From Ruegeria sp. PrR005 (GTDB lineage: Bacteria > Pseudomonadota > Alphaproteobacteria > Rhodobacterales > Rhodobacteraceae), in contig NZ_JAAGOX010000053.1 in the NCBI RefSeq assembly GCF_010500245.1, forward strand, positions 62,001 to 126,000: a DNA stretch of 64,000 nt, written 5' to 3'. The position numbers were made by a program, and so were the translations under genes. The notes below the pieces were generated by a model that was not told the origin of the DNA, did not search any database, and worked only from the letters and a program-made list of their open reading frames with translations. How positions within the stretch are numbered: position 1 is the stretch's first letter; each line of letters begins with the position of its first letter. Shown one piece after another: positions 1-64,000 of the stretch.

Positions 1-112
1 GGCCCGCCGATCCGCAATGGCATGAAGTGGCACTCGCCGAATTTGCAGTTCGCGCTTTCGCCGCTACAAATTAGGATGACGTCAAAACAAAACCCAAAGC
101 GCAACCGCGGAC

Positions 113-1228
113 ATGCAGATACTCGACTACACGCATAACTTCTGGCTGGTGGCCGCATCGCTGTGCGTGGCGATGATCGCGGGTTTCACCGGGCTGTCGC
201 TGACTCAGGGGCTGTCCAAGCGCAGCGTCAATCAGCGCAAGCTTGCGATTTCAATGGCTGCGATCGCGTTGGGTGGAGGCATCTGGTCGATGCATTTCGT
301 GGCCATGCTGGGCCTGCAACTGCCGATACAGTTCTACTTTGACGCGACCGTCACGCTGATTTCGGCGCTGGTGGCCATTTTGGTGGTGGGTATTGCGCTG
401 CTGCTCTTGCATTTCCGCCCGCGCACCCCCGCCGTTTTGGCGGGCGCCGGCATCATCGTGGGTCTCGGCATCATTGCGATGCATTATATCGGCATGGCCG
501 GGTTGCAGCTGTGCAGACCCTTGTATTCGCCCGGAGGCATCACGCTGGCCGTGATCGGGTCTTGCGTGCTCAACATGGCGGCGTTCTGGATCGCTTACGG
601 TCAGCGCAGTCACCGCAACATCCTGCTGGGCACCGTATGTTTCGGCAGCGCCGTTTTCATTGTTCATTTCGTGGCGATCTGGGGCACGTCGTTTGTCGCC
701 ATCGGCGCCGAAGGCGACGTCGGCCCGATGATCGGCAAAGAGGTCCTTGCCATCGGTGTGGTCCTCTCCAGCTTTGTGCTCTGCGCGGCATTCCTGTTGA
801 CGGGCATTTCCTTTGTGACACCTGCGCAACCCAAGCCCGAGACGGAAGCCCCCGTTCCACAAGAGTTGCCCGTAAAGAAGCCAGTCGAACCCAAGTTCGC
901 CCGCCAGATCCCCTATGAACAGGATGGTCGCACGCATTTCTTCGATGCAAATTCCGTCGCCGCCATTCGGGCCGAGGGGCATTACACCCATATCTACGCA
1001 CAAGGGCGCAGATACTTCTGTGTCTGGTCCATCACCGAGGCCGAACGCCGGCTTGATCCCGCGACCTTTACCAAGACCCACCGCAGCTACCTGGTCAATC
1101 CCGCATTTGTCGAAAGCTTCGAGCGGCTAAAGGATAACGGCATCTGTCATATGAACTTGCCCGGCCTGCCGCGCGTGCCGGTCAGCCGGGCGCGGCTGAA
1201 GGCGGTGCGCGAGGTTCTTGGCGTCTGA
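113..1228 (+). CDS. coxC: MHYT-LytTR membrane sensor/transcription regulator, CoxC-like
   Basis: Predicted membrane-bound one-component regulator of the CO dehydrogenase genes that follow. About seven hydrophobic segments fill residues 1-240. They carry the MHYT signature as MHFV (about 60), MHYI (about 123) and a degenerate VHFV (about 184); these repeats are thought to bind a metal and sense a diatomic gas such as CO, O2 or NO. After a proline-rich linker (about 235-265), residues 270-371 form a LytTR DNA-binding domain (conserved TKTHRSYLVN stretch). CoxC and CoxH of Oligotropha have this architecture. The gene lies 144 bp upstream of coxM in the same orientation, and the gap holds three phased direct repeats that suit a LytTR protein. 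The start is the first ATG and has only a weak Shine-Dalgarno. The symbol is by analogy; CoxH would be the alternative. Confidence 0.85.
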   Translation: MQILDYTHNFWLVAASLCVAMIAGFTGLSLTQGLSKRSVNQRKLAISMAAIALGGGIWSMHFVAMLGLQLPIQFYFDATVTLISALVAILVVGIALLLLHFRPRTPAVLAGAGIIVGLGIIAMHYIGMAGLQLCRPLYSPGGITLAVIGSCVLNMAAFWIAYGQRSHRNILLGTVCFGSAVFIVHFVAIWGTSFVAIGAEGDVGPMIGKEVLAIGVVLSSFVLCAAFLLTGISFVTPAQPKPETEAPVPQELPVKKPVEPKFARQIPYEQDGRTHFFDANSVAAIRAEGHYTHIYAQGRRYFCVWSITEAERRLDPATFTKTHRSYLVNPAFVESFERLKDNGICHMNLPGLPRVPVSRARLKAVREVLGV

Positions 1229-1240
1229 CCGCGTGCGGCA

Positions 1241-1293
1241 CGCATTTCGTGTGCGGTCTTTCGCATTTCGTGCACAAAGCCTCTGTTTTCGGG
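1241..1293. promoter_or_regulatory. Three direct repeats phased at 21 bp upstream of coxM
   Basis: CGCATTTCGTG occurs exactly at 1241-1251 and 1262-1272. A degenerate copy, CTGTTTTCGGG (7 of 11 matching), sits at 1283-1293. Each step is 21 bp, two helical turns. LytTR regulators typically bind pairs of short direct repeats with about this spacing, so this is a candidate site for the adjacent MHYT-LytTR protein. The coxM start is 80 bp downstream of the last copy, which leaves room for a promoter. Confidence 0.6.
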
Positions 1294-1372
1294 TGAATCC
1301 TGTCGCCGACTTGGGCGGCCCATAGCAGCCTTCCCCTGCCAGAACTCGGCCTTGCAGGGGAGGACAAGCAAG

Positions 1373-2227
1373 ATGATACCGGCGGCGTTCGACTATTACC
1401 GGCCAAAGGACATGGGCGATGTTGTCGCCCTGCTACAGGAACACGGCGACGATGCGCGCGTCATGGCGGGTGGGCACAGCCTAATCCCGATGATGAAACT
1501 GCGCATGGCCGAAATCGCGCATTTGATCGACTTGCAGGATGTCGCAGGCCTTGGCGGGATCTCTGTCGAAAGTGGACAGATCACGCTGGGCGCCATGGTC
1601 ACCCAGCACGAGATCATTGACAGTGATGCACTCCGCGCGGCAGCCCCGATCCTGCACGAAGCGGCCTTGCAGATCGCCGATCCCCAGGTGCGCTACATGG
1701 GAACGGTTGGCGGCAATGTCGCCAACGGCGATCCGGGCAACGACATGCCGGGTTTGATGCAATGCCTGGATGCCACATTCACTCTGGTCGGACCGGACGG
1801 CAAGCGCGAGGTTGCGGCGCGAGGTTTCTATCACGCCGCCTATATGACCGACCGGGATGACAGCGAGGTCTTGACCTCAGTCAGCTTTGCCGCGCCCAAG
1901 GGCGGTTATGCCTACGAGAAGCAGAAGCGCAAGATCGGCGACTATGCCACTGCGGCAGCCGCCGTGCAGATCGAGAAAAGCGGCGGTGTCTGCGCAAGCG
2001 CATCCATCGCGATGACCAACCTCAGCGATACGCCGATCTGGTCCGAAACCGCCGGTGCCGCACTGGTCGGCACAAAAGTGGATGACGCGGCAATCGCCGC
2101 CGCCATCGCCGCAATGCAGGCGGACATCGAGCCGGTCGAGGACAATCGCGGCCCCGCCGCCTTTAAACGCCATGCCGCCGCAACCGTGCTGACCCGCGCC
2201 ATCCGTCGCGCGTGGGATCGCGCGTAA
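1373..2227 (+). CDS. coxM: CO dehydrogenase medium (FAD) subunit CoxM
   Basis: FAD-binding subunit of the aerobic molybdenum CO dehydrogenase, passing electrons from the iron-sulfur subunit towards the respiratory chain. At 284 residues it has the normal family length. FAD contacts are seen as [13 protein letters not shown] (about 32-44) and [11 protein letters not shown] (about 112-122). The ATG at 1373 is preferred over an upstream TTG at 1352 because GGGGAGGA lies 8-15 bases before it. It is the first structural gene of the cox operon; coxS follows after 11 bp with its own strong ribosome site. Confidence 0.95.
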
Positions 2228-2238
2228 GGAGGAACCAG

Positions 2239-2733
2239 ATGCCCAAAAAGATGCATATCGAACTGACCGTGAACGGCCAGTCCCATGAATTCCTCGCCGA
2301 ACCGCGCGAATTGCTGATCCATACGCTGCGCGAAAGGCTGAACCTGACCGGCCCGCATATCGGCTGCGAAACTTCGCATTGCGGCGCCTGCACCGTGATC
2401 GTGAACGGCAAGTCGGTGAAATCCTGCACAATGTTCGTGGCCCAGGCCAACGGTGCAGACCTGACCACGATCGAGGGGCTTGGCACCCCGGACGTACCAC
2501 ATGTGCTGCAAACCGCGTTCCGCGAGCATCACGGGTTGCAATGCGGTTTCTGCACGCCGGGCATGATCACCCGCGCCAGCAAGCTGCTGGAGGAAAACCC
2601 GAACCCGACCGAGGAAGAGATCCGTTTCGGCATGGCCGGTAATCTCTGCCGCTGCACCGGGTACCAGAACATCGTGAAATCCATCCTTGCCGCTGCAAGC
2701 GAGCTGAACGCCGCGAAGGAGGCCGCAGAATGA
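2239..2733 (+). CDS. coxS: CO dehydrogenase small (2Fe-2S) subunit CoxS
   Basis: Iron-sulfur subunit with two [2Fe-2S] clusters that link the Mo/Cu site in CoxL to FAD in CoxM. The N-terminal plant-ferredoxin-like cluster is seen in [10 protein letters not shown] plus a later Cys (SVKSC). The C-terminal cluster is seen in QCGFCTPG and LCRCTGY. At 164 residues it matches the family. The start at 2239 is chosen because AAGGAGGAA ends 5 bases upstream; an in-frame start at 2212 would overlap coxM. Its stop overlaps the coxL start by 4 bp (ATGA), so the subunits are probably translationally coupled. Confidence 0.95.
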
Positions 2734-5147
2734 ACGACATGACCCCCGAGAGAGAAGAGCGCGTTGCCGGCCTCAAGGGCCTGGGCTGTTCGCGCAAGCG
2801 GGTCGAGGATGCCCGGTTCACCCAGGGCAAGGGCAACTATGTCGACGACCTGAAGATGCCCGGAATGCTGCACGGCGATTTCGTCCGTTCGCCCTATGCC
2901 CATGCCCGCGTCAAATCCATCAACACCGAGGCCGCAATGGCGCTGGATGGTGTCGTGGCGGTGCTGACGGCTGCCGATCTGGCGCCGTTGGGCCTGCACT
3001 GGATGCCGACACTGGCCGGTGACAAGCAGATGGTTCTGGCCGACGGCAAAGTGTTGTTCCAGGGGCAAGAGGTTGCCTATGTCATCGCGCGCGACCGGTA
3101 CATCGCCGCCGATGCGGTCGAGCTGGTCGAGGTCGAGTACGAGGAGCTGCCCGTCCTGACCGACCCGTTCGAAGCGCTGAAATCCGATGTCGTGTTGCGC
3201 GAGGATCTCGACCCGGCCGCGCCCGGCGCCCACGGCCCGCGCAAGCATCCCAACCATATCTTCACCTGGGAGGCTGGTGATCGCGAGGCGACGGAACAGG
3301 TACTGGCCGAGGCCGACGTGGTGGCCGAAGAGATGGTCTATTACCACCGCACCCATCCCTGCCCGCTGGAAACCTGCGGCTGCGTCGCCTCGATGGACAA
3401 GGTCAACGGCAAGCTGACGCTGTGGGGCACCTTCCAGGCGCCGCATGCGATCCGTACTGTTGTGTCGCTGATCTCGGGCATCGAGGAGCACAACATCCGC
3501 GTGATCTCACCCGATATCGGTGGCGGCTTTGGTAACAAGGTCGGCGCCTATGCCGGTTACGTCTGTTCCGTCGTCGCCTCGATCGTCACCGGCCAGCCGG
3601 TGAAATGGGTCGAGGACCGAATGGAAAACCTGATGACCACCGCTTTTGCCCGTGACTACTGGATGAAAGGCAAGATCGCCGCCACCAAGGAGGGCAAGAT
3701 CACCGGCCTGTGGTGCCACACGACCGCGGACCATGGCGGGTTCGACGCATGCGCCGACCCGACCAAGTTCCCGGCCGGGTTCATGAACATCTGCACCGGC
3801 TCCTATGACATCCCAACCGCCTATCTGGCCGTGGACGGTGTCTATACCAACAAGGCACCCGGCGGCGTCGCTTATCGCTGCTCGTTCCGGGTGACCGAGG
3901 CCGCCTATTTCATCGAGCGGATGATCGAGGTGCTGGCGATAGAGCTGAACATGGATGCCGCCGAGCTGCGCCGCATCAACTTCATCCGCAAGGACCAATT
4001 CCCCTACCAGTCCGCGCTGGGGTGGGAATACGACTCGGGCGATTATCACACCGCCTGGGACAAGGCGCTGAACGCCGTGGGCTACGACGATCTGCGCAAG
4101 GAACAGGCCGAGCGGATCGAGGCGTTCAAGCGCGGCGAGACCCGCAAGCTCTTGGGCATCGGCCTGACCCATTTCACCGAGATCGTCGGCGCAGGCCCGG
4201 TCAAGAATTGCGATATCCTGGGCTTGGGTATGTTCGACAGTTGCGAGATTCGCATTCATCCCACCGGCAGCGCCATCGCTCGGCTGGGCACGATCAGCCA
4301 GGGCCAGGGTCATGCGACCACCTTTGCCCAGATCCTCGCCAGCGAGATCGGCATCCCGGCGGATTCGATCACGGTCGAGGAAGGCGACACCGACACTGCG
4401 CCCTATGGTCTGGGCACCTATGGCAGCCGCTCGACCCCGGTTGCCGGTGCTGCAACCGCCATGGCTGGCCGCAAGATCCGCGCCAAGGCGCAGATGATCG
4501 CTGCCTACCTGCTGGAGGTGCATGACGACGACGTCGAGTTCGATGTCGACCGTTTCGTGATCAAGGGCGCGCCCGAGCGGTTCAAGACGATGAAGGAGAT
4601 CGCCTTTGCCGCGTATAACCAGGCGATCCCGGGAATCGAACCCGGCCTAGAGGCGGTCAGCTATTACGACCCGCCCAACATGACCTATCCGTTCGGGGCC
4701 TATATCTGCGTCATGGAGATCGACGTGGATACCGGCGAGCATCAGATCCGCCAGTTCTATGCGCTGGACGATTGCGGCACCCGGATCAACCCGATGATCA
4801 TCGAGGGCCAGGTCCACGGCGGCCTGACCGAAGCACTGGCCATCGCGATGGGTCAGGAGATCGCCTATGACGAAATGGGCAACTGCAAGACCGGAACGCT
4901 GATGGACTTCTTTCTGCCGACCGCGTGGGAAACGCCGCATTACACTACCGACCACACGGTCACGCCCAGCCCGCATCATCCGATCGGCGCCAAGGGCGTG
5001 GGCGAAAGCCCGAACGTCGGTGGTGTCCCGGCGTTTTCGAACGCGGTGCATGATGCGTTCCGGGCCTTTGGCCTGCGGCAGAGCCACATGCCGCACGATC
5101 ACTGGAGGATCTGGAAGATCGCCGACGACCTCGGCCTGCACGGCTGA
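2730..5147 (+). CDS. coxL: Form I CO dehydrogenase large (Mo/Cu) subunit CoxL
   Basis: Catalytic subunit that oxidises CO to CO2 at a Mo-S-Cu centre with molybdopterin cytosine dinucleotide. At 805 residues it has the family length. The diagnostic active-site loop AYRCSFR is at residues 381-387 (bases 3870-3890); its Cys (384) is the copper ligand in form I enzymes, whereas form II proteins read AYRGAGR. GGGFGNK (about 264-270) and the C-terminal [13 protein letters not shown] (about 752-764), with the conserved catalytic Glu, are also present. This supports genuine CO oxidation rather than a generic xanthine dehydrogenase relative. It overlaps coxS by 4 bp, and a GC-rich hairpin follows the stop. 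Confidence 0.97.
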
Positions 5148-5157
5148 ACGCAGACCA

Positions 5158-5179
5158 GGGTGGGCCGCACGGCCCACCC
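5158..5179. other. Stem-loop between coxL and coxD
   Basis: GGGTGGGCC (5158-5166) and GGCCCACCC (5171-5179) form a perfect 9-bp stem around GCAC, 10 bp after the coxL stop. There is no run of T afterwards, so it is a poor intrinsic terminator. It could partly attenuate transcription or protect the structural-gene mRNA, which would lower expression of the maturation genes coxDEF relative to coxMSL. Confidence 0.6.
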
Positions 5180-5201
5180 GTTTCCCAACGCGAGATCGCA
5201 C

Positions 5202-6077
5202 ATGAGCTGGACCGATCTGCAATCCGATATGGCAAAACAGGGCTACGTCGCCTCGGACGAGCTGTCCATGGCCGTGTACCTGGCGCTGATGCTGGGGCGA
5301 CCTTTGCTGCTCGAAGGGGCGGCGGGTGTCGGTAAGACCGAGATCGCCCGCGTGCTGGCCGCGGTGCGCCAGACCCAGCTGATCCGTCTGCAATGTTACG
5401 AGGGGCTAGATGCCTCGCAGGCGATCTATGAATGGAACTATCAGCGACAGTTGCTGACCATCCGCGCTGCGGCAGAGGACGGCCAAACCGGGCGCGCGGT
5501 CGAAGACAGGCTTTTCTCAGATGAGTTTCTGCTGGAACGGCCGCTGTTGAAAGCGATCCGCCAACCGGAACCGCCCGTGCTATTGATCGACGAGATCGAC
5601 CGGGCCGACGAGGAATTCGAGGCCTTTCTGCTTGAGATTTTGGCCGACTATCAGATTACCATCCCCGAGATGGGTACGATCAAGGCCATCACGCGCCCGA
5701 TGGTGATCCTGACCGCAAATGGAACGCGCGACTTGTCTGATGCGCTGCGGCGGCGCTGTCTTTACGCCCATGTCGCCTATCCGGACCGGGCGACCGAACT
5801 TGCCATCCTGCAAGCGCGTCAACCGGGGATCGAGACGGTATTGGCCGAACAGATCGTGGGCTTCGTGCAGTCCTTGCGCAAGGAAGAGCTGGAAAAGACC
5901 CCCGGTATTGCCGAAATGCTCGATTTCGCCGCCGCCCTTATGGGGCTCGGTCTGTCCGACTTGACCCGCGACCCCGTTGCACTTCAGGCAGCTCTGGCGA
6001 CCCTGCTCAAAACCGAAACTGACCGCGCCAATATCACGACAGAGGTTGCCCAGCGGCTGGCAGGCCGCGCCGCATGA
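5202..6077 (+). CDS. coxD: AAA+ ATPase CoxD, CODH maturation (MoxR family)
   Basis: MoxR-type AAA+ ATPase. In Oligotropha CoxD is needed to build the sulfurated Cu/Mo active site of CO dehydrogenase. Walker A is GAAGVGKT (about 39-46), Walker B LLIDEIDRAD (about 127-136), and a sensor-type TANGTR segment follows at about 174-179. At 291 residues the length is normal for the family. The ATG at 5202 fits the conserved N-terminus; an upstream in-frame start at 5160 would place the intergenic hairpin inside the gene. The stop overlaps coxE by 4 bp, as usual for MoxR/VWA partner genes. Confidence 0.93.
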   Translation: MSWTDLQSDMAKQGYVASDELSMAVYLALMLGRPLLLEGAAGVGKTEIARVLAAVRQTQLIRLQCYEGLDASQAIYEWNYQRQLLTIRAAAEDGQTGRAVEDRLFSDEFLLERPLLKAIRQPEPPVLLIDEIDRADEEFEAFLLEILADYQITIPEMGTIKAITRPMVILTANGTRDLSDALRRRCLYAHVAYPDRATELAILQARQPGIETVLAEQIVGFVQSLRKEELEKTPGIAEMLDFAAALMGLGLSDLTRDPVALQAALATLLKTETDRANITTEVAQRLAGRAA

Positions 6078-7258
6078 GCCGGGTCACCCGTTTCGCTGCA
6101 AGAGACCCCGGCCCGGCGGCGCGGCTTTCGGGGTTCATGGCGCATCTGCGAGCAAACGGCCTGCGGCTGGGGGTGATGGAAACCGAGCTTGCATTGCGTG
6201 CACTGACCCATGTGCAGGCCGCCGACCCCAACCAGACCCGGCTTGCGCTGCGCGCCGTCTGCACCGGCAGCGCCGAAGAGAGCGAGCTGTTCGACGATCT
6301 GTTCGACAGCTACTGGCTGAACGGCGGGCGGGTGGTGCAAAAGGTGATGCCGAGCCCCCAAAAGCAAGGTCAGGAGAGTGTCCATTCTTCTCGCACCGCC
6401 AATGGCGACACCCGCGCCTCTGGCGCAGGTAAGGCCACCGCGCCCGAAACGGGCAAGGACGAGGCCGAGACCGGCGGTACTGGTAAGCTGATCGCCAGCC
6501 TGACCAACACCCTGATGAAACGCGATCTGCGCGACCTGGTACAGCCCGAGGAGATTGCCCAAGCGGAAATAATCGCGCGGCGCTTGGGCGTTGCCTTGCG
6601 CGACCGCCTGTCGCGCCGCCGCCGCGTCGCCCAAAAAGGCGACCGCATCCATTTCCGCCGTCTCATGCGGCAATCGCTGACTACCGGCGGAGAGCCGCTG
6701 CGCCTGCCTCGAAAAAACCGCCCTGACCGGCCGTTGAAGATCGTTGCGTTGTGCGATGTCTCGGGGTCGATGACCCTTTATGCGCAAGTCTTCCTTGCCT
6801 TCCTTGCCGGTCTCATGCGCAGCGACGGCACGGCGGATGCTTACCTGTTTCACACCAGGCTGATTCGGATCACCGAGGCCCTGCGCGACAAGGACACGTT
6901 GCGCGCCCTTGGCCGGTTGTCGCTGATGGCCGACGGGTTTGGCGGCGGTTCACGCATTGGGGCCTCGCTGGATCGGTTCGCCCATACCTATGCCCGGCGT
7001 TTCGTAAACCGTCGCACGGTCGTTCTGATCCTGTCCGATGGTTACGACACCGATGCGCCGGAACGGATCGGGGCGGCGCTGTCCACGCTCCGCAAAAGGG
7101 GGTGCCGGATCATCTGGCTCAACCCGCTCAAGGGCTGGACCAGATACGCCCCAATCGCGGCCGGGATGCAGGCCGCCCTGCCCCATCTTGACCTTTTTCA
7201 CCCTGCCAACCGGCTTGCCGATCTCGCCGCCCTGGAACCGGAGTTTGCGCGCCTATGA
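6074..7258 (+). CDS. coxE: VWA-domain protein CoxE, CODH maturation
   Basis: Von Willebrand factor A protein that partners the AAA+ ATPase CoxD in CODH metal-centre assembly. The C-terminal half contains the metal-ion-dependent adhesion site as CDVSGSM (about 227-233) and a later VLILSDGYDTD (about 316-326). The N-terminal half is alpha-helical, with a polar low-complexity stretch around residues 95-140. At 394 residues it fits CoxE proteins. It overlaps both neighbours by 4 bp (coxD before, coxF after), which argues for co-translation. Confidence 0.92.
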   Translation: MSRVTRFAARDPGPAARLSGFMAHLRANGLRLGVMETELALRALTHVQAADPNQTRLALRAVCTGSAEESELFDDLFDSYWLNGGRVVQKVMPSPQKQGQESVHSSRTANGDTRASGAGKATAPETGKDEAETGGTGKLIASLTNTLMKRDLRDLVQPEEIAQAEIIARRLGVALRDRLSRRRRVAQKGDRIHFRRLMRQSLTTGGEPLRLPRKNRPDRPLKIVALCDVSGSMTLYAQVFLAFLAGLMRSDGTADAYLFHTRLIRITEALRDKDTLRALGRLSLMADGFGGGSRIGASLDRFAHTYARRFVNRRTVVLILSDGYDTDAPERIGAALSTLRKRGCRIIWLNPLKGWTRYAPIAAGMQAALPHLDLFHPANRLADLAALEPEFARL

Positions 7259-8049
7259 TCCCCGCGGAAATCCTTGATCATGAACTGGCCAATGTCACAG
7301 AAAGCCTCCGGGCATCCGGTGCGCCGTTTGCGATTGCGACGGTGATCCGTACCTTGGGGCAAACAGCCGCAAAACCGGGAGCCAAGGCGGTGCTGTCGGC
7401 CGAAGGTGACATCCTGCATGGCTGGGTGGGCGGTGGCTGTGTGAGGGGTGCACTGGCGCGGGCGGCACGCCAGGCCCTGGCCGATGGCACACCCCAGCTG
7501 GTCTCTCTCATGCCCGAGGACCTGCTGACCGAGAAGGGCCTTGTCGCAGGTGACCAGGCCGATGGAACCAAGATTGCCCGCAATGGCTGCCCTTCGCGTG
7601 GCTCGATGGATATCTTTGTCGAACCCATCCTGCCGCTACCCGAACTGGTGATCTATGGCGCCTCGCCAGTGGCGCAGGCGCTGGCCCGGCTGGCGCCGCA
7701 ATTCGACTGGACCGTGACGCGGGCCGATCCGGCGGCGGCGTTGCCCGGCACCGTACCCGGCGCGCGGCGGATGATCGTGGTGGCGACCCAGGGTCAAGGA
7801 GATGCCCCTGCGCTCAAGGCCGCATTGGCGGCCAGCGCGGAACATTGGTCGTTTGTTGGCAGTCGCCGCAAGTTTGCTGCCCTGCGCGCCCGATTCGAAA
7901 CCGAGGGCATGGACCCTGAAACACTCGACCGAGTGAACGCGCCAGCCGGGTTGGCCATCGACGCCGTCACGCCTGACGAAATTGCACTCTCGATCCTCGC
8001 CCGACTGATCCAGCAACGCCGCCACAAGGCGCGCGAGGTGAAGTCATGA
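7255..8049 (+). CDS. coxF: XdhC/CoxF-family molybdoenzyme maturation factor
   Basis: XdhC/CoxI-family protein, expected to help insert or sulfurate the molybdenum cofactor of CODH. The N-terminal XdhC domain shows the conserved GWVGGGCVRGA (about 58-68). The C-terminal half begins a Rossmann-like fold at VIYGASPVAQALARLA (about 133-148). At 264 residues the length suits the family. It overlaps coxE by 4 bp; its own TGA is overlapped by the ATG of a 33-codon open frame. Confidence 0.88.
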   Translation: MIPAEILDHELANVTESLRASGAPFAIATVIRTLGQTAAKPGAKAVLSAEGDILHGWVGGGCVRGALARAARQALADGTPQLVSLMPEDLLTEKGLVAGDQADGTKIARNGCPSRGSMDIFVEPILPLPELVIYGASPVAQALARLAPQFDWTVTRADPAAALPGTVPGARRMIVVATQGQGDAPALKAALAASAEHWSFVGSRRKFAALRARFETEGMDPETLDRVNAPAGLAIDAVTPDEIALSILARLIQQRRHKAREVKS

Positions 8050-8147
8050 GGCGCATACTCGCGCTCTATCGTCGGGTTGTCCGCCATACCGCGGCAACAC
8101 CCGATCAGGCACAAACCCTCGCCCGCATCACGTTTTCCTGCTGCTGA
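8046..8147 (+). CDS. 33-residue ORF between coxF and coxG
   Basis: A short frame with an ATG overlapping the coxF stop in the same 4-bp ATGA arrangement used at every junction from coxD to coxF. It ends 12 bp before coxG. The peptide starts MRRILALYRRVVRH, is strongly basic, and ends in two cysteines (FSCC). I do not recognise it. The arrangement suggests translational coupling, but the ORF could equally be a chance frame that keeps ribosomes moving into coxG. Conservation has not been tested. Confidence 0.4.
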   Translation: MRRILALYRRVVRHTAATPDQAQTLARITFSCC

Positions 8148-8159
8148 AAAGGACCCCAC

Positions 8160-8609
8160 ATGGAACTGAACGACCAGGTCACAATCAACGCGCCCAAGGC
8201 TGTTGTCTACGCGGCCCTCAACGACCCCGAGATCCTGCGTCAATGCATTCCGGGATGTGAAGAATTGATCAAAAACTCGGAAACGGAGTTGGAAGCCAAG
8301 GTCGTGCTCAAAGTCGGACCAGTCAAGGCGCGGTTCAGCGGGACCGTGGAGCTGGACACTTCCGGCGCTCCGGACGCGTTTTCGCTGACCGGGCAAGGGA
8401 ACGGCGGCCCTGCTGGTCATGCCAAGGGCGGCGCAGATGTTACCCTCGTCGAAACAGATGGAAAAACCGTCCTGACCTATCAGGCCAAGGCCGAGATCAC
8501 CGGAAAGTTGGCGCAACTGGGCAGCCGGTTGATCCAGGGCACGGCAAAGAAACTGGCCGCCAGCTTCTTTCAGAAATTTGCCGAGGTTGTCGATAACGTC
8601 GACGCCTGA
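8160..8609 (+). CDS. coxG: CoxG, SRPBCC-fold CODH-associated protein
   Basis: CoxG-family protein of the SRPBCC/START-like fold. CoxG has been implicated in anchoring CO dehydrogenase to the cytoplasmic membrane and, more recently, in delivering menaquinone or other hydrophobic partners to Mo hydroxylases. The typical opening (residues 1-40: VTINAPKAVVYAALNDPEIL then CIPGCEEL) and a glycine-rich strand around residues 78-95 are visible. At 149 residues it is at the short end of the family and lacks a long C-terminal membrane tail. Good ribosome site (AAAAGGA) 6 bases before the ATG. Last recognised gene of the cox operon. Confidence 0.92.
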   Translation: MELNDQVTINAPKAVVYAALNDPEILRQCIPGCEELIKNSETELEAKVVLKVGPVKARFSGTVELDTSGAPDAFSLTGQGNGGPAGHAKGGADVTLVETDGKTVLTYQAKAEITGKLAQLGSRLIQGTAKKLAASFFQKFAEVVDNVDA

Positions 8610-8657
8610 CACCCGGGCCAAAACAAGCCAGTTGCCAATTTGATCAAAAAGCGGCAT

Positions 8658-8693
8658 CTACCATGGGAATCCATTCGGAGCCTCCCATGGTAG
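8658..8693. promoter_or_regulatory. Perfect 11-bp inverted repeat covering the aminotransferase start
   Basis: CTACCATGGGA (8658-8668) and TCCCATGGTAG (8683-8693) are perfectly complementary, with 14 bases between. Each arm contains an in-frame ATG (8663 and 8687). The second has GGAG six to nine bases upstream and is the likelier start. The element could be an operator for a dimeric repressor or an mRNA hairpin that hides the start codon. No other copy was noticed in the window. Confidence 0.55.
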
Positions 8694-10060
8694 AGTCCCA
8701 AGGCACCATCGCCGGTATCCGCCGCGACCGTATCGACACCCTAGCCCGCCACGAGGCGGAACGCTTTGTATCCACCCGGCCCAGGACGCGCGCCGCATTG
8801 GACTCTGGCGCAGACCAATTTCTAGACGGTGTTCCGATGCACTGGATGCGTGACTGGCCGATGCCCTTTCCCATGCTGGTGGCCGAGGCGCGCGGCGCCC
8901 GGCTGACCGATATCGACGGGCATGTGATCGACGATTTCTGTCTGGGCGATACCGGGTCGATGTTCGGCCATTCACCTGAGCCGGTGGCGCGGGCGATCCG
9001 GACCCAGGCCGATATCGGCCTGACCTACATGCTGCCGACCGAGGCCGCGCTGGAATCGGCGGCACTTTTGACCGAGAAATTCGGCGATTTCCACTGGCAG
9101 ATCGCCACCACCGCCTCGGACGCCAACCGGTTCGCCTTGCGCGTCGCCCGCGCTGTCACGGGCAAAGCCAAGGTGATCGTGTTCCACGGTTGCTATCACG
9201 GCGCGGTAGACGACTCGATGGTGGAACTGCATCAGGGCCAGACCCGGACCCGTCCCGGCCTTGCCGGGCAGGTGACCGACCTTGCCACGCTGGCAGTCGC
9301 CTGCGAGTTCAACGACCTGAACTCGGTCGAATCGGCGCTCCGTGCCGGGGATGTGGCCGCCATCCTGACTGAACCGGTCATGACCAACAGCTGCATGGTG
9401 TTGCCCGATCCCGGGTTTCTGGACGGCCTGCGCGCACTGGCCACGCAGTATGGCGCGCTCTTGATGATCGACGAGACGCATACGCTGTCCTCCGGCCTGG
9501 GCGGATACACCGGCGTATACGGGCTCGACCCCGATGTTTTTGTCGTCGGCAAATGCGTTGCAGGCGGCATGCCCACCGCGGTCTGGGGTCTGCGTCCCGC
9601 CGTGGCCGAGGCCTGGCGCATATATGACGATGCCCGTCCGGGCGGGCATTCCGGGATGGGCACCACCCTGTCCGCCAACCCGATGCAATTTGCCTGTCTG
9701 GCCGCCAATCTGTCGCAGGTCATGACCGCCGGCAACTATGCCCATATGGAGGCCGGGGCCGAGCGACTGGCCACCGGGCTGTCCGAGAGTATCGCCCGCC
9801 ATGGCGTACCATGGCACGTGGTGCGTGTCGGAGCGCGGGTGGAGTTTATCTGCGCCCCGGGCCCGCTGAAGAACGGAACCGAGGCTGCAACCGCCCATAA
9901 GCCGGAGCTAGAGGCCGCCATCCATACCGCTCTTTTGAACCGGGGCTGTCTGATCGCGCCCTTCCACAACATGATGCTGGTCAGCCCGGTCACCTCGAAC
10001 GAACAGATCGACCGGCTGATTGCAACCTTCGACGATATCCTGACCGAACTTCTGACCTGA
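8687..10060 (+). CDS. Class III PLP aminotransferase / aminomutase-like protein
   Basis: Fold-type I PLP enzyme related to glutamate-1-semialdehyde aminomutases and aspartate aminotransferase family members. Visible are the cofactor loop HGCYHGAVD, MIDETHT (with the PLP-binding Asp) and VVGKCVAGGMP (with the Schiff-base Lys). Taking the ATG at 8687 gives 457 residues; 8663 would add eight. It stands immediately upstream of a glutamine-synthetase-like gene and the cyanophycin genes in one orientation, so it may deaminate or supply an amino donor in that pathway. Substrate unknown. It is not hemL-like in context, since ALA is made by the hemA product further along. Confidence 0.82.
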   Translation: MVESQGTIAGIRRDRIDTLARHEAERFVSTRPRTRAALDSGADQFLDGVPMHWMRDWPMPFPMLVAEARGARLTDIDGHVIDDFCLGDTGSMFGHSPEPVARAIRTQADIGLTYMLPTEAALESAALLTEKFGDFHWQIATTASDANRFALRVARAVTGKAKVIVFHGCYHGAVDDSMVELHQGQTRTRPGLAGQVTDLATLAVACEFNDLNSVESALRAGDVAAILTEPVMTNSCMVLPDPGFLDGLRALATQYGALLMIDETHTLSSGLGGYTGVYGLDPDVFVVGKCVAGGMPTAVWGLRPAVAEAWRIYDDARPGGHSGMGTTLSANPMQFACLAANLSQVMTAGNYAHMEAGAERLATGLSESIARHGVPWHVVRVGARVEFICAPGPLKNGTEAATAHKPELEAAIHTALLNRGCLIAPFHNMMLVSPVTSNEQIDRLIATFDDILTELLT

Positions 10061-10071
10061 GGACAAAGACC

Positions 10072-11460
10072 ATGACCACCCCCTGCCCCTCGGGCGCAAC
10101 CCTGGCCGAGGCCGAAGCCTTTCTCGAAGCCAACCCGGATATCGAGGCGGTCGATATCCTGCTGCACGATTCCAACGGCATCGGGCGCGGCAAGATCATC
10201 CGCCGGCACGAGTTGTCCTCGCTCTACAAATCCGGTCGCCACATGCCGATCTCGATCCTTGGCCTCGACATCTGCGGCGAGGATGTGCACGAAACCGGTC
10301 TGATCTGGGATCAGGGCGACGGCGACCTTCGCGCCTGGCCCATTCCCGGGACGCTCAAGCGGCTGCACAACACAACGCCGCCCCGGGCCGAGGTGTTCAT
10401 GTCGCTCTACGAACTGGACGGCACACCGATGACCAGCGATCCGCGCCATGCCTTGGCGCGCCAAGTCGAATTGCTGGCCGCCGAAGGGTTGAAGCCCGCA
10501 GGCGCGTTCGAGCTGGAGTTCTTTCTGCTCGCCAACGAACTGGATGCCGACGACAAGGCGCAGCCCGCGCGCGACGTGCTGGATGGCCGCCGCTCGCACA
10601 AGACCGAAGTCTATTCGGTCGATCATTTGCATGGCATGCTGCCGCTGTTCTCGGACGTTTACCAAGCCGCCGAGCTGGCCGGGATCAAGGCCGAGACCCT
10701 GATTTCAGAATACGCGCCGGGCCAGTACGAGTTGACCCTGCACTATCGCGAGGACGTGTTGCAGGCCGCCGATGACCTGATCCGGCTCAAGCGGATCGTG
10801 CGCGCCCAGGCCCGCGCCCATGGGGTGACCGCCTGTTTCATGGCCAAACCGGTCGAGGAATATGCCGGGTCCGGCATGCATTTCCACGTCTCACTCCAGG
10901 ATCGGGACGGCCGCAACGTGTTTGCTGAACAGGAAGAAGGCGAATGGACCGAAACCGTCCTGCACGCCATCGGCGGGATGCGGGACACGATGGCGGAATC
11001 GATGCTGGTCTTTGCTCCGCATGCCAATTCCTGGCGGCGCTTTGCCAACCAGAGCTATGCGCCGATCTCGACCAACTGGGGTGTCAACAACCGCTCGGTG
11101 GCACTGCGTATTCCAGCGGGTGACATTCGCGCGCGCCGGATCGAACACCGCCCCTCGGGCGTGGATGCCAATCCCTATCTGGTCGCAACAACCGTGCTTG
11201 CCGCCATCCGGCACGGATTGAAGAACCGGATTGATCCCGGCCCCGAGACCATCGGCAACGGCTATGACGAAGGTCAGGACGATCACATGCCGCGCGACTG
11301 GCGCACCGCGATTGATGCTGCGCGCGACTCGGCCTTTCTCAAGGACGCGCTTGGCGAGGACATGCACCGGACCTTTGTGGCCGTCAAAGCCGCCGAATAC
11401 GCTCGGGTCTGTCGCACGGTGTCAAAGCTCGACTTCGATCTCTATCTGCACACGGTCTGA
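10072..11460 (+). CDS. Glutamine synthetase family protein (PuuA/GlnA3-like)
   Basis: A 462-residue glutamine-synthetase-fold ligase. The N-terminal beta-grasp domain is followed by the catalytic domain, with GAFELEFFL (Glu metal ligands), GSGMHFHVSL and the nucleotide/Arg region NNRSVALRIP. Sequence style and length resemble gamma-glutamylpolyamine synthetases (PuuA) and GlnA3/GlnA4 proteins more than housekeeping GlnA, and I see no adenylylation-tyrosine region. It may gamma-glutamylate an amine such as agmatine or putrescine derived from arginine released from cyanophycin; that is inference from the neighbours. It begins 11 bp after the aminotransferase, with GAGGA in front. Confidence 0.85.
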   Translation: MTTPCPSGATLAEAEAFLEANPDIEAVDILLHDSNGIGRGKIIRRHELSSLYKSGRHMPISILGLDICGEDVHETGLIWDQGDGDLRAWPIPGTLKRLHNTTPPRAEVFMSLYELDGTPMTSDPRHALARQVELLAAEGLKPAGAFELEFFLLANELDADDKAQPARDVLDGRRSHKTEVYSVDHLHGMLPLFSDVYQAAELAGIKAETLISEYAPGQYELTLHYREDVLQAADDLIRLKRIVRAQARAHGVTACFMAKPVEEYAGSGMHFHVSLQDRDGRNVFAEQEEGEWTETVLHAIGGMRDTMAESMLVFAPHANSWRRFANQSYAPISTNWGVNNRSVALRIPAGDIRARRIEHRPSGVDANPYLVATTVLAAIRHGLKNRIDPGPETIGNGYDEGQDDHMPRDWRTAIDAARDSAFLKDALGEDMHRTFVAVKAAEYARVCRTVSKLDFDLYLHTV

Positions 11461-11530
11461 ACCCGCCGCGTCAGCCATAACTTGACCTTCGCCCGGACCT
11501 GCGTCATGTCAGAACGTCGGGGGGAATGGC

Positions 11531-11656
11531 ATGTCACAGGCGGCCGGAGTGTCCGGAACCGGCATGCGGTTCCGGGACAAGATCGGCGGCGCACCCTGGC
11601 ACAAACACCTGCGCCCGCAACGGAAAGTAGGATCAGATGTGCCCCGCACCTGTTGA
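11531..11656 (+). CDS. Possible 41-residue basic ORF before cyanophycinase
   Basis: In the 176-bp gap between the glutamine synthetase and cyanophycinase, an ATG at 11531 is preceded by GGGGGGAA at good spacing. It opens a 41-codon frame that runs 20 bp into cphB in another frame. The peptide begins MSQAAGVSGTGMRFR and is rich in Gly, Arg, Lys and His in its middle. Nothing is recognised. It may be a real small protein, a translational leader for cphB, or noise. Confidence 0.3.
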   Translation: MSQAAGVSGTGMRFRDKIGGAPWHKHLRPQRKVGSDVPRTC

Positions 11657-12536
11657 CGAAAGCACCCCGCGCGGGTTCATCATCCCGATCGGCGGCGGCG
11701 AAGACCGCGTCAAGGAAATGCAGATTCACCGCCGGTTTGTCGAACTGTCGGGCGGCGCGGATGCCGATATCGTGGTGATCCCGACCGCCTCGATGCTGGA
11801 AGAGACCGGACCGGATTACAATCGCATCTTCTCGGAACTCGGTGCGGGCCGGGTCGAGTTTCTGCCGATCTCGCGCCGGGCTGATTGCGACAACCCTGAT
11901 TTCGCAGGAATGCTGGACCGGGCCACCGGCATATTCATGACCGGCGGCAACCAGCTGCGCCTGTCGGCGATTCTGGGCGGCACGCTGGTCGCGCAGAAGA
12001 TTCGCCGCCGCAACGCCGCCGGTGTGCCCGTTGCCGGAACGTCCGCCGGAGCCTCGATCATGTCCGAGCACATGGTAGCGGGAGGCAGTTCCAACGCTGG
12101 CCCTGCCGAGGGAAACATTACCCTGGCACCCGGAATGGGTCTGACAAACGCGGTGATCATCGACCAACATTTCACCCAGCGCAATCGCCTGGGCCGGTTG
12201 CTAACCGCCTCATCTTTCAACCCGTTTCTGATCGGGCTGGGGATTGACGAGGATACCGCCGCCTTCATCGGGCCCGACAACGTGTTCGAGGTGGTGGGCA
12301 GCGGAACGGTCACCGTCGTAGACGCCAGCCACCTGACCCATTCCTCGATGTGGGAGGCGCGGCGGGGCCAGGCGCTCAGCTTGCTCGGTCTGCGGCTTGA
12401 CGTTCTGGGTGAAGGGTGCCGTTATGATCTGACTGCGCGGCAGGCGTTTCCACCTGACGAGCATCTGGCGTTCTGCACCCTGCCCGACCGATCCGGCAAC
12501 AGCGGCGCCACGGGGGGGAAGACTCAACTACAATAA
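11637..12536 (+). CDS. cphB: Cyanophycinase (S51 serine peptidase)
   Basis: Cyanophycinase, an exopeptidase that cuts the multi-L-arginyl-poly-L-aspartate polymer cyanophycin into beta-Asp-Arg dipeptides. The nucleophile elbow GTSAGAS (about 135-141) carries the catalytic Ser; MTGGNQLRL (about 100-108) and DQHFTQRNRLGR (about 178-189) are family features. 299 residues, typical. It has AGGA 5 bases before the ATG and is followed after 11 bp by cphA, so degradation and synthesis of the polymer are encoded together. No gene for an isoaspartyl dipeptidase was seen in the window. Confidence 0.92.
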   Translation: MCPAPVDESTPRGFIIPIGGGEDRVKEMQIHRRFVELSGGADADIVVIPTASMLEETGPDYNRIFSELGAGRVEFLPISRRADCDNPDFAGMLDRATGIFMTGGNQLRLSAILGGTLVAQKIRRRNAAGVPVAGTSAGASIMSEHMVAGGSSNAGPAEGNITLAPGMGLTNAVIIDQHFTQRNRLGRLLTASSFNPFLIGLGIDEDTAAFIGPDNVFEVVGSGTVTVVDASHLTHSSMWEARRGQALSLLGLRLDVLGEGCRYDLTARQAFPPDEHLAFCTLPDRSGNSGATGGKTQLQ

Positions 12537-12547
12537 CGGGGAGCCAT

Positions 12548-15349
12548 ATGAAAGTAGTCTCGACCAATGTCTTTGTCGGCCCGAACGTCTGGGCCAGTTT
12601 TCCGGTCATCCGACATGTCATCGACTTGGGACTGCTCGAAGAATGGCCCTCGGCCCGGATCGGGCCCGAGTTTATCGACGGGTTGATCGCGGCACTGCCG
12701 GGACTGGCCGAACACGGCTGCTCATACCGCGAACCCGGCGGCTTCATCCGCCGCCTGCGCGAGGACGAAGGCACCTGGCTGGGACACGTTCTGGAACATT
12801 GCGCCATCGAGGTGCAGAACGTCGCCGGTTCTGACGTGACTTTTGGACGGACCCGGGGCACCGGAGAGCCCGGCCAGTACAACATGGTCTACGAATACCG
12901 TCAGCGCGATGTCGGGTTAGAGGCCGGCAAGCTGGCGATCCGCCTGCTGATGCATCTGCTGCCGCAGGCGCTCAAGGACCAGATCGACTATGAGTTCGAC
13001 CCCGAGTTCGACTGGAATGACGAATTGCGCAGCTTTGTCCTGCGGGCGCAGCGCAAGGAATTCGGCCCATCGACCGGTTCGCTGGTCAAGGCCGCGCAAG
13101 CGCGCGACATCCCCTGGATCCGTCTGAACGAAGGCTCTCTGGTGCAATTCGGACATGGCAAGTTCCAAAAACGCATCCAGGCCACCATCACCTCGGAAAC
13201 CAAACATATCGCGGTCGAGATCTCCTGCGACAAGGAAGACACCCACAACCTGCTGAACGACCTCGGCCTGCCGGTGCCGCAACAGCGCATGGTCTATTCC
13301 GAACGCGAGGCGGTGCGTGCGGCCGAGCGCATCGGCTATCCGGTGGTGATCAAGCCGCTGAACGCCAATCACGGGCGCGGCGTGTCGATCAACCTCAATA
13401 CACCCGCAGAAGTCGAAGCAGGCTTTGCCGAGGCAAAGGAACATTCCAAGAGTCGTGCCATCCTGGTCGAAAGCTTTATCACCGGGTTCGATCACCGCAT
13501 GCTGGTGGTCAACAACAAGCTGGTCGCGGTGGCCAAACGTGTGCCGGGCCATGTGGTCGGCGACGGGACCCATACCATCGCCGAATTGGTCGATATCGTG
13601 AACCAGGATCCGCGCCGGGGCATTGGGCACGAAAAGGTTCTGACCAAGCTGGAACTCGATACCCAGGCCAATCGCCTGATGGCCGCCGCCGGTGTGGCCG
13701 AAGAGACCGTATTGCCCGCAGGCGAGATATTCTATCTGCGCTCGACCGCGAACCTGTCCACCGGTGGCACCGCCATCGACCTGACCGACGTGGTGCATCC
13801 CGACAACCGCGACATGGCCGAACGCGCCATCATGGCGGTCGGCCTCGATGTCGGCGGGGTCGATTTCCTGATCGACGACATCACCAAATCCTACAAGGAT
13901 ATCGGCGGCGCCATTGTCGAGGTCAACGCAGCCCCCGGTTTCCGCATGCATGTCGCCCCGTCCGAAGGTCAACCCCGCGATGTGGCGGGCCGGGTGATCG
14001 ACATGCTGTTCCCGGCCGGGGAACAGACCCGCATCCCGATCGCCGCAATCACCGGCACCAACGGCAAGACAACGACATCGCGCATGCTGGCACATATCAT
14101 GAAGACCAGCGGCAAGATCGTCGGCATGACCTCGACCGACGGCGTCTATGTCGATGGCAAGCTCAGCGTCAAGGGCGACATGACCGGGCCGAAATCAGCG
14201 CAGATCGTGCTGCGTGACCCGGCGGTGGATTTCGCCGTGATGGAGACCGCACGCGGTGGGCTGGTGCGCTCGGGGCTGGGATATCAGCGCTCGAATGTTG
14301 CCGCCTGTCTCAACGTGTCGGCCGATCACCTTGGCCTTGGTGGCATCGACACGGTCGAGGAGCTGGCGGTCGTCAAACGGGTGGTGGTCGAAAGCGCAAC
14401 CGACACAGCCGTGCTGAATGCCGACGACATCAATTGCCTGAAAATGGCCGATTACGCCGATGCGGACACGATCTTTTACGTCACCACCAGCCCCAACCAC
14501 AGCTTGGTGAAGGAACATATCAAGGCGGGCGGCAAGGCGATCGTGCTGGAAAAGGGCATGAACGGCGACATGCTGACGATCTATGACAACGGGCTGCATA
14601 TCCCCGTTCTGTGGTCACACCTGATCCCGGCCACGCTGGAGGGCAAGGCGCTGTTCAACGTGCAGAACGCCATGTTCGCGACCGCCATGGCCTATAGCTT
14701 CGGGGTCGATCTGGACAATATCCGTCATGGGTTGCGTACCTTTGACACCAGCTATTTCCAGGCGCCGGGTCGGATGAACGTCTATGACGAGCATCCGTTC
14801 AAAGTGATTCTCGATTATGGTCACAACCCCGCCGCCCTTGGTGCCATGGCCGAGCTTGCGGACCGGATGGAGATCAAGGGTCGCAGGCTATGCGTGGTCT
14901 CGATGCCCGGAGACCGCCGCGATCAGGATGTCGTCGATGCCGCGGCCGCGCTGGCCGGTCATTTCGACCAGTTCATCTGCAAGGCAGATGATCGGCGCCG
15001 TGGGCGTGGTCATGACGAGATCCCCCAGATGCTGCGCCAGGCGCTGATGCAGAACGGAGTGGATGATGCGGCGATCACCGTCATCCCCGACGAGGTCGAG
15101 GCCGTCAATGCCGGTCTTGGCATGGCCGCGCCCGGTGATCTGCTGGTCATATTTGGCGACGACACCACCCGCTGCTGGAAACAGATCATCTATTTCAACG
15201 CGCCGGGCGATCAGCCAAAACCGAAGGGGGCCTCTGCCACCCGACAGCCTGTGGCCACATTCGAGGACATGTTCGACACTGACCAGACCCTGATCCGGGA
15301 CGAACGCGGCGTGCGCCTCGCCCGCGACATCAGCGAAAACGCCGACTGA
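12548..15349 (+). CDS. cphA: Cyanophycin synthetase
   Basis: Non-ribosomal polymerase that adds Asp to a polyaspartate backbone and Arg to each side chain, using two ATPs per unit. Three domains are visible: an N-domain (about 1-165) with GPNVW and later FGHGKFQKR; an ATP-grasp domain (about 210-485), with VVIKPLNANHGRGVSI and VDFLIDD..VEVNAAPG; and a Mur-ligase-like domain from about 495, with P-loop GTNGKTTTSR (about 502-511), YGHNPAAL and an SADHLG segment. At 933 residues it is slightly longer than usual (about 870-900). All catalytic segments look intact. GGGGAG precedes the ATG. Fifteen bp downstream comes a second, shorter CphA-like gene. Confidence 0.95.
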   Translation: MKVVSTNVFVGPNVWASFPVIRHVIDLGLLEEWPSARIGPEFIDGLIAALPGLAEHGCSYREPGGFIRRLREDEGTWLGHVLEHCAIEVQNVAGSDVTFGRTRGTGEPGQYNMVYEYRQRDVGLEAGKLAIRLLMHLLPQALKDQIDYEFDPEFDWNDELRSFVLRAQRKEFGPSTGSLVKAAQARDIPWIRLNEGSLVQFGHGKFQKRIQATITSETKHIAVEISCDKEDTHNLLNDLGLPVPQQRMVYSEREAVRAAERIGYPVVIKPLNANHGRGVSINLNTPAEVEAGFAEAKEHSKSRAILVESFITGFDHRMLVVNNKLVAVAKRVPGHVVGDGTHTIAELVDIVNQDPRRGIGHEKVLTKLELDTQANRLMAAAGVAEETVLPAGEIFYLRSTANLSTGGTAIDLTDVVHPDNRDMAERAIMAVGLDVGGVDFLIDDITKSYKDIGGAIVEVNAAPGFRMHVAPSEGQPRDVAGRVIDMLFPAGEQTRIPIAAITGTNGKTTTSRMLAHIMKTSGKIVGMTSTDGVYVDGKLSVKGDMTGPKSAQIVLRDPAVDFAVMETARGGLVRSGLGYQRSNVAACLNVSADHLGLGGIDTVEELAVVKRVVVESATDTAVLNADDINCLKMADYADADTIFYVTTSPNHSLVKEHIKAGGKAIVLEKGMNGDMLTIYDNGLHIPVLWSHLIPATLEGKALFNVQNAMFATAMAYSFGVDLDNIRHGLRTFDTSYFQAPGRMNVYDEHPFKVILDYGHNPAALGAMAELADRMEIKGRRLCVVSMPGDRRDQDVVDAAAALAGHFDQFICKADDRRRGRGHDEIPQMLRQALMQNGVDDAAITVIPDEVEAVNAGLGMAAPGDLLVIFGDDTTRCWKQIIYFNAPGDQPKPKGASATRQPVATFEDMFDTDQTLIRDERGVRLARDISENAD

Positions 15350-15363
15350 TCGGAGGGGCCGGC

Positions 15364-17103
15364 ATGGACCGGATCGAACAGCTTGAAACGGCACTGACGA
15401 TTGTCAGCGCGACCTCGGATCTCATCCGGGTCGAGGATGCCCGCCGCCTGACCGGCCCGGGATTGTTGTGGAACCGGCCCGGCGCGGTGATGGATGTGTT
15501 CTTTGACAGGCTGGAGCCCGAACGGGTGACCAGCCTATGGATGCATCACGCGCGCCGGGTGCTCGACGCCCTCGGCTGGCGGGAAGAGGCGGCAGTAACG
15601 CGGATCTTTACCGGTGGCGCCAACCTCGCCCTTTCGGCTCCGATGGACCAGCTCTATTCGGCGATCTTCGCCGCCCAAACCGCCTGGCATTTCTGCGCCG
15701 CCGAGCTGCTGGGCGAGCAACCGGACGATTTCGACCGGATGATTTTCGACTTGCGCGGAGTCATGGAGACCGAGGCGAACCCGGCTCTGATCGCGCTGAT
15801 CCGTGCGGCCGAAGAACATGGGATCGATATCCTGTGCGACGACGATGCCGTTTCCATCGGTCACGGCACCGGCAGCCGGACCTGGCCCGTCGACGCCCTG
15901 CCCGCCCCCGATCAGGTCGATTGGGCGGCGCTGCATGACATCCCCATGGCCTTTATCACCGGCACCAATGGCAAGACGACCACGACTCGCCTGCTCGAGG
16001 CGATTGCCCGCGCCTCGGGCAAGACAGCCGGTCTCACCTCGACCGAGTTTGTCCGGGTGGGCGACGAGATCCTCGACCGAGGCGACTACTCGGGCCCGGG
16101 TGGCGCCCGCATGCTGCTGCGCGATCCAAGGCTGGAGATTGCCTGCCTCGAAGTGGCGCGCGGCGGTATCCTGCGGCGCGGCCTGCCGACCCGTGCCGCC
16201 CGCGCCGCCGTGGTCACCAATGTCGCCAACGACCATCTGGGGCAATATGGCGTGAACACGGTGCCGGAACTGGCACAGGCGAAATTCGCCGTGCACCGGG
16301 CTCTGGCCCCCGGCGGGGTTCTGGCCCTGAACGCCGACGATGCCTTTGTACGGGCAGAGGCCGCCCGGACCGAGGCGAACATCTGGTGGTTCTCGCTCGA
16401 CCCCGAGCGCGCCGAGATCCGCGCCGCAAGAACGGCCGGACAACCTTGTACCTATTTGCGCGGAGAGACACTGGCGTTCTTCGACGGCACCGCAGAACAG
16501 GACATTCTGGCGGTGGCTGACGTCCCAATCACCATGAACGGGGCGGCCCGGTACAATGTGCTGAACGCGCTGGCGGCGCTTTGTCTTGCGCTGGCCATGG
16601 ACATTCCCGTTGCCGCCATTCGGCAGGGTCTGCGCAACTTCCGCCCCGATCCCATCGACAACCCCGGCCGCTGTAACGAGTTCGCTCATAACGGCGCCCG
16701 GGTGTTTGTGGATTTCGCCCATAATCCGCATTCCATCGCCGCCGTTTGCGAGGCCTTGGCCAACCTGCCCGCCAAACGCCGCTTCATCATGCTGAGCCAC
16801 GCAGGCGACCGGTCGGATCAGGATATCCGCGATGTGACCACCACCGCGCTTGGTTTCCAGCCCGACGTCGTTGTCGCCGCTGAGCTGCCGGACTATCTGC
16901 GCGGTCGTCAACTGGGAGAGATACCGGCGCTGATCGAACAGGCCGCCACCGGTGCGGGCTTGGCAAAGACCCAAATCCAACGCGCGGATTCGCCGACCGA
17001 CGCCGCCCGGATGATCCTGGATCAAGTCAATCCCGGCGACCTGGCTTTATTGCTGGTCCTGTCGGAACGCGACCGGGTGTTTGCCCTACTCGAGGACCGT
17101 TAG
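15364..17103 (+). CDS. CphA-like Mur ligase lacking the ATP-grasp domain
   Basis: A 579-residue protein related to the preceding cyanophycin synthetase but missing its central ATP-grasp domain. Residues about 28-185 resemble the CphA N-domain (GPGLLWNRPG corresponds to the GPNVW region; VSIGHGTGSR to the FGHGKFQKR region). They run directly into a complete Mur ligase module: P-loop GTNGKTTTTR (200-209), ANDHLG (about 290) and DFAHNPHS (about 452-459). It can therefore activate one carboxylate and form one amide or isopeptide bond, but should not extend an aspartate backbone. Its start is 15 bp after cphA with AGGGG in front. Its role, whether a side-chain amino acid other than Arg, modification, or a helper subunit, is unknown. 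Confidence 0.85.
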   Translation: MDRIEQLETALTIVSATSDLIRVEDARRLTGPGLLWNRPGAVMDVFFDRLEPERVTSLWMHHARRVLDALGWREEAAVTRIFTGGANLALSAPMDQLYSAIFAAQTAWHFCAAELLGEQPDDFDRMIFDLRGVMETEANPALIALIRAAEEHGIDILCDDDAVSIGHGTGSRTWPVDALPAPDQVDWAALHDIPMAFITGTNGKTTTTRLLEAIARASGKTAGLTSTEFVRVGDEILDRGDYSGPGGARMLLRDPRLEIACLEVARGGILRRGLPTRAARAAVVTNVANDHLGQYGVNTVPELAQAKFAVHRALAPGGVLALNADDAFVRAEAARTEANIWWFSLDPERAEIRAARTAGQPCTYLRGETLAFFDGTAEQDILAVADVPITMNGAARYNVLNALAALCLALAMDIPVAAIRQGLRNFRPDPIDNPGRCNEFAHNGARVFVDFAHNPHSIAAVCEALANLPAKRRFIMLSHAGDRSDQDIRDVTTTALGFQPDVVVAAELPDYLRGRQLGEIPALIEQAATGAGLAKTQIQRADSPTDAARMILDQVNPGDLALLLVLSERDRVFALLEDR

Positions 17104-17119
17104 GACCAGTCCCTAGAGG

Positions 17120-18430
17120 TCACAGCTTGATCCCAAGCCGCTTGATCTTGTCGTTCAGCGTCCGCCGCGGCAGCCCCAACAGATCCGCCGCGCGGTCCGT
17201 GTGGCCGCGGCATTGTGCCAATGCCGCATGAATCTCGCGCGCCTCAAAGGCGGCGACACGTTCGGGCAAGGTTTCGGCAACCTTTGCCTCGACGCCGGTT
17301 TCTGCGGCTTCTCCGATCCCCAGGCCCAGAACAAAACGTTCGGCCACCGCCCGCAACTCGCGGGCGTTGCCGGGCCAAGAGCGCCGCATGAGACGCGCCC
17401 GCAAACCGATGGTAATCTCCGGCAACGCCCGGCCATGGCGGCGCGCCGCCTCGGATGCGAAAGCGGCAAACAACAACGGAATGTCTCCGGGAACATCCCG
17501 CAGCGGCAGCGTCTCGATCTCGGCACCGGCAAGTCGATAATAAAGGTCGGCCCGGAACCCGCCTGCAAAAGTCATCGACTTGAGGTTCACCTTGGAGGTC
17601 GCGATCACCCGCAGATCCAGCGGGCGCAGCCGGTTCTCACCCAGACGTTCGACTGCATTCTCTTCGAGAACCCGAAGCATCTTGGCCTGAACCGCTGGCG
17701 GCATCATGTCGACCTCATCCAGCAGCAGCGTACCGCCGCTGGCCAGTTCCAGCTTGCCGGGCTTGTCCACCGTCGCGCCGGGAAAGGCCCCGCCCACGCA
17801 ACCGAACATCTCGATCTCAAACAGGCTTTCCGGCAGGGCGGCACAATTCAGCGCCACGAACCCATGTTTGCCGCGCGGCCCGCCTGCATGCAGGCTGCGG
17901 GCCACCAATTCCTTGCCGGTGCCGGTTTCTCCGGTGACCACAACGTTGACGTCCAACGGGCCAAGCCCCGATACCTTGGCGCGAAGGTCGGCGATGGCGG
18001 GGCTATCCCCCACGATCTCCTCGCCCGCGAGGCGCGACTTTACACGGCGCAGTTCGGCCCGCGTCGCCCGCGCGGCAACCACACGCCCGATAACCAGCAG
18101 CAGATGATCGGCATTATAGGGCTTTTCAAGGAAATCCTCGGCCCCAATGCGGATCGCGCGCACCGCCTGCGGCACGTCGCCATGACCGGTGATAACAATC
18201 ACAGGATGGTCACCACCATGGTCTTTGAGCGCTGAAACCAGGCCCAGCCCATCCATGCCAGGCATCCTGAGGTCGGTTATGACAACAGCCGGATCAGCCT
18301 CGGCAAGCGCCGCCAGTGCCGCAGCCGCACCGGCAAAGGCCATCACCCTGTATCCTGCCGCCTCGATCAGATCGGCGGCAGCAAGACGATGATCCTCGTC
18401 ATCGTCCACCACAAATACCAGATCGGTCAT
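17120..18430 (-). CDS. DctD-type response regulator with atypical GAFPGA loop
   Basis: NtrC/DctD-family regulator: receiver domain (phospho-acceptor Asp53 in ITDLRMPG, Lys103 in EKP), AAA+ domain with Walker A GETGTGKE (about 167-174) and Walker B LLLDEVD, and a Fis-type helix-turn-helix at the C-terminus (about 390-436). The loop that normally contacts sigma-54, GAFTGA, reads GAFPGA at residues 214-219 (bases 17774-17791), so sigma-54 activation may be altered or lost. It overlaps the kinase gene by 4 bp and is the last gene of the TRAP transporter operon. Its stop lies 16 bp from the convergent cph locus. The likely role is control of the TAXI-TRAP genes in response to extracellular substrate. 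Confidence 0.9.
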   Translation of the reverse strand: MTDLVFVVDDDEDHRLAAADLIEAAGYRVMAFAGAAAALAALAEADPAVVITDLRMPGMDGLGLVSALKDHGGDHPVIVITGHGDVPQAVRAIRIGAEDFLEKPYNADHLLLVIGRVVAARATRAELRRVKSRLAGEEIVGDSPAIADLRAKVSGLGPLDVNVVVTGETGTGKELVARSLHAGGPRGKHGFVALNCAALPESLFEIEMFGCVGGAFPGATVDKPGKLELASGGTLLLDEVDMMPPAVQAKMLRVLEENAVERLGENRLRPLDLRVIATSKVNLKSMTFAGGFRADLYYRLAGAEIETLPLRDVPGDIPLLFAAFASEAARRHGRALPEITIGLRARLMRRSWPGNARELRAVAERFVLGLGIGEAAETGVEAKVAETLPERVAAFEAREIHAALAQCRGHTDRAADLLGLPRRTLNDKIKRLGIKL

Positions 18431-20223
18431 TCGGCCGCCTCCCCCAAGGCGGCTGCCGCCGGCAACCGGACCGTGACTCTTGTGCCCTCGCCGGGGCGCG
18501 ACGCGATTTCAAGCCGCCCGCCGAATTCGGTCACGATGGCCTGACTGATCGACAGCCCCAAACCCAGGCCCTCGCCTCCGATCTTGGTCGAGTAGAACGG
18601 TTCGGTGATACGGACGACATCATCGGGCGCGATCCCTGGCCCATTGTCCGCCACCGCCAACCAGACCAAAGCACCATCGTTTCCGGTTTCGACACTGACA
18701 CGCGCGTCTTCGCGGCCTTCGACCGCATCAAGCGCATTGAGCAAAAGGTTCAGGCAAACCTGCTCCAACCGCACCGGACCAGCCATGGCCAGAACCGCGT
18801 CCGCCGAAGGCGCAAACACCGGATCTACCGCCGTTGATTTCGATCGCGGCTCGACCAGATCCAAGGCGTTTTCGGCAACCTTGTTCAGGTCGGTCAAGGA
18901 GCGCAGGTTCTGCTCCTTCCTGCTGAAACTCTTGAGATGTTTGGTGGTACGCTGCATCCGCAGGATCAAGTTCCGCGCCCTTCCTATACGGGTCTTTGTC
19001 TTTTCCGCGTCGCCGGACATTTCCGCAGCCGCAAGCGTCGCCTCCAGCGCCGCGAGGGGCTGGCTCATCTCATGCACGATTGCCGCCGACATCCGGCCCA
19101 AGGCTGCCATCTTCTCGGTATGGACAAGGGATTCCTGTGCTGCGCGCAGATCGGCCTCGGTCTTGCGCCGGGCTTCGACCTCCTGTGCCAGTTCCCGTGT
19201 GCGCTCGGCCACCCGCGCCTCCAGCAGCACCCCCTGGCGCAGGCGCAACTGGATCAACTGTCGCCGCTGGTTGACGATCATGACAAGCCCTGTCGCCGCA
19301 GTCGCAACCAGCGCCGCGCCAAACGCCCACATCAGCGCTGAGACAATGACCGGCACCAAGGGTTTTGCCGAGATCAACTGCCAGCCGTCCGCCTCGATTG
19401 TGGTCGACTTGCCACGCAGGGCCGCGTCCCCTGCCCCCGGCAACAACAGGGTTCCCGCATCTCGCGGATCGATCAACAGATGGTCGGCGCCGGCAATATC
19501 GACGCCGTCGTAGGTGCGCAGCCTTTTCAACCGGTTCAAGGCGTCATCGGAGAGCGCCGAAAGCGGTCGGTACAACCAGTCCGGCACCCCGGACAGGAAC
19601 ACGATCCCGTCACGGTCCGCGATGGCGGTTGCAACGCCCGCGCTTTTCCAGGTCGCCTCCATCGGTTTCAGGTCGATCTTGACCACCATCACGCCCTGGG
19701 TCTCTCCGAATCCTATTCGGGTCGCCAGAAAGTACCCCGGCTTTCCGGTGGTCACGCCGATTGCATAAAAGCGGCCCCGGCCGGTGGTCATCGCGTTCGA
19801 AAAATACGGCCGAAAGGCGTAGTTGTTGCCAACAAAACTCTTGTCGGTCGCCCAGTTCGAGGCCGCGATCGCGTTACCCGCAGCATCCAACAGATACAGA
19901 TCAGTGGCGCCCGCGCGCCGGTTGATCGTTTCAAGATACCGGTTCGCCGCCTCAATCGTTGTCTCGGAACCCGGCATCCGCAGGGCACGGCCTATCCGCA
20001 CATCCTCGCCCGCGACATCCGGCAGTGCCCGGAACCGCTCGATCTCGGTCTCGATGGCGCGTCGCGTCAGGATGAGAGATTGCTCAAGCTCGGCATCCAT
20101 CGCGGCGAGCCCGGCCCGGTAGGCGACCGCAAATGCACTGGCAGCCGCCATAATTGCGATGGCTCCGATCAGGGCGAAGACGCGACGTGTCATCCTTCGC
20201 CTATCCCCTGCCGCCAATTGCAT
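18427..20223 (-). CDS. DctB-like sensor histidine kinase
   Basis: Two-transmembrane kinase: TM1 at the N-terminus, a periplasmic PDC/dCache-like sensor (about residues 40-270, with TDLYLLDAAGNAIAAS and the NYAFRPYF signature of C4-dicarboxylate sensors), TM2, a coiled region, and HisKA (MSAAIVHEMSQPLAALE, phospho-acceptor His). The HATPase domain shows a long N-box, DNGPGIAP (G1) and GLGLGLSIS (G2). The ATG at 20223 is preferred; a GTG at 20289 would add 22 residues without a good ribosome site. It follows DUF1850 after a short gap and overlaps its regulator, so sensor, regulator and transporter are one transcription unit. Confidence 0.9.
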   Translation of the reverse strand: MQLAAGDRRRMTRRVFALIGAIAIMAAASAFAVAYRAGLAAMDAELEQSLILTRRAIETEIERFRALPDVAGEDVRIGRALRMPGSETTIEAANRYLETINRRAGATDLYLLDAAGNAIAASNWATDKSFVGNNYAFRPYFSNAMTTGRGRFYAIGVTTGKPGYFLATRIGFGETQGVMVVKIDLKPMEATWKSAGVATAIADRDGIVFLSGVPDWLYRPLSALSDDALNRLKRLRTYDGVDIAGADHLLIDPRDAGTLLLPGAGDAALRGKSTTIEADGWQLISAKPLVPVIVSALMWAFGAALVATAATGLVMIVNQRRQLIQLRLRQGVLLEARVAERTRELAQEVEARRKTEADLRAAQESLVHTEKMAALGRMSAAIVHEMSQPLAALEATLAAAEMSGDAEKTKTRIGRARNLILRMQRTTKHLKSFSRKEQNLRSLTDLNKVAENALDLVEPRSKSTAVDPVFAPSADAVLAMAGPVRLEQVCLNLLLNALDAVEGREDARVSVETGNDGALVWLAVADNGPGIAPDDVVRITEPFYSTKIGGEGLGLGLSISQAIVTEFGGRLEIASRPGEGTRVTVRLPAAAALGEAAE

Positions 20224-20304
20224 GCCCGACCCTTTCGCCCGCAAGGCCACTTTGCCTTGCAGCGTAGCGGATTGCGCGGACAAGGTCACGGCCCGGCACC
20301 ACGG

Positions 20305-20667
20305 TCAACCGCAGGAAGAGATGTCGATGGCGGCGCCCGACAACTGGCCGATCTCGTGACAGTCGGATCCGTCACAGATCGTCCAACCGCCGCCAGTCGC
20401 CCCGGATGCCGCCAGGCTCAGCCGAGGGACCGGCGGCAGCACCGGAGCCCAGATCCACCAGCCGTTTTTCAGCACGGCACCCAGGCCGGGATCCATACCG
20501 GCCCCCGACCCTTTGACCGCGGCCTCAGTCAATCTGAGCCTGCCTCCCTCGATGATCCAATGCTCGCGCCACACGGTCTTTTCAACCGAATGGTTCCAGC
20601 TCAGGTCAAAGCCTTGCGATGCAAGAGCCAGCACTGTCGTACCGACCAGGAGGCAGGCGGTGCTCAT
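20305..20667 (-). CDS. DUF1850 family protein, TAXI-TRAP associated
   Basis: A 120-residue protein with an N-terminal hydrophobic segment (STACLLVGTTVLALASQG), which suggests export or membrane anchoring, and a Trp-rich middle (NGWWIWAP). DUF1850 proteins are repeatedly encoded next to fused TRAP permeases of the TAXI class, but their role is not established. The start overlaps the permease stop by 4 bp, which fixes it at 20667. Two Cys pairs near the C-terminus (CDGSDC, SSC) could form disulfides in the periplasm. Confidence 0.75.
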   Translation of the reverse strand: MSTACLLVGTTVLALASQGFDLSWNHSVEKTVWREHWIIEGGRLRLTEAAVKGSGAGMDPGLGAVLKNGWWIWAPVLPPVPRLSLAASGATGGGWTICDGSDCHEIGQLSGAAIDISSCG

Positions 20668-22757
20668 GCTGTTCTTGCGACGCGGGCGCGCCACACCAGG
20701 CCGGCAAAGAGTGCCGCCATGGCGAAACCCGCTTCGTCCGTGAGTGGTAGCGCAGCTATGAGCGTAACGGCGGCGGCGGCGGCCAGCAGCCGCAGCAACC
20801 AGGACAGCGGACGGCCCAGCCAGCCGATGACGGCCGCACCCCAAAGCCCGATGGCAAGAGTGGTCTTGGCGACGATATAGGCCACGGCAGGCCAGAACCC
20901 CAACGCCTCGGCCAGCGGGCCGCCGTCCTGCAACATCAAGGTCGGGGTATAGACGGCCATGAAGGGGATGACAAAACCGGCAGCAGCCACCTTGATCGCC
21001 TCCAGTGCGATCTTCAGGCCGTTTTCCTTGGCAATCGGTGCCGCTGCAAAACAGGCCAAGGCCACGGGCGGCGTCAGATCGGCAAGGATGCCGAAATAGA
21101 ACACGAACATGTGGCTGACGATCAGCGGAACCCCAAGGGCCAGCAGCGCTGGTCCCGCAATCGACGAGGTGATGATATAGTTGGGGATCGTCGGAATGCC
21201 CATGCCCAGCACGATGCAGGTAATCATAGTGAGGATCAGCGACAGAATCAGGCTTTTGTCGCCCACATGCACGATGAACTGGCCAAAGGTATTCGCCGCC
21301 CCGGTCAGGGTCATCGTACCGATAATGATACCCACCAGGGCACAGGCGATACCCACCGGCAGCGCTGTCTTGGCTCCCTCGGCCAGGCTGTCACGGCACA
21401 GCGCCAGCGTCTCGCGGCCGCCCTTTGACACCGCGTTCCATCCGATCAGCGCGGCGATGGCGACGGCCACCGGCAGAATACCGAACTCAAAGAACGCGGC
21501 GGCAATGGCGCCCAGGCCGATCCAGAACAGGATGCGGATCACACCTCCCGGCAGACCCAGCGCAATCGACCCGCCAAGGATCAGCATCACCGTCATGGCA
21601 AGGCCAATGGTCCCCGCAAAGAGCGGCGTGAACCCCGAGAACAACAGGTAGACCAACACACCCAACGGCAGGATCAGGTACCAGTTCTCTTTCAGTGCCT
21701 TGATCGGCGAGGGCAATTCGGCCTTGGCTATGCCTTTCAGCCCGTGCCGCCCGGCCTCCAGATGCACCATCCAGAAGGCCGAGGCGAAATAAAGGATCGC
21801 CGGGATCAGCGCCGCCTTGACCACCTCGACATATTCAACGCCCAATGTCTCGGCCATGATAAAGGCAACCGCGCCCATCACTGGCGGCATCAACTGGCCG
21901 CCCATCGACGCGGTGGATTCGACACCACCCGCAAAGGCCGAGCGATAGCCAAAGCTTTTCATCAACGGAATGGTGAACTGGCCGGTGGTGACCACATTGG
22001 CCACCCCCGAGCCCGAGATCGTGCCCATAAGTCCCGAAGAGACCACCGCCACCTTGGCCGCCCCGCCCTGTTTGTGCCCCACCAGACCCAGCGAGACATC
22101 GGTAAACAGCTTGATCATACCCGCGCGTTCCAGGAAGGATCCGAACAGGATGAACAGAAAGATATAGGAAGAGGACACATAGGTCGGGATGCCATAGATC
22201 CCTTCGGTGCCATAAGCCATGTGGTCGATCACCTGGGCAAAATCATAACCCCGGTGATTAAGCGGCGACGGCAGGTATTCGCCCCAGAAACAATAGGCCA
22301 GGAAACCGCCCGCAATGATCGGCAGCGCCGGTCCCATCAGCAGCCAGGCCGCAGCGAACACCGTAATCAGCGCCGCGACACCCAATACGATATCACGCGG
22401 CAGCGGATCGCCCGCCCGCAGGATCAATGGCGTATACTCCCACCATTGATACAGCGCCACCACGACACCGGTCAGCGCCAATGCCCAGGCTACGGTCCGG
22501 AACGTGAGTGTCTTTTTCTTCAATGCTGCCAATAACGGGAACCCCAGAAGCGTCAGGAACCCGACGTGGAACGCCCGAACGATCTGGCTTGAGAAATCCA
22601 ACAGGTGCGCTGCGGTTGCGATCTGAAAGACCGAAAAGACGACCGCGATCCAGAACAGTGCCCGGCCCTCGGCCGTCGCTGGAAAGCTTTCGGCCAGCGG
22701 ATCGTGCAGCCCCAAGTCGGGTGCATCCTTGGGCATGTCGTGATGTGGCTGTGTCAT
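20664..22757 (-). CDS. TRAP transporter fused permease (DctQM-like, TAXI type)
   Basis: Large inner-membrane permease of a TAXI-type TRAP transporter, which imports an organic anion with a sodium or proton gradient. At 697 residues with about 18 hydrophobic segments it fuses the small DctQ-like and large DctM-like subunits. Conserved DctM stretches are visible (GSGVANVVTTGQFTIPLMK; GMGIPTIPNYI; FGILADLTPPVALACF). The substrate cannot be told from sequence; TAXI systems are known for glutamate, 2-oxoglutarate and other dicarboxylates. It lies 67 bp after its binding protein, the gap holding a hairpin. Confidence 0.93.
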   Translation of the reverse strand: MTQPHHDMPKDAPDLGLHDPLAESFPATAEGRALFWIAVVFSVFQIATAAHLLDFSSQIVRAFHVGFLTLLGFPLLAALKKKTLTFRTVAWALALTGVVVALYQWWEYTPLILRAGDPLPRDIVLGVAALITVFAAAWLLMGPALPIIAGGFLAYCFWGEYLPSPLNHRGYDFAQVIDHMAYGTEGIYGIPTYVSSSYIFLFILFGSFLERAGMIKLFTDVSLGLVGHKQGGAAKVAVVSSGLMGTISGSGVANVVTTGQFTIPLMKSFGYRSAFAGGVESTASMGGQLMPPVMGAVAFIMAETLGVEYVEVVKAALIPAILYFASAFWMVHLEAGRHGLKGIAKAELPSPIKALKENWYLILPLGVLVYLLFSGFTPLFAGTIGLAMTVMLILGGSIALGLPGGVIRILFWIGLGAIAAAFFEFGILPVAVAIAALIGWNAVSKGGRETLALCRDSLAEGAKTALPVGIACALVGIIIGTMTLTGAANTFGQFIVHVGDKSLILSLILTMITCIVLGMGIPTIPNYIITSSIAGPALLALGVPLIVSHMFVFYFGILADLTPPVALACFAAAPIAKENGLKIALEAIKVAAAGFVIPFMAVYTPTLMLQDGGPLAEALGFWPAVAYIVAKTTLAIGLWGAAVIGWLGRPLSWLLRLLAAAAAVTLIAALPLTDEAGFAMAALFAGLVWRARVARTA

Positions 22758-22790
22758 TGTGGTTTTCCCCTCCCCGGAAAGCCAAAAAGA

Positions 22791-22815
22791 CCCGGGCGGC
22801 GCAAGGCCACCCGGG
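22791..22815. other. Stem-loop between TAXI binding protein and permease genes
   Basis: CCCGGG (22791-22796) pairs with CCCGGG (22810-22815), and the stem continues inwards as GGC/GCC with one mismatch. It sits in the 67-bp intercistronic gap of a minus-strand operon. Such hairpins often stabilise the upstream message so that binding protein exceeds permease. There is no T-run, so full termination is unlikely. Confidence 0.5.
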
Positions 22816-22824
22816 ACAGAGGTC

Positions 22825-23775
22825 TTACATCAAGCCCGCTTCCTTGTAGAAACGTTCGGCCCCGGGATGCAGCGGGATCGGCATACCGCTCAGCGCGTTT
22901 TCCAGCTTGATCTGCGCCGCGGCCTTGTGCGCGGCTTCCAACTCGCCCAGGTTCTCGAACAGAAGCTTGGTCATCTGATAGGCGGTCTCCTCGGACACGT
23001 CCTCGTGCGTGACCAGGAAGTTCACCACCGCCACGGTTGGAACATCGGCCTCTTGACCCTGATAGGTGCCCGCCGGAATGGTCGCGGCGATATAGGGCGC
23101 ACCAAGCGTACTGATCACAGCCTCCGGCACCGAAACCAGCTGAATGTCGATCGAGGTCGACAGATCCTTGATCGAGGCAACACCCAGACCTGCGGATTGC
23201 AGCGTCGCGTCCAGCTGCCGGTTCTTGATCAGCTCAACCGATTCCGCGAACGGCAGATATTCGGTCTTGCCCAGATCGTCATAGGTCATGCCCGCCGCCT
23301 CAAAGATCTTGCGCGCGTTCAACTCGGTTCCCGACTTGGCGGCGCCAACCGACAGGCTCTTGCCCTTCAACCCGTCCAGCGACGAGATACCGCTTTCCTT
23401 TGAGGCCACGATCTGGATGTAGTTCGGATAGACCGCCGCGATCCCGCGCAGCTTCGACAAAGGCTGTTTGAACCCGGCGTCGGCATCACCTTCCCAGGCG
23501 AGCTTGACCGAGTCGCCAAGCGCCAGCGCCAGCTCGCCCTTGCCCTGTTGCAGCAGGTTCAGGTTCTCGACCGAAGCCTTGGTCGACTGGACCTGTGTCC
23601 GGGCCCCAGGGATGTTGTCGGCATAGATCTTGGACAAGCCAACGCCCAGCGGATAGTAAACGCCGGAGGTTCCACCCGTAAGAATGTTGATGAACTCTTC
23701 GGCTCGGGTCGCTGCCGGTGTCATCAGCGTCGCTGCCGTGACTAGTGCGGCCAGTTTCACACCAAGTGTCTTCAT
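22825..23775 (-). CDS. TAXI-family TRAP solute-binding protein
   Basis: Periplasmic substrate-binding protein of the adjacent TRAP permease. A signal peptide covers residues 1-25 (KLAALVTAATLMTPAATRAEE). TAXI features follow: ILTGGTSGVYYPLG (about 31-44), QSTKASVENLNLL, and a DATLQSAGLG segment. 316 residues, normal. GGGAGGAACAA precedes the ATG. First gene of the operon reading TAXI, permease, DUF1850, kinase, regulator. Ligand unknown; proximity to cph and glutamine synthetase genes makes an amino-acid-like or dicarboxylate ligand a reasonable guess only. Confidence 0.92.
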   Translation of the reverse strand: MKTLGVKLAALVTAATLMTPAATRAEEFINILTGGTSGVYYPLGVGLSKIYADNIPGARTQVQSTKASVENLNLLQQGKGELALALGDSVKLAWEGDADAGFKQPLSKLRGIAAVYPNYIQIVASKESGISSLDGLKGKSLSVGAAKSGTELNARKIFEAAGMTYDDLGKTEYLPFAESVELIKNRQLDATLQSAGLGVASIKDLSTSIDIQLVSVPEAVISTLGAPYIAATIPAGTYQGQEADVPTVAVVNFLVTHEDVSEETAYQMTKLLFENLGELEAAHKAAAQIKLENALSGMPIPLHPGAERFYKEAGLM

Positions 23776-23881
23776 TTGTTCCTCCCAAAAGATAACTGCG
23801 CGTCATGGCTGATATCGCAGCGCCATCTCTTAGTGTTTCGACTGCCGAACCGTCAGCGATTTCATCCTTTGGCCTGAATCT

Positions 23882-23921
23882 CCCGGGCAAGGATCTGCCC
23901 GGGCCGTGGCAGATTTCTGCC
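23882..23921. promoter_or_regulatory. Two adjacent inverted repeats upstream of the TAXI operon
   Basis: CCCGGGCA (23882-23889) with TGCCCGGG (23896-23903), and GGCAG (23908-23912) with CTGCC (23917-23921). They lie 107-146 bp before the TAXI binding-protein start, a usual distance for upstream sites of NtrC/DctD-type activators. I could not find a convincing sigma-54 -24/-12 element between them and the gene. Function is inferred from position. Confidence 0.4.
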
Positions 23922-24000
23922 TCACCCTCAGCAAGCCAACCTGGTCTGTTCGACATTCTGGTCCCGGATCGTGTGGGTGCGTAACCGACCTTCGGGACAC

Positions 24001-24182
24001 CCTCCACCTAGGAGAACCGTTACCAACGTAACTTCGTGATTGTATTTACTTAACTTCTTGGTGAGCGTTTTTTGTCCATTTTGCTTATTACTTCCGGTGA
24101 TCACAAAGAATGCAATTATATCTGATAACTTTCACTTATCATTTGTCTTTAAAGCTCTCTAGGAATATGCCACTCTGCCCCC
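24001..24182. other. AT-rich intergenic stretch before the recombinase gene
   Basis: A 180-bp segment visibly richer in A and T than everything around it, lying between the TAXI promoter region and the recombinase gene. It contains GTTAC/GTAAC (24019-24023 and 24028-24032) and GATAA/TTATC (24124-24128 and 24136-24140) inverted repeats. No coding frame. It may hold the recombinase promoter, a recombination site, or part of a replication origin. I see no DnaA box matching TTATCCACA. Confidence 0.4.
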
Positions 24183-25229
24183 ATGAAACCCGTGCGATCC
24201 CACCCATTCAGCCCCCCTGCTCTCGCCAAGACTGACCTCGAAGCACTTAACGATCTCTATGCAAGGGGTACTCCGGAAAACACTCTGCGCGCATACGAGC
24301 GCGATCTCGTTTATCTGACCGCGTGGAAGCGACTCCGCTTCAGCGAGCCTCTGGTCTGGCCCGAGCGCCACGAATGCGCACTTCGTTTCGTGCTCGACCA
24401 TTCCCGCGACCTGTCCGACGCAAACGACGATGCCCGCGCCGTCGCCGAGGCAATGATCATCCAGGGTTTGCGTCGTTCGCTTTGTTGCCCCGCCCCATCC
24501 ACGCTGAACCGGCGCGTCGCATCCTGGCAGGCGTTTCACCGGATGAAGAACCTCGACAGCCCGTTTGACGCCCCCTTGCTGAAGCAGGCCCGCGCCAAGG
24601 CACGCCGGGCGGCGGCACGACCATCCAAACCGAAATCGCGCAACCCGATCACCCGTCCGATCCTCGAACAACTGCTCGACACCTGCCACGGCTCGATGCG
24701 CGATTGCCGGGACCGGGCCATCCTGATGCTGGGTTGGGCCAGCGGAGGCCGACGAAGATCCGAGATTGCAATGCTGATGGCTGAGGATATCTCGCTCAAG
24801 GATTTCACCAAGGACGGCATCGTTTGGGTTTCGCTGATTCAAACAAAGACAACCGCCCGCGGCGCCACGCCCCGGCTTGTGCTCAAGGGTCGCGCGGCGC
24901 AGGCGATTGTCCATTGGATCGAGGTTTCACGAATTGAGGACGGGCCGCTCTTTCGCCCCGTATCGAAATCAGACCGCCTGCTGAAACGCCGCCTGACCCC
25001 GGATGCAATCTATCAGATCGTCAAGCACCGCTTGCGCCTTGCCGGACTGCCTCAGGATTTTGCCAGCCCACATGGTCTGCGCTCGGGCTTTCTGACCCAG
25101 GCGGCGCTGGACGGCGCGCCAATCCAGGCGGCGATGCGGCTTAGCCTGCATCGCTCGGTGGCACAGGCGCAGCGCTACTACGACGATGTGGAGATTGTGG
25201 AAAACCCCGCAACCGATCTGCTGGGGTAA
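24183..25229 (+). CDS. Tyrosine recombinase/integrase
   Basis: A 348-residue phage-integrase-family recombinase. An N-terminal SAM-like core-binding domain (about 15-130; TLRAYERDLVYLTAWKR) precedes a catalytic domain with Arg in GGRRRSE (about 190), a Lys in the QTKT hairpin, the HGLRSGF box (about 299-305), a His in SLHRS, and the nucleophile Tyr in RYYDD (about 334-337). It sits directly beside parB and the parS-like palindrome of a plasmid replication module, so it may resolve replicon dimers or mobilise the module. No obvious att repeats were seen. The start has little Shine-Dalgarno character. Confidence 0.88.
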   Translation: MKPVRSHPFSPPALAKTDLEALNDLYARGTPENTLRAYERDLVYLTAWKRLRFSEPLVWPERHECALRFVLDHSRDLSDANDDARAVAEAMIIQGLRRSLCCPAPSTLNRRVASWQAFHRMKNLDSPFDAPLLKQARAKARRAAARPSKPKSRNPITRPILEQLLDTCHGSMRDCRDRAILMLGWASGGRRRSEIAMLMAEDISLKDFTKDGIVWVSLIQTKTTARGATPRLVLKGRAAQAIVHWIEVSRIEDGPLFRPVSKSDRLLKRRLTPDAIYQIVKHRLRLAGLPQDFASPHGLRSGFLTQAALDGAPIQAAMRLSLHRSVAQAQRYYDDVEIVENPATDLLG

Positions 25230-25230
25230 G

Positions 25231-25256
25231 GCGGTCTTACCCGTGGGTAAGACCGC
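25231..25256. promoter_or_regulatory. Candidate parS site 1 (26-bp extended palindrome)
   Basis: Core CTTACCCGTGGGTAAG at 25236-25251, extended by GCGGT on the left and ACCGC on the right into a perfect 12-bp-arm palindrome. It lies between the convergent stops of the recombinase and parB. The same 16-bp core occurs inside parA and upstream of the replicase, varying only in the centre (GT or GC), which argues for ParB binding sites. As RNA it could also terminate transcription in either direction. Confidence 0.75.
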
Positions 25257-25262
25257 ATATCG

Positions 25263-26360
25263 TCAGTCCTCTTGCAGACTGTCGATCAGTTTCGCCACCG
25301 CCTGTTCCAGCTTTTGCCGGTCGATGCGGGTGAAATCCAGATTGTACCGCAGGTCGATCCGCCCGTTCGAGGCCGAGCATTTCGCGATCCCGCTCGGGCG
25401 GCTGATCTGAAAGGTGGTCTTGGCCCGGCGGGTCTTGTCGCCACTGGGCGCGGGCGTACGTGCCTGCGGTTCTGGCGCCCCTGCCCCGTCGGCAAAGCCG
25501 CGCAGGATCGCGACCTCGTCCACAGCGCTCCGCCCCGGCTGTGACAGCAAGGCCGCGCTGACCGCCCGGACCAACCCCGGATCGCCATCCAGCTTGCGTT
25601 TGAGATCGACACCCACATTGCGCGGAATCTCGTTGGGGTGTTCCAGCGACTTGCCCAGCATCATCAGCAGGCTGGCAAAGGCCCGGATATAGCTGCGCTT
25701 GGTATAGCTGGCGGATTTGAACAGAACCGACACCGCCTTGTCCACATCGCCACAGTCATTGGCCGGGTCTTCGGCATAGGCCCGCGCCAGCGCGCCCATC
25801 TCGGCGAATGAGATATCCTTGCGGATCAGGTTCTCGTCCACCATGCGCCGGTACTGATCATCCGTCGGCGCATTGGCCAGAATGCCCGCCGGGATGCGCG
25901 CGAACCGTTCATCCCCGGTTTCCTCGTAGAGCACGCGATAGGCCGACAGGCGCCGCATGCCCTGAACCAGCTCGTATCCGCCATCGGCACGCTTCTCGAC
26001 CCGGATCGGGTTCGACAGCCCGATTTCGCGGATCGAGGTTTTCAGCTCGTCCAGCTCCGGGTCCGGCCCGGCGGCGCGGTCGCGGGTCAGCCGCTCGGCA
26101 TGGACCGCGTCAAGCGGCACAAGGTCGGTGATCAGCCCCTCTTTCTTCAGCCGCACCAGTTCGTGCGCCAACTGGTCGTTTTCAGCGCGGATGCGGTCCT
26201 CGGTCTCTTGCCGGTCGCGCAGCGCATCGGCATTTTCCGAAATTGCCGTCGCCATCGGGCCGCGCCGGTGTTTGTCCAGCACCTTGTCGGGCACCTTGCC
26301 GACCGGGATGTCCTCCATCGCCGGCATGTCGATATCGAAGATTCTGCGCTTGCGGGTCAT
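25263..26360 (-). CDS. parB: ParB/RepB-type partition protein
   Basis: Plasmid-type centromere-binding protein. The ParB N-terminal nuclease-like domain is at about 90-185, with NPIRV and GMRRLSAYR (the GERRxxA-type box); next comes a helix-turn-helix region (SFAEMGALARAY) and a C-terminal dimerisation tail. At 365 residues it is longer than chromosomal ParB and typical of plasmid RepB-like proteins. The ATG overlaps the parA stop by 4 bp, so the pair is co-translated. Expected to bind the three CTTACCC palindromes nearby. Confidence 0.93.
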   Translation of the reverse strand: MTRKRRIFDIDMPAMEDIPVGKVPDKVLDKHRRGPMATAISENADALRDRQETEDRIRAENDQLAHELVRLKKEGLITDLVPLDAVHAERLTRDRAAGPDPELDELKTSIREIGLSNPIRVEKRADGGYELVQGMRRLSAYRVLYEETGDERFARIPAGILANAPTDDQYRRMVDENLIRKDISFAEMGALARAYAEDPANDCGDVDKAVSVLFKSASYTKRSYIRAFASLLMMLGKSLEHPNEIPRNVGVDLKRKLDGDPGLVRAVSAALLSQPGRSAVDEVAILRGFADGAGAPEPQARTPAPSGDKTRRAKTTFQISRPSGIAKCSASNGRIDLRYNLDFTRIDRQKLEQAVAKLIDSLQED

Positions 26361-27664
26361 GCGTCATCCTCCAGTTTGGACCAGGCCGACAACATCACCT
26401 CGCGGAACTCGCGATAGGCATTGTCGAACGTGCCGCGCGCGCGGCGCCAGGTTTCCCGCGTCATCTCGCGGTAATCCATTTCGTAGACCGAATTGAGGAA
26501 GCGGCCGGATTGTTCCACCGCGCGCGTCATCTCAACCGGGTGTTCCGTGACATGATGGCCAAACACCTTGCGGAACGCTTCGTACATGGCCTGGTGCAGG
26601 GCATTGCCCGGTTCATAGCGGGTGAGGATAAAGCGGATTTCGGCAAAGGTCTTGGGCAGGCCGATCTTACCCGTGGGTAAGACGCCGTCGAACCCGTGCG
26701 ACAGATCCTCCAGCGCCTCGGCCAACTGCCCGATGAACGAGGTTGTCGAGTCATACTCCCAATAGCCCGGGCCAGAGGGGATATAGAGCATATCGGCGGC
26801 AAACACCGCGTTCATCGACTGGTATCCGATGGCGGGCGGGCAATCGAACAGGATCAGGTCATAGGCGTCATCGGGGATCTGATCGAGATAGCGCGACACC
26901 GCGGCGAAGAAGGACCATTCCGGGTTCAGGTGCCGGTACTGCGCGCTGGCGAATTCGACAAAGGCCGCGTTGGCGCAGGAGGGGATCGCGTCGATCGTCG
27001 ACCAGGAACTGGGCTTGATGAAATCGCCGACGCGCAGATCGCCCAGACCCATGCCGGTAATCGAGGCGGGCAGTTGGCGGCGGGGCAGGGCGGTGCCGCT
27101 TTCGGCGGCGGCGGCGCGGTTGTTCATCCGCTCGGTCTCGCGGATCAGGTCGCGCGCCATGATGCCCCAGACGGTGTAATCCTCGGCCACGTCGGTCAGG
27201 CCCATGGAATGGCTCAGCGTCGCCTGCGGGTCGAAATCGACCACCAGAACCCGGTAGCCGTCAAGCGCTGCGGCATGGGCCAGATGCAGGGCAACGGTCG
27301 ACTTGCCCGCGCCGCCCTTGAAATTGGCCACCGCCGCGCGGATCGCGCGCTTGCCCGCCGGGCGCGGCGGCATCAGCGACTTGCGGTTGATCTTGAGCCG
27401 GCGGCGCAGCTCGTTCACCTCTTCCAGGCTGAACCAGCGCTGGCGGCCATCAGGCTCAACCTCGCCGCCGGGCAGGGTGGGGTCGGCGACCAGCTTGCCG
27501 CGAAAGGTCGACTGGTTGACGTTGAAGATCAGCTCGCTCACCTCCCAGCTGGAAAAGCGGCGCAGCGTCTTTTCCATCTCGGGGCTGAAGGTCTGCTGCC
27601 GGATCCAGCCTTGCAGCTTCAGTGACTGGTTGCGCAGGTGACTCAGGTCTTCGTGTGTATACAT
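26357..27664 (-). CDS. parA: ParA/RepA-type partition ATPase
   Basis: Walker-type partition ATPase of the plasmid class (435 residues). An N-terminal DNA-binding region (about 1-105) with a MerR/helix-turn-helix-like segment (WFSLEEVNELRRRLKI) allows self-repression. The ATPase domain has the deviant Walker A KGGAGKST (about 115-122), VLVVDFDPQATLS, and LILFDCPPAIGYQS. Chromosomal ParA proteins are shorter and lack the N-terminal extension. One 16-bp parS-like palindrome lies within this coding sequence, and another lies 99 bp upstream of the start. Confidence 0.94.
   Translation of the reverse strand: MYTHEDLSHLRNQSLKLQGWIRQQTFSPEMEKTLRRFSSWEVSELIFNVNQSTFRGKLVADPTLPGGEVEPDGRQRWFSLEEVNELRRRLKINRKSLMPPRPAGKRAIRAAVANFKGGAGKSTVALHLAHAAALDGYRVLVVDFDPQATLSHSMGLTDVAEDYTVWGIMARDLIRETERMNNRAAAAESGTALPRRQLPASITGMGLGDLRVGDFIKPSSWSTIDAIPSCANAAFVEFASAQYRHLNPEWSFFAAVSRYLDQIPDDAYDLILFDCPPAIGYQSMNAVFAADMLYIPSGPGYWEYDSTTSFIGQLAEALEDLSHGFDGVLPTGKIGLPKTFAEIRFILTRYEPGNALHQAMYEAFRKVFGHHVTEHPVEMTRAVEQSGRFLNSVYEMDYREMTRETWRRARGTFDNAYREFREVMLSAWSKLEDDA
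26666..26681. promoter_or_regulatory. Candidate parS site 2, inside parA
   Basis: CTTACCCGTGGGTAAG, identical to the core of site 1, within the parA coding region (reading LPTGK on the minus strand). A perfect 16-bp palindrome repeated exactly is very unlikely by chance, so the coding sequence seems to carry a partition site as well. Confidence 0.7.
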
Positions 27665-27762
27665 GCCTCGGGCTTCCTTTTCTCAGGACGCTAATTATCT
27701 GTGGTTACCCATTTACGCTGTATTTGCATTTATGGCAAAAGGAAATATCATGAGGATGCGAC

Positions 27763-27778
27763 CTTACCCGCGGGTAAG
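27763..27778. promoter_or_regulatory. Candidate parS site 3, between parA and the replicase gene
   Basis: CTTACCCGCGGGTAAG, the same palindrome with GC in place of GT at the centre. It lies in the divergent 474-bp region between parA and the replicase. The surrounding bases from 27680 to 27760 are AT-rich and may contain promoters for both genes. Confidence 0.75.
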
Positions 27779-27906
27779 AAAGCCCTTGAAAACAGGGGGC
27801 TTCCGATTCGGGGCCAGGGCCGACAGAGCGCCGCGATTCGACCGAGGCGCTCTGGTATCGCTCCGCAAGATATGGGGTCACATAGGCGCCGGAATACCCG
27901 TGATAG

Positions 27907-27948
27907 GGGGACAAAAGAGGCCAATACGGGGACAGACAGGATGTCCCC
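27907..27948. promoter_or_regulatory. GGGGACA repeats upstream of the replicase
   Basis: GGGGACA occurs at 27907-27913 and 27928-27934, and its reverse complement TGTCCCC at 27942-27948. The last two form a perfect inverted repeat around 7 bases. GGGACA appears once more near 28095. The rest of 27665-28138 has no gene I can support. These repeats are candidates for iterons or a replicase operator, the usual content of a plasmid control region. Confidence 0.45.
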
Positions 27949-28138
27949 CCTCACCAGTACTTCACCTTTTTTCTTTCTTTGAAAAGGGGAAGGGGAGGGG
28001 GGCTCTCGCCAAGCTGCTTGACAGAATCGAAGCTTTGGACGCAAATTGTCACAAGATCGGGAAAAGCGTTGAGAATACGCCGGACCGACGGCAAGGGACA
28101 ACAGATCCCATCGTCGAGGCAGACGGGCAGAGAGTTGG

Positions 28139-28831
28139 ATGATGCAGATCGCAAAACCGGTCGGACGCAATGCGTCGGCCCTGAAATACGATATCCTGTC
28201 GGCGCTGGCGGTGCATGCCCTGGCCGGCGACAAGCATCGCCAGCGGCTGATCCTGCGGCTTTCGGCGCTGATCACCACCCGGTACAACTGGCAACGCAAC
28301 GAGCTGTCCATGGGCCGGGACGAGATCGCGCGGCTGTGGTCGGTGGACGAACGCACGGTGAAACGCGAGATGGCGCGGCTGCGCACGCTGGGTTGGGTCA
28401 CGGTGAAACGTCCCGGGGTGCGGGGCCGGGTCAGTGTCTATGAACTCGATCTGAAACAGATGCTGCTGGACACGCGCAACAGCTGGGCGGTGATCGGCCC
28501 GGATTTCGAGGCACGATTGGATGAGACCCCGCAAACCGAAACCGCGGGCAATGTGGTGCCACTGCATGTACCGCCCCCACGCGCCGAGGCCAGCGACGAT
28601 CCGGTCTGGGCGCAGGTGCAGGTGGCGCTCTACGGGCGCGACCCGGAACTGTGGTCAAGCTGGTTCCAACATCTGAGCGAGGTGGAACGCGGCAACGGGC
28701 GTGCGGTGCTGATGGCGCCCAGCCGGTTCATGGCCGATTACATCGCCGCAAAATGGAGCGGGCGATTGCTGGCTGTCTATTCCCGCCTCGACCCCTCGAT
28801 CCGGTCAATCCGGATCGAGGCGGCGGGGTAG
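28139..28831 (+). CDS. DnaA-like plasmid replication initiator
   Basis: A 230-residue protein with a winged-helix segment around residues 50-100 (RDEIARLWSVDERTVKREM, then LGWVTVKRPG). Its C-terminal part (about 160-230) is like DnaA domain I (a Trp-rich start, VWAQVQVAL..WSSWFQHL, then LMAPSRFMADYIAAKW). This matches the DnaA-like replicases described for Rhodobacterales plasmids, which are found with parAB. ATGATG at 28139 gives two alternative adjacent starts. It is divergent from parA, with the candidate origin/incompatibility region between, and it ends 6 bp before the convergent tex gene. Confidence 0.85.
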   Translation: MMQIAKPVGRNASALKYDILSALAVHALAGDKHRQRLILRLSALITTRYNWQRNELSMGRDEIARLWSVDERTVKREMARLRTLGWVTVKRPGVRGRVSVYELDLKQMLLDTRNSWAVIGPDFEARLDETPQTETAGNVVPLHVPPPRAEASDDPVWAQVQVALYGRDPELWSSWFQHLSEVERGNGRAVLMAPSRFMADYIAAKWSGRLLAVYSRLDPSIRSIRIEAAG

Positions 28832-28837
28832 GGGGCC

Positions 28838-31135
28838 TTAGCGTTTGCGCAGCGCGTCCTGAAGCGCGGCACCCAACGCGCCGGTATTGCCACCGCCCTT
28901 GGGCCCTGATTGCATCGGCCCGCGTGGGCTGCGTTCCTTGGGGCTGCCCGAGCGCGCCGGCTTCTCCTGCCGGGCCGAGGCGCCGCCATCCTTGCGCATC
29001 GTCAGGCCGATCCGCTTGCGGGGTACATCAATCTCGGTGACCGTGACCTTGACCACCTGGCCGGTCTTGACCACCTCATGCGGGTCCTTGACGAACCGGT
29101 CGGCCAGCTGGCTGACATGCACCAGCCCGTCCTGATGCACCCCGATATCGACAAAGGCGCCAAAGGCCGCGACGTTTGTCACGGTGCCTTCCAGCACCAT
29201 GCCGGGGCGCAGGTCGGTGATGTCCTCGACCCCATCGGCAAAGGAGGCGGTCACGAAACTGGGGCGCGGGTCGCGGCCGGGCTTTTCCAGTTCGGCCAGG
29301 ATATCGCGCACGGTGGGCAGGCCGAATGTATCGGTCACGAACTGTTCGGCGCGCAGGCCTTTCAAAGCGCCCTCATGCCCCATGATCTGACGGATATCAC
29401 GACCGCAGGCGCTGACAATGCGGCGGGCGACCTCATAGGCCTCAGGGTGCACGGCGCTGGCGTCGAGCGGCTCCTTGCCGTCGCGGATGCGCAGGAAGCC
29501 CGCGCATTGTTCAAACGCGCGGGGGCCAAGGCGGGCCACCTTGAGCAGGTCGCGCCGCGCGGCAAAGGCGCCGTTCACGTCGCGATGGGCGACGATGGCC
29601 TCGGCCAGACCCGGCCCCAGCCCCGACACATGCGCCAGCAGCGGCGCCGAGGCGGTGTTGAGGTCGACGCCGACCGCGTTCACCACATCCTCGATCACCG
29701 CCTCCAGCATCTGGCCCAGCCGGTGCTGGTCGACATCGTGCTGATACTGGCCGACACCGATGCTTTTGGGTTCGATCTTGACCAGTTCAGCCAGCGGATC
29801 CTGCAGCCGCCGGGCGATGGAAACCGCCCCGCGCAAGGAAACGTCAAGACCGGGGAATTCACGCGCCGCCAGTTCCGAGGCGGAATAGACCGAGGCGCCA
29901 GCCTCGCTCACCACCACCTTGGTGGGCGCCTTCACCGATTTGGGCAGCAGCTTCAGCGTTTCAGCCACCATCCGTTCAGTCTCGCGGCTGGCGGTGCCGT
30001 TGCCGATGGCGATCAGTTCGATGCCGTGCTGGGCGATCATCCGCGCGATGCTGGCCTGCGCCCCGCGCAGGTCGTTCTTGGGCTGAAAAGGATAGAGCGT
30101 ATCGGTTGCCACCAGCTTGCCCGTGGCATCGACCACCGCCGCTTTGACCCCGGTGCGGATGCCGGGATCAAGCCCCAGCGTCGGACGTGCCCCGGCCGGG
30201 GCGGCAAAGAGCAAGTCCTTGAGATTACGGGCAAAGACCTGGATCGCCTCTTCCTGCGCGCGCGCCCGCAGATCGCCCATCAGGTCGACCATCATCGACA
30301 GCGACAGTTTCACCCGCCAGGTCCAGCCCGCCACTTTGCGCAACCATTCGTCGCCAGGGCCCGAGCCTCGGGTTTCCAGCCGGGCGGCCACCATTGTTTC
30401 GGCGCGCGCCGCGCCGTCCGCGTCGGGGGCGATATCCAGCGTCACGACGCCCTCTTTCTGGGCGCGTAGCATGGCCAGCGCCCGGTGCGACGGCGTGGTG
30501 GCCCATTTCTCGGAATGGGCAAAATAGTCGGAGAACTTGGCGCCCGCCTGTTCCTGCCCCTCGATCACCTTGGCGCTCAGCATCGCCTCGCGGTGCAGAA
30601 AGGCGCGCAACTCGCCCAGCAGGGTTGCATCCTCGGTCAGGCGCTCGGCGAGGATGTCGCGGGCGCCGGACAGCGCGTCCTTGGTCGTGGGCACCGTCTC
30701 GGAGAGATAGCCCTCGGCCAGCGCCTCGGGTTCGGCGCGGCGGTCGGCCAGAATGGCCTCGGCCAGCGGTTCCAGCCCGTTTTCGCGGGCGATCATCGCC
30801 TTGGTACGGCGTTTGGGCTTGTAGGGCAAATAGATGTCTTCAAGCTGCGCCTTGGTCTCGGCCCGCGCGATGGAGAGCGACAACTCGTCGGTCAGCTTGC
30901 CCTGATCGCGGATCGAGCCCAGGATCGTCTCGCGCCGCGCCTCCAATTCGCGCAGATAGGTCAGCCGGTCGGCCAGCGTGCGCAGTTGGGTATCGTCCAG
31001 CCCGCCTGTCGCCTCTTTGCGGTAGCGGGCGACAAAGGGCACGGTGGCGCCTTCGTCCAGCAACTTGACCGCGGCATCCACCTGTTCGGGGCGGGCATTG
31101 ATTTCGGCGGCGATGATGCGGGCGATACGGTCCAA
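28838..31135 (-). CDS. tex: Tex, RNA-binding transcription accessory protein
   Basis: Tex/YhgF family nucleic-acid-binding protein associated with RNA polymerase and transcription-coupled processes. 765 residues in the usual order: N-terminal helical region, YqgF-like RNase H fold (about 325-460; [17 protein letters not shown]), helix-hairpin-helix repeats (about 490-570; [26 protein letters not shown]), and a C-terminal S1 domain (about 650-720; [27 protein letters not shown]). A basic Ser/Pro/Gly-rich tail ends the protein. It is a broadly conserved chromosomal gene, here directly beside a plasmid replicase. Confidence 0.95.
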
Positions 31136-31354
31136 GAAAGCTTCTCCCAGATAGGTTGGAGATCCTATCTAGCCAGCGGGGCAGGGGAGGGGAAGGGGGA
31201 AGGGTGGGGCGCTGCCCTATGTGCCGGTTGGGGTATTTGCCGATCGGGCCGCGCAGATGCCGAGAATGTCGGGGTTGAGCCCATAATGCAAAATGCTGCG
31301 TTTCACCCCAATGATATCAACGCAGGGAGCGGACACTGTCGCTGGCAGACCCTT

Positions 31355-31894
31355 CTATACCCACTGATTATCATAGATGGTTCGGCGAAGTGTGCGTTGC
31401 GCCAGCTTGGCCCATTTTTCTAGTTGCTCTTCATGTGTCTCTGGGTTCTGTAGAATATCTTCATCATCTTCCGGCGTAGCCACATGAACCCATGTGTTGC
31501 GATACTTTCGAAGCTTATGAATGTCTTCTCGAAGTTCCTGTTGAATAGGCGCGCTATCAATCAAATCAGCAAGGCGGGTACGCTTTCCGCCTGCATACTC
31601 AGCGCGAAGATACGTTTCGATTGCGGCGGTAGCGGAAATTATGGTTGCCAAGTTCGCGCCATTGACGAACGCATAGTCGCAATCTCGAACAATGAAGGCG
31701 CACCATTCCGACATTGTAGCGCCGCCCTGCAGTAACTCGTCGTCAAGCGCGTTGATAAATGCCCATCTGTCGTTTTCATTCAAATTCGCACCCTCAAAAA
31801 AGTCACATATTACCCGAATAATGCAATGGTCGTGTTTGTTATAAGTAGTCAATACTTCGATCAAATTGAACGGCAGAATTGTCCGCAAAGCCAT
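31355..31894 (-). CDS. Orphan HEPN-like protein
   Basis: A 179-residue protein, no named family recognised. It is mostly helical, with an ATIISATAAIETYLRAEY segment (about 83-100) and a RNTWVH motif at 132-137. The Rx4H pattern and the preceding KLRKY are typical of HEPN-fold proteins, including many RNase toxins and DUF4145-like defence accessories. The gene is clearly AT-richer than its neighbours, stands alone between tex and icd, and has no visible antitoxin or nucleotidyltransferase partner. Recent transfer is likely. The first ATG was used; Met61 is an alternative. Confidence 0.55.
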   Translation of the reverse strand: MALRTILPFNLIEVLTTYNKHDHCIIRVICDFFEGANLNENDRWAFINALDDELLQGGATMSEWCAFIVRDCDYAFVNGANLATIISATAAIETYLRAEYAGGKRTRLADLIDSAPIQQELREDIHKLRKYRNTWVHVATPEDDEDILQNPETHEEQLEKWAKLAQRTLRRTIYDNQWV

Positions 31895-31974
31895 CCTCCG
31901 GTTCGATGTGCAGGACGTCTAGGTCAAACATGCCTGTCGAGACCCGATGCGCGACGGAGAAGTTGATGCATCAC

Positions 31975-32075
31975 AAATGCGCAAAATGCGCTGATTTTGT
32001 GCATATGATTCCGGACAGTTTCCGCGCCCCGCTCCCCCACGCACGCGGATTTGCGCAGACTGGGGCAAAATGCGC
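31975..32075. promoter_or_regulatory. Repeated TGCGCAAA-type motifs upstream of icd
   Basis: AAATGCGC occurs at 31975-31982, 31984-31991 and 32068-32075, with TTTGCGCA on the same strand near 32050. ATGCGCAAAAT (31977-31987) and ATTTTGTGCAT (31994-32004) form an inverted repeat with one mismatch. The 343-bp gap between the HEPN-like gene and icd contains no supported gene. The motifs resemble the TTTGCAAA-type sites of short-chain-acyl regulators (PccR/ScfR/RamB class), but identity of the binding protein is a guess. Confidence 0.5.
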
Positions 32076-32237
32076 AGTCTCCCTCGATTGAAACGCGGCG
32101 CGCGCCCATGTATGGGATGCCTGTCAAATCAGAGTAACCGGTGTCGGACCCATGGCCCGATTCCCCCGCGCCGCAATGGATGTGGCAACACACTCTCGGA
32201 TCGCACGCCCCAGGAAAGGCTAAAAAGGTAAGAGAAT

Positions 32238-34451
<2,214 letters not shown>

Positions 34452-34473
34452 GTCTGACGCGATAATAGATGAA

Positions 34474-34504
34474 GGGCGCGGGGGAACCCCTCGCGCCCTT
34501 TTTC
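34474..34504 (+). terminator. Intrinsic terminator after icd
   Basis: AGGGCGCGGGG and CCCTCGCGCCCT form a GC-rich stem (one bulge) directly followed by TTTTT at 34500-34504, beginning 22 bp after the icd stop. Confidence 0.85.
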
Positions 34505-34607
34505 ACGTCTCATGTAAAGGGTACGCACAGGCGTATGTCGATCCCCCGGTCGTCTTGCATGCTTTTGCTCGGAAGCACGTTCATCGCGGCCCGTCCGGCT
34601 CAGACCG

Positions 34608-36104
34608 TTACAGACGGGCCAGCGACATTGGCGCCCAGCTGTCCCACCACGGTTTGGCCTGTTCGAGCTCGTAGGCCAGCGCGAACAGGATATCCTCGTG
34701 TCCGGCAGGCGCCACGAAATGGCTGCCGATTGGCAGACCATCGCTGCCCAACCCGGCGGGTACGGACATTCCCGGCAATCCGATGGCGTTCTGGACTGCC
34801 GTGAACGAGGCATAGTTGGTTATGCGGCCGAACATCTCTTCGAACGATTTACCGGGATCATAGAGTGTTCCCAGCCGTGGCGCTGTTCCCATCAGGACCG
34901 GCGACAAAAAGACATCCATGCCAGACAGCCAGGCCTGATAGTCGGAGCCGAGTTTCTGCATATAGGCGTTTGCCGCCGCCACGTCTTCGGGTGTGAACTG
35001 TCGCGCGGCCTCGGCCCATTGCATCACGAATGTATCGAGGAGGCCTGTTTCCGAGGGCGGGCGCCCGGCCTTTGCAGTGGCGGCATCGGCAAGCCCCACC
35101 ATGCGGAACCCGAAGATCTGGTTGAACCGCAGTTCGAACTCGTCATCGACGGGATTGGTGGTTTCGATCACCGTATGGCCCAGATCGGCGCATAGCTGTG
35201 CCATCTGTTCGATTGCGCGTTGCACGTCCGGGTCCGGCAGGTTGCCGTAATAGTTCCTCAGATCGAAACCGATGGTCAGCCGGTTGCTCGATGGGCCGGA
35301 CACAAAGGGAAGCGGTGCAAAGGGTGCCGTCGGCGAGCGGTCCTGTCCCAGTGCGAACAGCATGGCACTGTCGCGCACCGAACGGCTGATGCAGTTGTCG
35401 ACGGCATAGGTGGTCTGATCGCTCGACCCCCAGACCATCCTGCGGCGGCTGGGCTTCAGGCCGAAGACGCCGCAGCTGGCGGCAGGAATACGGATCGACC
35501 CGCCGCCATCGCTGGCATGCGCGACTGGTACAATGCCCGCGGCCACCACGGCGGCCGACCCGCCGCTTGACCCTCCGGTGGAATGATCAGGGTTCCAGGG
35601 GTTGCGGCAGGGTCCCAATAATTGCCCCTCGGTCGTTGGAATGGCGCCGACTTCGGGCATGTTGGTCTTGCCGATCAGGTTGAACCCGGCCGCCTCCAGG
35701 GCCAAGGCCAGCGGGGCGGAATAGTGCTGGTAGTTGTCCTGATAGACGCGTGAGCCATGGGTGGTGTACTGGCCCGCGACGTCCAAATTGTCCTTTACCG
35801 CAAAGGGCACGCCGGCGAATGGGCCCTGCGGGCGCATCACTGCGGCCCTGGCCAGAGCTTGCTCGTACATGGGTGTGGTGAGCGCGTTCAAATTGCCGTC
35901 GAGCGCGAGCGCTGCGTCGATGGCGGTTTCGGCAAGTTCGAGGGGCGACACCTCTCCGGCCTTGACCATCTGGGCAAGGCCCAACCCGTCAGTCCGCATC
36001 ATCAGGTTTCGGAGGTCGCCCTGTGCTTCAGCAACACGCGCGCCTGACAGGGGCACCGCCAGCGCCGCCGCGGTTGAACCGAGGAAATGTCGTCGCGAAA
36101 TCAT
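34608..36104 (-). CDS. Tat-exported amidase (amidase signature family)
   Basis: Amidase-signature hydrolase, 498 residues. A Tat-type signal is visible at the N-terminus (SRRHFLG, then a hydrophobic stretch ending about AEA, residue 27), so it is probably periplasmic after folding in the cytosol. The Ser-cisSer-Lys triad is present: Lys in AVKDNLDV (about 104-111), cis-Ser in [11 protein letters not shown] (about 177-187), nucleophile Ser in GGGSIRIPA (about 200-208). Substrate unknown (aliphatic or aryl amides, acyl-amino acids). It stands alone; no operon partner on the same strand. The promoter would lie in 36105-36290, where I see no other feature. Confidence 0.88.
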
Positions 36105-36290
36105 GGTTGCCTCCTGAAAACAAAACCCGGTGCGGCAGAGCAGCGCCGGATGAAAGGGTCCTCGGACCCAACAGTAAAACTGCCAGTGACGCTATGAGAC
36201 ACGACGTCTCCCGTACTGGTCACACGGTGATGGCTGCGGTCGCGATGATCGTTCATCGCGTTTCGCGACCTCAAGTCCCCCGGGGGCACC

Positions 36291-36749
36291 CTATCCCAAA
36301 CGCGGGAACACGGCGGTTTTCTTTACCGTGCTGTAGACGAAACTGGTGTCGATCGAGGCGATGCCGCCGATGGGGTGGATGCGGGTGCGGATGAACTGCT
36401 CGTAAGCATCCAGTCCCGAGACCACCACCCGCAGCTGGTAATCCATCGCGCCAGTCATGATATGGCATTCCAGCACTTCGTCGATCTGGCGCACGCGGGT
36501 TTCGAAACGGTGCACGTCCTCCTGATTGTGGCGTTCCAGCCGGATGCGGACAAAGACGGTGATCGGCAGCCCGTAAGCAGCCGGATCCACATCGACCGAG
36601 AAGCCCCGAATGGCGCCGCTCTTTTCAAGATTGCGCAGGCGGCGCAGGCAGGGCGAAGGCGAAAGACTCACCTTTTCGGCCAGGTCCTGGTTGGTCATGC
36701 GCCCGTCCTGTTGCAGGGCGCGGATGATCTGGCGATCTTTGCTATCCAT
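36291..36749 (-). CDS. mdeR: Lrp/AsnC-family regulator of methionine catabolism (MdeR-like)
   Basis: A 152-residue Lrp/AsnC transcription regulator: N-terminal helix-turn-helix (DRQIIRALQQDGRMTNQDLAEKV region) and C-terminal RAM ligand-binding domain (about 65-150). It is divergent from a methionine gamma-lyase gene with a 117-bp shared promoter. The same arrangement is known in the Pseudomonas putida mde locus, where MdeR activates mdeAB. Palindromic repeats in the intergenic region are plausible sites. The symbol is by context and could also be written as a generic lrp. Confidence 0.85.
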   Translation of the reverse strand: MDSKDRQIIRALQQDGRMTNQDLAEKVSLSPSPCLRRLRNLEKSGAIRGFSVDVDPAAYGLPITVFVRIRLERHNQEDVHRFETRVRQIDEVLECHIMTGAMDYQLRVVVSGLDAYEQFIRTRIHPIGGIASIDTSFVYSTVKKTAVFPRLG

Positions 36750-36761
36750 TTTTTGGCTTTC

Positions 36762-36808
36762 TTGGCAGAAACTGCCAATACTGAACAGTAAGTTGGCAGA
36801 AATAGCAA
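36762..36808. promoter_or_regulatory. Two TTGGCAG repeats between mdeR and mdeA
   Basis: TTGGCAG AAA CTGCCAA (36762-36778) is a perfect inverted repeat. A degenerate copy, TTGGCAGAAATAGCAA, starts 31 bp later at 36793, about three helical turns, as expected for an Lrp-type octamer that wraps DNA. The sites lie close to mdeR and upstream of mdeA. Confidence 0.6.
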
Positions 36809-36866
36809 TCTCATCGCTGTTTGGCTTGGCTATCCTGACTGCAACACCAGATCAGGAGATCCCGCC

Positions 36867-38069
36867 ATGACACATGCCAAGGGCTTTGCCAGCCGCGCCA
36901 TCCACCACGCCTATGATCCGCTCGATCACGAGGGCGCGCTGACGCCGCCACTCCATCTGACCTCGACCTTTGCGTTCGAGACAGCCGAGGCCGGTGGCGA
37001 GATGTTCGCGGGCGAGCGTCGGGGGCATATCTATTCGCGCATCTCGAACCCGACGCTCGACCTGCTGGAGCAGCGTATCGCCACGCTCGAAGGGGCCGAG
37101 GCGGGGTTGGCGCTGTCCTCGGGGATGGGGGCGATCACTGCCGTTCTGTGGACGCTTTTGTCGCCCGGTGACGAGGTGATCGTGGACAAGACGCTGTATG
37201 GCTGCACCTTTTCCTATATGCGGCACGGGCTGGCGAAATGGGGGGTGACCATCACCCATGTGGACCTGACCGACCCCGAGAACCTGAAAACCGCGATCAG
37301 CGACAAGACGCGCGTGGTCTATTTCGAGACGCCCGCCAACCCGAACATGCGGCTTGTCGATATCGCGGCGGTAAGCGAGATTGCACACGCTGCCGGTGCC
37401 TCGGTCGTGGTCGACAATACCTATGCCACGCCTTACCTGACCCGGCCCATCGAGATGGGCGCCGATATCGTGCTGCATTCGGCCACCAAGTATCTGGGCG
37501 GCCATGGCGACGTGGTGGCGGGCCTTGTGGTGGGCGGTGCAGAGCAGATCAGCGAGATCCGCCTCTATGGCATGAAGGACATGACTGGGGCCGTCATGGC
37601 GCCGTTCAACGCGATGCTGATCCTGCGCGGGCTGAAAACGCTGGCGCTGCGGATGGACCGGCATTGCGCCTCAGCGCAGGTGGTGGCCGAGTGGCTGGCC
37701 GCGCATCCGGCGGTGGGCGAGGTGTATTTCCCCGGTCTGGCGTCTTTCTCGCAGCACGAGTTGGCGAACCGGCAGATGGCCCAGCCCGGCGCGATGATCG
37801 CGTTTGAACTCAAGGGCGGGATGGATGCGGGTCGTGCAATGATGAACCGGCTCAACATGATCGCGCGGGCGGTGTCACTGGGCGATGCCGAGACGCTGAT
37901 CCAGCACCCGGCCTCGATGACCCATTCCACCTATACGCCCGAGGAGCGTGCCGAACATGGCATCAGCGACGGGTTGGTCCGCCTGTCGGTGGGTCTGGAA
38001 GAGGTCGAGGATATCCTGGCCGATCTGGCGCAGTCGCTGGGCGCACCCCAGGTTCAGGCCGCCGCCTGA
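36867..38069 (+). CDS. mdeA: Methionine gamma-lyase
   Basis: PLP enzyme of the Cys/Met metabolism family, splitting methionine into methanethiol, ammonia and 2-oxobutyrate. 400 residues. Active-site features: YSRISNPT (about 52-59), SSGMGAI (about 85-91), LYGCTFSY (about 111-118) with the Cys next to the catalytic Tyr loop that is typical of methionine gamma-lyases, and [12 protein letters not shown] with the PLP Lys (about 202-213). AGGAG precedes the ATG. It is followed by an AceE-type E1 that could consume 2-oxobutyrate, and preceded by an Lrp regulator. In marine roseobacters this enzyme feeds methanethiol production. A cystathionine gamma-synthase-like role is less likely given the Cys. 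Confidence 0.92.
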
Positions 38070-38080
38070 GGGCGGTGGCA

Positions 38081-38110
38081 GCCGCGCGCTTCTGGGGAGT
38101 GGCGCGCGGC
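38081..38110. other. Stem-loop between mdeA and mdeB
   Basis: GCCGCGCGC (38081-38089) and GCGCGCGGC (38102-38110) form a perfect 9-bp stem just after the mdeA stop, without a T-run. It may limit read-through into mdeB or protect the mdeA message. Confidence 0.5.
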
Positions 38111-38234
38111 CCACAATTTCTCTGTCCGGAGCCAGGGCGCGGGGCAATCCCGCCCTTGAATCCCTGCGCGACCGGGGCAGGTACATGTTAGACTTCGCCG
38201 GACGGGTTTGATCCCGCAAAGAAGGAGAGCGCAG

Positions 38235-40625
38235 ATGAGCACGCCGCAGGACCTTTGCCACCTCAAGACCATCGAACAGCGCATCCTGTGGCTGTCGCAT
38301 TGGATGATCCATCACGCCAATCACATCCGCCCCAAGGTGGACGGGATCAAGATCGGCGGGCATCAGGCCAGCTCGGCCTCGATGGTTTCGATTATGACCG
38401 CGCTCTATTTCAGCACGCTGCGCCCCGAGGACCGGGTGGCCGTGAAACCCCATGCGAGCCCGGTGTTCCATGCCATTCAGTATCTGATGGGCAATCTGGA
38501 TCGCGCGCGGATGGAGAATTTCCGGGGCTATGGCGGGGTGCAATCCTATCCCAGCCGGACCAAGGATGTAGATGACGTCGATTTCTCCACCGGCTCGGTG
38601 GGTTTGGGCGTGGCCGTTACCGCCTTTGCCGCGCTGGTACAGGACTATATCGCCGCCAAGGACTGGGGGCAGGGTGCACCCATGGGCCGGATGGTGGCGC
38701 TGGTGGGCGATGCCGAGCTGGACGAGGGAAATGTTTACGAAACCCTGCAAGAGGGGTGGAAAAACGACCTGCGCAATTGCTGGTGGATCATCGACTATAA
38801 CCGCCAATCGCTGGACGGGATCGTACGCGAGGGGCTGTTCGAGCGGGTCGAGAAAATTTTCGACGCCTTTGGCTGGGACGTTGTTCGGATCAAATACGGC
38901 GCCCTGCAACGGGCCGCGTTTCAGGAGCCGGGCGGAGATGCCCTGCGAGCCTGGATCGACGCCTGCCCGAACCAGCAATATTCGGCGCTGACCTTCATGG
39001 GCGGCGCGGTCTGGCGCAAGCGGCTGATGGAGGATCTGGGCGATCAGGGCGACGTCTCTGCCTTGCTCGACCGGCGCAGCGATGACGAACTGGCCGAGTT
39101 GATGGAAAATCTCGGCGGCAATTGCGTGGTCACCATGGCCGAGACATTCGCCGGCATCGACCATGACCGCCCCACCTGTTTCCTGGCCTATACGGTCAAG
39201 GGCTGGGGCACGCCGATCGCGGGCCACAAGGACAATCATGGCGGGCTGATGAACAAGACCCAGTTCGCCGCGTGGCAGGCCCATATGGGCGTGCCTGAGG
39301 GGCAGGAATGGGAGCCGCTGGCCACCGTTGCCGACCCGGCTGCGCTGCGCGCCTTTCTGGACGGGGTGCCGTTTTTCGCCAAGGGGCGGCGGCGGTTCTC
39401 CGATGCCCGTCTTGCGGTGCCGGGGGTCGAGATTTCGAGCGACCGCGAGATCTCGACCCAGGCGGCCTTTGGCAAGGTGCTGGATGACCTGTCCAAGGGC
39501 GACAGCGAACTGGCGGCGCGCATCGTCACCACCTCGCCCGATGTGACCGGCACCACCAACCTTGGTCCCTGGGTGAACCGGCGCAAGCTGTTTGCGCGCA
39601 AGGATCAGGCCGATGCCTTTATCGAGCACAAGATCCCCTCAACCGCGAAATGGGAATTCACACCCAAGGGCCAGCATATCGAGCTGGGCATCGCCGAGAT
39701 GAACCTGATGCTGCTGTTGGGCGCGGCGGGGCTGAGCCATTCGCTGTTCGGCAAGCGGCTGATCCCGGTGGGCACGGTCTATGACCCCTTTGTGGCGCGC
39801 GGCCTCGATGCGCTGAACTATGCCTGCTATCAGGACGCACGGTTCCTGCTGGTGGGCACGCCCTCGGGCGTGACGCTGGCCCCAGAAGGTGGGGCGCATC
39901 AATCCATCGGCTCACCGCTCATTGGGATGAGCCAGGACGGGCTGGCGGCGTTCGAACCCGCCTTTGCCGACGAGCTGGCGGTGATCATGGAATGGGCCTT
40001 CGACTATCTGCAACGCGATGGTGAGAGGGATCCGGACGAGCGCACCTGGCTGCGCGACGAGACCGGGGGCAGCGTCTATCTCAGGCTCTCGACCAATCCG
40101 ATCGAACAGCCGGGAAAGCGGGTGGATGATGCGTTCCGCCAGGGCGCCATCGATGGCGCTTACTGGCTGCGCAAGCCGGGACCCAATGCCGAGGTGGTGA
40201 TCGCCTATCAGGGCGCGGTGGCGCCCGAGGCGATCCGCGCCGCCGGCCTGCTGGGCGAGGCACGGCGCGATGTCGGCGTGCTGGCGGTGACCTCGGCCGA
40301 CCGGCTGAACGCGGGCTGGACCGCGGCTCAGCGCGCGCGGGCGCGCGGCAATCCTGCGGCGCTGTCGCATATCGAGCGGTTGATGGGTGAGTTGCCACCG
40401 CATTGCCACTTGGTGACGGTGATCGACGGGCATCCGGCTACGCTGGGCTGGCTGGGATCGGTGGCCGGGCACCGGACCATCCCGCTGGGAGTGGAGCATT
40501 TCGGCCAGACTGGCACCATCGGGGATCTCTATCGTCATTTCGGCATCGACGCCGGCGCAATTGTCGAGCGGGTCGAGGGGCTGACCGCCGGTCGCCCGGG
40601 GCAACCGGCGCGGCTGGTCGGATAG
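38235..40625 (+). CDS. mdeB: AceE-type 2-oxoacid dehydrogenase E1 (MdeB-like)
   Basis: Thiamine-diphosphate-dependent homodimeric E1 related to AceE, 796 residues. The ThDP motif runs from GDAELDEGN to WWIIDYN (about 160-190), and a transketolase pyrimidine-binding domain lies around 440-620. The substrate is probably 2-oxobutyrate from methionine gamma-lyase, as proposed for MdeB of Pseudomonas putida. No E2 or E3 gene is nearby, so it must borrow the pyruvate dehydrogenase core. The start at 38235 is chosen for AAGGAGAG upstream; an earlier ATG at 38208 would add nine residues and swallow that site. Confidence 0.88.
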   Translation: MSTPQDLCHLKTIEQRILWLSHWMIHHANHIRPKVDGIKIGGHQASSASMVSIMTALYFSTLRPEDRVAVKPHASPVFHAIQYLMGNLDRARMENFRGYGGVQSYPSRTKDVDDVDFSTGSVGLGVAVTAFAALVQDYIAAKDWGQGAPMGRMVALVGDAELDEGNVYETLQEGWKNDLRNCWWIIDYNRQSLDGIVREGLFERVEKIFDAFGWDVVRIKYGALQRAAFQEPGGDALRAWIDACPNQQYSALTFMGGAVWRKRLMEDLGDQGDVSALLDRRSDDELAELMENLGGNCVVTMAETFAGIDHDRPTCFLAYTVKGWGTPIAGHKDNHGGLMNKTQFAAWQAHMGVPEGQEWEPLATVADPAALRAFLDGVPFFAKGRRRFSDARLAVPGVEISSDREISTQAAFGKVLDDLSKGDSELAARIVTTSPDVTGTTNLGPWVNRRKLFARKDQADAFIEHKIPSTAKWEFTPKGQHIELGIAEMNLMLLLGAAGLSHSLFGKRLIPVGTVYDPFVARGLDALNYACYQDARFLLVGTPSGVTLAPEGGAHQSIGSPLIGMSQDGLAAFEPAFADELAVIMEWAFDYLQRDGERDPDERTWLRDETGGSVYLRLSTNPIEQPGKRVDDAFRQGAIDGAYWLRKPGPNAEVVIAYQGAVAPEAIRAAGLLGEARRDVGVLAVTSADRLNAGWTAAQRARARGNPAALSHIERLMGELPPHCHLVTVIDGHPATLGWLGSVAGHRTIPLGVEHFGQTGTIGDLYRHFGIDAGAIVERVEGLTAGRPGQPARLVG

Positions 40626-40688
40626 GGCTTGCATCCGACTGCGGGAGAGTGGTTAACCTGTTATGTGTTCCGGCGCGGGTCAAGGGGG

Positions 40689-40738
40689 CAGGGATTTAAA
40701 GAAATCCCTGCTCACAGGATTTCACTTGAAATCCTGTG
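40689..40738. repeat. Two tandem perfect hairpins after mdeB
   Basis: CAGGGATTT/AAATCCCTG (40689-40697, 40702-40710; 4-base loop) is followed immediately by CACAGGATTTCA/TGAAATCCTGTG (40713-40724, 40727-40738; 2-base loop). The two stems share a GGATTT/AAATCC core. They lie in the 150-bp gap before the tautomerase-family gene. It may be a bidirectional terminator-like or mobile REP/MITE-like element; no second copy was found in this window. Confidence 0.6.
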
Positions 40739-40775
40739 TCACCGCCCCGCCCATGGTCTGCGTCAGGAGGAGGCT

Positions 40776-41153
40776 ATGCCGCATTTTATCGTCGAGTATT
40801 CCGGCAACCTTGAGGATGCGCTGGACATCGGCGCGCTCTGCGAGCTGATCCGCGCCACGGCGACGGGGATCGACACCTTTCCCATGCCGGGTATCCGGGT
40901 GCGGGCCTTTCGCGCCGATCACTGGGCGATTGCCGATGGCGACCCCAAACACGGGTTCATCGACATTTCGATCCGCCTGCGCGCGGGCCGCGCGCCCGAG
41001 GTGAAACAGGCCGCCGCCGCCGAAGTTTTCGAGGCGGTCCGCGTCTTTCTCTCCCCGGTTATGGCACAGCGCTCGTTGGCCCTGTCGCTGGAAATGCGCG
41101 ATATCGACCCGGATCTGTCGCCCAAGACCGGCTCGATCCGCGATCACCTTTGA
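40776..41153 (+). CDS. 5-carboxymethyl-2-hydroxymuconate isomerase family protein
   Basis: A 125-residue tautomerase-superfamily protein of the CHMI (HpaF) family. It starts with MPHFIVEYS, the Pro1-type beginning of the fold, so after Met removal Pro would be N-terminal and catalytic. Family isomerases act in homoprotocatechuate degradation, but no other pathway gene is near, so the substrate is open. The start at 40776 has CAGGAGGAGG in front. Its 3' end overlaps the convergent VOC gene by 10 bp. Confidence 0.78.
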   Translation: MPHFIVEYSGNLEDALDIGALCELIRATATGIDTFPMPGIRVRAFRADHWAIADGDPKHGFIDISIRLRAGRAPEVKQAAAAEVFEAVRVFLSPVMAQRSLALSLEMRDIDPDLSPKTGSIRDHL

Positions 41154-41605
41154 AGCCAGCGTGACCAGGTGCCGATGCCAAAGTCAGGGTCAGGCGCATC
41201 GGGCAGGGGGCAGAGAAACTCGATGGAATGCCCGTCGGGATCCTTGCAATAGACGGTGAGCGCGGGCATCCAGCCGATAACCACCGGTTCGCGGACAGGC
41301 TCCCCCTCAAAGCCCAGCGGCTCTGCGCCTTTGGCCTTCAGTGCGGCGGGGACGGCGAGAACAGCCTCTTGCCCCAGCCGGAACGCCATATGCAACACCA
41401 TGCGCATCGGAGCGCTGCCCGCTTGCCACAGGCCCAGCATCCCGGTCTGCTGGCCACCAATCCAGAAGAATGCCATGCCGCGCGCCTCTTGCCGATAGGC
41501 AAGCTCCAACCCCAATGTATCGCGGTAAAACTCGACTGCGCGATCAAGGTCGCGCACCGGCAGGTGGGTTTCGTACACAGCGTCGATCTGGGGAAAACTG
41601 GTCAT
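41144..41605 (-). CDS. VOC (glyoxalase/bleomycin resistance) family protein
   Basis: A 153-residue protein with two beta-alpha-beta-beta-beta halves of the vicinal oxygen chelate fold. It opens with ETHLPVRDLDRAVEFYRDTLGLEL, a very typical VOC start with a potential metal-binding His, and ends with VYCKDPDGHSIEFLCP with a further His and Glu. Substrate unknown. The Met at 41605 gives the canonical N-terminus; a frame upstream to 41635 adds ten residues. Confidence 0.85.
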   Translation of the reverse strand: MTSFPQIDAVYETHLPVRDLDRAVEFYRDTLGLELAYRQEARGMAFFWIGGQQTGMLGLWQAGSAPMRMVLHMAFRLGQEAVLAVPAALKAKGAEPLGFEGEPVREPVVIGWMPALTVYCKDPDGHSIEFLCPLPDAPDPDFGIGTWSRWLQR

Positions 41606-41729
41606 GTCTCTTTCTCGATTTGGGGTCATCGTCACCAGCCTGCGGGCTCAACCCCGTTTGAGGTCAAGCACTTATTCGATTGCAGAGATTGTCCTAGCCC
41701 CGCTGCCCGATCCGCTGTAATTGCCGGGG

Positions 41730-42842
41730 ATGGACAAGACGCAAAACTATGACATTTTCCTGATCGCACCGCCGGGCTTGGAGCAGCCGTTGGCCGAAGA
41801 GGCAGCCGCCTGCGGCTTTGCGGAACCGCGCGTCGTACCGGGCGGGGTCGAGACGCGCGGTCCCTGGTCCGAGGTCATGCGCGCCAATCTGGTATTGCGT
41901 GGCGCGGGCAGGGTTCTGGTGCGGATCGGCGGCTTTCCGGCAGTGCATCTGGCACAACTCGACAAGCGGGCACGCAAGTTCGCCTGGGGTGATTTCCTGC
42001 GCCCAGATGTGCCCATTCGGGTCGAGGCGGTCAGCCGCAAGTCCAAGATCTATCACGCGGGTGCCGCCAAACAGCGGATCGAACGCGCCATCACAGAAGA
42101 GCTGGGAGCCCCAATCGCGGATGAGGCCGATATTCGCCTGATGCTGCGGATCGAGCGCGATTTCTGCACATTCTCGATCGACACTTCGGGCGAGGCGCTG
42201 CACAAGCGCGGTCACAAGGAAGCAGTGGGCAAGGCGCCCATGCGCGAGACCATGGCGTCGCTGTTTCTGCGCCAATGCGGGTTCGACGGGATCGAACCGG
42301 TGCTCGACCCGATGTGCGGGTCCGGCTCCTTTGTGATCGAGGCGGCGGAATGGGCGGCGGGGCTGTCGCCGGGCCGGTCACGCAGCTTTGCCTTTGAACA
42401 ACTGGCGGGGTTCGATGCCGCCCAATGGCAGGCGATGCGCGTAGGCGAGAGCGGCAAGCCCGAAAGCCGCTATTGCGGCTCGGACCGCAACGCGGGGGCA
42501 ATCGAGGCAAGCGGCGCCAATGCGGCCCGCGCAGGCGTGGCGGAATTCTGTGATTTTCACCAGCGCCCGGTCAGCGATATCCGCCCGCCCGAGGGGCGGC
42601 CGGGTCTGGTCATCGTCAACCCACCCTATGGTGCGCGGATCGGCGATCAGGCGCGGCTGCGATCGCTTTACGGCAGTTTGGGCAAGGTTCTGATGGAACG
42701 CTTTTCGGGCTGGCGCGTGGGATTGATCACGTCAGAGATGAGCCTTGCCCGTTCCACCCGGCTGCCGTTCAAAGCACCCGGTCCCGTGGTAGATCACGGC
42801 GGTATCAAGGTCCGGCTGTACCAGACCCCCGCTCTGCGCTGA
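41730..42842 (+). CDS. THUMP-domain RNA methyltransferase (RlmL N-terminal-like)
   Basis: Class I SAM-dependent RNA methyltransferase, probably making m2G in 23S rRNA, like the N-terminal half of RlmKL/YcbY or the YpsC family. A THUMP RNA-binding domain covers about 45-155. The methyltransferase domain has LDPMCGSGSFVIEA (motif I) and the N6/N2-type catalytic motif NPPYG (motif IV). 370 residues. The ATG at 41730 is preferred over a TTG at 41721. It converges on hemA with 3 bp between stops. Confidence 0.88.
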   Translation: MDKTQNYDIFLIAPPGLEQPLAEEAAACGFAEPRVVPGGVETRGPWSEVMRANLVLRGAGRVLVRIGGFPAVHLAQLDKRARKFAWGDFLRPDVPIRVEAVSRKSKIYHAGAAKQRIERAITEELGAPIADEADIRLMLRIERDFCTFSIDTSGEALHKRGHKEAVGKAPMRETMASLFLRQCGFDGIEPVLDPMCGSGSFVIEAAEWAAGLSPGRSRSFAFEQLAGFDAAQWQAMRVGESGKPESRYCGSDRNAGAIEASGANAARAGVAEFCDFHQRPVSDIRPPEGRPGLVIVNPPYGARIGDQARLRSLYGSLGKVLMERFSGWRVGLITSEMSLARSTRLPFKAPGPVVDHGGIKVRLYQTPALR

Positions 42843-42845
42843 TCT

Positions 42846-44069
42846 CTATTGCGCTGCCATCGGTACCCGCGCCATCTGGCACCGCTGCCACAGCGTGGAC
42901 AGCGCCTGAACCAGGTGCGCGACGTCGGCGTCGCTGTGGACCGGTGACGGGGTGATACGCAGCCGCTCGGTTCCTTTGGGCACTGTGGGGTAGTTGATAG
43001 GCTGGATATAGATACCGAACTCTTCCAGCAGCATATCCGAGATGAACTTGCATTTGATCGGATCGCCCACCATCACCGGGATGATATGGCTGGGATTCGG
43101 CAGATGCGGAATGCCCGCCGCGTCCAGCCGCGCCCGCACTTCGGCCACCCGCGCCTGCTGCGTCGCACGTTCGACCTGCGACGCTTTCAGATGCCGGATC
43201 GAGGCAGCAGCCCCCGCCGCCACCGCCGGAGGCAGCGCGGTGGTAAAGATGAAGCCGCTGGCAAAGCTGCGCACAAAATCGCAGAGCGCCGCCGAGGCGG
43301 CGATATAGCCTCCGACCACGCCAAACGCCTTACCCAGCGTGCCTTCGATCACCGTCAGCCGGTCCATCAACCCTTCGCGTTCGGCAATGCCGCCGCCGCG
43401 CGGACCATAGAGACCAACCGCATGAACCTCATCCAGATAGGTCATCGCATCGTATTTGTCCGCCAGATCGCAGATCGCGCGGATCGGCGCGATATCGCCA
43501 TCCATCGAGTAGACCGACTCAAAGGCGATCATCTTCGGGGCCATCGGATCGGCCGCCGCCAGTTTCGCCTCTAGATCGGCCAGATCGTTATGCTTCCAGA
43601 TCACCCGCTCGGCGCGCGAATGGCGGATACCTTCGATCATCGAGGCATGGTTGAGTGCATCGGAAAACACGATCATGCCTGGGATTTTCGAAGCGAGGGT
43701 ACCGAGGGCCGCCCAGTTCGACACATATCCGGATGTGAACACCAGCGCTGCTTCCTTGCCATGCAAATCGGCAAGTTCCTCTTCAAGCAGCACATGGTCG
43801 TGAGTGGTGCCGGATATGTTCCGAGTGCCCCCGGCCCCCGCTCCGCAGCGGTCCAGCGCGTCATGCATCGCGCCCAGAACCGCAGGGTGTTGGCCCATTC
43901 CCAAGTAATCGTTAGAGCACCAGATGCGCACTTCCCGCCGGGTCTCTCCATCGGTCTGCTGCGCGGCTGGAAAATTGCCCTTCCGCCGCTCGAGATCAAT
44001 GAAAACACGGTAATTGCCCTCGTCTTTCAGCTTCGCAAGGCTGTCGCGAAAGAATTGCTCGTACTCCAT
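42846..44069 (-). CDS. hemA: 5-aminolevulinate synthase
   Basis: ALA synthase, condensing glycine with succinyl-CoA in the first step of alphaproteobacterial tetrapyrrole synthesis. 407 residues. Glycine-loop motif CSNDYLGMG (about 51-59), the [12 protein letters not shown] block with the PLP-binding Asp, and the Lys of [10 protein letters not shown] (about 243-252) are present. The start MEYEQFF is a classic HemA N-terminus. Upstream on the shared promoter lies an FNR/DNR-like box and a divergent CRP/FNR gene, so oxygen or NO control is likely, as shown for hemA in Rhodobacter. Confidence 0.96.
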
Positions 44070-44130
44070 GGTGTGCGCTCCCGGTGTCTTGGCTTTGCTC
44101 TGACGTTAGGAAACTGCCGGGCCGGGCGAC

Positions 44131-44144
44131 ATGACTATGGTCAA
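44131..44144. promoter_or_regulatory. FNR/DNR-type box between hemA and the CRP/FNR regulator
   Basis: ATGAC-TATG-GTCAA matches the FNR/DNR dyad pattern TTGAY-N4-RTCAA with one mismatch. It lies 62 bp upstream of the hemA ATG and about 87-107 bp before the divergent regulator gene. The position suits activation of hemA. Confidence 0.55.
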
Positions 44145-44251
44145 GTGGACATCGGGATTGACGGGGGGGATCAGAAAAGGCAGATGCACCGGCGCGGCAT
44201 TTGCCCTAGGCTGAGGCCTAAGAACAAGACATGGGGACAGGAGACGCCGGC

Positions 44252-44956
44252 GTGGCGCATGAACGGCAAAAATCAATCGCCAGAAATTCGCTGTTGATCC
44301 GGTCCTTGCCCGATCATCATGTCGATATCCTGTTGGGCCAGGCGGTCTGGCGCAGCTATGAGCGTGGTGAGACCCTGTTCCTGCAAGAGGAAAAGGCCCA
44401 AGCGATCCATGTCGTGATCGATGGCTGGGTCAAGCTGTTCCGGATGACGCCCACCGGTGCCGAGGCGGTGGTGAGCGTGTTCACACGCGGCGAAAGTTTT
44501 GGCGAGGCCGTTGCGCTCAAGAACATGCCTTATCCGGTTTCGGCCGAGGCGGTCACCACATGCGAGGTGATGCATATCCCCAGTTCGGTGTTTTTGTCCC
44601 TGATGCGGCGTGATCCCGAAATCTGCATTTCAATTCTCGCCTCGACCTTTGGCCATCTGCATTCTCTGGTGGCGCAGCTCGAGCAACTCAAGGCGCAGAC
44701 CGGCGCGCAGCGGGTGGCCGAGTTCCTGCTGAACCTGAGCGACTGTAGCGATGGCGCCTGCGAGGTGACGTTGCCTTATGACAAGATGCTGATCGCCGGT
44801 CGTTTGGGTATGAAGCCTGAAAGCCTCAGCCGCGCCTTTGCCCGGCTCAAGGATGCCGGGGTTACGGTGAAACGCAACCACGCCGAGATCTCGGACATCG
44901 CGCAATTGCGCGACTATGCCGAAAGCGATCCGGCAGAAAGCTGGAGCAAGGGATGA
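44252..44956 (+). CDS. CRP/FNR-family regulator, DNR-like
   Basis: A CRP/FNR transcription factor: N-terminal cyclic-nucleotide-binding-like beta-roll (about 20-125), dimerisation helix, and C-terminal winged helix (LIAGRLGMKPESLSRAFARLK, recognition helix with ESLSR). It lacks the N-terminal cysteine cluster of FNR, so it is more likely a heme- or redox-responsive DNR/NnrR-like protein than an iron-sulfur oxygen sensor. A GTG at 44252 has AGGAG eight bases upstream; an in-frame ATG at 44231 has no ribosome site. It overlaps DUF4202 by 4 bp and is divergent from hemA. Confidence 0.87.
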   Translation: MAHERQKSIARNSLLIRSLPDHHVDILLGQAVWRSYERGETLFLQEEKAQAIHVVIDGWVKLFRMTPTGAEAVVSVFTRGESFGEAVALKNMPYPVSAEAVTTCEVMHIPSSVFLSLMRRDPEICISILASTFGHLHSLVAQLEQLKAQTGAQRVAEFLLNLSDCSDGACEVTLPYDKMLIAGRLGMKPESLSRAFARLKDAGVTVKRNHAEISDIAQLRDYAESDPAESWSKG

Positions 44957-45513
44957 CAGACCGACTGCAAACGGTTCTTGCGGCCATCGACGCCGCCAAC
45001 AGCGCCGATCCGCGTATGGACGAGGGCCGTCCCGAGGCGCTTCTTTATGGCGAGCGGATGAGCGCGGAGCTGGACCGTCTTTTTCCCGACGCGTCCGAAC
45101 CGCTGCGCATCGCCGCGCGCGGGCAGCATGTGGAACGCTGGAAGCTGGCCCGCTCGACATATCCCGAAGGCCGTGCAGGGTATCTGGCGTGGCGGCGGGC
45201 GCAGGCGGTGCATCATGCCGAGGTGGTCTCGTCCCTGATGCAGGACGCGGGATACGATCCCGATGAAATCGAGGTTGCGGGGCGAATGCTGCGCAAGGAG
45301 GGCATCAAGCGCGACCCGCAGGTTCAGGCGCTTGAGGATGTGATCTGTTTCGTCTTTCTCAAATGGTACTTCGGCCCCTTTGCCGCGAAACACAGCCCCG
45401 AGAAAGTGCTGGATATCGTGGTCAAGACCGCGCGCAAGATGTCCGCTGATGCGCGCGCACGGGTCTTGCAGGAATTCGATCTGCCCGCCGAACTGGCCGC
45501 CGCTTTCCAGTAA
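44953..45513 (+). CDS. DUF4202 family protein
   Basis: A 186-residue protein of the DUF4202 family, recognised by HVERWKLARSTYPEGRAGYLAWR (about 57-79, His-rich in the family) and VICFVFLKWYFGPFAAKH. It is mostly helical and presumably cytoplasmic. Its biochemical function is not known; the family is often found beside nitrogen-oxide or tetrapyrrole regulators. The 4-bp overlap with the CRP/FNR gene indicates a two-gene operon. Its stop abuts that of the convergent caspase-like gene. Confidence 0.8.
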   Translation: MTDRLQTVLAAIDAANSADPRMDEGRPEALLYGERMSAELDRLFPDASEPLRIAARGQHVERWKLARSTYPEGRAGYLAWRRAQAVHHAEVVSSLMQDAGYDPDEIEVAGRMLRKEGIKRDPQVQALEDVICFVFLKWYFGPFAAKHSPEKVLDIVVKTARKMSADARARVLQEFDLPAELAAAFQ

Positions 45514-46995
45514 TCACCCTTCAAGCCCATAGGCCCGGCGCAACCCACGTTTTGTGCCCGGCCCAAACTGGCCGTCGATTGTTCCCTGATAGAGATCGAA
45601 ACGCCGCAGCTCTGCTTGCAGTTCGCGCCGGGTTTCGGGTTTCAATGAATCAGGATGTTCCGTCAGAACCTTGAGCACTTCGGCATTACCGACCCTGAGC
45701 GCCTGATACAGGTACTGCGCCGCTTCGCGGGGGCCTTTGCCCTCGATCAGACCATCGTCGATCAGGGCGGCGAAATTGTACATCGCCTGCGGGTGCCGCA
45801 GGTCTGCGGCGCGTTCAAAATGCTCAAGCGCACGTTTCGGGTCACGGGGCAGGCCCAGCATGCCGTGATAGTAGAAAAAGCCAAGATCATTGATGGCGTC
45901 CGGAAAGTCCTGACCCGCGGATTGCCTGTACAAATCCAGCGCGCGGGTTTGATCTTGGGGCACGCCACGTCCGGTCTCATACTGGATGGCCAGTTCGTAT
46001 TGTGCCTCTGCCGATCCCGCGTCTGCGGCTTGCGCCAGCAGCCGGGCGGCCTCGACCGGGTCGAACCGGTCTGCGTTCGGATTTAGATGCATGAACGCCA
46101 GACCCAAGAGCGACCGGGTGTCCCCCTCGGCGGCGAGTTGCCGGAACTGAGCCTCGTCATCGGGTCGCAGCGCGGACCAGGCCAGTTGTTCCCGGTCTGT
46201 TGCACTGGTTTCCGGCGCACCGCCAGCGAGGAAAAATGGAATGCCCGACAGAGAGCCATAAGTGTGAGGCTCTTGCATGTTGTTGGTCAGGCGAAGCACC
46301 TCGTCCCGTACCTGCCGGAACATCAGTGAGATTTCGAGCCCCGGCTTGTCAATCTTGTCCATCAGGGCCAGCGCAAACGGGCTGTTCTCTCCGGCGCCGT
46401 CCAATGCCACCTTGCCATCCTTTGCGGCAAAGGCGACCAGGGTGCCGCGTTCGGGCGAAGGCTCGGCCAGGCCCTGGCCGATGCCACGGGCGACCGTATC
46501 GTTCTGGCCGCCTGTGGTCGTGCCCGCCGGTGCCAGACTGTCACCGAATGGATTGTCCCGGCAACTGTCCAGGATGACGATGCGCATCTTGCGCGCGCGG
46601 TCCACGGTGTTCAGGAAATCCTTGAGCGACACGGATTGGTTCTGGATGTCCTGATTGCTGGCGACCCGGGCGTCGGCGGCAATCAGAAAGTTCTCTCCCT
46701 GTACCTCGACACCGTGACCGGCGAAGTAGATCAGGGCGAGGTCGGCCGTCTCGGCCCGGAACGAGAAGCGATCCAGTTCTTTCTGGATCGTGGCCCTGTC
46801 GGGATCGGTCAATTGTGAAACCTCAAAGCCGATCCGCTCCAGAGTCCGGGCGATTGCACGCGCATCGTTGACAGTGTTCTTCAACGGAGGAATCGCCTCG
46901 TACGCGGATATGCCAATGACCAGCGCGACCCTCTCGGCGGACAGGGCCGGGCGGGCGAGAAGTAAAGCAAGAACAACAAAAAAGAGACGAAGCAT
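45514..46995 (-). CDS. Secreted caspase-like (C14) protein with Sel1 repeats
   Basis: A 493-residue exported protein. The signal peptide is residues 1-19 (LRLFFVVLALLLARPALSA). A metacaspase/C14 domain follows (about 20-240) with catalytic His in YFAGHGVEV (about 95-103) and Cys in ILDSCRDNPF (about 141-150). Next come several Sel1/TPR-like repeats (about 290-430) and a C-terminal peptidoglycan-binding-like segment (YQGTIDGQFGPGTKRGLR). The architecture suggests envelope-associated proteolysis or signalling. The Met at 46995 is chosen because it begins the signal peptide; an upstream frame from 47106 has no such feature. No regulatory partner is apparent. Confidence 0.85.
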   Translation of the reverse strand: MLRLFFVVLALLLARPALSAERVALVIGISAYEAIPPLKNTVNDARAIARTLERIGFEVSQLTDPDRATIQKELDRFSFRAETADLALIYFAGHGVEVQGENFLIAADARVASNQDIQNQSVSLKDFLNTVDRARKMRIVILDSCRDNPFGDSLAPAGTTTGGQNDTVARGIGQGLAEPSPERGTLVAFAAKDGKVALDGAGENSPFALALMDKIDKPGLEISLMFRQVRDEVLRLTNNMQEPHTYGSLSGIPFFLAGGAPETSATDREQLAWSALRPDDEAQFRQLAAEGDTRSLLGLAFMHLNPNADRFDPVEAARLLAQAADAGSAEAQYELAIQYETGRGVPQDQTRALDLYRQSAGQDFPDAINDLGFFYYHGMLGLPRDPKRALEHFERAADLRHPQAMYNFAALIDDGLIEGKGPREAAQYLYQALRVGNAEVLKVLTEHPDSLKPETRRELQAELRRFDLYQGTIDGQFGPGTKRGLRRAYGLEG

Positions 46996-47187
46996 GGCAA
47001 TCCTGTCCGGGGCCCGACAGTTGGTACGATCAGAGTAAGCACTATGACCGGTAGCGGTCCAGATATTCCGGCGATCAATCCGGTTGTGATCCGTTTGCCC
47101 GGACACTGAACCGGGTGTATGGTCGCGGCATTGATATGACTTCTTTCGCTGAAACCCTTGGTTACCAAATATGGTAAGGAAACTGTG

Positions 47188-47811
47188 ATGCGTATTCCGC
47201 GAACTAGCTTGGCTGTATTGATATTGGCGTCGGTGACACTGGGGGGTGTGCTCTCTGACAGGTCGGTCGCCCAGTCGAACGAAGGGGCATCGGCATACGG
47301 CGGCGGCGGTATCTCCAGAGACAGCACGCTGTCAAACATAGCCGCCTGGACCCCGATCAACGCAGCGACGACCGGGCGGATCGTTAAAGCCCTGAACTCG
47401 GCCGTAGATTTTTGCCGGTCGAAAGCCGATCGCGCATTTGTGCTGGATTGCATGAACTACGAATACTGGCAGATCGTGAACGCGCTGCCCAAGTCGGGAG
47501 AATATGCCGAAGTGCGCGCTGCGTTGGAGGGTGCGGCCAAGAGCATGTCCGGTCTGGTCAAACGCCATGGTGACCAGGCCGCTGCCAAGACACTGAGCCG
47601 CAGGGGCAGCCAGCCAAAGACCACCACGCGCAAGATCGCCCCGGTTCCTGCACCCGCCGTATCGGCAACAGCGCGTCAGGCAGCAAATGCGATTGCCGAA
47701 GCCCAGACCGTGTTGTTGCGATCGACCGGAAACTCGGATCTGCGGCGGGCCCAGTTCCAAAGGATCGCCCAGGCGATGGACAGCGGTGCGATCCTTCTAC
47801 GGTCCTTGTAA
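47188..47811 (+). CDS. Hypothetical exported protein
   Basis: A 207-residue protein of unknown function. The N-terminal signal is RIPRTSLAVLILASVTLGGVLSD, with cleavage likely near residue 30. A Gly/Ser stretch follows, then an amphipathic helical domain with two Cys (CRSKADRAFVLDC) that may form a disulfide, a Lys/Arg/Pro-rich linker, and another helix. TAAGGAAA precedes the ATG at 47188; an in-frame ATG at 47158 is less convincing. It overlaps the 3' end of bhcR by 15 bp, tail to tail. No family recognised. Confidence 0.6.
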   Translation: MRIPRTSLAVLILASVTLGGVLSDRSVAQSNEGASAYGGGGISRDSTLSNIAAWTPINAATTGRIVKALNSAVDFCRSKADRAFVLDCMNYEYWQIVNALPKSGEYAEVRAALEGAAKSMSGLVKRHGDQAAAKTLSRRGSQPKTTTRKIAPVPAPAVSATARQAANAIAEAQTVLLRSTGNSDLRRAQFQRIAQAMDSGAILLRSL

Positions 47812-48633
47812 CGGGCTGCCCGGGACTGTCCCGCCCGTCAGGCGGGTAATCTGCGATCCTGCGTCAGCTACTGCCTGACCAAACCTTTCTATGCTGACGG
47901 ATTTGAAGCGGCCGCTGGGTCCAGAGATCGAGATGCCGGCGCAGGGAAGGCCGTTTTCGTCGAAGATAGCGGCGCCGACACAGGACATGCCATCGTGCCT
48001 TTCGTCTGCCTCATAAGACCAGCCGCGTGCGCGCGTGCGCTCCAGATCAGCAAACAGGTCATTGGGGGTCGACAGGGTTTTGGGTGTGAACACCGGTAGT
48101 CCGGCCTTTTGCAACAGCGCGCGTGCCCTTTCGGGCGGCATCATCGCCAGAATAGCCTTGCCGGTTCCCGACGCATGCATGGGCGAGCGCGTTCCCGCGG
48201 GAAAGAAGGCCCGGATGGGATGGGTCGTCTCGACCTGGGCTATGGAAACAACTTCGGCGCCGTCCGGTACGGCCAGATTGGCCGTCTCGCCTGTTTGCTC
48301 CATCAGCGCGCGCAAAATCGGTTGCCCGATCTCGGTCAGGCCTGCCCGACGCAAATAGGCCGACCCGGTGCGATAGGCTTCGATCCCGACAAGCCACTCC
48401 TGGCTATGGCGGTCGAAATCGGCAAAACCGTGTTTTTGCAGGGTGGTCAGGATACGGTGCGCCGTCGCGGGGGGGAGACCCTGGGCCAGCGCCAGATCTG
48501 TCAGCGTGGCATGCCCGACCCGGGCAATTGCCGTCAGCAATCCCAAGGCGCGATCCAGCGACTGCAAGGTTGCGCTGCCCGATTCCGTGAACGGTGATCT
48601 CGGTCGGCCACGCGGTCGTTTGGTTGTGTTCAT
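47797..48633 (-). CDS. bhcR: IclR-family regulator of the beta-hydroxyaspartate cycle
   Basis: A 278-residue IclR transcription regulator: winged helix-turn-helix at the N-terminus (SLDRALGLLTAIARVGHATLTDLA) and a GAF-like effector domain with the typical HASGTGKAILA segment. It is divergent from bhcABCD, the position of BhcR in Paracoccus denitrificans, which responds to glyoxylate and controls the pathway. A-tract palindromes near both start codons are plausible operators. The start at 48633 follows the family; the frame stays open upstream but would cross the regulatory region. Confidence 0.92.
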   Translation of the reverse strand: MNTTKRPRGRPRSPFTESGSATLQSLDRALGLLTAIARVGHATLTDLALAQGLPPATAHRILTTLQKHGFADFDRHSQEWLVGIEAYRTGSAYLRRAGLTEIGQPILRALMEQTGETANLAVPDGAEVVSIAQVETTHPIRAFFPAGTRSPMHASGTGKAILAMMPPERARALLQKAGLPVFTPKTLSTPNDLFADLERTRARGWSYEADERHDGMSCVGAAIFDENGLPCAGISISGPSGRFKSVSIERFGQAVADAGSQITRLTGGTVPGSPLQGP

Positions 48634-48681
48634 CGCGTGCCTCCGTGCGTCTTGCCCTGTTTCATGACGGTTTTGGAGCAA

Positions 48682-48693
48682 GAAAAGTTTTTC
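48682..48693. promoter_or_regulatory. Candidate BhcR site near the bhcR start
   Basis: GAAAAGTTTTTC fits the pattern GAAAA-N2-TTTTC, with 5-bp complementary arms. It lies 49 bp upstream of the bhcR start and may mediate autoregulation. The same pattern recurs next to bhcA. Confidence 0.5.
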
Positions 48694-48771
48694 TGTTTTC
48701 CCATCTGATAAAGCAATGAAAAACGAAAAACCTATCAAAAACAATGCATAATATTTTTCACGGATATTACG

Positions 48772-48783
48772 GAAAAATTTTTC
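48772..48783. promoter_or_regulatory. Candidate BhcR site upstream of bhcA
   Basis: GAAAAATTTTTC is a perfect 12-bp palindrome ending 61 bp before the bhcA ATG, in an AT-rich stretch that must also hold the bhcA promoter. It shares GAAAA-N2-TTTTC with the site near bhcR. Confidence 0.55.
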
Positions 48784-48844
48784 AGAAAAATTGCGTACTT
48801 GGCTGAATGCCCGCATTCTCTGTGCAACGAAGGAGGAGCCCGCC

Positions 48845-50035
48845 ATGTCAGACCAGAACCCGGTTTTCATTCCAGGCCCGACAAACATTCCGGACAGGTT
48901 GCGCCGCGCCATGCAGGTGCAGACCCGTGACCACCGTGCGCCGGATTTTGTCGAAACGCTTGCGCCAGTGCTTGAGGGCGTCAAGAAAGTCCTGAACACG
49001 ACCGACGGACGTGTTGTCACCTTTCCCTCCACCGGCACGGGCGGCTGGGAGGCCGCGGTCAGCAATACGCTCAGCCCCGGCGACAAGGTTCTGGTCGCCC
49101 GTTACGGCATGTTCTCGCACCGTTGGATCGACCTGTGCCAGCGGCATGGGCTGGATGTTCAAATCATCGAAACCGCCTGGGGTGCCGGCGCGCCCGCGGA
49201 TCGGTTCGAAGAGGCGCTGCGCGCCGATACGGATTACCGGATCAAGGCGGTGCTGGTCACCCATAACGAGACCGCAACCGGTGTTCTCAGCAACATTGCC
49301 TCCGTGCGAGCTGCGATGCAGGCGGCGGGTCACCCGGCGCTGTTGTTTGTCGACGCGGTCAGTTCGCTGGCATCCGTCCCGTTCCACATGGATGAATGGG
49401 GCGTCGATATCGTGGTGTCAGGCTCGCAAAAGGGCTTCATGCTGACCACGGGGATGGCCATTCTGGGTGTCAGCCCCAAGGCGTTGGCGGCGATGCAGAC
49501 CGCCCGCCTGCCGCGGACATTCTTTGATTTTCGCGACATGATGGGGGCGAATGCAAAGGGCGGGTTCCCGTACACGCCGCCGTTGCAACTGATCTATGGC
49601 CTGTCGGAAAGCCTGAACATGCTGTTCGAGGAGGGTCTGGACAATGTCTATGCCCGCCACTATCGCCTGGCGGAAGGGGTCAGGCGGGCGGTTGACGCGT
49701 GGGGCCTGAAACTCGTGGCGCAATCACCCGATCTCTACTCGGATACCGTCAGCGCGATTTACGTGCCCGATGGGTTCGACAGCAACAAGCTGACCGACCA
49801 CGCGTTTCACGCCTATGGCGTCAGTTTCGGAATCGGGCTGGGAGAGATGAACGGGCGCGCCTTCCGGATCGGTCACCTCGGCAGCCTGACGGATGTCATG
49901 GTTCTGAGCGGGTTGGCCACGATCGAAATGGCGATGGCCGATCTGAACTATCCGATCCGATTGGGCAGTGGTGTCGCGGCGGCGCAGGAGTACTTCAGGC
50001 AACCTGCGCGCCCCGCGGCCAAATCCGCAGCATGA
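48845..50035 (+). CDS. bhcA: Aspartate-glyoxylate aminotransferase BhcA
   Basis: First enzyme of the beta-hydroxyaspartate cycle: transfers the amino group of aspartate to glyoxylate, giving glycine and oxaloacetate. Class V PLP aminotransferase of the serine-glyoxylate type, 396 residues, opening FIPGPTNIPDRLRRAM. The PLP Lys lies in SGSQKGFML (about 197-205). AAGGAGGAG precedes the ATG. The identity rests on the four-gene order A-B-C-D with bhcR opposite, which distinguishes it from serine-cycle SgaA enzymes. Confidence 0.95.
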   Translation: MSDQNPVFIPGPTNIPDRLRRAMQVQTRDHRAPDFVETLAPVLEGVKKVLNTTDGRVVTFPSTGTGGWEAAVSNTLSPGDKVLVARYGMFSHRWIDLCQRHGLDVQIIETAWGAGAPADRFEEALRADTDYRIKAVLVTHNETATGVLSNIASVRAAMQAAGHPALLFVDAVSSLASVPFHMDEWGVDIVVSGSQKGFMLTTGMAILGVSPKALAAMQTARLPRTFFDFRDMMGANAKGGFPYTPPLQLIYGLSESLNMLFEEGLDNVYARHYRLAEGVRRAVDAWGLKLVAQSPDLYSDTVSAIYVPDGFDSNKLTDHAFHAYGVSFGIGLGEMNGRAFRIGHLGSLTDVMVLSGLATIEMAMADLNYPIRLGSGVAAAQEYFRQPARPAAKSAA

Positions 50036-50046
50036 AGGAGAACGGA

Positions 50047-51021
50047 ATGCTTGATGCCGCGACACTGGCCGCCGACCTGACGATTGCGGATGTGCGCGCC
50101 GCGCATGATCGTGTTCGGCCGCATATCCGGCGCACGCCGGTGCTGCACTCTGACTATCTGAACGAAATGACTGGTGCTCAGCTGTTCTTCAAATGTGAGA
50201 ACCTGCAAGAGGCTGGCGCCTTCAAGGTGCGCGGGGCCTGCAACGCGGTGTTTGGTCTGAACGAAGACGCCGCTCGGCGCGGCGTTGCCACGCACAGTTC
50301 GGGCAACCATGCGCTGTCCCTGTCCTATGCGGCCGGGCGACGCGGCATTCCCTGCAACGTGGTCATGCCGCGCACCGCGCCGCAGGCCAAGAAGGACGCG
50401 GTGCGCCGATATGGCGGGATCGTCACCGAATGCGAGCCTTCGACCAGCAGCCGCGAGGCGGTTTTTGCCGAAGTCCAGAAGGCATCCGGTGGTGAGTTCG
50501 TGCATCCCTACAACGATCCGCGCGTCATCTGCGGACAGGGTACCTGTTCGCTGGAACTGATGGAGCAGACGGATGGCCTTGATGCCGTTGTCGCGCCCAT
50601 CGGCGGTGGCGGGATGATCTCCGGTACCTGCCTGACGCTGTCGAACCTGGCACCCGAAGTCGCGATCTATGCCGCCGAGCCCGAACAGGCCGATGATGCC
50701 TATCGCAGCTTCAAGGCGGGCCATATCATCGCTGATGATGCGCCCGAAACCGTGGCAGACGGGCTCAAGGTGCCGCTGAAGGAAAACACCTGGCATTTCG
50801 TGTCCAGTTTCGTGACCGACATACAGACGGCCAGCGAAGAAGAGATCGTCGCCGCGATGAAGCTGACATGGAAATACCTGCGGGTGGTGATGGAACCGTC
50901 TTCGGCCGTTCCGCTGGCGACTATTCTAAAGAACCCCGATGTCTACCGTGGCAAGCGCGTCGGAGTCATCATCACCGGCGGCAACGTCGATCTGGACAGT
51001 CTGCCCTGGACCAAGGGCTGA
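50047..51021 (+). CDS. bhcB: beta-Hydroxyaspartate dehydratase BhcB
   Basis: Converts erythro-beta-hydroxyaspartate to iminosuccinate in the glyoxylate-assimilating cycle. Fold-type II PLP dehydratase related to serine racemase and threonine dehydratase, 324 residues. The PLP Lys is in GAFKVRGA (about 57-64), the phosphate loop in GGGGMISGT (about 182-190). The start at 50047 is preceded by AAGGAGAA at good distance; an ATG at 50032 overlaps the bhcA stop but lies on the ribosome site. Confidence 0.95.
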   Translation: MLDAATLAADLTIADVRAAHDRVRPHIRRTPVLHSDYLNEMTGAQLFFKCENLQEAGAFKVRGACNAVFGLNEDAARRGVATHSSGNHALSLSYAAGRRGIPCNVVMPRTAPQAKKDAVRRYGGIVTECEPSTSSREAVFAEVQKASGGEFVHPYNDPRVICGQGTCSLELMEQTDGLDAVVAPIGGGGMISGTCLTLSNLAPEVAIYAAEPEQADDAYRSFKAGHIIADDAPETVADGLKVPLKENTWHFVSSFVTDIQTASEEEIVAAMKLTWKYLRVVMEPSSAVPLATILKNPDVYRGKRVGVIITGGNVDLDSLPWTKG

Positions 51022-51034
51022 GAAGGACAAGGAT

Positions 51035-52198
51035 ATGAAGGACATGACCAATCTCGCCGAACTCGAAGTCGGTTTCGATATCCCTGCCGCGATCGGCATG
51101 GACGAAAGCGAAATTCAGACGCCCTGCCTGATCCTCGATCTGGATGCGTTGGAGCGGAACATCGTCAAGATGGGCGACTATGCCCGTGCCCATGGCATGC
51201 GCCACCGGGTGCACGGAAAGATGCACAAGTCGGTGGACGTGGCCAAGTTGCAGGAACGTCTCGGCGGCGCGGTGGGCGTCTGCTGTCAGAAAGTGTCCGA
51301 GGCCGAGGTGTTTGCGCGCGGCGGGATCAAGGATGTGCTGGTCTCGAACCAGGTGCGCGACCCGCTCAAGATCGACCGTCTGGCGCGCATCCCGCTGACT
51401 GGCGCGCGCACCATCGTCTGTGTCGATGACATCGATAATGTGGCCGACCTTTCGGCCGCCGCGCAGAAGCACGGCACGCAACTGGAGTGTTTCGTGGAGA
51501 TCGACTGTGGCGCGGGCCGTTGCGGCGTGACCACGACCGAGGAGGTGGTTCGTATCGCGCGGGCAATTGACGCCGCGCCAGGCCTGAAATTCACCGGCAT
51601 ACAGGCCTATCAGGGTGCGATGCAGCACATGGACAGCTACGCAGACCGCAAGGCCAAGCTGGATATCGCCATTGCCCAGGTTAGCGATGCCCTCGATGGA
51701 TTGAAGGCGGCCGGGTTGGAGGCTGAACTTGTGTCCGGCGGTGGCACCGGAAGCTACTATTTCGAGAGCAACTCAGGCGTCTTCAACGAGCTTCAGTGCG
51801 GTTCATATGCCTTCATGGACGCCGATTACGGCCGTATTCTTGACGAGAGCGGCAAGCGCATCGACCGGGGTGAATGGGAAAACGCGCTGTTCATTCTGAC
51901 CAGTGTGATGAGCCATGCCAAGGCCGACAAGGCGATTGTCGACGCGGGGTTGAAGGCGCAGTCGGTCGACAGCGGTCTGCCGGTCGTCTTTGGTCGTGAC
52001 GATGTGGAATACATCAAGTGTTCAGACGAACATGGCGTGGTCAGCGACCCCAACGGCGTGCTCAAGGTAAACGAAAAGCTGCGACTGGTCCCCGGTCACT
52101 GTGATCCGACCTGCAATGTTCACGACTGGTATGTCGGCGTGCGCAACGGCAAGGTCGAGGCGCTCTGGCCCATTTCGGCGCGCGGCAAGGCTTATTGA
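51035..52198 (+). CDS. bhcC: beta-Hydroxyaspartate aldolase BhcC
   Basis: Condenses glycine with glyoxylate to erythro-beta-hydroxyaspartate. Fold-type III PLP enzyme of the D-threonine aldolase/DSD1 family, 387 residues. The barrel domain carries the PLP Lys in HGKMHKS (about 63-69), and the C-terminal metal-binding motif is GHCDPTCN (about 355-362). It starts 13 bp after bhcB with AAGGACAAGG upstream. C-C bond formation from two C2 units is the key carbon-conserving step of the cycle. Confidence 0.95.
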   Translation: MKDMTNLAELEVGFDIPAAIGMDESEIQTPCLILDLDALERNIVKMGDYARAHGMRHRVHGKMHKSVDVAKLQERLGGAVGVCCQKVSEAEVFARGGIKDVLVSNQVRDPLKIDRLARIPLTGARTIVCVDDIDNVADLSAAAQKHGTQLECFVEIDCGAGRCGVTTTEEVVRIARAIDAAPGLKFTGIQAYQGAMQHMDSYADRKAKLDIAIAQVSDALDGLKAAGLEAELVSGGGTGSYYFESNSGVFNELQCGSYAFMDADYGRILDESGKRIDRGEWENALFILTSVMSHAKADKAIVDAGLKAQSVDSGLPVVFGRDDVEYIKCSDEHGVVSDPNGVLKVNEKLRLVPGHCDPTCNVHDWYVGVRNGKVEALWPISARGKAY

Positions 52199-52239
52199 GA
52201 CGATCTTCGGTTGCCCAGACTTACTCGAAAGGACGAAGG

Positions 52240-53214
52240 ATGAACGAGGTTCTGATCGTTGGCGAAGACATCTGTCAGCAGGTTGTCGGCCAGGCGGATG
52301 CCTTTGCCGCGGTCGAAGCGGTCTTTGCCGCCATGCACCGTGGCGAGGCGCGCAACTTCCCCGTGGTTCGCGAGGCATTGGGGCATGCTGAGGCTTTGTA
52401 CGGGTTCAAGTCCGGTTTTGACCGGGCCGGGCATGTGCTGGGCGTCAAATCGGGCGGGTACTGGCCGGGCAACATCGAGCGCGGCCTGACCAACCACCAG
52501 TCGACCGTGTTCCTGTTTGACCCGGATACAGGGCAGTTGTCGGCGCTGGTGGGCGGCAACTATCTGACCGCCGTGCGGACTGCGGCCAGTTCGGCCGTCT
52601 CCATTGCCTATCTGGCGCGCAAGGATGCCAGGGTACTGGGCATGGTCGGCGCCGGGCATCAGTCCACTTTTCAATTGCGGGCGGCCGCCGTTCAGCGCGC
52701 GTTCGAAAAGGTCGTCGCCTGGAACCCGCATCCGGAAATGTTGCCGCGTCTTGCAGCCGTGGCTGAAGAACTCGGTCTGGAATTCGAAGCTGTAAGCCCG
52801 CAGGAGCTTGGCGCGCAGGCGGACGTGATCATCACGATCACATCCGCCTTTGAACCTCTGCTCCAGGCCGATTGGATCAGGCCGGGAACACATCTGGCCT
52901 GCATGGGAACCGATACAAAGGGAAAGATGGAAGTTGATCCGGCCCTGTTGGTCCGGGCAACGGTGTTCACCGACGAGGTCGCTCAGTCCGTTACAATCGG
53001 GGAAGCACAGCATGCAGTCGCGCAGGGCCTTATCCGCGCGGATGACGTCACACCGATCGGCGCGGTGATCAATGGCAACCATCCCGGTCGCGGCAAGGAT
53101 GCGGATATCACCCTGTTCGATGGGACAGGGGTTGGTCTGCAAGACCTCGCGGTCGCGTCGGTCGCCGTAAAACTTGCCTCGCAGCGCGGTCTGGCCGGGC
53201 GCGCTGCCCTATAG
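52240..53214 (+). CDS. bhcD: Iminosuccinate reductase BhcD
   Basis: Reduces iminosuccinate to L-aspartate with NADH, closing the cycle so that net oxaloacetate can leave. Ornithine cyclodeaminase/mu-crystallin family, 324 residues, with the Rossmann glycine motif in MVGAGHQSTFQLRAA (about 143-157). GGACGAAGG lies just before the ATG at 52240. Last gene of bhcABCD; its end overlaps the convergent transporter gene by 6 bp. Confidence 0.95.
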   Translation: MNEVLIVGEDICQQVVGQADAFAAVEAVFAAMHRGEARNFPVVREALGHAEALYGFKSGFDRAGHVLGVKSGGYWPGNIERGLTNHQSTVFLFDPDTGQLSALVGGNYLTAVRTAASSAVSIAYLARKDARVLGMVGAGHQSTFQLRAAAVQRAFEKVVAWNPHPEMLPRLAAVAEELGLEFEAVSPQELGAQADVIITITSAFEPLLQADWIRPGTHLACMGTDTKGKMEVDPALLVRATVFTDEVAQSVTIGEAQHAVAQGLIRADDVTPIGAVINGNHPGRGKDADITLFDGTGVGLQDLAVASVAVKLASQRGLAGRAAL

Positions 53215-54150
53215 GCTCTTCGGTGCGGGTGACGGGCCCGCGTCGGGGCGCAGGTTCGCGGTTTTCAGCACGGGCGACCGGGCGGACACATTGGCCCGGC
53301 TTTCACGCCAGACCACGAACATGCCGGATGCGATGATGATACCTGCCCCGACGGCCACCCAACGGTCGGGTGTTTCTCCGAAGAACACCATTCCGAATGT
53401 GGTGGCCCACAGGATCTGGGAATACTGGATGGGTGCGACCACAGCGGCGGGCGCGGCCCGATATGCCTGAATTATCAGGTGTTGCGCGCATACGGAAAGA
53501 AGCCCCACCAGTGCCATCATGGACAGGTGTGACAGCGACGGTGGGCGATAGACCAGCGGCTGCAAAGCCCCCATGATCAGGACGCCGACCAGCATCGGAT
53601 AGAGGATCAGTACCGCGGAACGTTCGCTGTTACCGATCTTGCGCACAAGGATTGTGGCCAGGGCACTTGCCGTTGCTGCGGTGAGCGCCGCGAAATGCCC
53701 AAGCGACAAGGCGGTCATTCCCGGCCTCAATACGATCAGCACGCCCACCAGACCCACCGCAACAGCGGCCCAACGCTGCATGCGCACCTTCTCGCCCAAC
53801 AGCGGCACCGACAGCGCCGTGACCAACAAGGGAAAGGTAAAGAGCAACGAGTAGACCTCGGTCAAAGGCAATGTCGCAAAGGCATAAAATGCGGTGGCCA
53901 TCGAGGTCACCATCAGGGCAGAGCGAAACAGGACCAATCCGGGGTTATTGGGGCGGAATGTGTCGATCTTCCGATCCGTCAGGACCGTAACCGTCAGAGG
54001 TACAAAGGAAAACAGCGTCGCAAAGAAAATGATCTGGAAAACGGAGTAGCTCTCGCCGAGCGCCTTGATCAGGGCATCATGCGTGGCAAAGACTGCAAAC
54101 CCGGCAAAAGCCAATCCCATGCCGGGTGTCGCAGAAGTGGGTCCGGTCAC
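53209..54150 (-). CDS. EamA/DMT-family membrane transporter
   Basis: A 313-residue protein with about ten hydrophobic segments in two five-helix EamA repeats, as in drug/metabolite exporters. The substrate is unknown; S-adenosylmethionine-type or amino acid exporters are relatives. It lies tail to tail with bhcD and is probably not part of that operon. A basic cytoplasmic tail of about 30 residues ends the protein. Confidence 0.88.
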   Translation of the reverse strand: MTGPTSATPGMGLAFAGFAVFATHDALIKALGESYSVFQIIFFATLFSFVPLTVTVLTDRKIDTFRPNNPGLVLFRSALMVTSMATAFYAFATLPLTEVYSLLFTFPLLVTALSVPLLGEKVRMQRWAAVAVGLVGVLIVLRPGMTALSLGHFAALTAATASALATILVRKIGNSERSAVLILYPMLVGVLIMGALQPLVYRPPSLSHLSMMALVGLLSVCAQHLIIQAYRAAPAAVVAPIQYSQILWATTFGMVFFGETPDRWVAVGAGIIIASGMFVVWRESRANVSARSPVLKTANLRPDAGPSPAPKSL

Positions 54151-54443
54151 GATCTTTTTTCCCGATGCATCATGTGGTGTTGCATAGCGCCGGAGATGCT
54201 GGCTGAAAAGGCCAACGCCAGGATTGTTGGCGTCTGCATATCGGGTTTCGAATTCTGCATGGGATCGGGCCCGGCGCCGCTGCCTGTAAGTTCTCGATCA
54301 AGAACGGTCCATGATGAACCGATTCGGCATCAGGCCAAGCGCCCGCGTGGTCGCGGTCTGGATTGGCATCCTGCTTCTTCCTCTTGCGGAAAATATCCCG
54401 GGGGAGTCACCGAAGGTGACGGGGGCAGCGCCCCCTCTCGCCC
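54151..54443. other. Non-coding gap with two tandem hairpins
   Basis: No gene I can support in this 293-bp gap. At its end are GTCACC/GGTGAC (54406-54411, 54415-54420; 3-base loop) and, directly after, GGGGGC/GCCCCC (54421-54426, 54430-54435). They follow the stop of the minus-strand aminotransferase and probably act as its terminator. GGGGGCAGCGCCCCC-like elements near gene ends are common in roseobacters. Confidence 0.5.
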
Positions 54444-55799
54444 TTACCCCAGCGCGGCAAATCCTGCGTCCATCGCCAACAGGATATCGGCGACATCCTG
54501 ATCGCTCAATACCAGCGGCGGTGAGAGGATGATGTTCGGCCCTGAAACCCGCAGCATCACCCCGGCGTGATACGCGGTCTCATAGACGGTGTTCATCGTT
54601 GCCGCTCCGGCGGGGGCCTTGCTGGCGCGGTCGGCGACCACCTCGACCGCCGCCATCAGCCCGTGACCGCCGCGCACATCGCCGATCATCTCGTGCTTCG
54701 CCGCCAGCGTTTGGAGGCCGCTGAACAGTTCGGCGCCGCGTGCAGCCGCATTGCTGGCCACATTGGCCTTCACCGTTTCCTTGAGGCAGACCACTGCCGC
54801 CGCCGCCCCGACCGGGTGGCCGGAATAGGTATAGCCGTGGCTGATCGCGCCCTTGCCGCTGGCATCGCCTTCGAACACCTCGGTCATCCTCGCGCCGATC
54901 AGCACGGCGCCAAAAGGGAAATAGCCGTTGGTGATGGCCTTGGCGGTACACATCATGTCCGGCTGCACCCCCCACAACCGCGCGCCCGACCAGGCGCCGG
55001 TACGGCCAAAAGCAGTGATCACTTCGTCAGAGATCAGAAGGATACCGTTGCGATCACAGATCTCGCGCACCATCGGCATGAAGCTTTCATGCGGCGGGAT
55101 CACCCCGCCCGCGCCCAGGATCGGCTCCATGATGAAGGCTGCGATGGTCTCGGCCCCCTGAAAGGCGATCTCGTCCTCCAGCGCCTGGGCGCAAAGCTGC
55201 GCCAACCGCGCAGGGTCGGTCTCGTTGAACGGGTTGCGATAGGTATAGGGCGCGGGAATGTGGAAGCAGCCGGGCAGCAGCGGTTCGTAATCGGTGCGGA
55301 ATTTGTTGTTGCCATTGACCGAGGCGCCGCCGAAATGGGTGCCGTGATAGCCCTTCTTCAGCGACAGGAACTTGGTCCGCTGCGGCTGCCCGCGCAGCTT
55401 GTGATATTGTCGCGCCAGTCGCAGGGCAGTTTCCACGCTGTCCGATCCGCCCGACGTGTAGAAAACCCGCTGGATGCCTTCCTCGGCGAAAAATTCGCAC
55501 AGGTCATAGGCCAGTTCGATGGCGGCGTCGTTGGTGGTGCCGCGGAAGGTCGAGTAATAGGGCAGGGTGTCGAGCTGCCCGGAAATGGCCTGCTTCACCG
55601 CGTCGTTGGAATAGCCTAGATTGACGTTCCACAGCCCGCCGACCGCGTCGATGGTCTCGTGCCCGTCGATATCGCGGATGCGGACACCGGATGCGCCGGT
55701 AATGATCTTGGGAGGATTCGCCTGGGCGTCGGCGGGATGTGTCATCGGCTGCCAGAACTGGCGGGCGTTCTGTTCCCTGATGAAGTTTGCGTTTTTCAT
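54444..55799 (-). CDS. Class III PLP aminotransferase (omega-transaminase-like)
   Basis: A 451-residue fold-type I aminotransferase of the omega-amino-acid/taurine-pyruvate transaminase group. Visible are SGGSDSVETALRLARQY (about 97-113), GYHGTHFGG (about 131-139), ISDEVITAFGRTG with the PLP Asp, and TAKAITNGYFP with the Schiff-base Lys. Expected to pass an amino group from an amine or omega-amino acid to pyruvate or glyoxylate. It is divergent from an aldehyde dehydrogenase gene that could oxidise the resulting aldehyde. The Met at 55799 (MKNANF) has GGAGAG upstream. Confidence 0.88.
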   Translation of the reverse strand: MKNANFIREQNARQFWQPMTHPADAQANPPKIITGASGVRIRDIDGHETIDAVGGLWNVNLGYSNDAVKQAISGQLDTLPYYSTFRGTTNDAAIELAYDLCEFFAEEGIQRVFYTSGGSDSVETALRLARQYHKLRGQPQRTKFLSLKKGYHGTHFGGASVNGNNKFRTDYEPLLPGCFHIPAPYTYRNPFNETDPARLAQLCAQALEDEIAFQGAETIAAFIMEPILGAGGVIPPHESFMPMVREICDRNGILLISDEVITAFGRTGAWSGARLWGVQPDMMCTAKAITNGYFPFGAVLIGARMTEVFEGDASGKGAISHGYTYSGHPVGAAAAVVCLKETVKANVASNAAARGAELFSGLQTLAAKHEMIGDVRGGHGLMAAVEVVADRASKAPAGAATMNTVYETAYHAGVMLRVSGPNIILSPPLVLSDQDVADILLAMDAGFAALG

Positions 55800-55911
55800 C
55801 CACATCTCTCCTTCTTCGGCGAGCTACCCCTTGTCCCTCATGCTTGACACAGCGAACCTCCTGTGACAAGAATTTTTTGAAACGATGGTTTGAATAATGA
55901 ACCGATAGGGG

Positions 55912-57396
55912 ATGATCTTGGATCAATCAAGTATCAACATGCTGCGGAACCGGGCCATCCCTCGACGTGGTCACGTGATCGACGGTCGGATCGAGACCGG
56001 GGGTGAAACGCTCGACGTGATCTCACCCATCGACGGATGCGTACTGACCCAGATCGCCCGAGGTGGCGCCCGGGAAGTCGCGCAGGCAACTGCCGCTGCT
56101 CGGCGTGCCTTTGACACCCGCGTCTGGGCCGGACAGTCGCCCGCTGCCCGCAAGAAGGTTCTCACCCGTCTGGCCGCGTTGATCGAGGCGAAGGCGCTGG
56201 ACCTTGCCGTGCAAGGGGTGCGCGACAATGGCACCGAGATTTCCATGGCCTTCAAGGCCGAAAGCGGCTCGGCCGCTAGCACCTTTCGCTATTACGCCGA
56301 GGCGCTGGACAAGGTCTATGGCGAGATCGCGCCGACCGCAGGCGATATCCTCGGCCTCGTGCACAAGGAACCGGTGGGCGTGGTGGGCGCCATCCTGCCC
56401 TGGAACTTCCCACTGATGATCGGCGCGTGGAAGATCGCACCGGCGCTAGCCATGGGCAATTCGATCGTGGTGAAACCCGCCGAGAGCGCCTCGCTCTCGA
56501 TCCTGCGGTTGGCGGAACTGGCGCTGGAGGCGGGGCTGCCCGAGGGTGTGTTCAACGTGGTCACCGGCAAGGGATCCGAGGTTGGCGAGGCGATGGGCCT
56601 GTCGATGGAGATCGACATTCTGGTCTTTACCGGTTCCGGTCCAGTGGGGCGGAGATTGCTGGAATATTCCGCCCGGTCGAACCTGAAACGCTGTTACCTG
56701 GAACTCGGCGGCAAGTCGCCCAATGTGGTCTTTGGCGATGTGGCCGATCTGGACCACGCGGCCAAGGTTTCGGCGGCAGGCATCTTTCGGAACTCCGGGC
56801 AGGTCTGTGTCGCGGGCTCGCGGCTGATCGTCGAACGGTCGATCCACGATCAGTTCGTTGATGCGCTATGCCGCCATGCCAGCGCGCTGAAGGTGGGCGA
56901 TCCGCTCGATCTGGGCTCGACCGTGGGGGCGGTGCATTCGGCGGCGCAGTTGGAGCAGAACCTGCGTTTTGTCGAAACCGCGCTGACCGAGGGCGCCGAA
57001 TGTGCCTTGGGCGGCAAGCGCATTCTGGAGGAGACAGGCGGGTTTTACATGCAGCCCACGGTGATGACAGGTGTGGCGCGTGACGCGACCCTGAACCAGC
57101 AGGAGGTGTTCGGCCCGGTCCTGGCGGTCAGTACCTTTGATACCGAGGCTGAGGCTATCGATTTGGCAAATTCCACCGTCTATGGTCTGGCCTCGGGTCT
57201 GTGGACTTCGAACCTCAGCCGCGCCCATCGTATGGTGCGCGCCATCCGCGCTGGCGTGGTGCATGTGAACACCTATGGCGGCGCTGACGGCACTGTGCCT
57301 TTGGGCGGCGTCGGCCAGTCGGGCAACGGCCATGACAAGAGCCTTCATGCGCTCGACAAATATGTGGATCTGAAAACCGCCTGGATGCAGCTATGA
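55912..57396 (+). CDS. NAD(P)-dependent aldehyde dehydrogenase
   Basis: A 494-residue aldehyde dehydrogenase. NAD-binding GSGPVGRRL, catalytic Glu in LELGGKSPN (about 264-272) and nucleophile Cys in SGQVCVAGSR (about 295-304) are intact. The PWNFPL segment (about 163-168) is characteristic. It resembles PuuC/amino-aldehyde dehydrogenases. It is the first gene of a four-gene unit with 4-bp or 1-bp overlaps: ALDH, phospholyase-like enzyme, kinase, Tm-1-like protein. It probably oxidises the aldehyde formed by the next enzyme. The start at 55912 is the first ATG; 55939 is an alternative. Confidence 0.9.
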   Translation: MILDQSSINMLRNRAIPRRGHVIDGRIETGGETLDVISPIDGCVLTQIARGGAREVAQATAAARRAFDTRVWAGQSPAARKKVLTRLAALIEAKALDLAVQGVRDNGTEISMAFKAESGSAASTFRYYAEALDKVYGEIAPTAGDILGLVHKEPVGVVGAILPWNFPLMIGAWKIAPALAMGNSIVVKPAESASLSILRLAELALEAGLPEGVFNVVTGKGSEVGEAMGLSMEIDILVFTGSGPVGRRLLEYSARSNLKRCYLELGGKSPNVVFGDVADLDHAAKVSAAGIFRNSGQVCVAGSRLIVERSIHDQFVDALCRHASALKVGDPLDLGSTVGAVHSAAQLEQNLRFVETALTEGAECALGGKRILEETGGFYMQPTVMTGVARDATLNQQEVFGPVLAVSTFDTEAEAIDLANSTVYGLASGLWTSNLSRAHRMVRAIRAGVVHVNTYGGADGTVPLGGVGQSGNGHDKSLHALDKYVDLKTAWMQL

Positions 57397-58691
57397 CGCC
57401 TGAGACCCAGGCCCTTCTCGACCGCCGTGCACGCCTGTTGGGGCCGAATGTGAGCCTGTTCTATGACGAGCCGGTGCATGTGGTTCGGGGACAGGGGGTC
57501 TGGCTGTGGGACAATGACGGCAACAGATATCTCGACTGTTACAACAACGTGCCGCATGTGGGGCACTGCCATCCCCGCGTGGTCGAGGCCATCGCCGCGC
57601 AGGCCGCGACGCTGAACACCCATACTCGCTATCTGCACGAGGGTATTCTCGATTATGTCGAGGCGCTGACGGCGACATTCGACGCGCCACTGGACACCGC
57701 GATCCTGACTTGCACCGGGTCCGAGGCGAACGATATAGCGCTGCGCATGGCGCAGGCGGTCACCGGCAACACCGGGGTGATTGCGACTGATCACACCTAT
57801 CACGGCAACACAATGGCGGTGTCCCAACTCTCGCGCACCAACCCGCCGCCGGGCGGATACTGGGACAACATGGCCTTTGTGCCCGCGCCCGACAGCTACC
57901 GTCCTTTGGGTGGCGTTCCCGGTCAGGCGCATGCGCAGGCATTCGCCGCAGCGGTGCGGGCACAGATCGCGGCGCTGGCCGGACGCGGCCACCGGCTGGC
58001 TTGCCTTATCCTATGCCCCTATTTCGCGAACGAGGGCTTCCCATCGCTGGAAGCGGGTTGGCTTGCCCCCGTAGTCGAGGCTGTGCGTCGTGCAGGCGGC
58101 ATCGTGATCGCGGACGAGGTGCAGCCCGGGTTCGGGCGCTTGGGCAGCCATTTCTGGGGGCATCAGAAGGTGGGTGTTCAACCCGATGTGGTGACCTTGG
58201 GCAAACCCATGGCCAATGGCCATCCTGTGGGCGGGGTCGTGACCAGCCCCGAGATCATGGCCGCGTTTCGCGAGCGCTTTCGCTATTTCAACACCTTTGG
58301 CGGCAACCCGGTTTCGGCGGCTGCCGCCTTGGCGACGCTAAAGGTGATGCGGGACGAAGGGTTGATGGAGAACGCGCGTGAAGTGGGCGATTATGCACGC
58401 CAAGGGTTGCGCGACCTGGCCACACGGCACGAATGTATCGGTGATGTGCGCGGATCGGGGCTGTTCTTCGGGGCCGAGATGGTGCTGGACCGGGCCGACA
58501 AGACCCCCGCCACCGCCTTTGCCAAGCGCGTCGCCAACGCGATGCGACAGCGGGGCGTGCTGCTGAACTTTCTGGGCATCCACTATAACACGCTGAAGAT
58601 CCGACCGCCTATGCCGTTCAGCCGCGACAATGCCGATCAGTTGATCGAAACGCTGGACGGTGTCCTCTCTGAAACTCCGCTTCTCCCGTGA
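57393..58691 (+). CDS. AGXT2-like PLP enzyme, probable O-phospho-amine phospholyase
   Basis: A 432-residue class III aminotransferase-fold protein. The N-terminal block YLDCYNNVPHVGHCHP, then LNTHTRYLHEGILDYVEAL, is strikingly like the vertebrate AGXT2L phospholyases, which cleave phosphoethanolamine or 5-phosphohydroxylysine to an aldehyde, ammonia and phosphate. The PLP Lys is in TLGKPMANGHP. The gene overlaps an aldehyde dehydrogenase before it and a small-molecule kinase after it by 4 bp each, exactly the neighbours a phosphorylation-elimination-oxidation route would need. The alternative is an ordinary transaminase. Confidence 0.85.
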   Translation: MTPETQALLDRRARLLGPNVSLFYDEPVHVVRGQGVWLWDNDGNRYLDCYNNVPHVGHCHPRVVEAIAAQAATLNTHTRYLHEGILDYVEALTATFDAPLDTAILTCTGSEANDIALRMAQAVTGNTGVIATDHTYHGNTMAVSQLSRTNPPPGGYWDNMAFVPAPDSYRPLGGVPGQAHAQAFAAAVRAQIAALAGRGHRLACLILCPYFANEGFPSLEAGWLAPVVEAVRRAGGIVIADEVQPGFGRLGSHFWGHQKVGVQPDVVTLGKPMANGHPVGGVVTSPEIMAAFRERFRYFNTFGGNPVSAAAALATLKVMRDEGLMENAREVGDYARQGLRDLATRHECIGDVRGSGLFFGAEMVLDRADKTPATAFAKRVANAMRQRGVLLNFLGIHYNTLKIRPPMPFSRDNADQLIETLDGVLSETPLLP

Positions 58692-59629
58692 GCGCGACTG
58701 TCACCCGCGCCTTGCAGCTTTGGGGTCTGGAACAGGCCAGTTTCACGCTGGCTGCTCGGCGGGAAAACGAGGTTTGGAAGGTGTCGGATGGCGCGCGTCG
58801 TCTTGCGCTGAGGTTTCACCGGCGTGATTACCGGACTGTTACAGAGCTGCGCTCGGAACTGGTCTGGATGGAAATGCTGAGGCAGGCGGGACTGGTCGTG
58901 CCGCAACCGCTGCGTCTGCTGGACGGTTCTCTGCTGGGCCAGATCGAGGGGCGACATGTCAGCCTACTGACTTGGCTGGAAGGCCGCCCAATGGGCAAGA
59001 TGGGGCGCCTATCCGCGGATCTGGACGCAGAGGATTTTGGCCGGAGGATTGGAGCGCAATTGGCACGGATGCACGAGCTGTCAGATGCCTGGACGCCGCC
59101 GGTGGGGTTTCATCGCCCCGATTGGCGTTGTGCAGGATTGCTGGGGCCCGATCCTCTATGGGGCCGGTTCTGGGAGCATCCGCACCTGGACGCAGAGCAA
59201 CGGCAGCTGTTGATTGCTACCCGCGACCGGGCGCTGGACGGGTTCGAGTGTTTTGCACCCGATGCGGACGCAGGGTTGATCCATGCCGATCTGGTGGCTG
59301 AGAATGTATTGGTCGACCGGCACACGGTGGCGTTCATAGATTTCGACGATGGGGCATGGGGATACAGGGACTTCGATCTTGCCACGGTTCTGGTCAAGTT
59401 CATCGGGCAACCGCAGTACGGTCCGCTTCGCGCAGGTCTGTGCGATGGATATGCCCTACGGCGCAGGGTGGACCCAGGTACGCTTGATTTCATGCTGTTG
59501 TTGCGGGCGCTGACCTATCCGGGCTGGATCATGTCACGGCTTGACGAGCCGGGCGGGCGGGAAAGGTCGGTTCGAATGCTCGATACCGCCTTGCGGCTGG
59601 CTAGAGAATTCATGGAGGAGAAGCACTGA
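58688..59629 (+). CDS. Aminoglycoside-phosphotransferase-fold kinase (hydroxylysine-kinase-like)
   Basis: A 313-residue APH/choline-kinase-fold small-molecule kinase. It shows HADLVAENVLVD (about 198-209, Brenner-type catalytic loop) followed by FIDFDDGAWGYRDFDLA (about 216-232, the DFD metal motif). Proteins of this class include hydroxylysine kinase (AGPHD1) and homoserine kinase ThrB2. Paired with the preceding phospholyase-like enzyme, a role in phosphorylating a hydroxy-amine such as hydroxylysine or ethanolamine is likely. It overlaps its neighbours on both sides. Confidence 0.85.
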   Translation: MSATVTRALQLWGLEQASFTLAARRENEVWKVSDGARRLALRFHRRDYRTVTELRSELVWMEMLRQAGLVVPQPLRLLDGSLLGQIEGRHVSLLTWLEGRPMGKMGRLSADLDAEDFGRRIGAQLARMHELSDAWTPPVGFHRPDWRCAGLLGPDPLWGRFWEHPHLDAEQRQLLIATRDRALDGFECFAPDADAGLIHADLVAENVLVDRHTVAFIDFDDGAWGYRDFDLATVLVKFIGQPQYGPLRAGLCDGYALRRRVDPGTLDFMLLLRALTYPGWIMSRLDEPGGRERSVRMLDTALRLAREFMEEKH

Positions 59630-60876
59630 TGAGCGACAAGACGATCCTGATTGCGGGCACCTATGACACCAAGGATGACGAGCTGAACTATCTGGCAGGT
59701 GTGATCAGGGGGCAGGGTGGCGGTGTTCTTTCGATGGATGTCAGCGTGCTGGGCGATCCGTCGCAGCCCACCGACATCTCCAAACATGAGGTGGCGGAGG
59801 CAGGCGGCAGTTCTATTCAGGCGGCAATCGACGGCGGTGACGAGAATGTCGCGATGCAGATCATGGCGCGCGGCGCTGCGGCCAAGGCGCTGGAGCTTTA
59901 TCGCGGTGGCCGGATTCACGGGGTGATCGTGCTGGGTGGTTCGATGGGAACCGATCTTGCACTCGATCTTTGTTCGGCACTACCCCTAGGTGTTCCGAAA
60001 TACATTGTCTCGACGGTCTCGTTTTCTCCGATGCTGCCACCCGACCGCATCCCGGCGGATGTGCAGATGATCCTCTGGGCCGGGGGGCTCTACGGCCTGA
60101 ACTCGATTTGTCAGGCGTCGCTCAGCCAGGCGGCGGGTGCGGTGCTGGGGGCGGCCCGCGCTGTCGAGGCTCCGGTCCGCGACCGCCCGCTCATCGGCAT
60201 GACCAGCTTTGGCAAAACCGTTCTGCGCTACATGGTCAGCCTGAAACCGGCGCTGGAAGCGCGCGGGTACGAAGTCGCCGTGTTCCATGCCACCGGCATG
60301 GGCGGTCGCGCGTTCGAGAGCCTGGCGGCGGAAGGGGCCTTTGCCGCCGTCTTCGATTTCGCACCGCAAGAGGTGGCCAACCACATCTTTGGCGGTTTGT
60401 CCGCTGGCGAAGACCGCATGACCAATGCCGGGCGACGTGGCATCCCGCAGCTGGTTGCGCCGGGATGCTATGACCTTGTCGATTTTGTCGGATGGCAACC
60501 GGCTCCGCCAGCGCTTGCCGACCGGCCCAGCCACGCGCATAACCGCCTGCTGACCTCGGCGGTTCTTGACGCGGGGGAGCGGCGGCAGGTTGCTCGGGCC
60601 ATTTGTGCCAAGCTGGCTGGCGCCTCGGGTCCGGTGACGATCCTGCTGCCATCGGGCGGTTGCAACGAGTGGGACCGCCCGGGCGCACCGCTGCATGACG
60701 CCGACGGGCTAGCGGCATTCTGCGACGAAATGCGGTCTGCCTGTCCTGACAATGCAGAACTGATCGAGATGACGGCGCATATCAACGATGCCGAATTCTC
60801 TGACCGGGCGCTTGCTGTCTTCGACTCGTGGGTGGCGCAAGGTTTGGTTCCCAAAGGCGTGTCTAAACCTTCGTGA
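59629..60876 (+). CDS. Tm-1-like ATP-binding protein (UPF0261)
   Basis: A 415-residue protein of the Tm-1/UPF0261 family, opening with ILIAGTYDTKDDELNYL, the family signature. The N-terminal half is nucleotide-binding (VIVLGGSMGTDLAL, about 104-117) and the C-terminal half TIM-barrel-like. The plant homologue Tm-1 blocks tomato mosaic virus replication; bacterial functions are unknown, though genes often sit in catabolic clusters. The start overlaps the kinase stop (TGATG). It is last in the ALDH-phospholyase-kinase operon, so it may act on the same carbon source. Confidence 0.85.
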   Translation: MSDKTILIAGTYDTKDDELNYLAGVIRGQGGGVLSMDVSVLGDPSQPTDISKHEVAEAGGSSIQAAIDGGDENVAMQIMARGAAAKALELYRGGRIHGVIVLGGSMGTDLALDLCSALPLGVPKYIVSTVSFSPMLPPDRIPADVQMILWAGGLYGLNSICQASLSQAAGAVLGAARAVEAPVRDRPLIGMTSFGKTVLRYMVSLKPALEARGYEVAVFHATGMGGRAFESLAAEGAFAAVFDFAPQEVANHIFGGLSAGEDRMTNAGRRGIPQLVAPGCYDLVDFVGWQPAPPALADRPSHAHNRLLTSAVLDAGERRQVARAICAKLAGASGPVTILLPSGGCNEWDRPGAPLHDADGLAAFCDEMRSACPDNAELIEMTAHINDAEFSDRALAVFDSWVAQGLVPKGVSKPS

Positions 60877-61037
60877 TCCTCGGACGTGTATCGTGTACTT
60901 GATCGGACCCATTGCCCGCAGAACCGGCACCAAGGTGCAAACCATCTGTTGTTGCGCGCACATCAGGCTGATGCCTATGTTCTTAGCGGTTGTGCTGCAA
61001 ATGCCGCGAATTGGGTAAATGGGCACAGTTCTGGCGT

Positions 61038-61103
61038 CAGCTAACCCTTGCGGATGTTGCACGACCATTTGGAATGCTTGACCGATCACAGTTCAGTCGT
61101 AGC
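61038..61103 (+). pseudogene. Possible remnant of an AraC-family regulator
   Basis: In the otherwise empty 60877-61092 gap, the plus strand reads QLTLADVARPFGMLDRSQFS, then R, starting at 61038. This closely follows the C-terminal AraC helix-turn-helix pattern (adhesive A-D-V-A, G-[FM]-x-D-x-S-x-F-S-R). There is a stop (TAG) some 50 bases upstream in frame and no complete domain. Read as a decayed fragment; the match is short and could be chance. Confidence 0.3.
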
Positions 61104-62622
61104 GCCGCCGCGTCTTGGCCCCGTCGTCGGTGATCGAGCAGAGCGACAACGTGTGGTCCATGTTGCGCATCCGGTGGCGCAACATCTGCCGCGCCAGTCG
61201 TGCCAGATCCGGCGCATACTCGGGGTCGTCTGCCACATTGCGAAACTCGCCTTCGCCCTGATGATCGAACAGCATCGGCGGCAGATCGGCGGCAAACTCC
61301 ACCAGGGTAAAGCGCTCGTCGCGCAGGATCGCCACGGCGCCCTCGCTGGGGCCAAAGCCGAATGCCTGCTGCCAGAGGGTCGGTTTCAACGGGTTCGAGA
61401 TATCCAGTTCCGAGAAAGAATAGCGTCGCCAGTCGGTTGGGGCGCCGCCCGCCAGGAAAGGTCGCAGCGAGCGGCCATCGACCGAATTCGGAATCTCCTG
61501 CCCGACCCAGTCGAGAATGGTTGGCATCAGGTCGATCGACTCGGTCGGGGCATCGACCACATGGCCGGCCTTGCAGCCCGGTGCGCGGATGATCAGCGGC
61601 GTGTGATAGGCGGCGTCATAGACCGTCATCTTGCCCCAGCTGTGGCGGTCGCCCAGCATCTCGCCATGATCGGCGGTGACCACGATCAGGGTGTCGTCAT
61701 ACTGGCCTGTCTCTTTCAGATGCGCGATCACCCGACCGATATGAGTGTCGACCTCGGTCGCAAGGCCCAGATAGACCGCGCGCAGGGTCTGGATGGTCTC
61801 GTCGGTGGGTTCCAGATCGGGGAAGCCCAGCACGAAACTGGCCGGGCTGGAATAACGCGTGGCGGGACCGAAGAAGGGGTGTTCGCCGGTCTCGTCATCG
61901 CGCTCCGGCAGCCGCGCTGGCAGGGGCAGGCTGTCCGATGCGTACATCGTGTTATAGGGCGCGGGCGCCACCAGCGGCGGATGCGGCCGGATATAGGTGA
62001 GATGCGCGAACCAGCTCTGCCCGGCCCAGGCGGGCATGTTGGCCAGGAACTGATCGGTCAGAAAGGCGGTGTCACTATCCTCGGCCCAGTAGATTGCCGG
62101 ACCGTTCAGGCGCGGGGTGCCGTCGGCATCCGGGCGGGGAACATAGACTTGCGCGTAGTCGTCAAAGGCGTAACCACGGTTCTTCAGATGCGATTGCCAG
62201 GGATAGGACATCTCCAGCCGCATCTCGGTTACCTCGTGAAACCCGATCATCGGGAATTCATAGGTCTTGAGCGCCGGGTCGTTGGCGTCATAGGCGCGCG
62301 GATCCTGCGAGGTATCGGTGTAGCCGAAGAGCAGCGGCATATAGCCCGCCTTGCGCATCTCGGTCGCGATATTGGGCGTGTCATGGCGCAGCGGAGTGCC
62401 GTTGCGGACCGAGCGGTGGTTCATCGCGTATTGCCCGGTCAGGATAGAGGCGCGCGAGGGGCCGCAGGGGTTGGTCACCGAATAGTGGCGGCGAAAGCTG
62501 ACCGCATCTTCGGCCAGCGCCCGCAGATGCGGTAAATCGACATGACCCGCCAGCCCGCCCCATAGGCAATCGGCGCGCAACTGGTCGATGATGATAAAAA
62601 GAACGTTGCCTTGCCTGCTCAT
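61093..62622 (-). CDS. Sulfatase/phosphonate monoester hydrolase-like enzyme
   Basis: Alkaline-phosphatase-superfamily hydrolase, 509 residues, without a signal peptide. The formylglycine motif C-x-P-S-R is present as NPCGPSRAS (about 51-59), so it depends on a maturation enzyme elsewhere. Metal ligands are in IIIDQLRADCLW at the N-terminus and VTADHGEMLGD (about 318-328). Its length and cytosolic nature suit the phosphonate monoester hydrolase/phosphodiesterase subgroup described in rhizobia as well as sulfatases. It is convergent with the Tm-1-like gene and followed on its upstream side by RidA. Confidence 0.85.
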   Translation of the reverse strand: MSRQGNVLFIIIDQLRADCLWGGLAGHVDLPHLRALAEDAVSFRRHYSVTNPCGPSRASILTGQYAMNHRSVRNGTPLRHDTPNIATEMRKAGYMPLLFGYTDTSQDPRAYDANDPALKTYEFPMIGFHEVTEMRLEMSYPWQSHLKNRGYAFDDYAQVYVPRPDADGTPRLNGPAIYWAEDSDTAFLTDQFLANMPAWAGQSWFAHLTYIRPHPPLVAPAPYNTMYASDSLPLPARLPERDDETGEHPFFGPATRYSSPASFVLGFPDLEPTDETIQTLRAVYLGLATEVDTHIGRVIAHLKETGQYDDTLIVVTADHGEMLGDRHSWGKMTVYDAAYHTPLIIRAPGCKAGHVVDAPTESIDLMPTILDWVGQEIPNSVDGRSLRPFLAGGAPTDWRRYSFSELDISNPLKPTLWQQAFGFGPSEGAVAILRDERFTLVEFAADLPPMLFDHQGEGEFRNVADDPEYAPDLARLARQMLRHRMRNMDHTLSLCSITDDGAKTRRRYD

Positions 62623-62705
62623 GTCCCGACCTGCCGCTTTTTCGAACGACCAATGGGTAGCCAGTTGGCTCCCCCCTGTCCAGCCGGGCCTTCCGGCGGC
62701 CCGGA

Positions 62706-63101
62706 TCAGTCGATGACAGCGGTGGCCTCGATCTCGACCAGCGCATCGTCCTCGACAAGGCCCGCTACCACAACCATCGCCATGGCCGGGAAATGCCGCC
62801 CCATCACCTTGCGATAGCTGGCGCCGATCTCGGCCTGGCGGGCCAAGTATTCCTTCTTGTCGGTCACGTACCAGGTCAGCCGGGTGATATGCTCGGCCCG
62901 GCCGCCAGCGGCCTCGACCACATCCAGGATGTTGCGCAGCGCCTGTTCCATCTGGCCGATGAAATCGTGGCTTTCGAACTGCTGCTGCGCGTTCCAGCCG
63001 ATCTGCCCGCCGACATAGAGATGCCCGTCGCGGGTCAGCATGCCGTTGGCATAGCCCTTGGCAGGGGCCCAGCCCTCGGGCTGGATGGTCTTGTGGGTCA
63101 T
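62706..63101 (-). CDS. RidA family protein
   Basis: A 131-residue RidA/YjgF/UK114-family protein, trimeric chorismate-mutase-like fold. Family members hydrolyse reactive enamine/imine intermediates or act in aromatic degradation. NGMLTRDGHLYVGGQIGWN and the late VEIEATAVID segment are typical. It follows the CoA-ligase gene by 13 bp on the same strand, an arrangement seen in 2-aminobenzoate catabolic clusters, where RidA-like proteins accompany the ligase. Confidence 0.87.
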   Translation of the reverse strand: MTHKTIQPEGWAPAKGYANGMLTRDGHLYVGGQIGWNAQQQFESHDFIGQMEQALRNILDVVEAAGGRAEHITRLTWYVTDKKEYLARQAEIGASYRKVMGRHFPAMAMVVVAGLVEDDALVEIEATAVID

Positions 63102-63114
63102 TTCTGGCCTCCGT

Positions 63115-64000
63115 CTATTGGTCGTCCGTGCGCAAGCGGAAGCGCTGGATCTTGCCGGTCTGAGTTTTGGGCAGCGCGTCGATGAACCGGACGCTGCGCG
63201 GGTATTTATAGGGGGCGATGGTCGCCTTGACGTGGTCCTGCAAGGTCTTGACCATCAGCGCGTCGCCGGTATGGCCCGGCGCCAGCACCACATGGGCCTC
63301 GACGATATGGCCCCGCGCCTCGTCCGGGGCGCCGATGACGCCGCATTCGGCGACCGCCGGGTGTGACAGCAGCGCCGCCTCGACCTCGGGCCCGGCGATG
63401 TTGTAGCCCGAGCTGACGATCATGTCGTCGCTGCGCGCGGCGAAATGCAGATAGCCATCGACATCCATCACGAAACTGTCGCCGGTCACGTTCCAGCCGT
63501 TCTGGACATAGCCCGCCTGCCGGTCATCGGCCAGATAGCGGCAGCCGGTCGGGCCGCGCACCGCCAGCCGCCCGACTTCACCACGCGGCGCCTCATTGCC
63601 GTTCTCGTCGAGAATACGCACCTCATACCCCGTCACCGGCTTGCCGGTGCAGGCAGGGCGGTGGTCGTCGAACCGGTTCGAGATGAAGATATGTAGCATC
63701 TCGGTGGCGCCGATCCCGTCCAGCATCGGCTTGCCGGTCTTGGCGATCCACTCGTCATAGACAGGGGCGGGCAGGGTCTCGCCCGCCGAAACCGCCGCCC
63801 GAAGCGAGCTGAGATCGGCGCCTTCCTCCATCGCCTTGAGCATGAAGCGATAGGCGGTCGGCGCGGTGAAGCAGACGGTGGCGCCGTATTGCTGGATGAT
63901 CTCGACCATGTTGGGCGGGCTTGCCTGTTCCAGCAGGGTCGCGGCGGCGCCAAAGCGCAGCGGGAACACCGCCAGACCGCCCAGCCCAAAGGTAAAGGCC
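63115..64000 (-). CDS. AMP-forming acyl-CoA ligase, partial (benzoate/aminobenzoate-CoA ligase type)
   Basis: C-terminal part of an ANL-superfamily adenylating enzyme; the frame is open to the window edge, so the 5' end is missing. Motifs seen: GATEMLHIFISN, GRSDDMIVSSGYNIAGPEVE-like core (ARSDDMIVSSGYNI), and the C-terminal catalytic Lys in PKTQTGKIQRFRLR. It resembles 2-aminobenzoate/benzoate-CoA ligases more than acetyl-CoA synthetase. It lies in an operon with the RidA-family gene. Specificity needs the missing N-terminal pocket. Confidence 0.85.
   Translation of the reverse strand, partial: AFTFGLGGLAVFPLRFGAAATLLEQASPPNMVEIIQQYGATVCFTAPTAYRFMLKAMEEGADLSSLRAAVSAGETLPAPVYDEWIAKTGKPMLDGIGATEMLHIFISNRFDDHRPACTGKPVTGYEVRILDENGNEAPRGEVGRLAVRGPTGCRYLADDRQAGYVQNGWNVTGDSFVMDVDGYLHFAARSDDMIVSSGYNIAGPEVEAALLSHPAVAECGVIGAPDEARGHIVEAHVVLAPGHTGDALMVKTLQDHVKATIAPYKYPRSVRFIDALPKTQTGKIQRFRLRTDDQ

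Follow-up and report, generated by a model that had tools for sequence, protein, structure and literature searches.

Downstream of the cyanophycin synthetase gene cphA, the window (the whole stretch of 64,000 nucleotides that was analysed) encodes a 579-aa protein which combines a CphA-type N domain with a Mur-like M domain and is devoid of the ATP-grasp core (15364..17103, + strand). We use "MURL" as a working name for this protein and its family. MURL has the architecture of a shortened CphA, carries the conserved catalytic residues of the CphA Mur domain, forms a separate family and is inherited together with CphA. From these features we infer its activity, acceptor and donor: with somewhat less than even confidence, we posit that it is an ATP-dependent Mur-type amino-acid ligase that uses the same type of acceptor as the CphA M domain and probably a donor other than arginine. 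This suggests that cyanophycin-type polymer is made or modified in a so far undescribed way in MURL-bearing bacteria. In the accessible text of the open-access literature we found no description of a MURL-like gene, i.e., of an N plus Mur protein beside CphA, and databases list it under the generic name "Mur ligase family protein". Our claim that MURL is undescribed rests on these two sources.

Gene arrangement and domain architecture

Three genes, cphB, cphA and MURL, are arranged head to tail on the + strand of the window with gaps of 11 and 14 nt. They encode a cyanophycinase (CphB; 11637..12536, TIGR02069 252 bits, cut-off 126.6), the partner CphA, a cyanophycin synthetase of 933 aa with N, ATP-grasp and Mur domains (12548..15349, TIGR02068 1145 bits, cut-off 850), and MURL, which would complete a cphB-cphA-MURL cassette as its third and as yet unnamed component. 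A Shine-Dalgarno-like GGAGG (15352..15356, + strand) lies within the 14-nt gap, after the CphA stop codon and ahead of the MURL start codon. A promoter and terminator scan at the window cassette gave matches at chance level. The closest of the five named relatives that were found belongs to Ruegeria sp. XHP0148 (95% identical). Upstream of cphB (window 8663-11460) are genes for a class-III aminotransferase (PRK07046 family, 687 bits) and a glutamine-synthetase-like protein, the latter scoring under the cut-off of every NCBIfam model. A functional tie to these two genes is unsupported; among the loci mapped they adjoin the cassette only in the window and in L008.

The preliminary description had read the gene as a CphA-like ligase that lacks ATP-grasp and lies beside a complete CphA, and this is borne out by Pfam and NCBIfam searches, by alignment, and by AlphaFold2 and Foldseek. 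The M domain of MURL (residues 193-564) is 35% identical to residues 496-869 of the adjacent CphA (BLAST, E 4e-61), and residues 191-571 match positions 477-853 of TIGR02068 with 348 bits, short of the curated cut-off (850). In the PDB, the five sequences that match MURL best all belong to CphA1. ATP-grasp families were absent from the Pfam matches of MURL (E up to 1) and from the best 25 of its 30 NCBIfam matches listed; the neighbouring CphA matched several of them in the same searches. Since the P-loop GTNGK begins at residue 200 in MURL and at residue 503 in CphA, the stretch from the GHG motif to the P-loop is ~266 residues shorter in MURL (its Mur P-loop ITGTNGKTT, residues 198-206, is at 15955..15981, + strand). 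The preliminary description had put the missing stretch at ~290 residues.

The N-terminal region of MURL, consisting of the N domain and a G-domain stub without HxxEH (residues 1-192, 15364..15939, + strand), was without a match in Pfam, and BLAST gave nothing significant for it. In a profile comparison, its residues 103-172 aligned with CphA 124-195 (probability 90%, E 1.6e-6). With larger alignments, residues 118-171 (15715..15876, + strand), which align with CphA where its N domain ends and its G domain starts, reached a profile score of 41.1; the highest score among 30 column-shuffled controls was 22.1, and a single reversed control gave 15.5. Because the G domain of TeCphA1 is reported to start at residue 162 (PMC9427784), the profile-aligned segment takes in the first G residues; the remainder of the G domain is missing in MURL. 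For residues 1-102, it is the predicted fold that supports an assignment to the CphA N domain.

An AlphaFold2 model of MURL, built from 15 MURLs, had a pLDDT of 90.9, and its first Foldseek matches were CphA1 chains with ~875 aligned columns including gaps (TMq 0.79, 0.81, 0.81 and 0.84 for the best four). We read the model as predicting that N and M pack against one another in the manner of CphA1. When residues 1-192 were modelled separately (pLDDT 91.8), 12/12 matches at E <= 0.001 were CphA1 or CphA2 chains, with modest TMq values of 0.45-0.59, and the next match followed at E 0.009. The likeness to the CphA N domain, initially noticed from short motifs, is consequently seen in the profile alignment (~103-172) as well as in the fold of residues 1-192. 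Two observations had been named that would speak against the first description, a hidden ATP-grasp fold or a lack of similarity to the N domain, and neither was found; the former is ruled out by the Pfam and NCBIfam searches, the AlphaFold2 model and Foldseek.

Descent and distribution of MURL

In a tree of Mur domains (15 MURL, 22 CphA, 10 MurE), all MURLs formed one branch (100/100) that grouped with CphA and not with MurE (100/100). Two placements are left by this tree, as sister to CphA or within CphA, and long branches were seen for the MURLs L086 and L089. The separate branch indicates an old paralogue rather than a recent deletion, and a recent copy of the neighbouring CphA is ruled out by the low identity of the two proteins (35%) and the deep clade. 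MURL is a family of its own and not a damaged copy.

Genome counts are given here as k of n searched, and the samples overlap. Within the family of the window genome, MURL was present in 6/198 genomes, with G177 (E 2.4e-4, 146-aa frame) excluded from the count, and full CphA in 8/198, among them every one of the 6 MURL genomes. A search for the gene pair in this family had been suggested in the preliminary description; all six MURL genomes there carry the full CphA, and the pair reaches well beyond the family. MURL was found in 4/385 genomes of the window's class and in 5/398 of the phylum sample, where CphA over the cut-off occurred in 29/398, including all 5. It was likewise found in three distant orders, which belong to the window's phylum and to a different class, namely those of G816 (5/138 genomes), G932 (51/141) and G276 (1/1).

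The pairing is best seen in the order of G932, where CphA over the cut-off was also present in 51/141 genomes and both genes in 49, i.e., 49/51 full-CphA genomes have MURL and 49/51 MURL genomes have full CphA (Fisher p 6e-33, with genomes treated as independent, which they are not). Exceptions are G1158, where the MURL-side match is a Mur piece on a separate contig, G1054, where the CphA match stops at position 684, G1142, where the CphA match beside MURL is partial and has a stop codon, and G1043, which has MURL and no CphA match. The order cphB-cphA-MURL on one strand was retained in all MURL loci that were mapped over 11-18 kb (14/14), both within the window's class and outside it (L095 and L096 were mapped additionally as loci without MURL). 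Among shorter loci from the orders of G816 and G932, CphA was directly upstream of MURL in 34/35 (two of them repeat genomes). The matched stretches were on the same contig and 143-437 nt apart in 47/49 two-gene genomes of the order of G932, and on different contigs in G1051 and G1056. Four plasmid records carry MURL (96-100% coverage) with cphA adjoining by coordinates, two from Ruegeria, one from Shinella zoogloeoides and one from an unverified Roseateles; three of the four are annotated with cyanophycinase, cphA and "Mur ligase family protein".

Active site and proposed function

In order to compare the active sites, 47 MURLs and 52 CphAs were aligned over their Mur domains. The alignment draws on 30 loci from the 51 MURL genomes of the order of G932 and leaves out L131 (partial) as well as L097 and L112 (repeat genomes). 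Equivalents of TeCphA1 N497, K499, E558, R731 and H748, which are described as contacting ATP or Mg (PMC9427784), and of SuCphA1 D585 and H586, whose mutation served to inactivate the M domain (PMC9262961), were identical in 47/47 MURLs and 52/52 CphAs. Judged from these residues, the catalytic half of MURL looks intact. The motifs GD.[ST]GP and ARGG..R are common to MURLs and CphAs, and we take them to correspond to the acceptor-side motifs of MurE. Two substitutions count against our reading of MURL as a ligase with a CphA-like acceptor: the Thr following the P-loop Lys is replaced by Ser in 31/47 MURLs, and the Pro of SGP by Thr in 6/47.

The putative donor site of MURL was mapped by alignment with MurE and by MurE motifs, among them the DNPR loop, which binds the incoming amino acid. 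Aligned with DNPR is the loop AAELPDYLRGR in the window protein (residues 505-515, 16876..16908, + strand). This loop is 2-3 residues longer than that of CphA in 47/47 MURLs, with ELPGYERGR-like sequences in MURL and, for example, KADDNRRGR, YQDACQRGR or ETDARGR in CphA. At the end of the last strand, 51/52 CphAs have Asp, whereas the 47 MURLs have Leu (43) or His (4); three residues further on, Arg is found in 46/47 MURLs and Thr or Glu in 35/52 CphAs. Taken together, the shared motifs and the altered loop and strand end indicate that the acceptor side was kept while the donor side was rebuilt, with loss of acidic residues.

The HxxEH motif, whose site is reported to cut primers in many CphA1s (PMC9262961), is absent from the N domain of 47/47 MURLs, and it is kept in 30/30 partner CphAs (L133-L162). 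In the N domain of the window CphA, the motif takes the form Cx21HxxEH and not the published Cx19HxxEH; this two-residue insertion is shared by 29/30 of the same partner CphAs.

A kept acceptor side and a rebuilt donor side point to a CphA-like acceptor and a donor other than arginine. According to this proposal, MURL would bind an Asp that is terminal and has its beta-carboxylate free, most likely at the end of a cyanophycin chain during growth. It would activate the carboxylate with ATP and couple to it an amino acid, probably one other than arginine and perhaps not basic at all. Having no ATP-grasp site and no HxxEH, it would be unable to extend the backbone or to cut primers, and would depend on CphA. 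The preliminary description had suggested that the enzyme acts together with CphA, which is supported by fold, active-site residues and co-occurrence, and that it attaches another amine. The donor site rebuilt in 47/47 MURLs would fit the latter suggestion. In engineered hosts, CphAs are described to incorporate lysine, ornithine or citrulline (PMC8050183), so that variety in the side chain is chemically possible. Against our proposal, genome G1043 has MURL and no CphA match, and the RGR that follows the donor loop is conserved in both families and could mean that the donor is the same.

If the donor were the same, MURL would be a helper that adds arginine as the CphA M domain does, either completing bare Asp residues or speeding up the second step. 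The catalytic residues, the acceptor motifs and the RGR held in common with CphA would all agree with such a role, as would the co-occurrence of the two genes. However, the donor loop and the strand-end Asp differ in every MURL, and the partner CphA already contains what looks like a complete M domain. We therefore regard an arginine helper as rather unlikely.

The C-terminal tail of the partner CphA

The partner CphAs have a poorly conserved linker after the M domain, followed by a conserved C-terminus of the form DERGVRLAR...E-[ED]-[ASGN]-D. In the window CphA this tail is LIRDERGVRLARDISENAD (15290..15346, + strand), with Asp as the last residue. Among 58 distinct C-termini from the MURL set (74 ORFs), Asp is last in 57 and Glu is at position -4 in 57. 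The sole exception to the Asp tail is L140, the CphA of G1091, whose ORF extends 123 aa beyond the usual WKQI point; it was kept in the tail count and left out of the CphA-clade tree. The G1091 assembly has a listed contamination of 7. Also included in the 58 is L149 (G1158), whose MURL is a Mur piece on another contig. In the family and phylum samples, 9/9 CphAs with MURL and 0/27 without it end in E..D; the 27 include one that is truncated where its contig stops.

Both counts speak for an alternative in which MURL acts on the Asp-ending tail of CphA, either aminoacylating it, which would make CphA its own covalent primer, or merely docking there. Yet the tail-bearing CphAs all fall in one clade, and the association of tail and MURL may for this reason be a single event. 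Furthermore, L027, which groups with this clade at an ambiguous position and has no MURL, lacks HxxEH and has a worn tail with Glu as its last residue, and TmCphA1 retains an ERGV remnant (visible in 7lgn). No match to the tail was found in solved proteobacterial CphAs, whose tails are legible only in part. The tail may also have another use, and we consider this alternative improbable. The tail might dock MURL, be its substrate, act as a primer built into CphA or serve an unrelated purpose.

Combining both lines, we can picture a two-enzyme system of MURL and the Asp tail of CphA, in which a non-arginine amino acid would be placed onto the Asp of the polymer or of the tail, and the polymer would be altered or self-primed. 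We regard this picture as doubtful. Were it true, the stored polymer would be chemically different or begun covalently on its own synthetase. In the published description, a single self-sufficient enzyme makes cyanophycin (PMC9262961), and a second ligase that is almost always paired with one CphA clade would revise the view of which polymer is stored and how its synthesis starts. MURL would moreover provide a separate side-chain ligase for the making of modified polyaspartates, and the conserved CphA tail is a precise lead.

Further alternatives

Free-standing Mur-type ligases act on small substrates. By analogy, MURL, being without the polymerising half, might use free Asp to form a beta-aspartyl dipeptide, or make a separate small molecule, instead of modifying the polymer. 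It nevertheless keeps the N domain, which in CphA1 is described to hold the polymer (PMC9262961), and it accompanies CphA, so that we give this explanation only a small chance of being correct. A role as a subunit without catalytic activity, binding to CphA or to the granule, would be in line with the constant pairing, but seven catalytic positions identical in 47/47 MURLs are unexpected for a dead enzyme and make such a role very improbable. A broken CphA copy, a pseudogene or an assembly artefact, in favour of which we found nothing, is refuted by 47 members, a fully supported clade of their own and ~35% identity to the adjacent CphA, and we give it practically no weight.

Comparison with known systems

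MURL shares the Mur middle and C-terminal domains and their fold with MurE and other Mur ligases (MurE TMq ~0.4-0.5). It differs from MurE in its CphA-type N domain, in the grouping of its Mur domain with CphA, and in the replacement of the DNPR motif by an ELPGYxRGR-like loop. With CphA1 it has in common the N fold, the M fold, the catalytic residues and the packing of N against M; what sets it apart is the absence of the ATP-grasp core and of HxxEH (0/47), the longer donor loop and the loss of the strand-end Asp.

Other CphA-related proteins of unusual composition were noted alongside. A plasmid of Legionella adelaidensis (NZ_LR134428.1, L166:3530-5398) encodes a 622-aa "Mur ligase family protein" (P0006) beside a cyanophycinase and an isoaspartyl peptidase. 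Like MURL, it consists of a CphA N domain and a CphA-type Mur domain without ATP-grasp; unlike MURL, it has a canonical N domain with HxxEH (PF18921 155 bits) and a CphA-like donor loop, and it apparently represents a second, independent loss of ATP-grasp, as judged from its sequence. Frames of ~750-850 aa in G1083, G1088, G1109, G1157, G1162 and others match TIGR02068 from ~390-455 to 850; in them another kind of N-terminal half is joined to a CphA-like Mur domain. Sludge bacteria have been reported to carry two cphA copies in series (PMC10687191). Within our phylum sample, 16/29 CphA genomes (e.g., G755, G839, G917) contain two CphA matches, the second lying next to the full match or in its vicinity; these second matches are below the cut-off and end at model position 625-721 of 862. 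Being without the Mur end, they are the reverse of MURL.

CphA2 and MURL have related N folds, and each has lost one of the two activities (PMC10206079, as far as its available text goes). CphA2 keeps ATP-grasp and is described to repolymerise dipeptides with a single active site (PMC10206079), whereas MURL is without ATP-grasp and keeps the Mur catalytic residues in 47/47 members. The contrast with CphA2 that was drawn when the gene was first noticed, i.e., ATP-grasp lost and Mur kept, is thereby supported by both the fold and the active-site residues.
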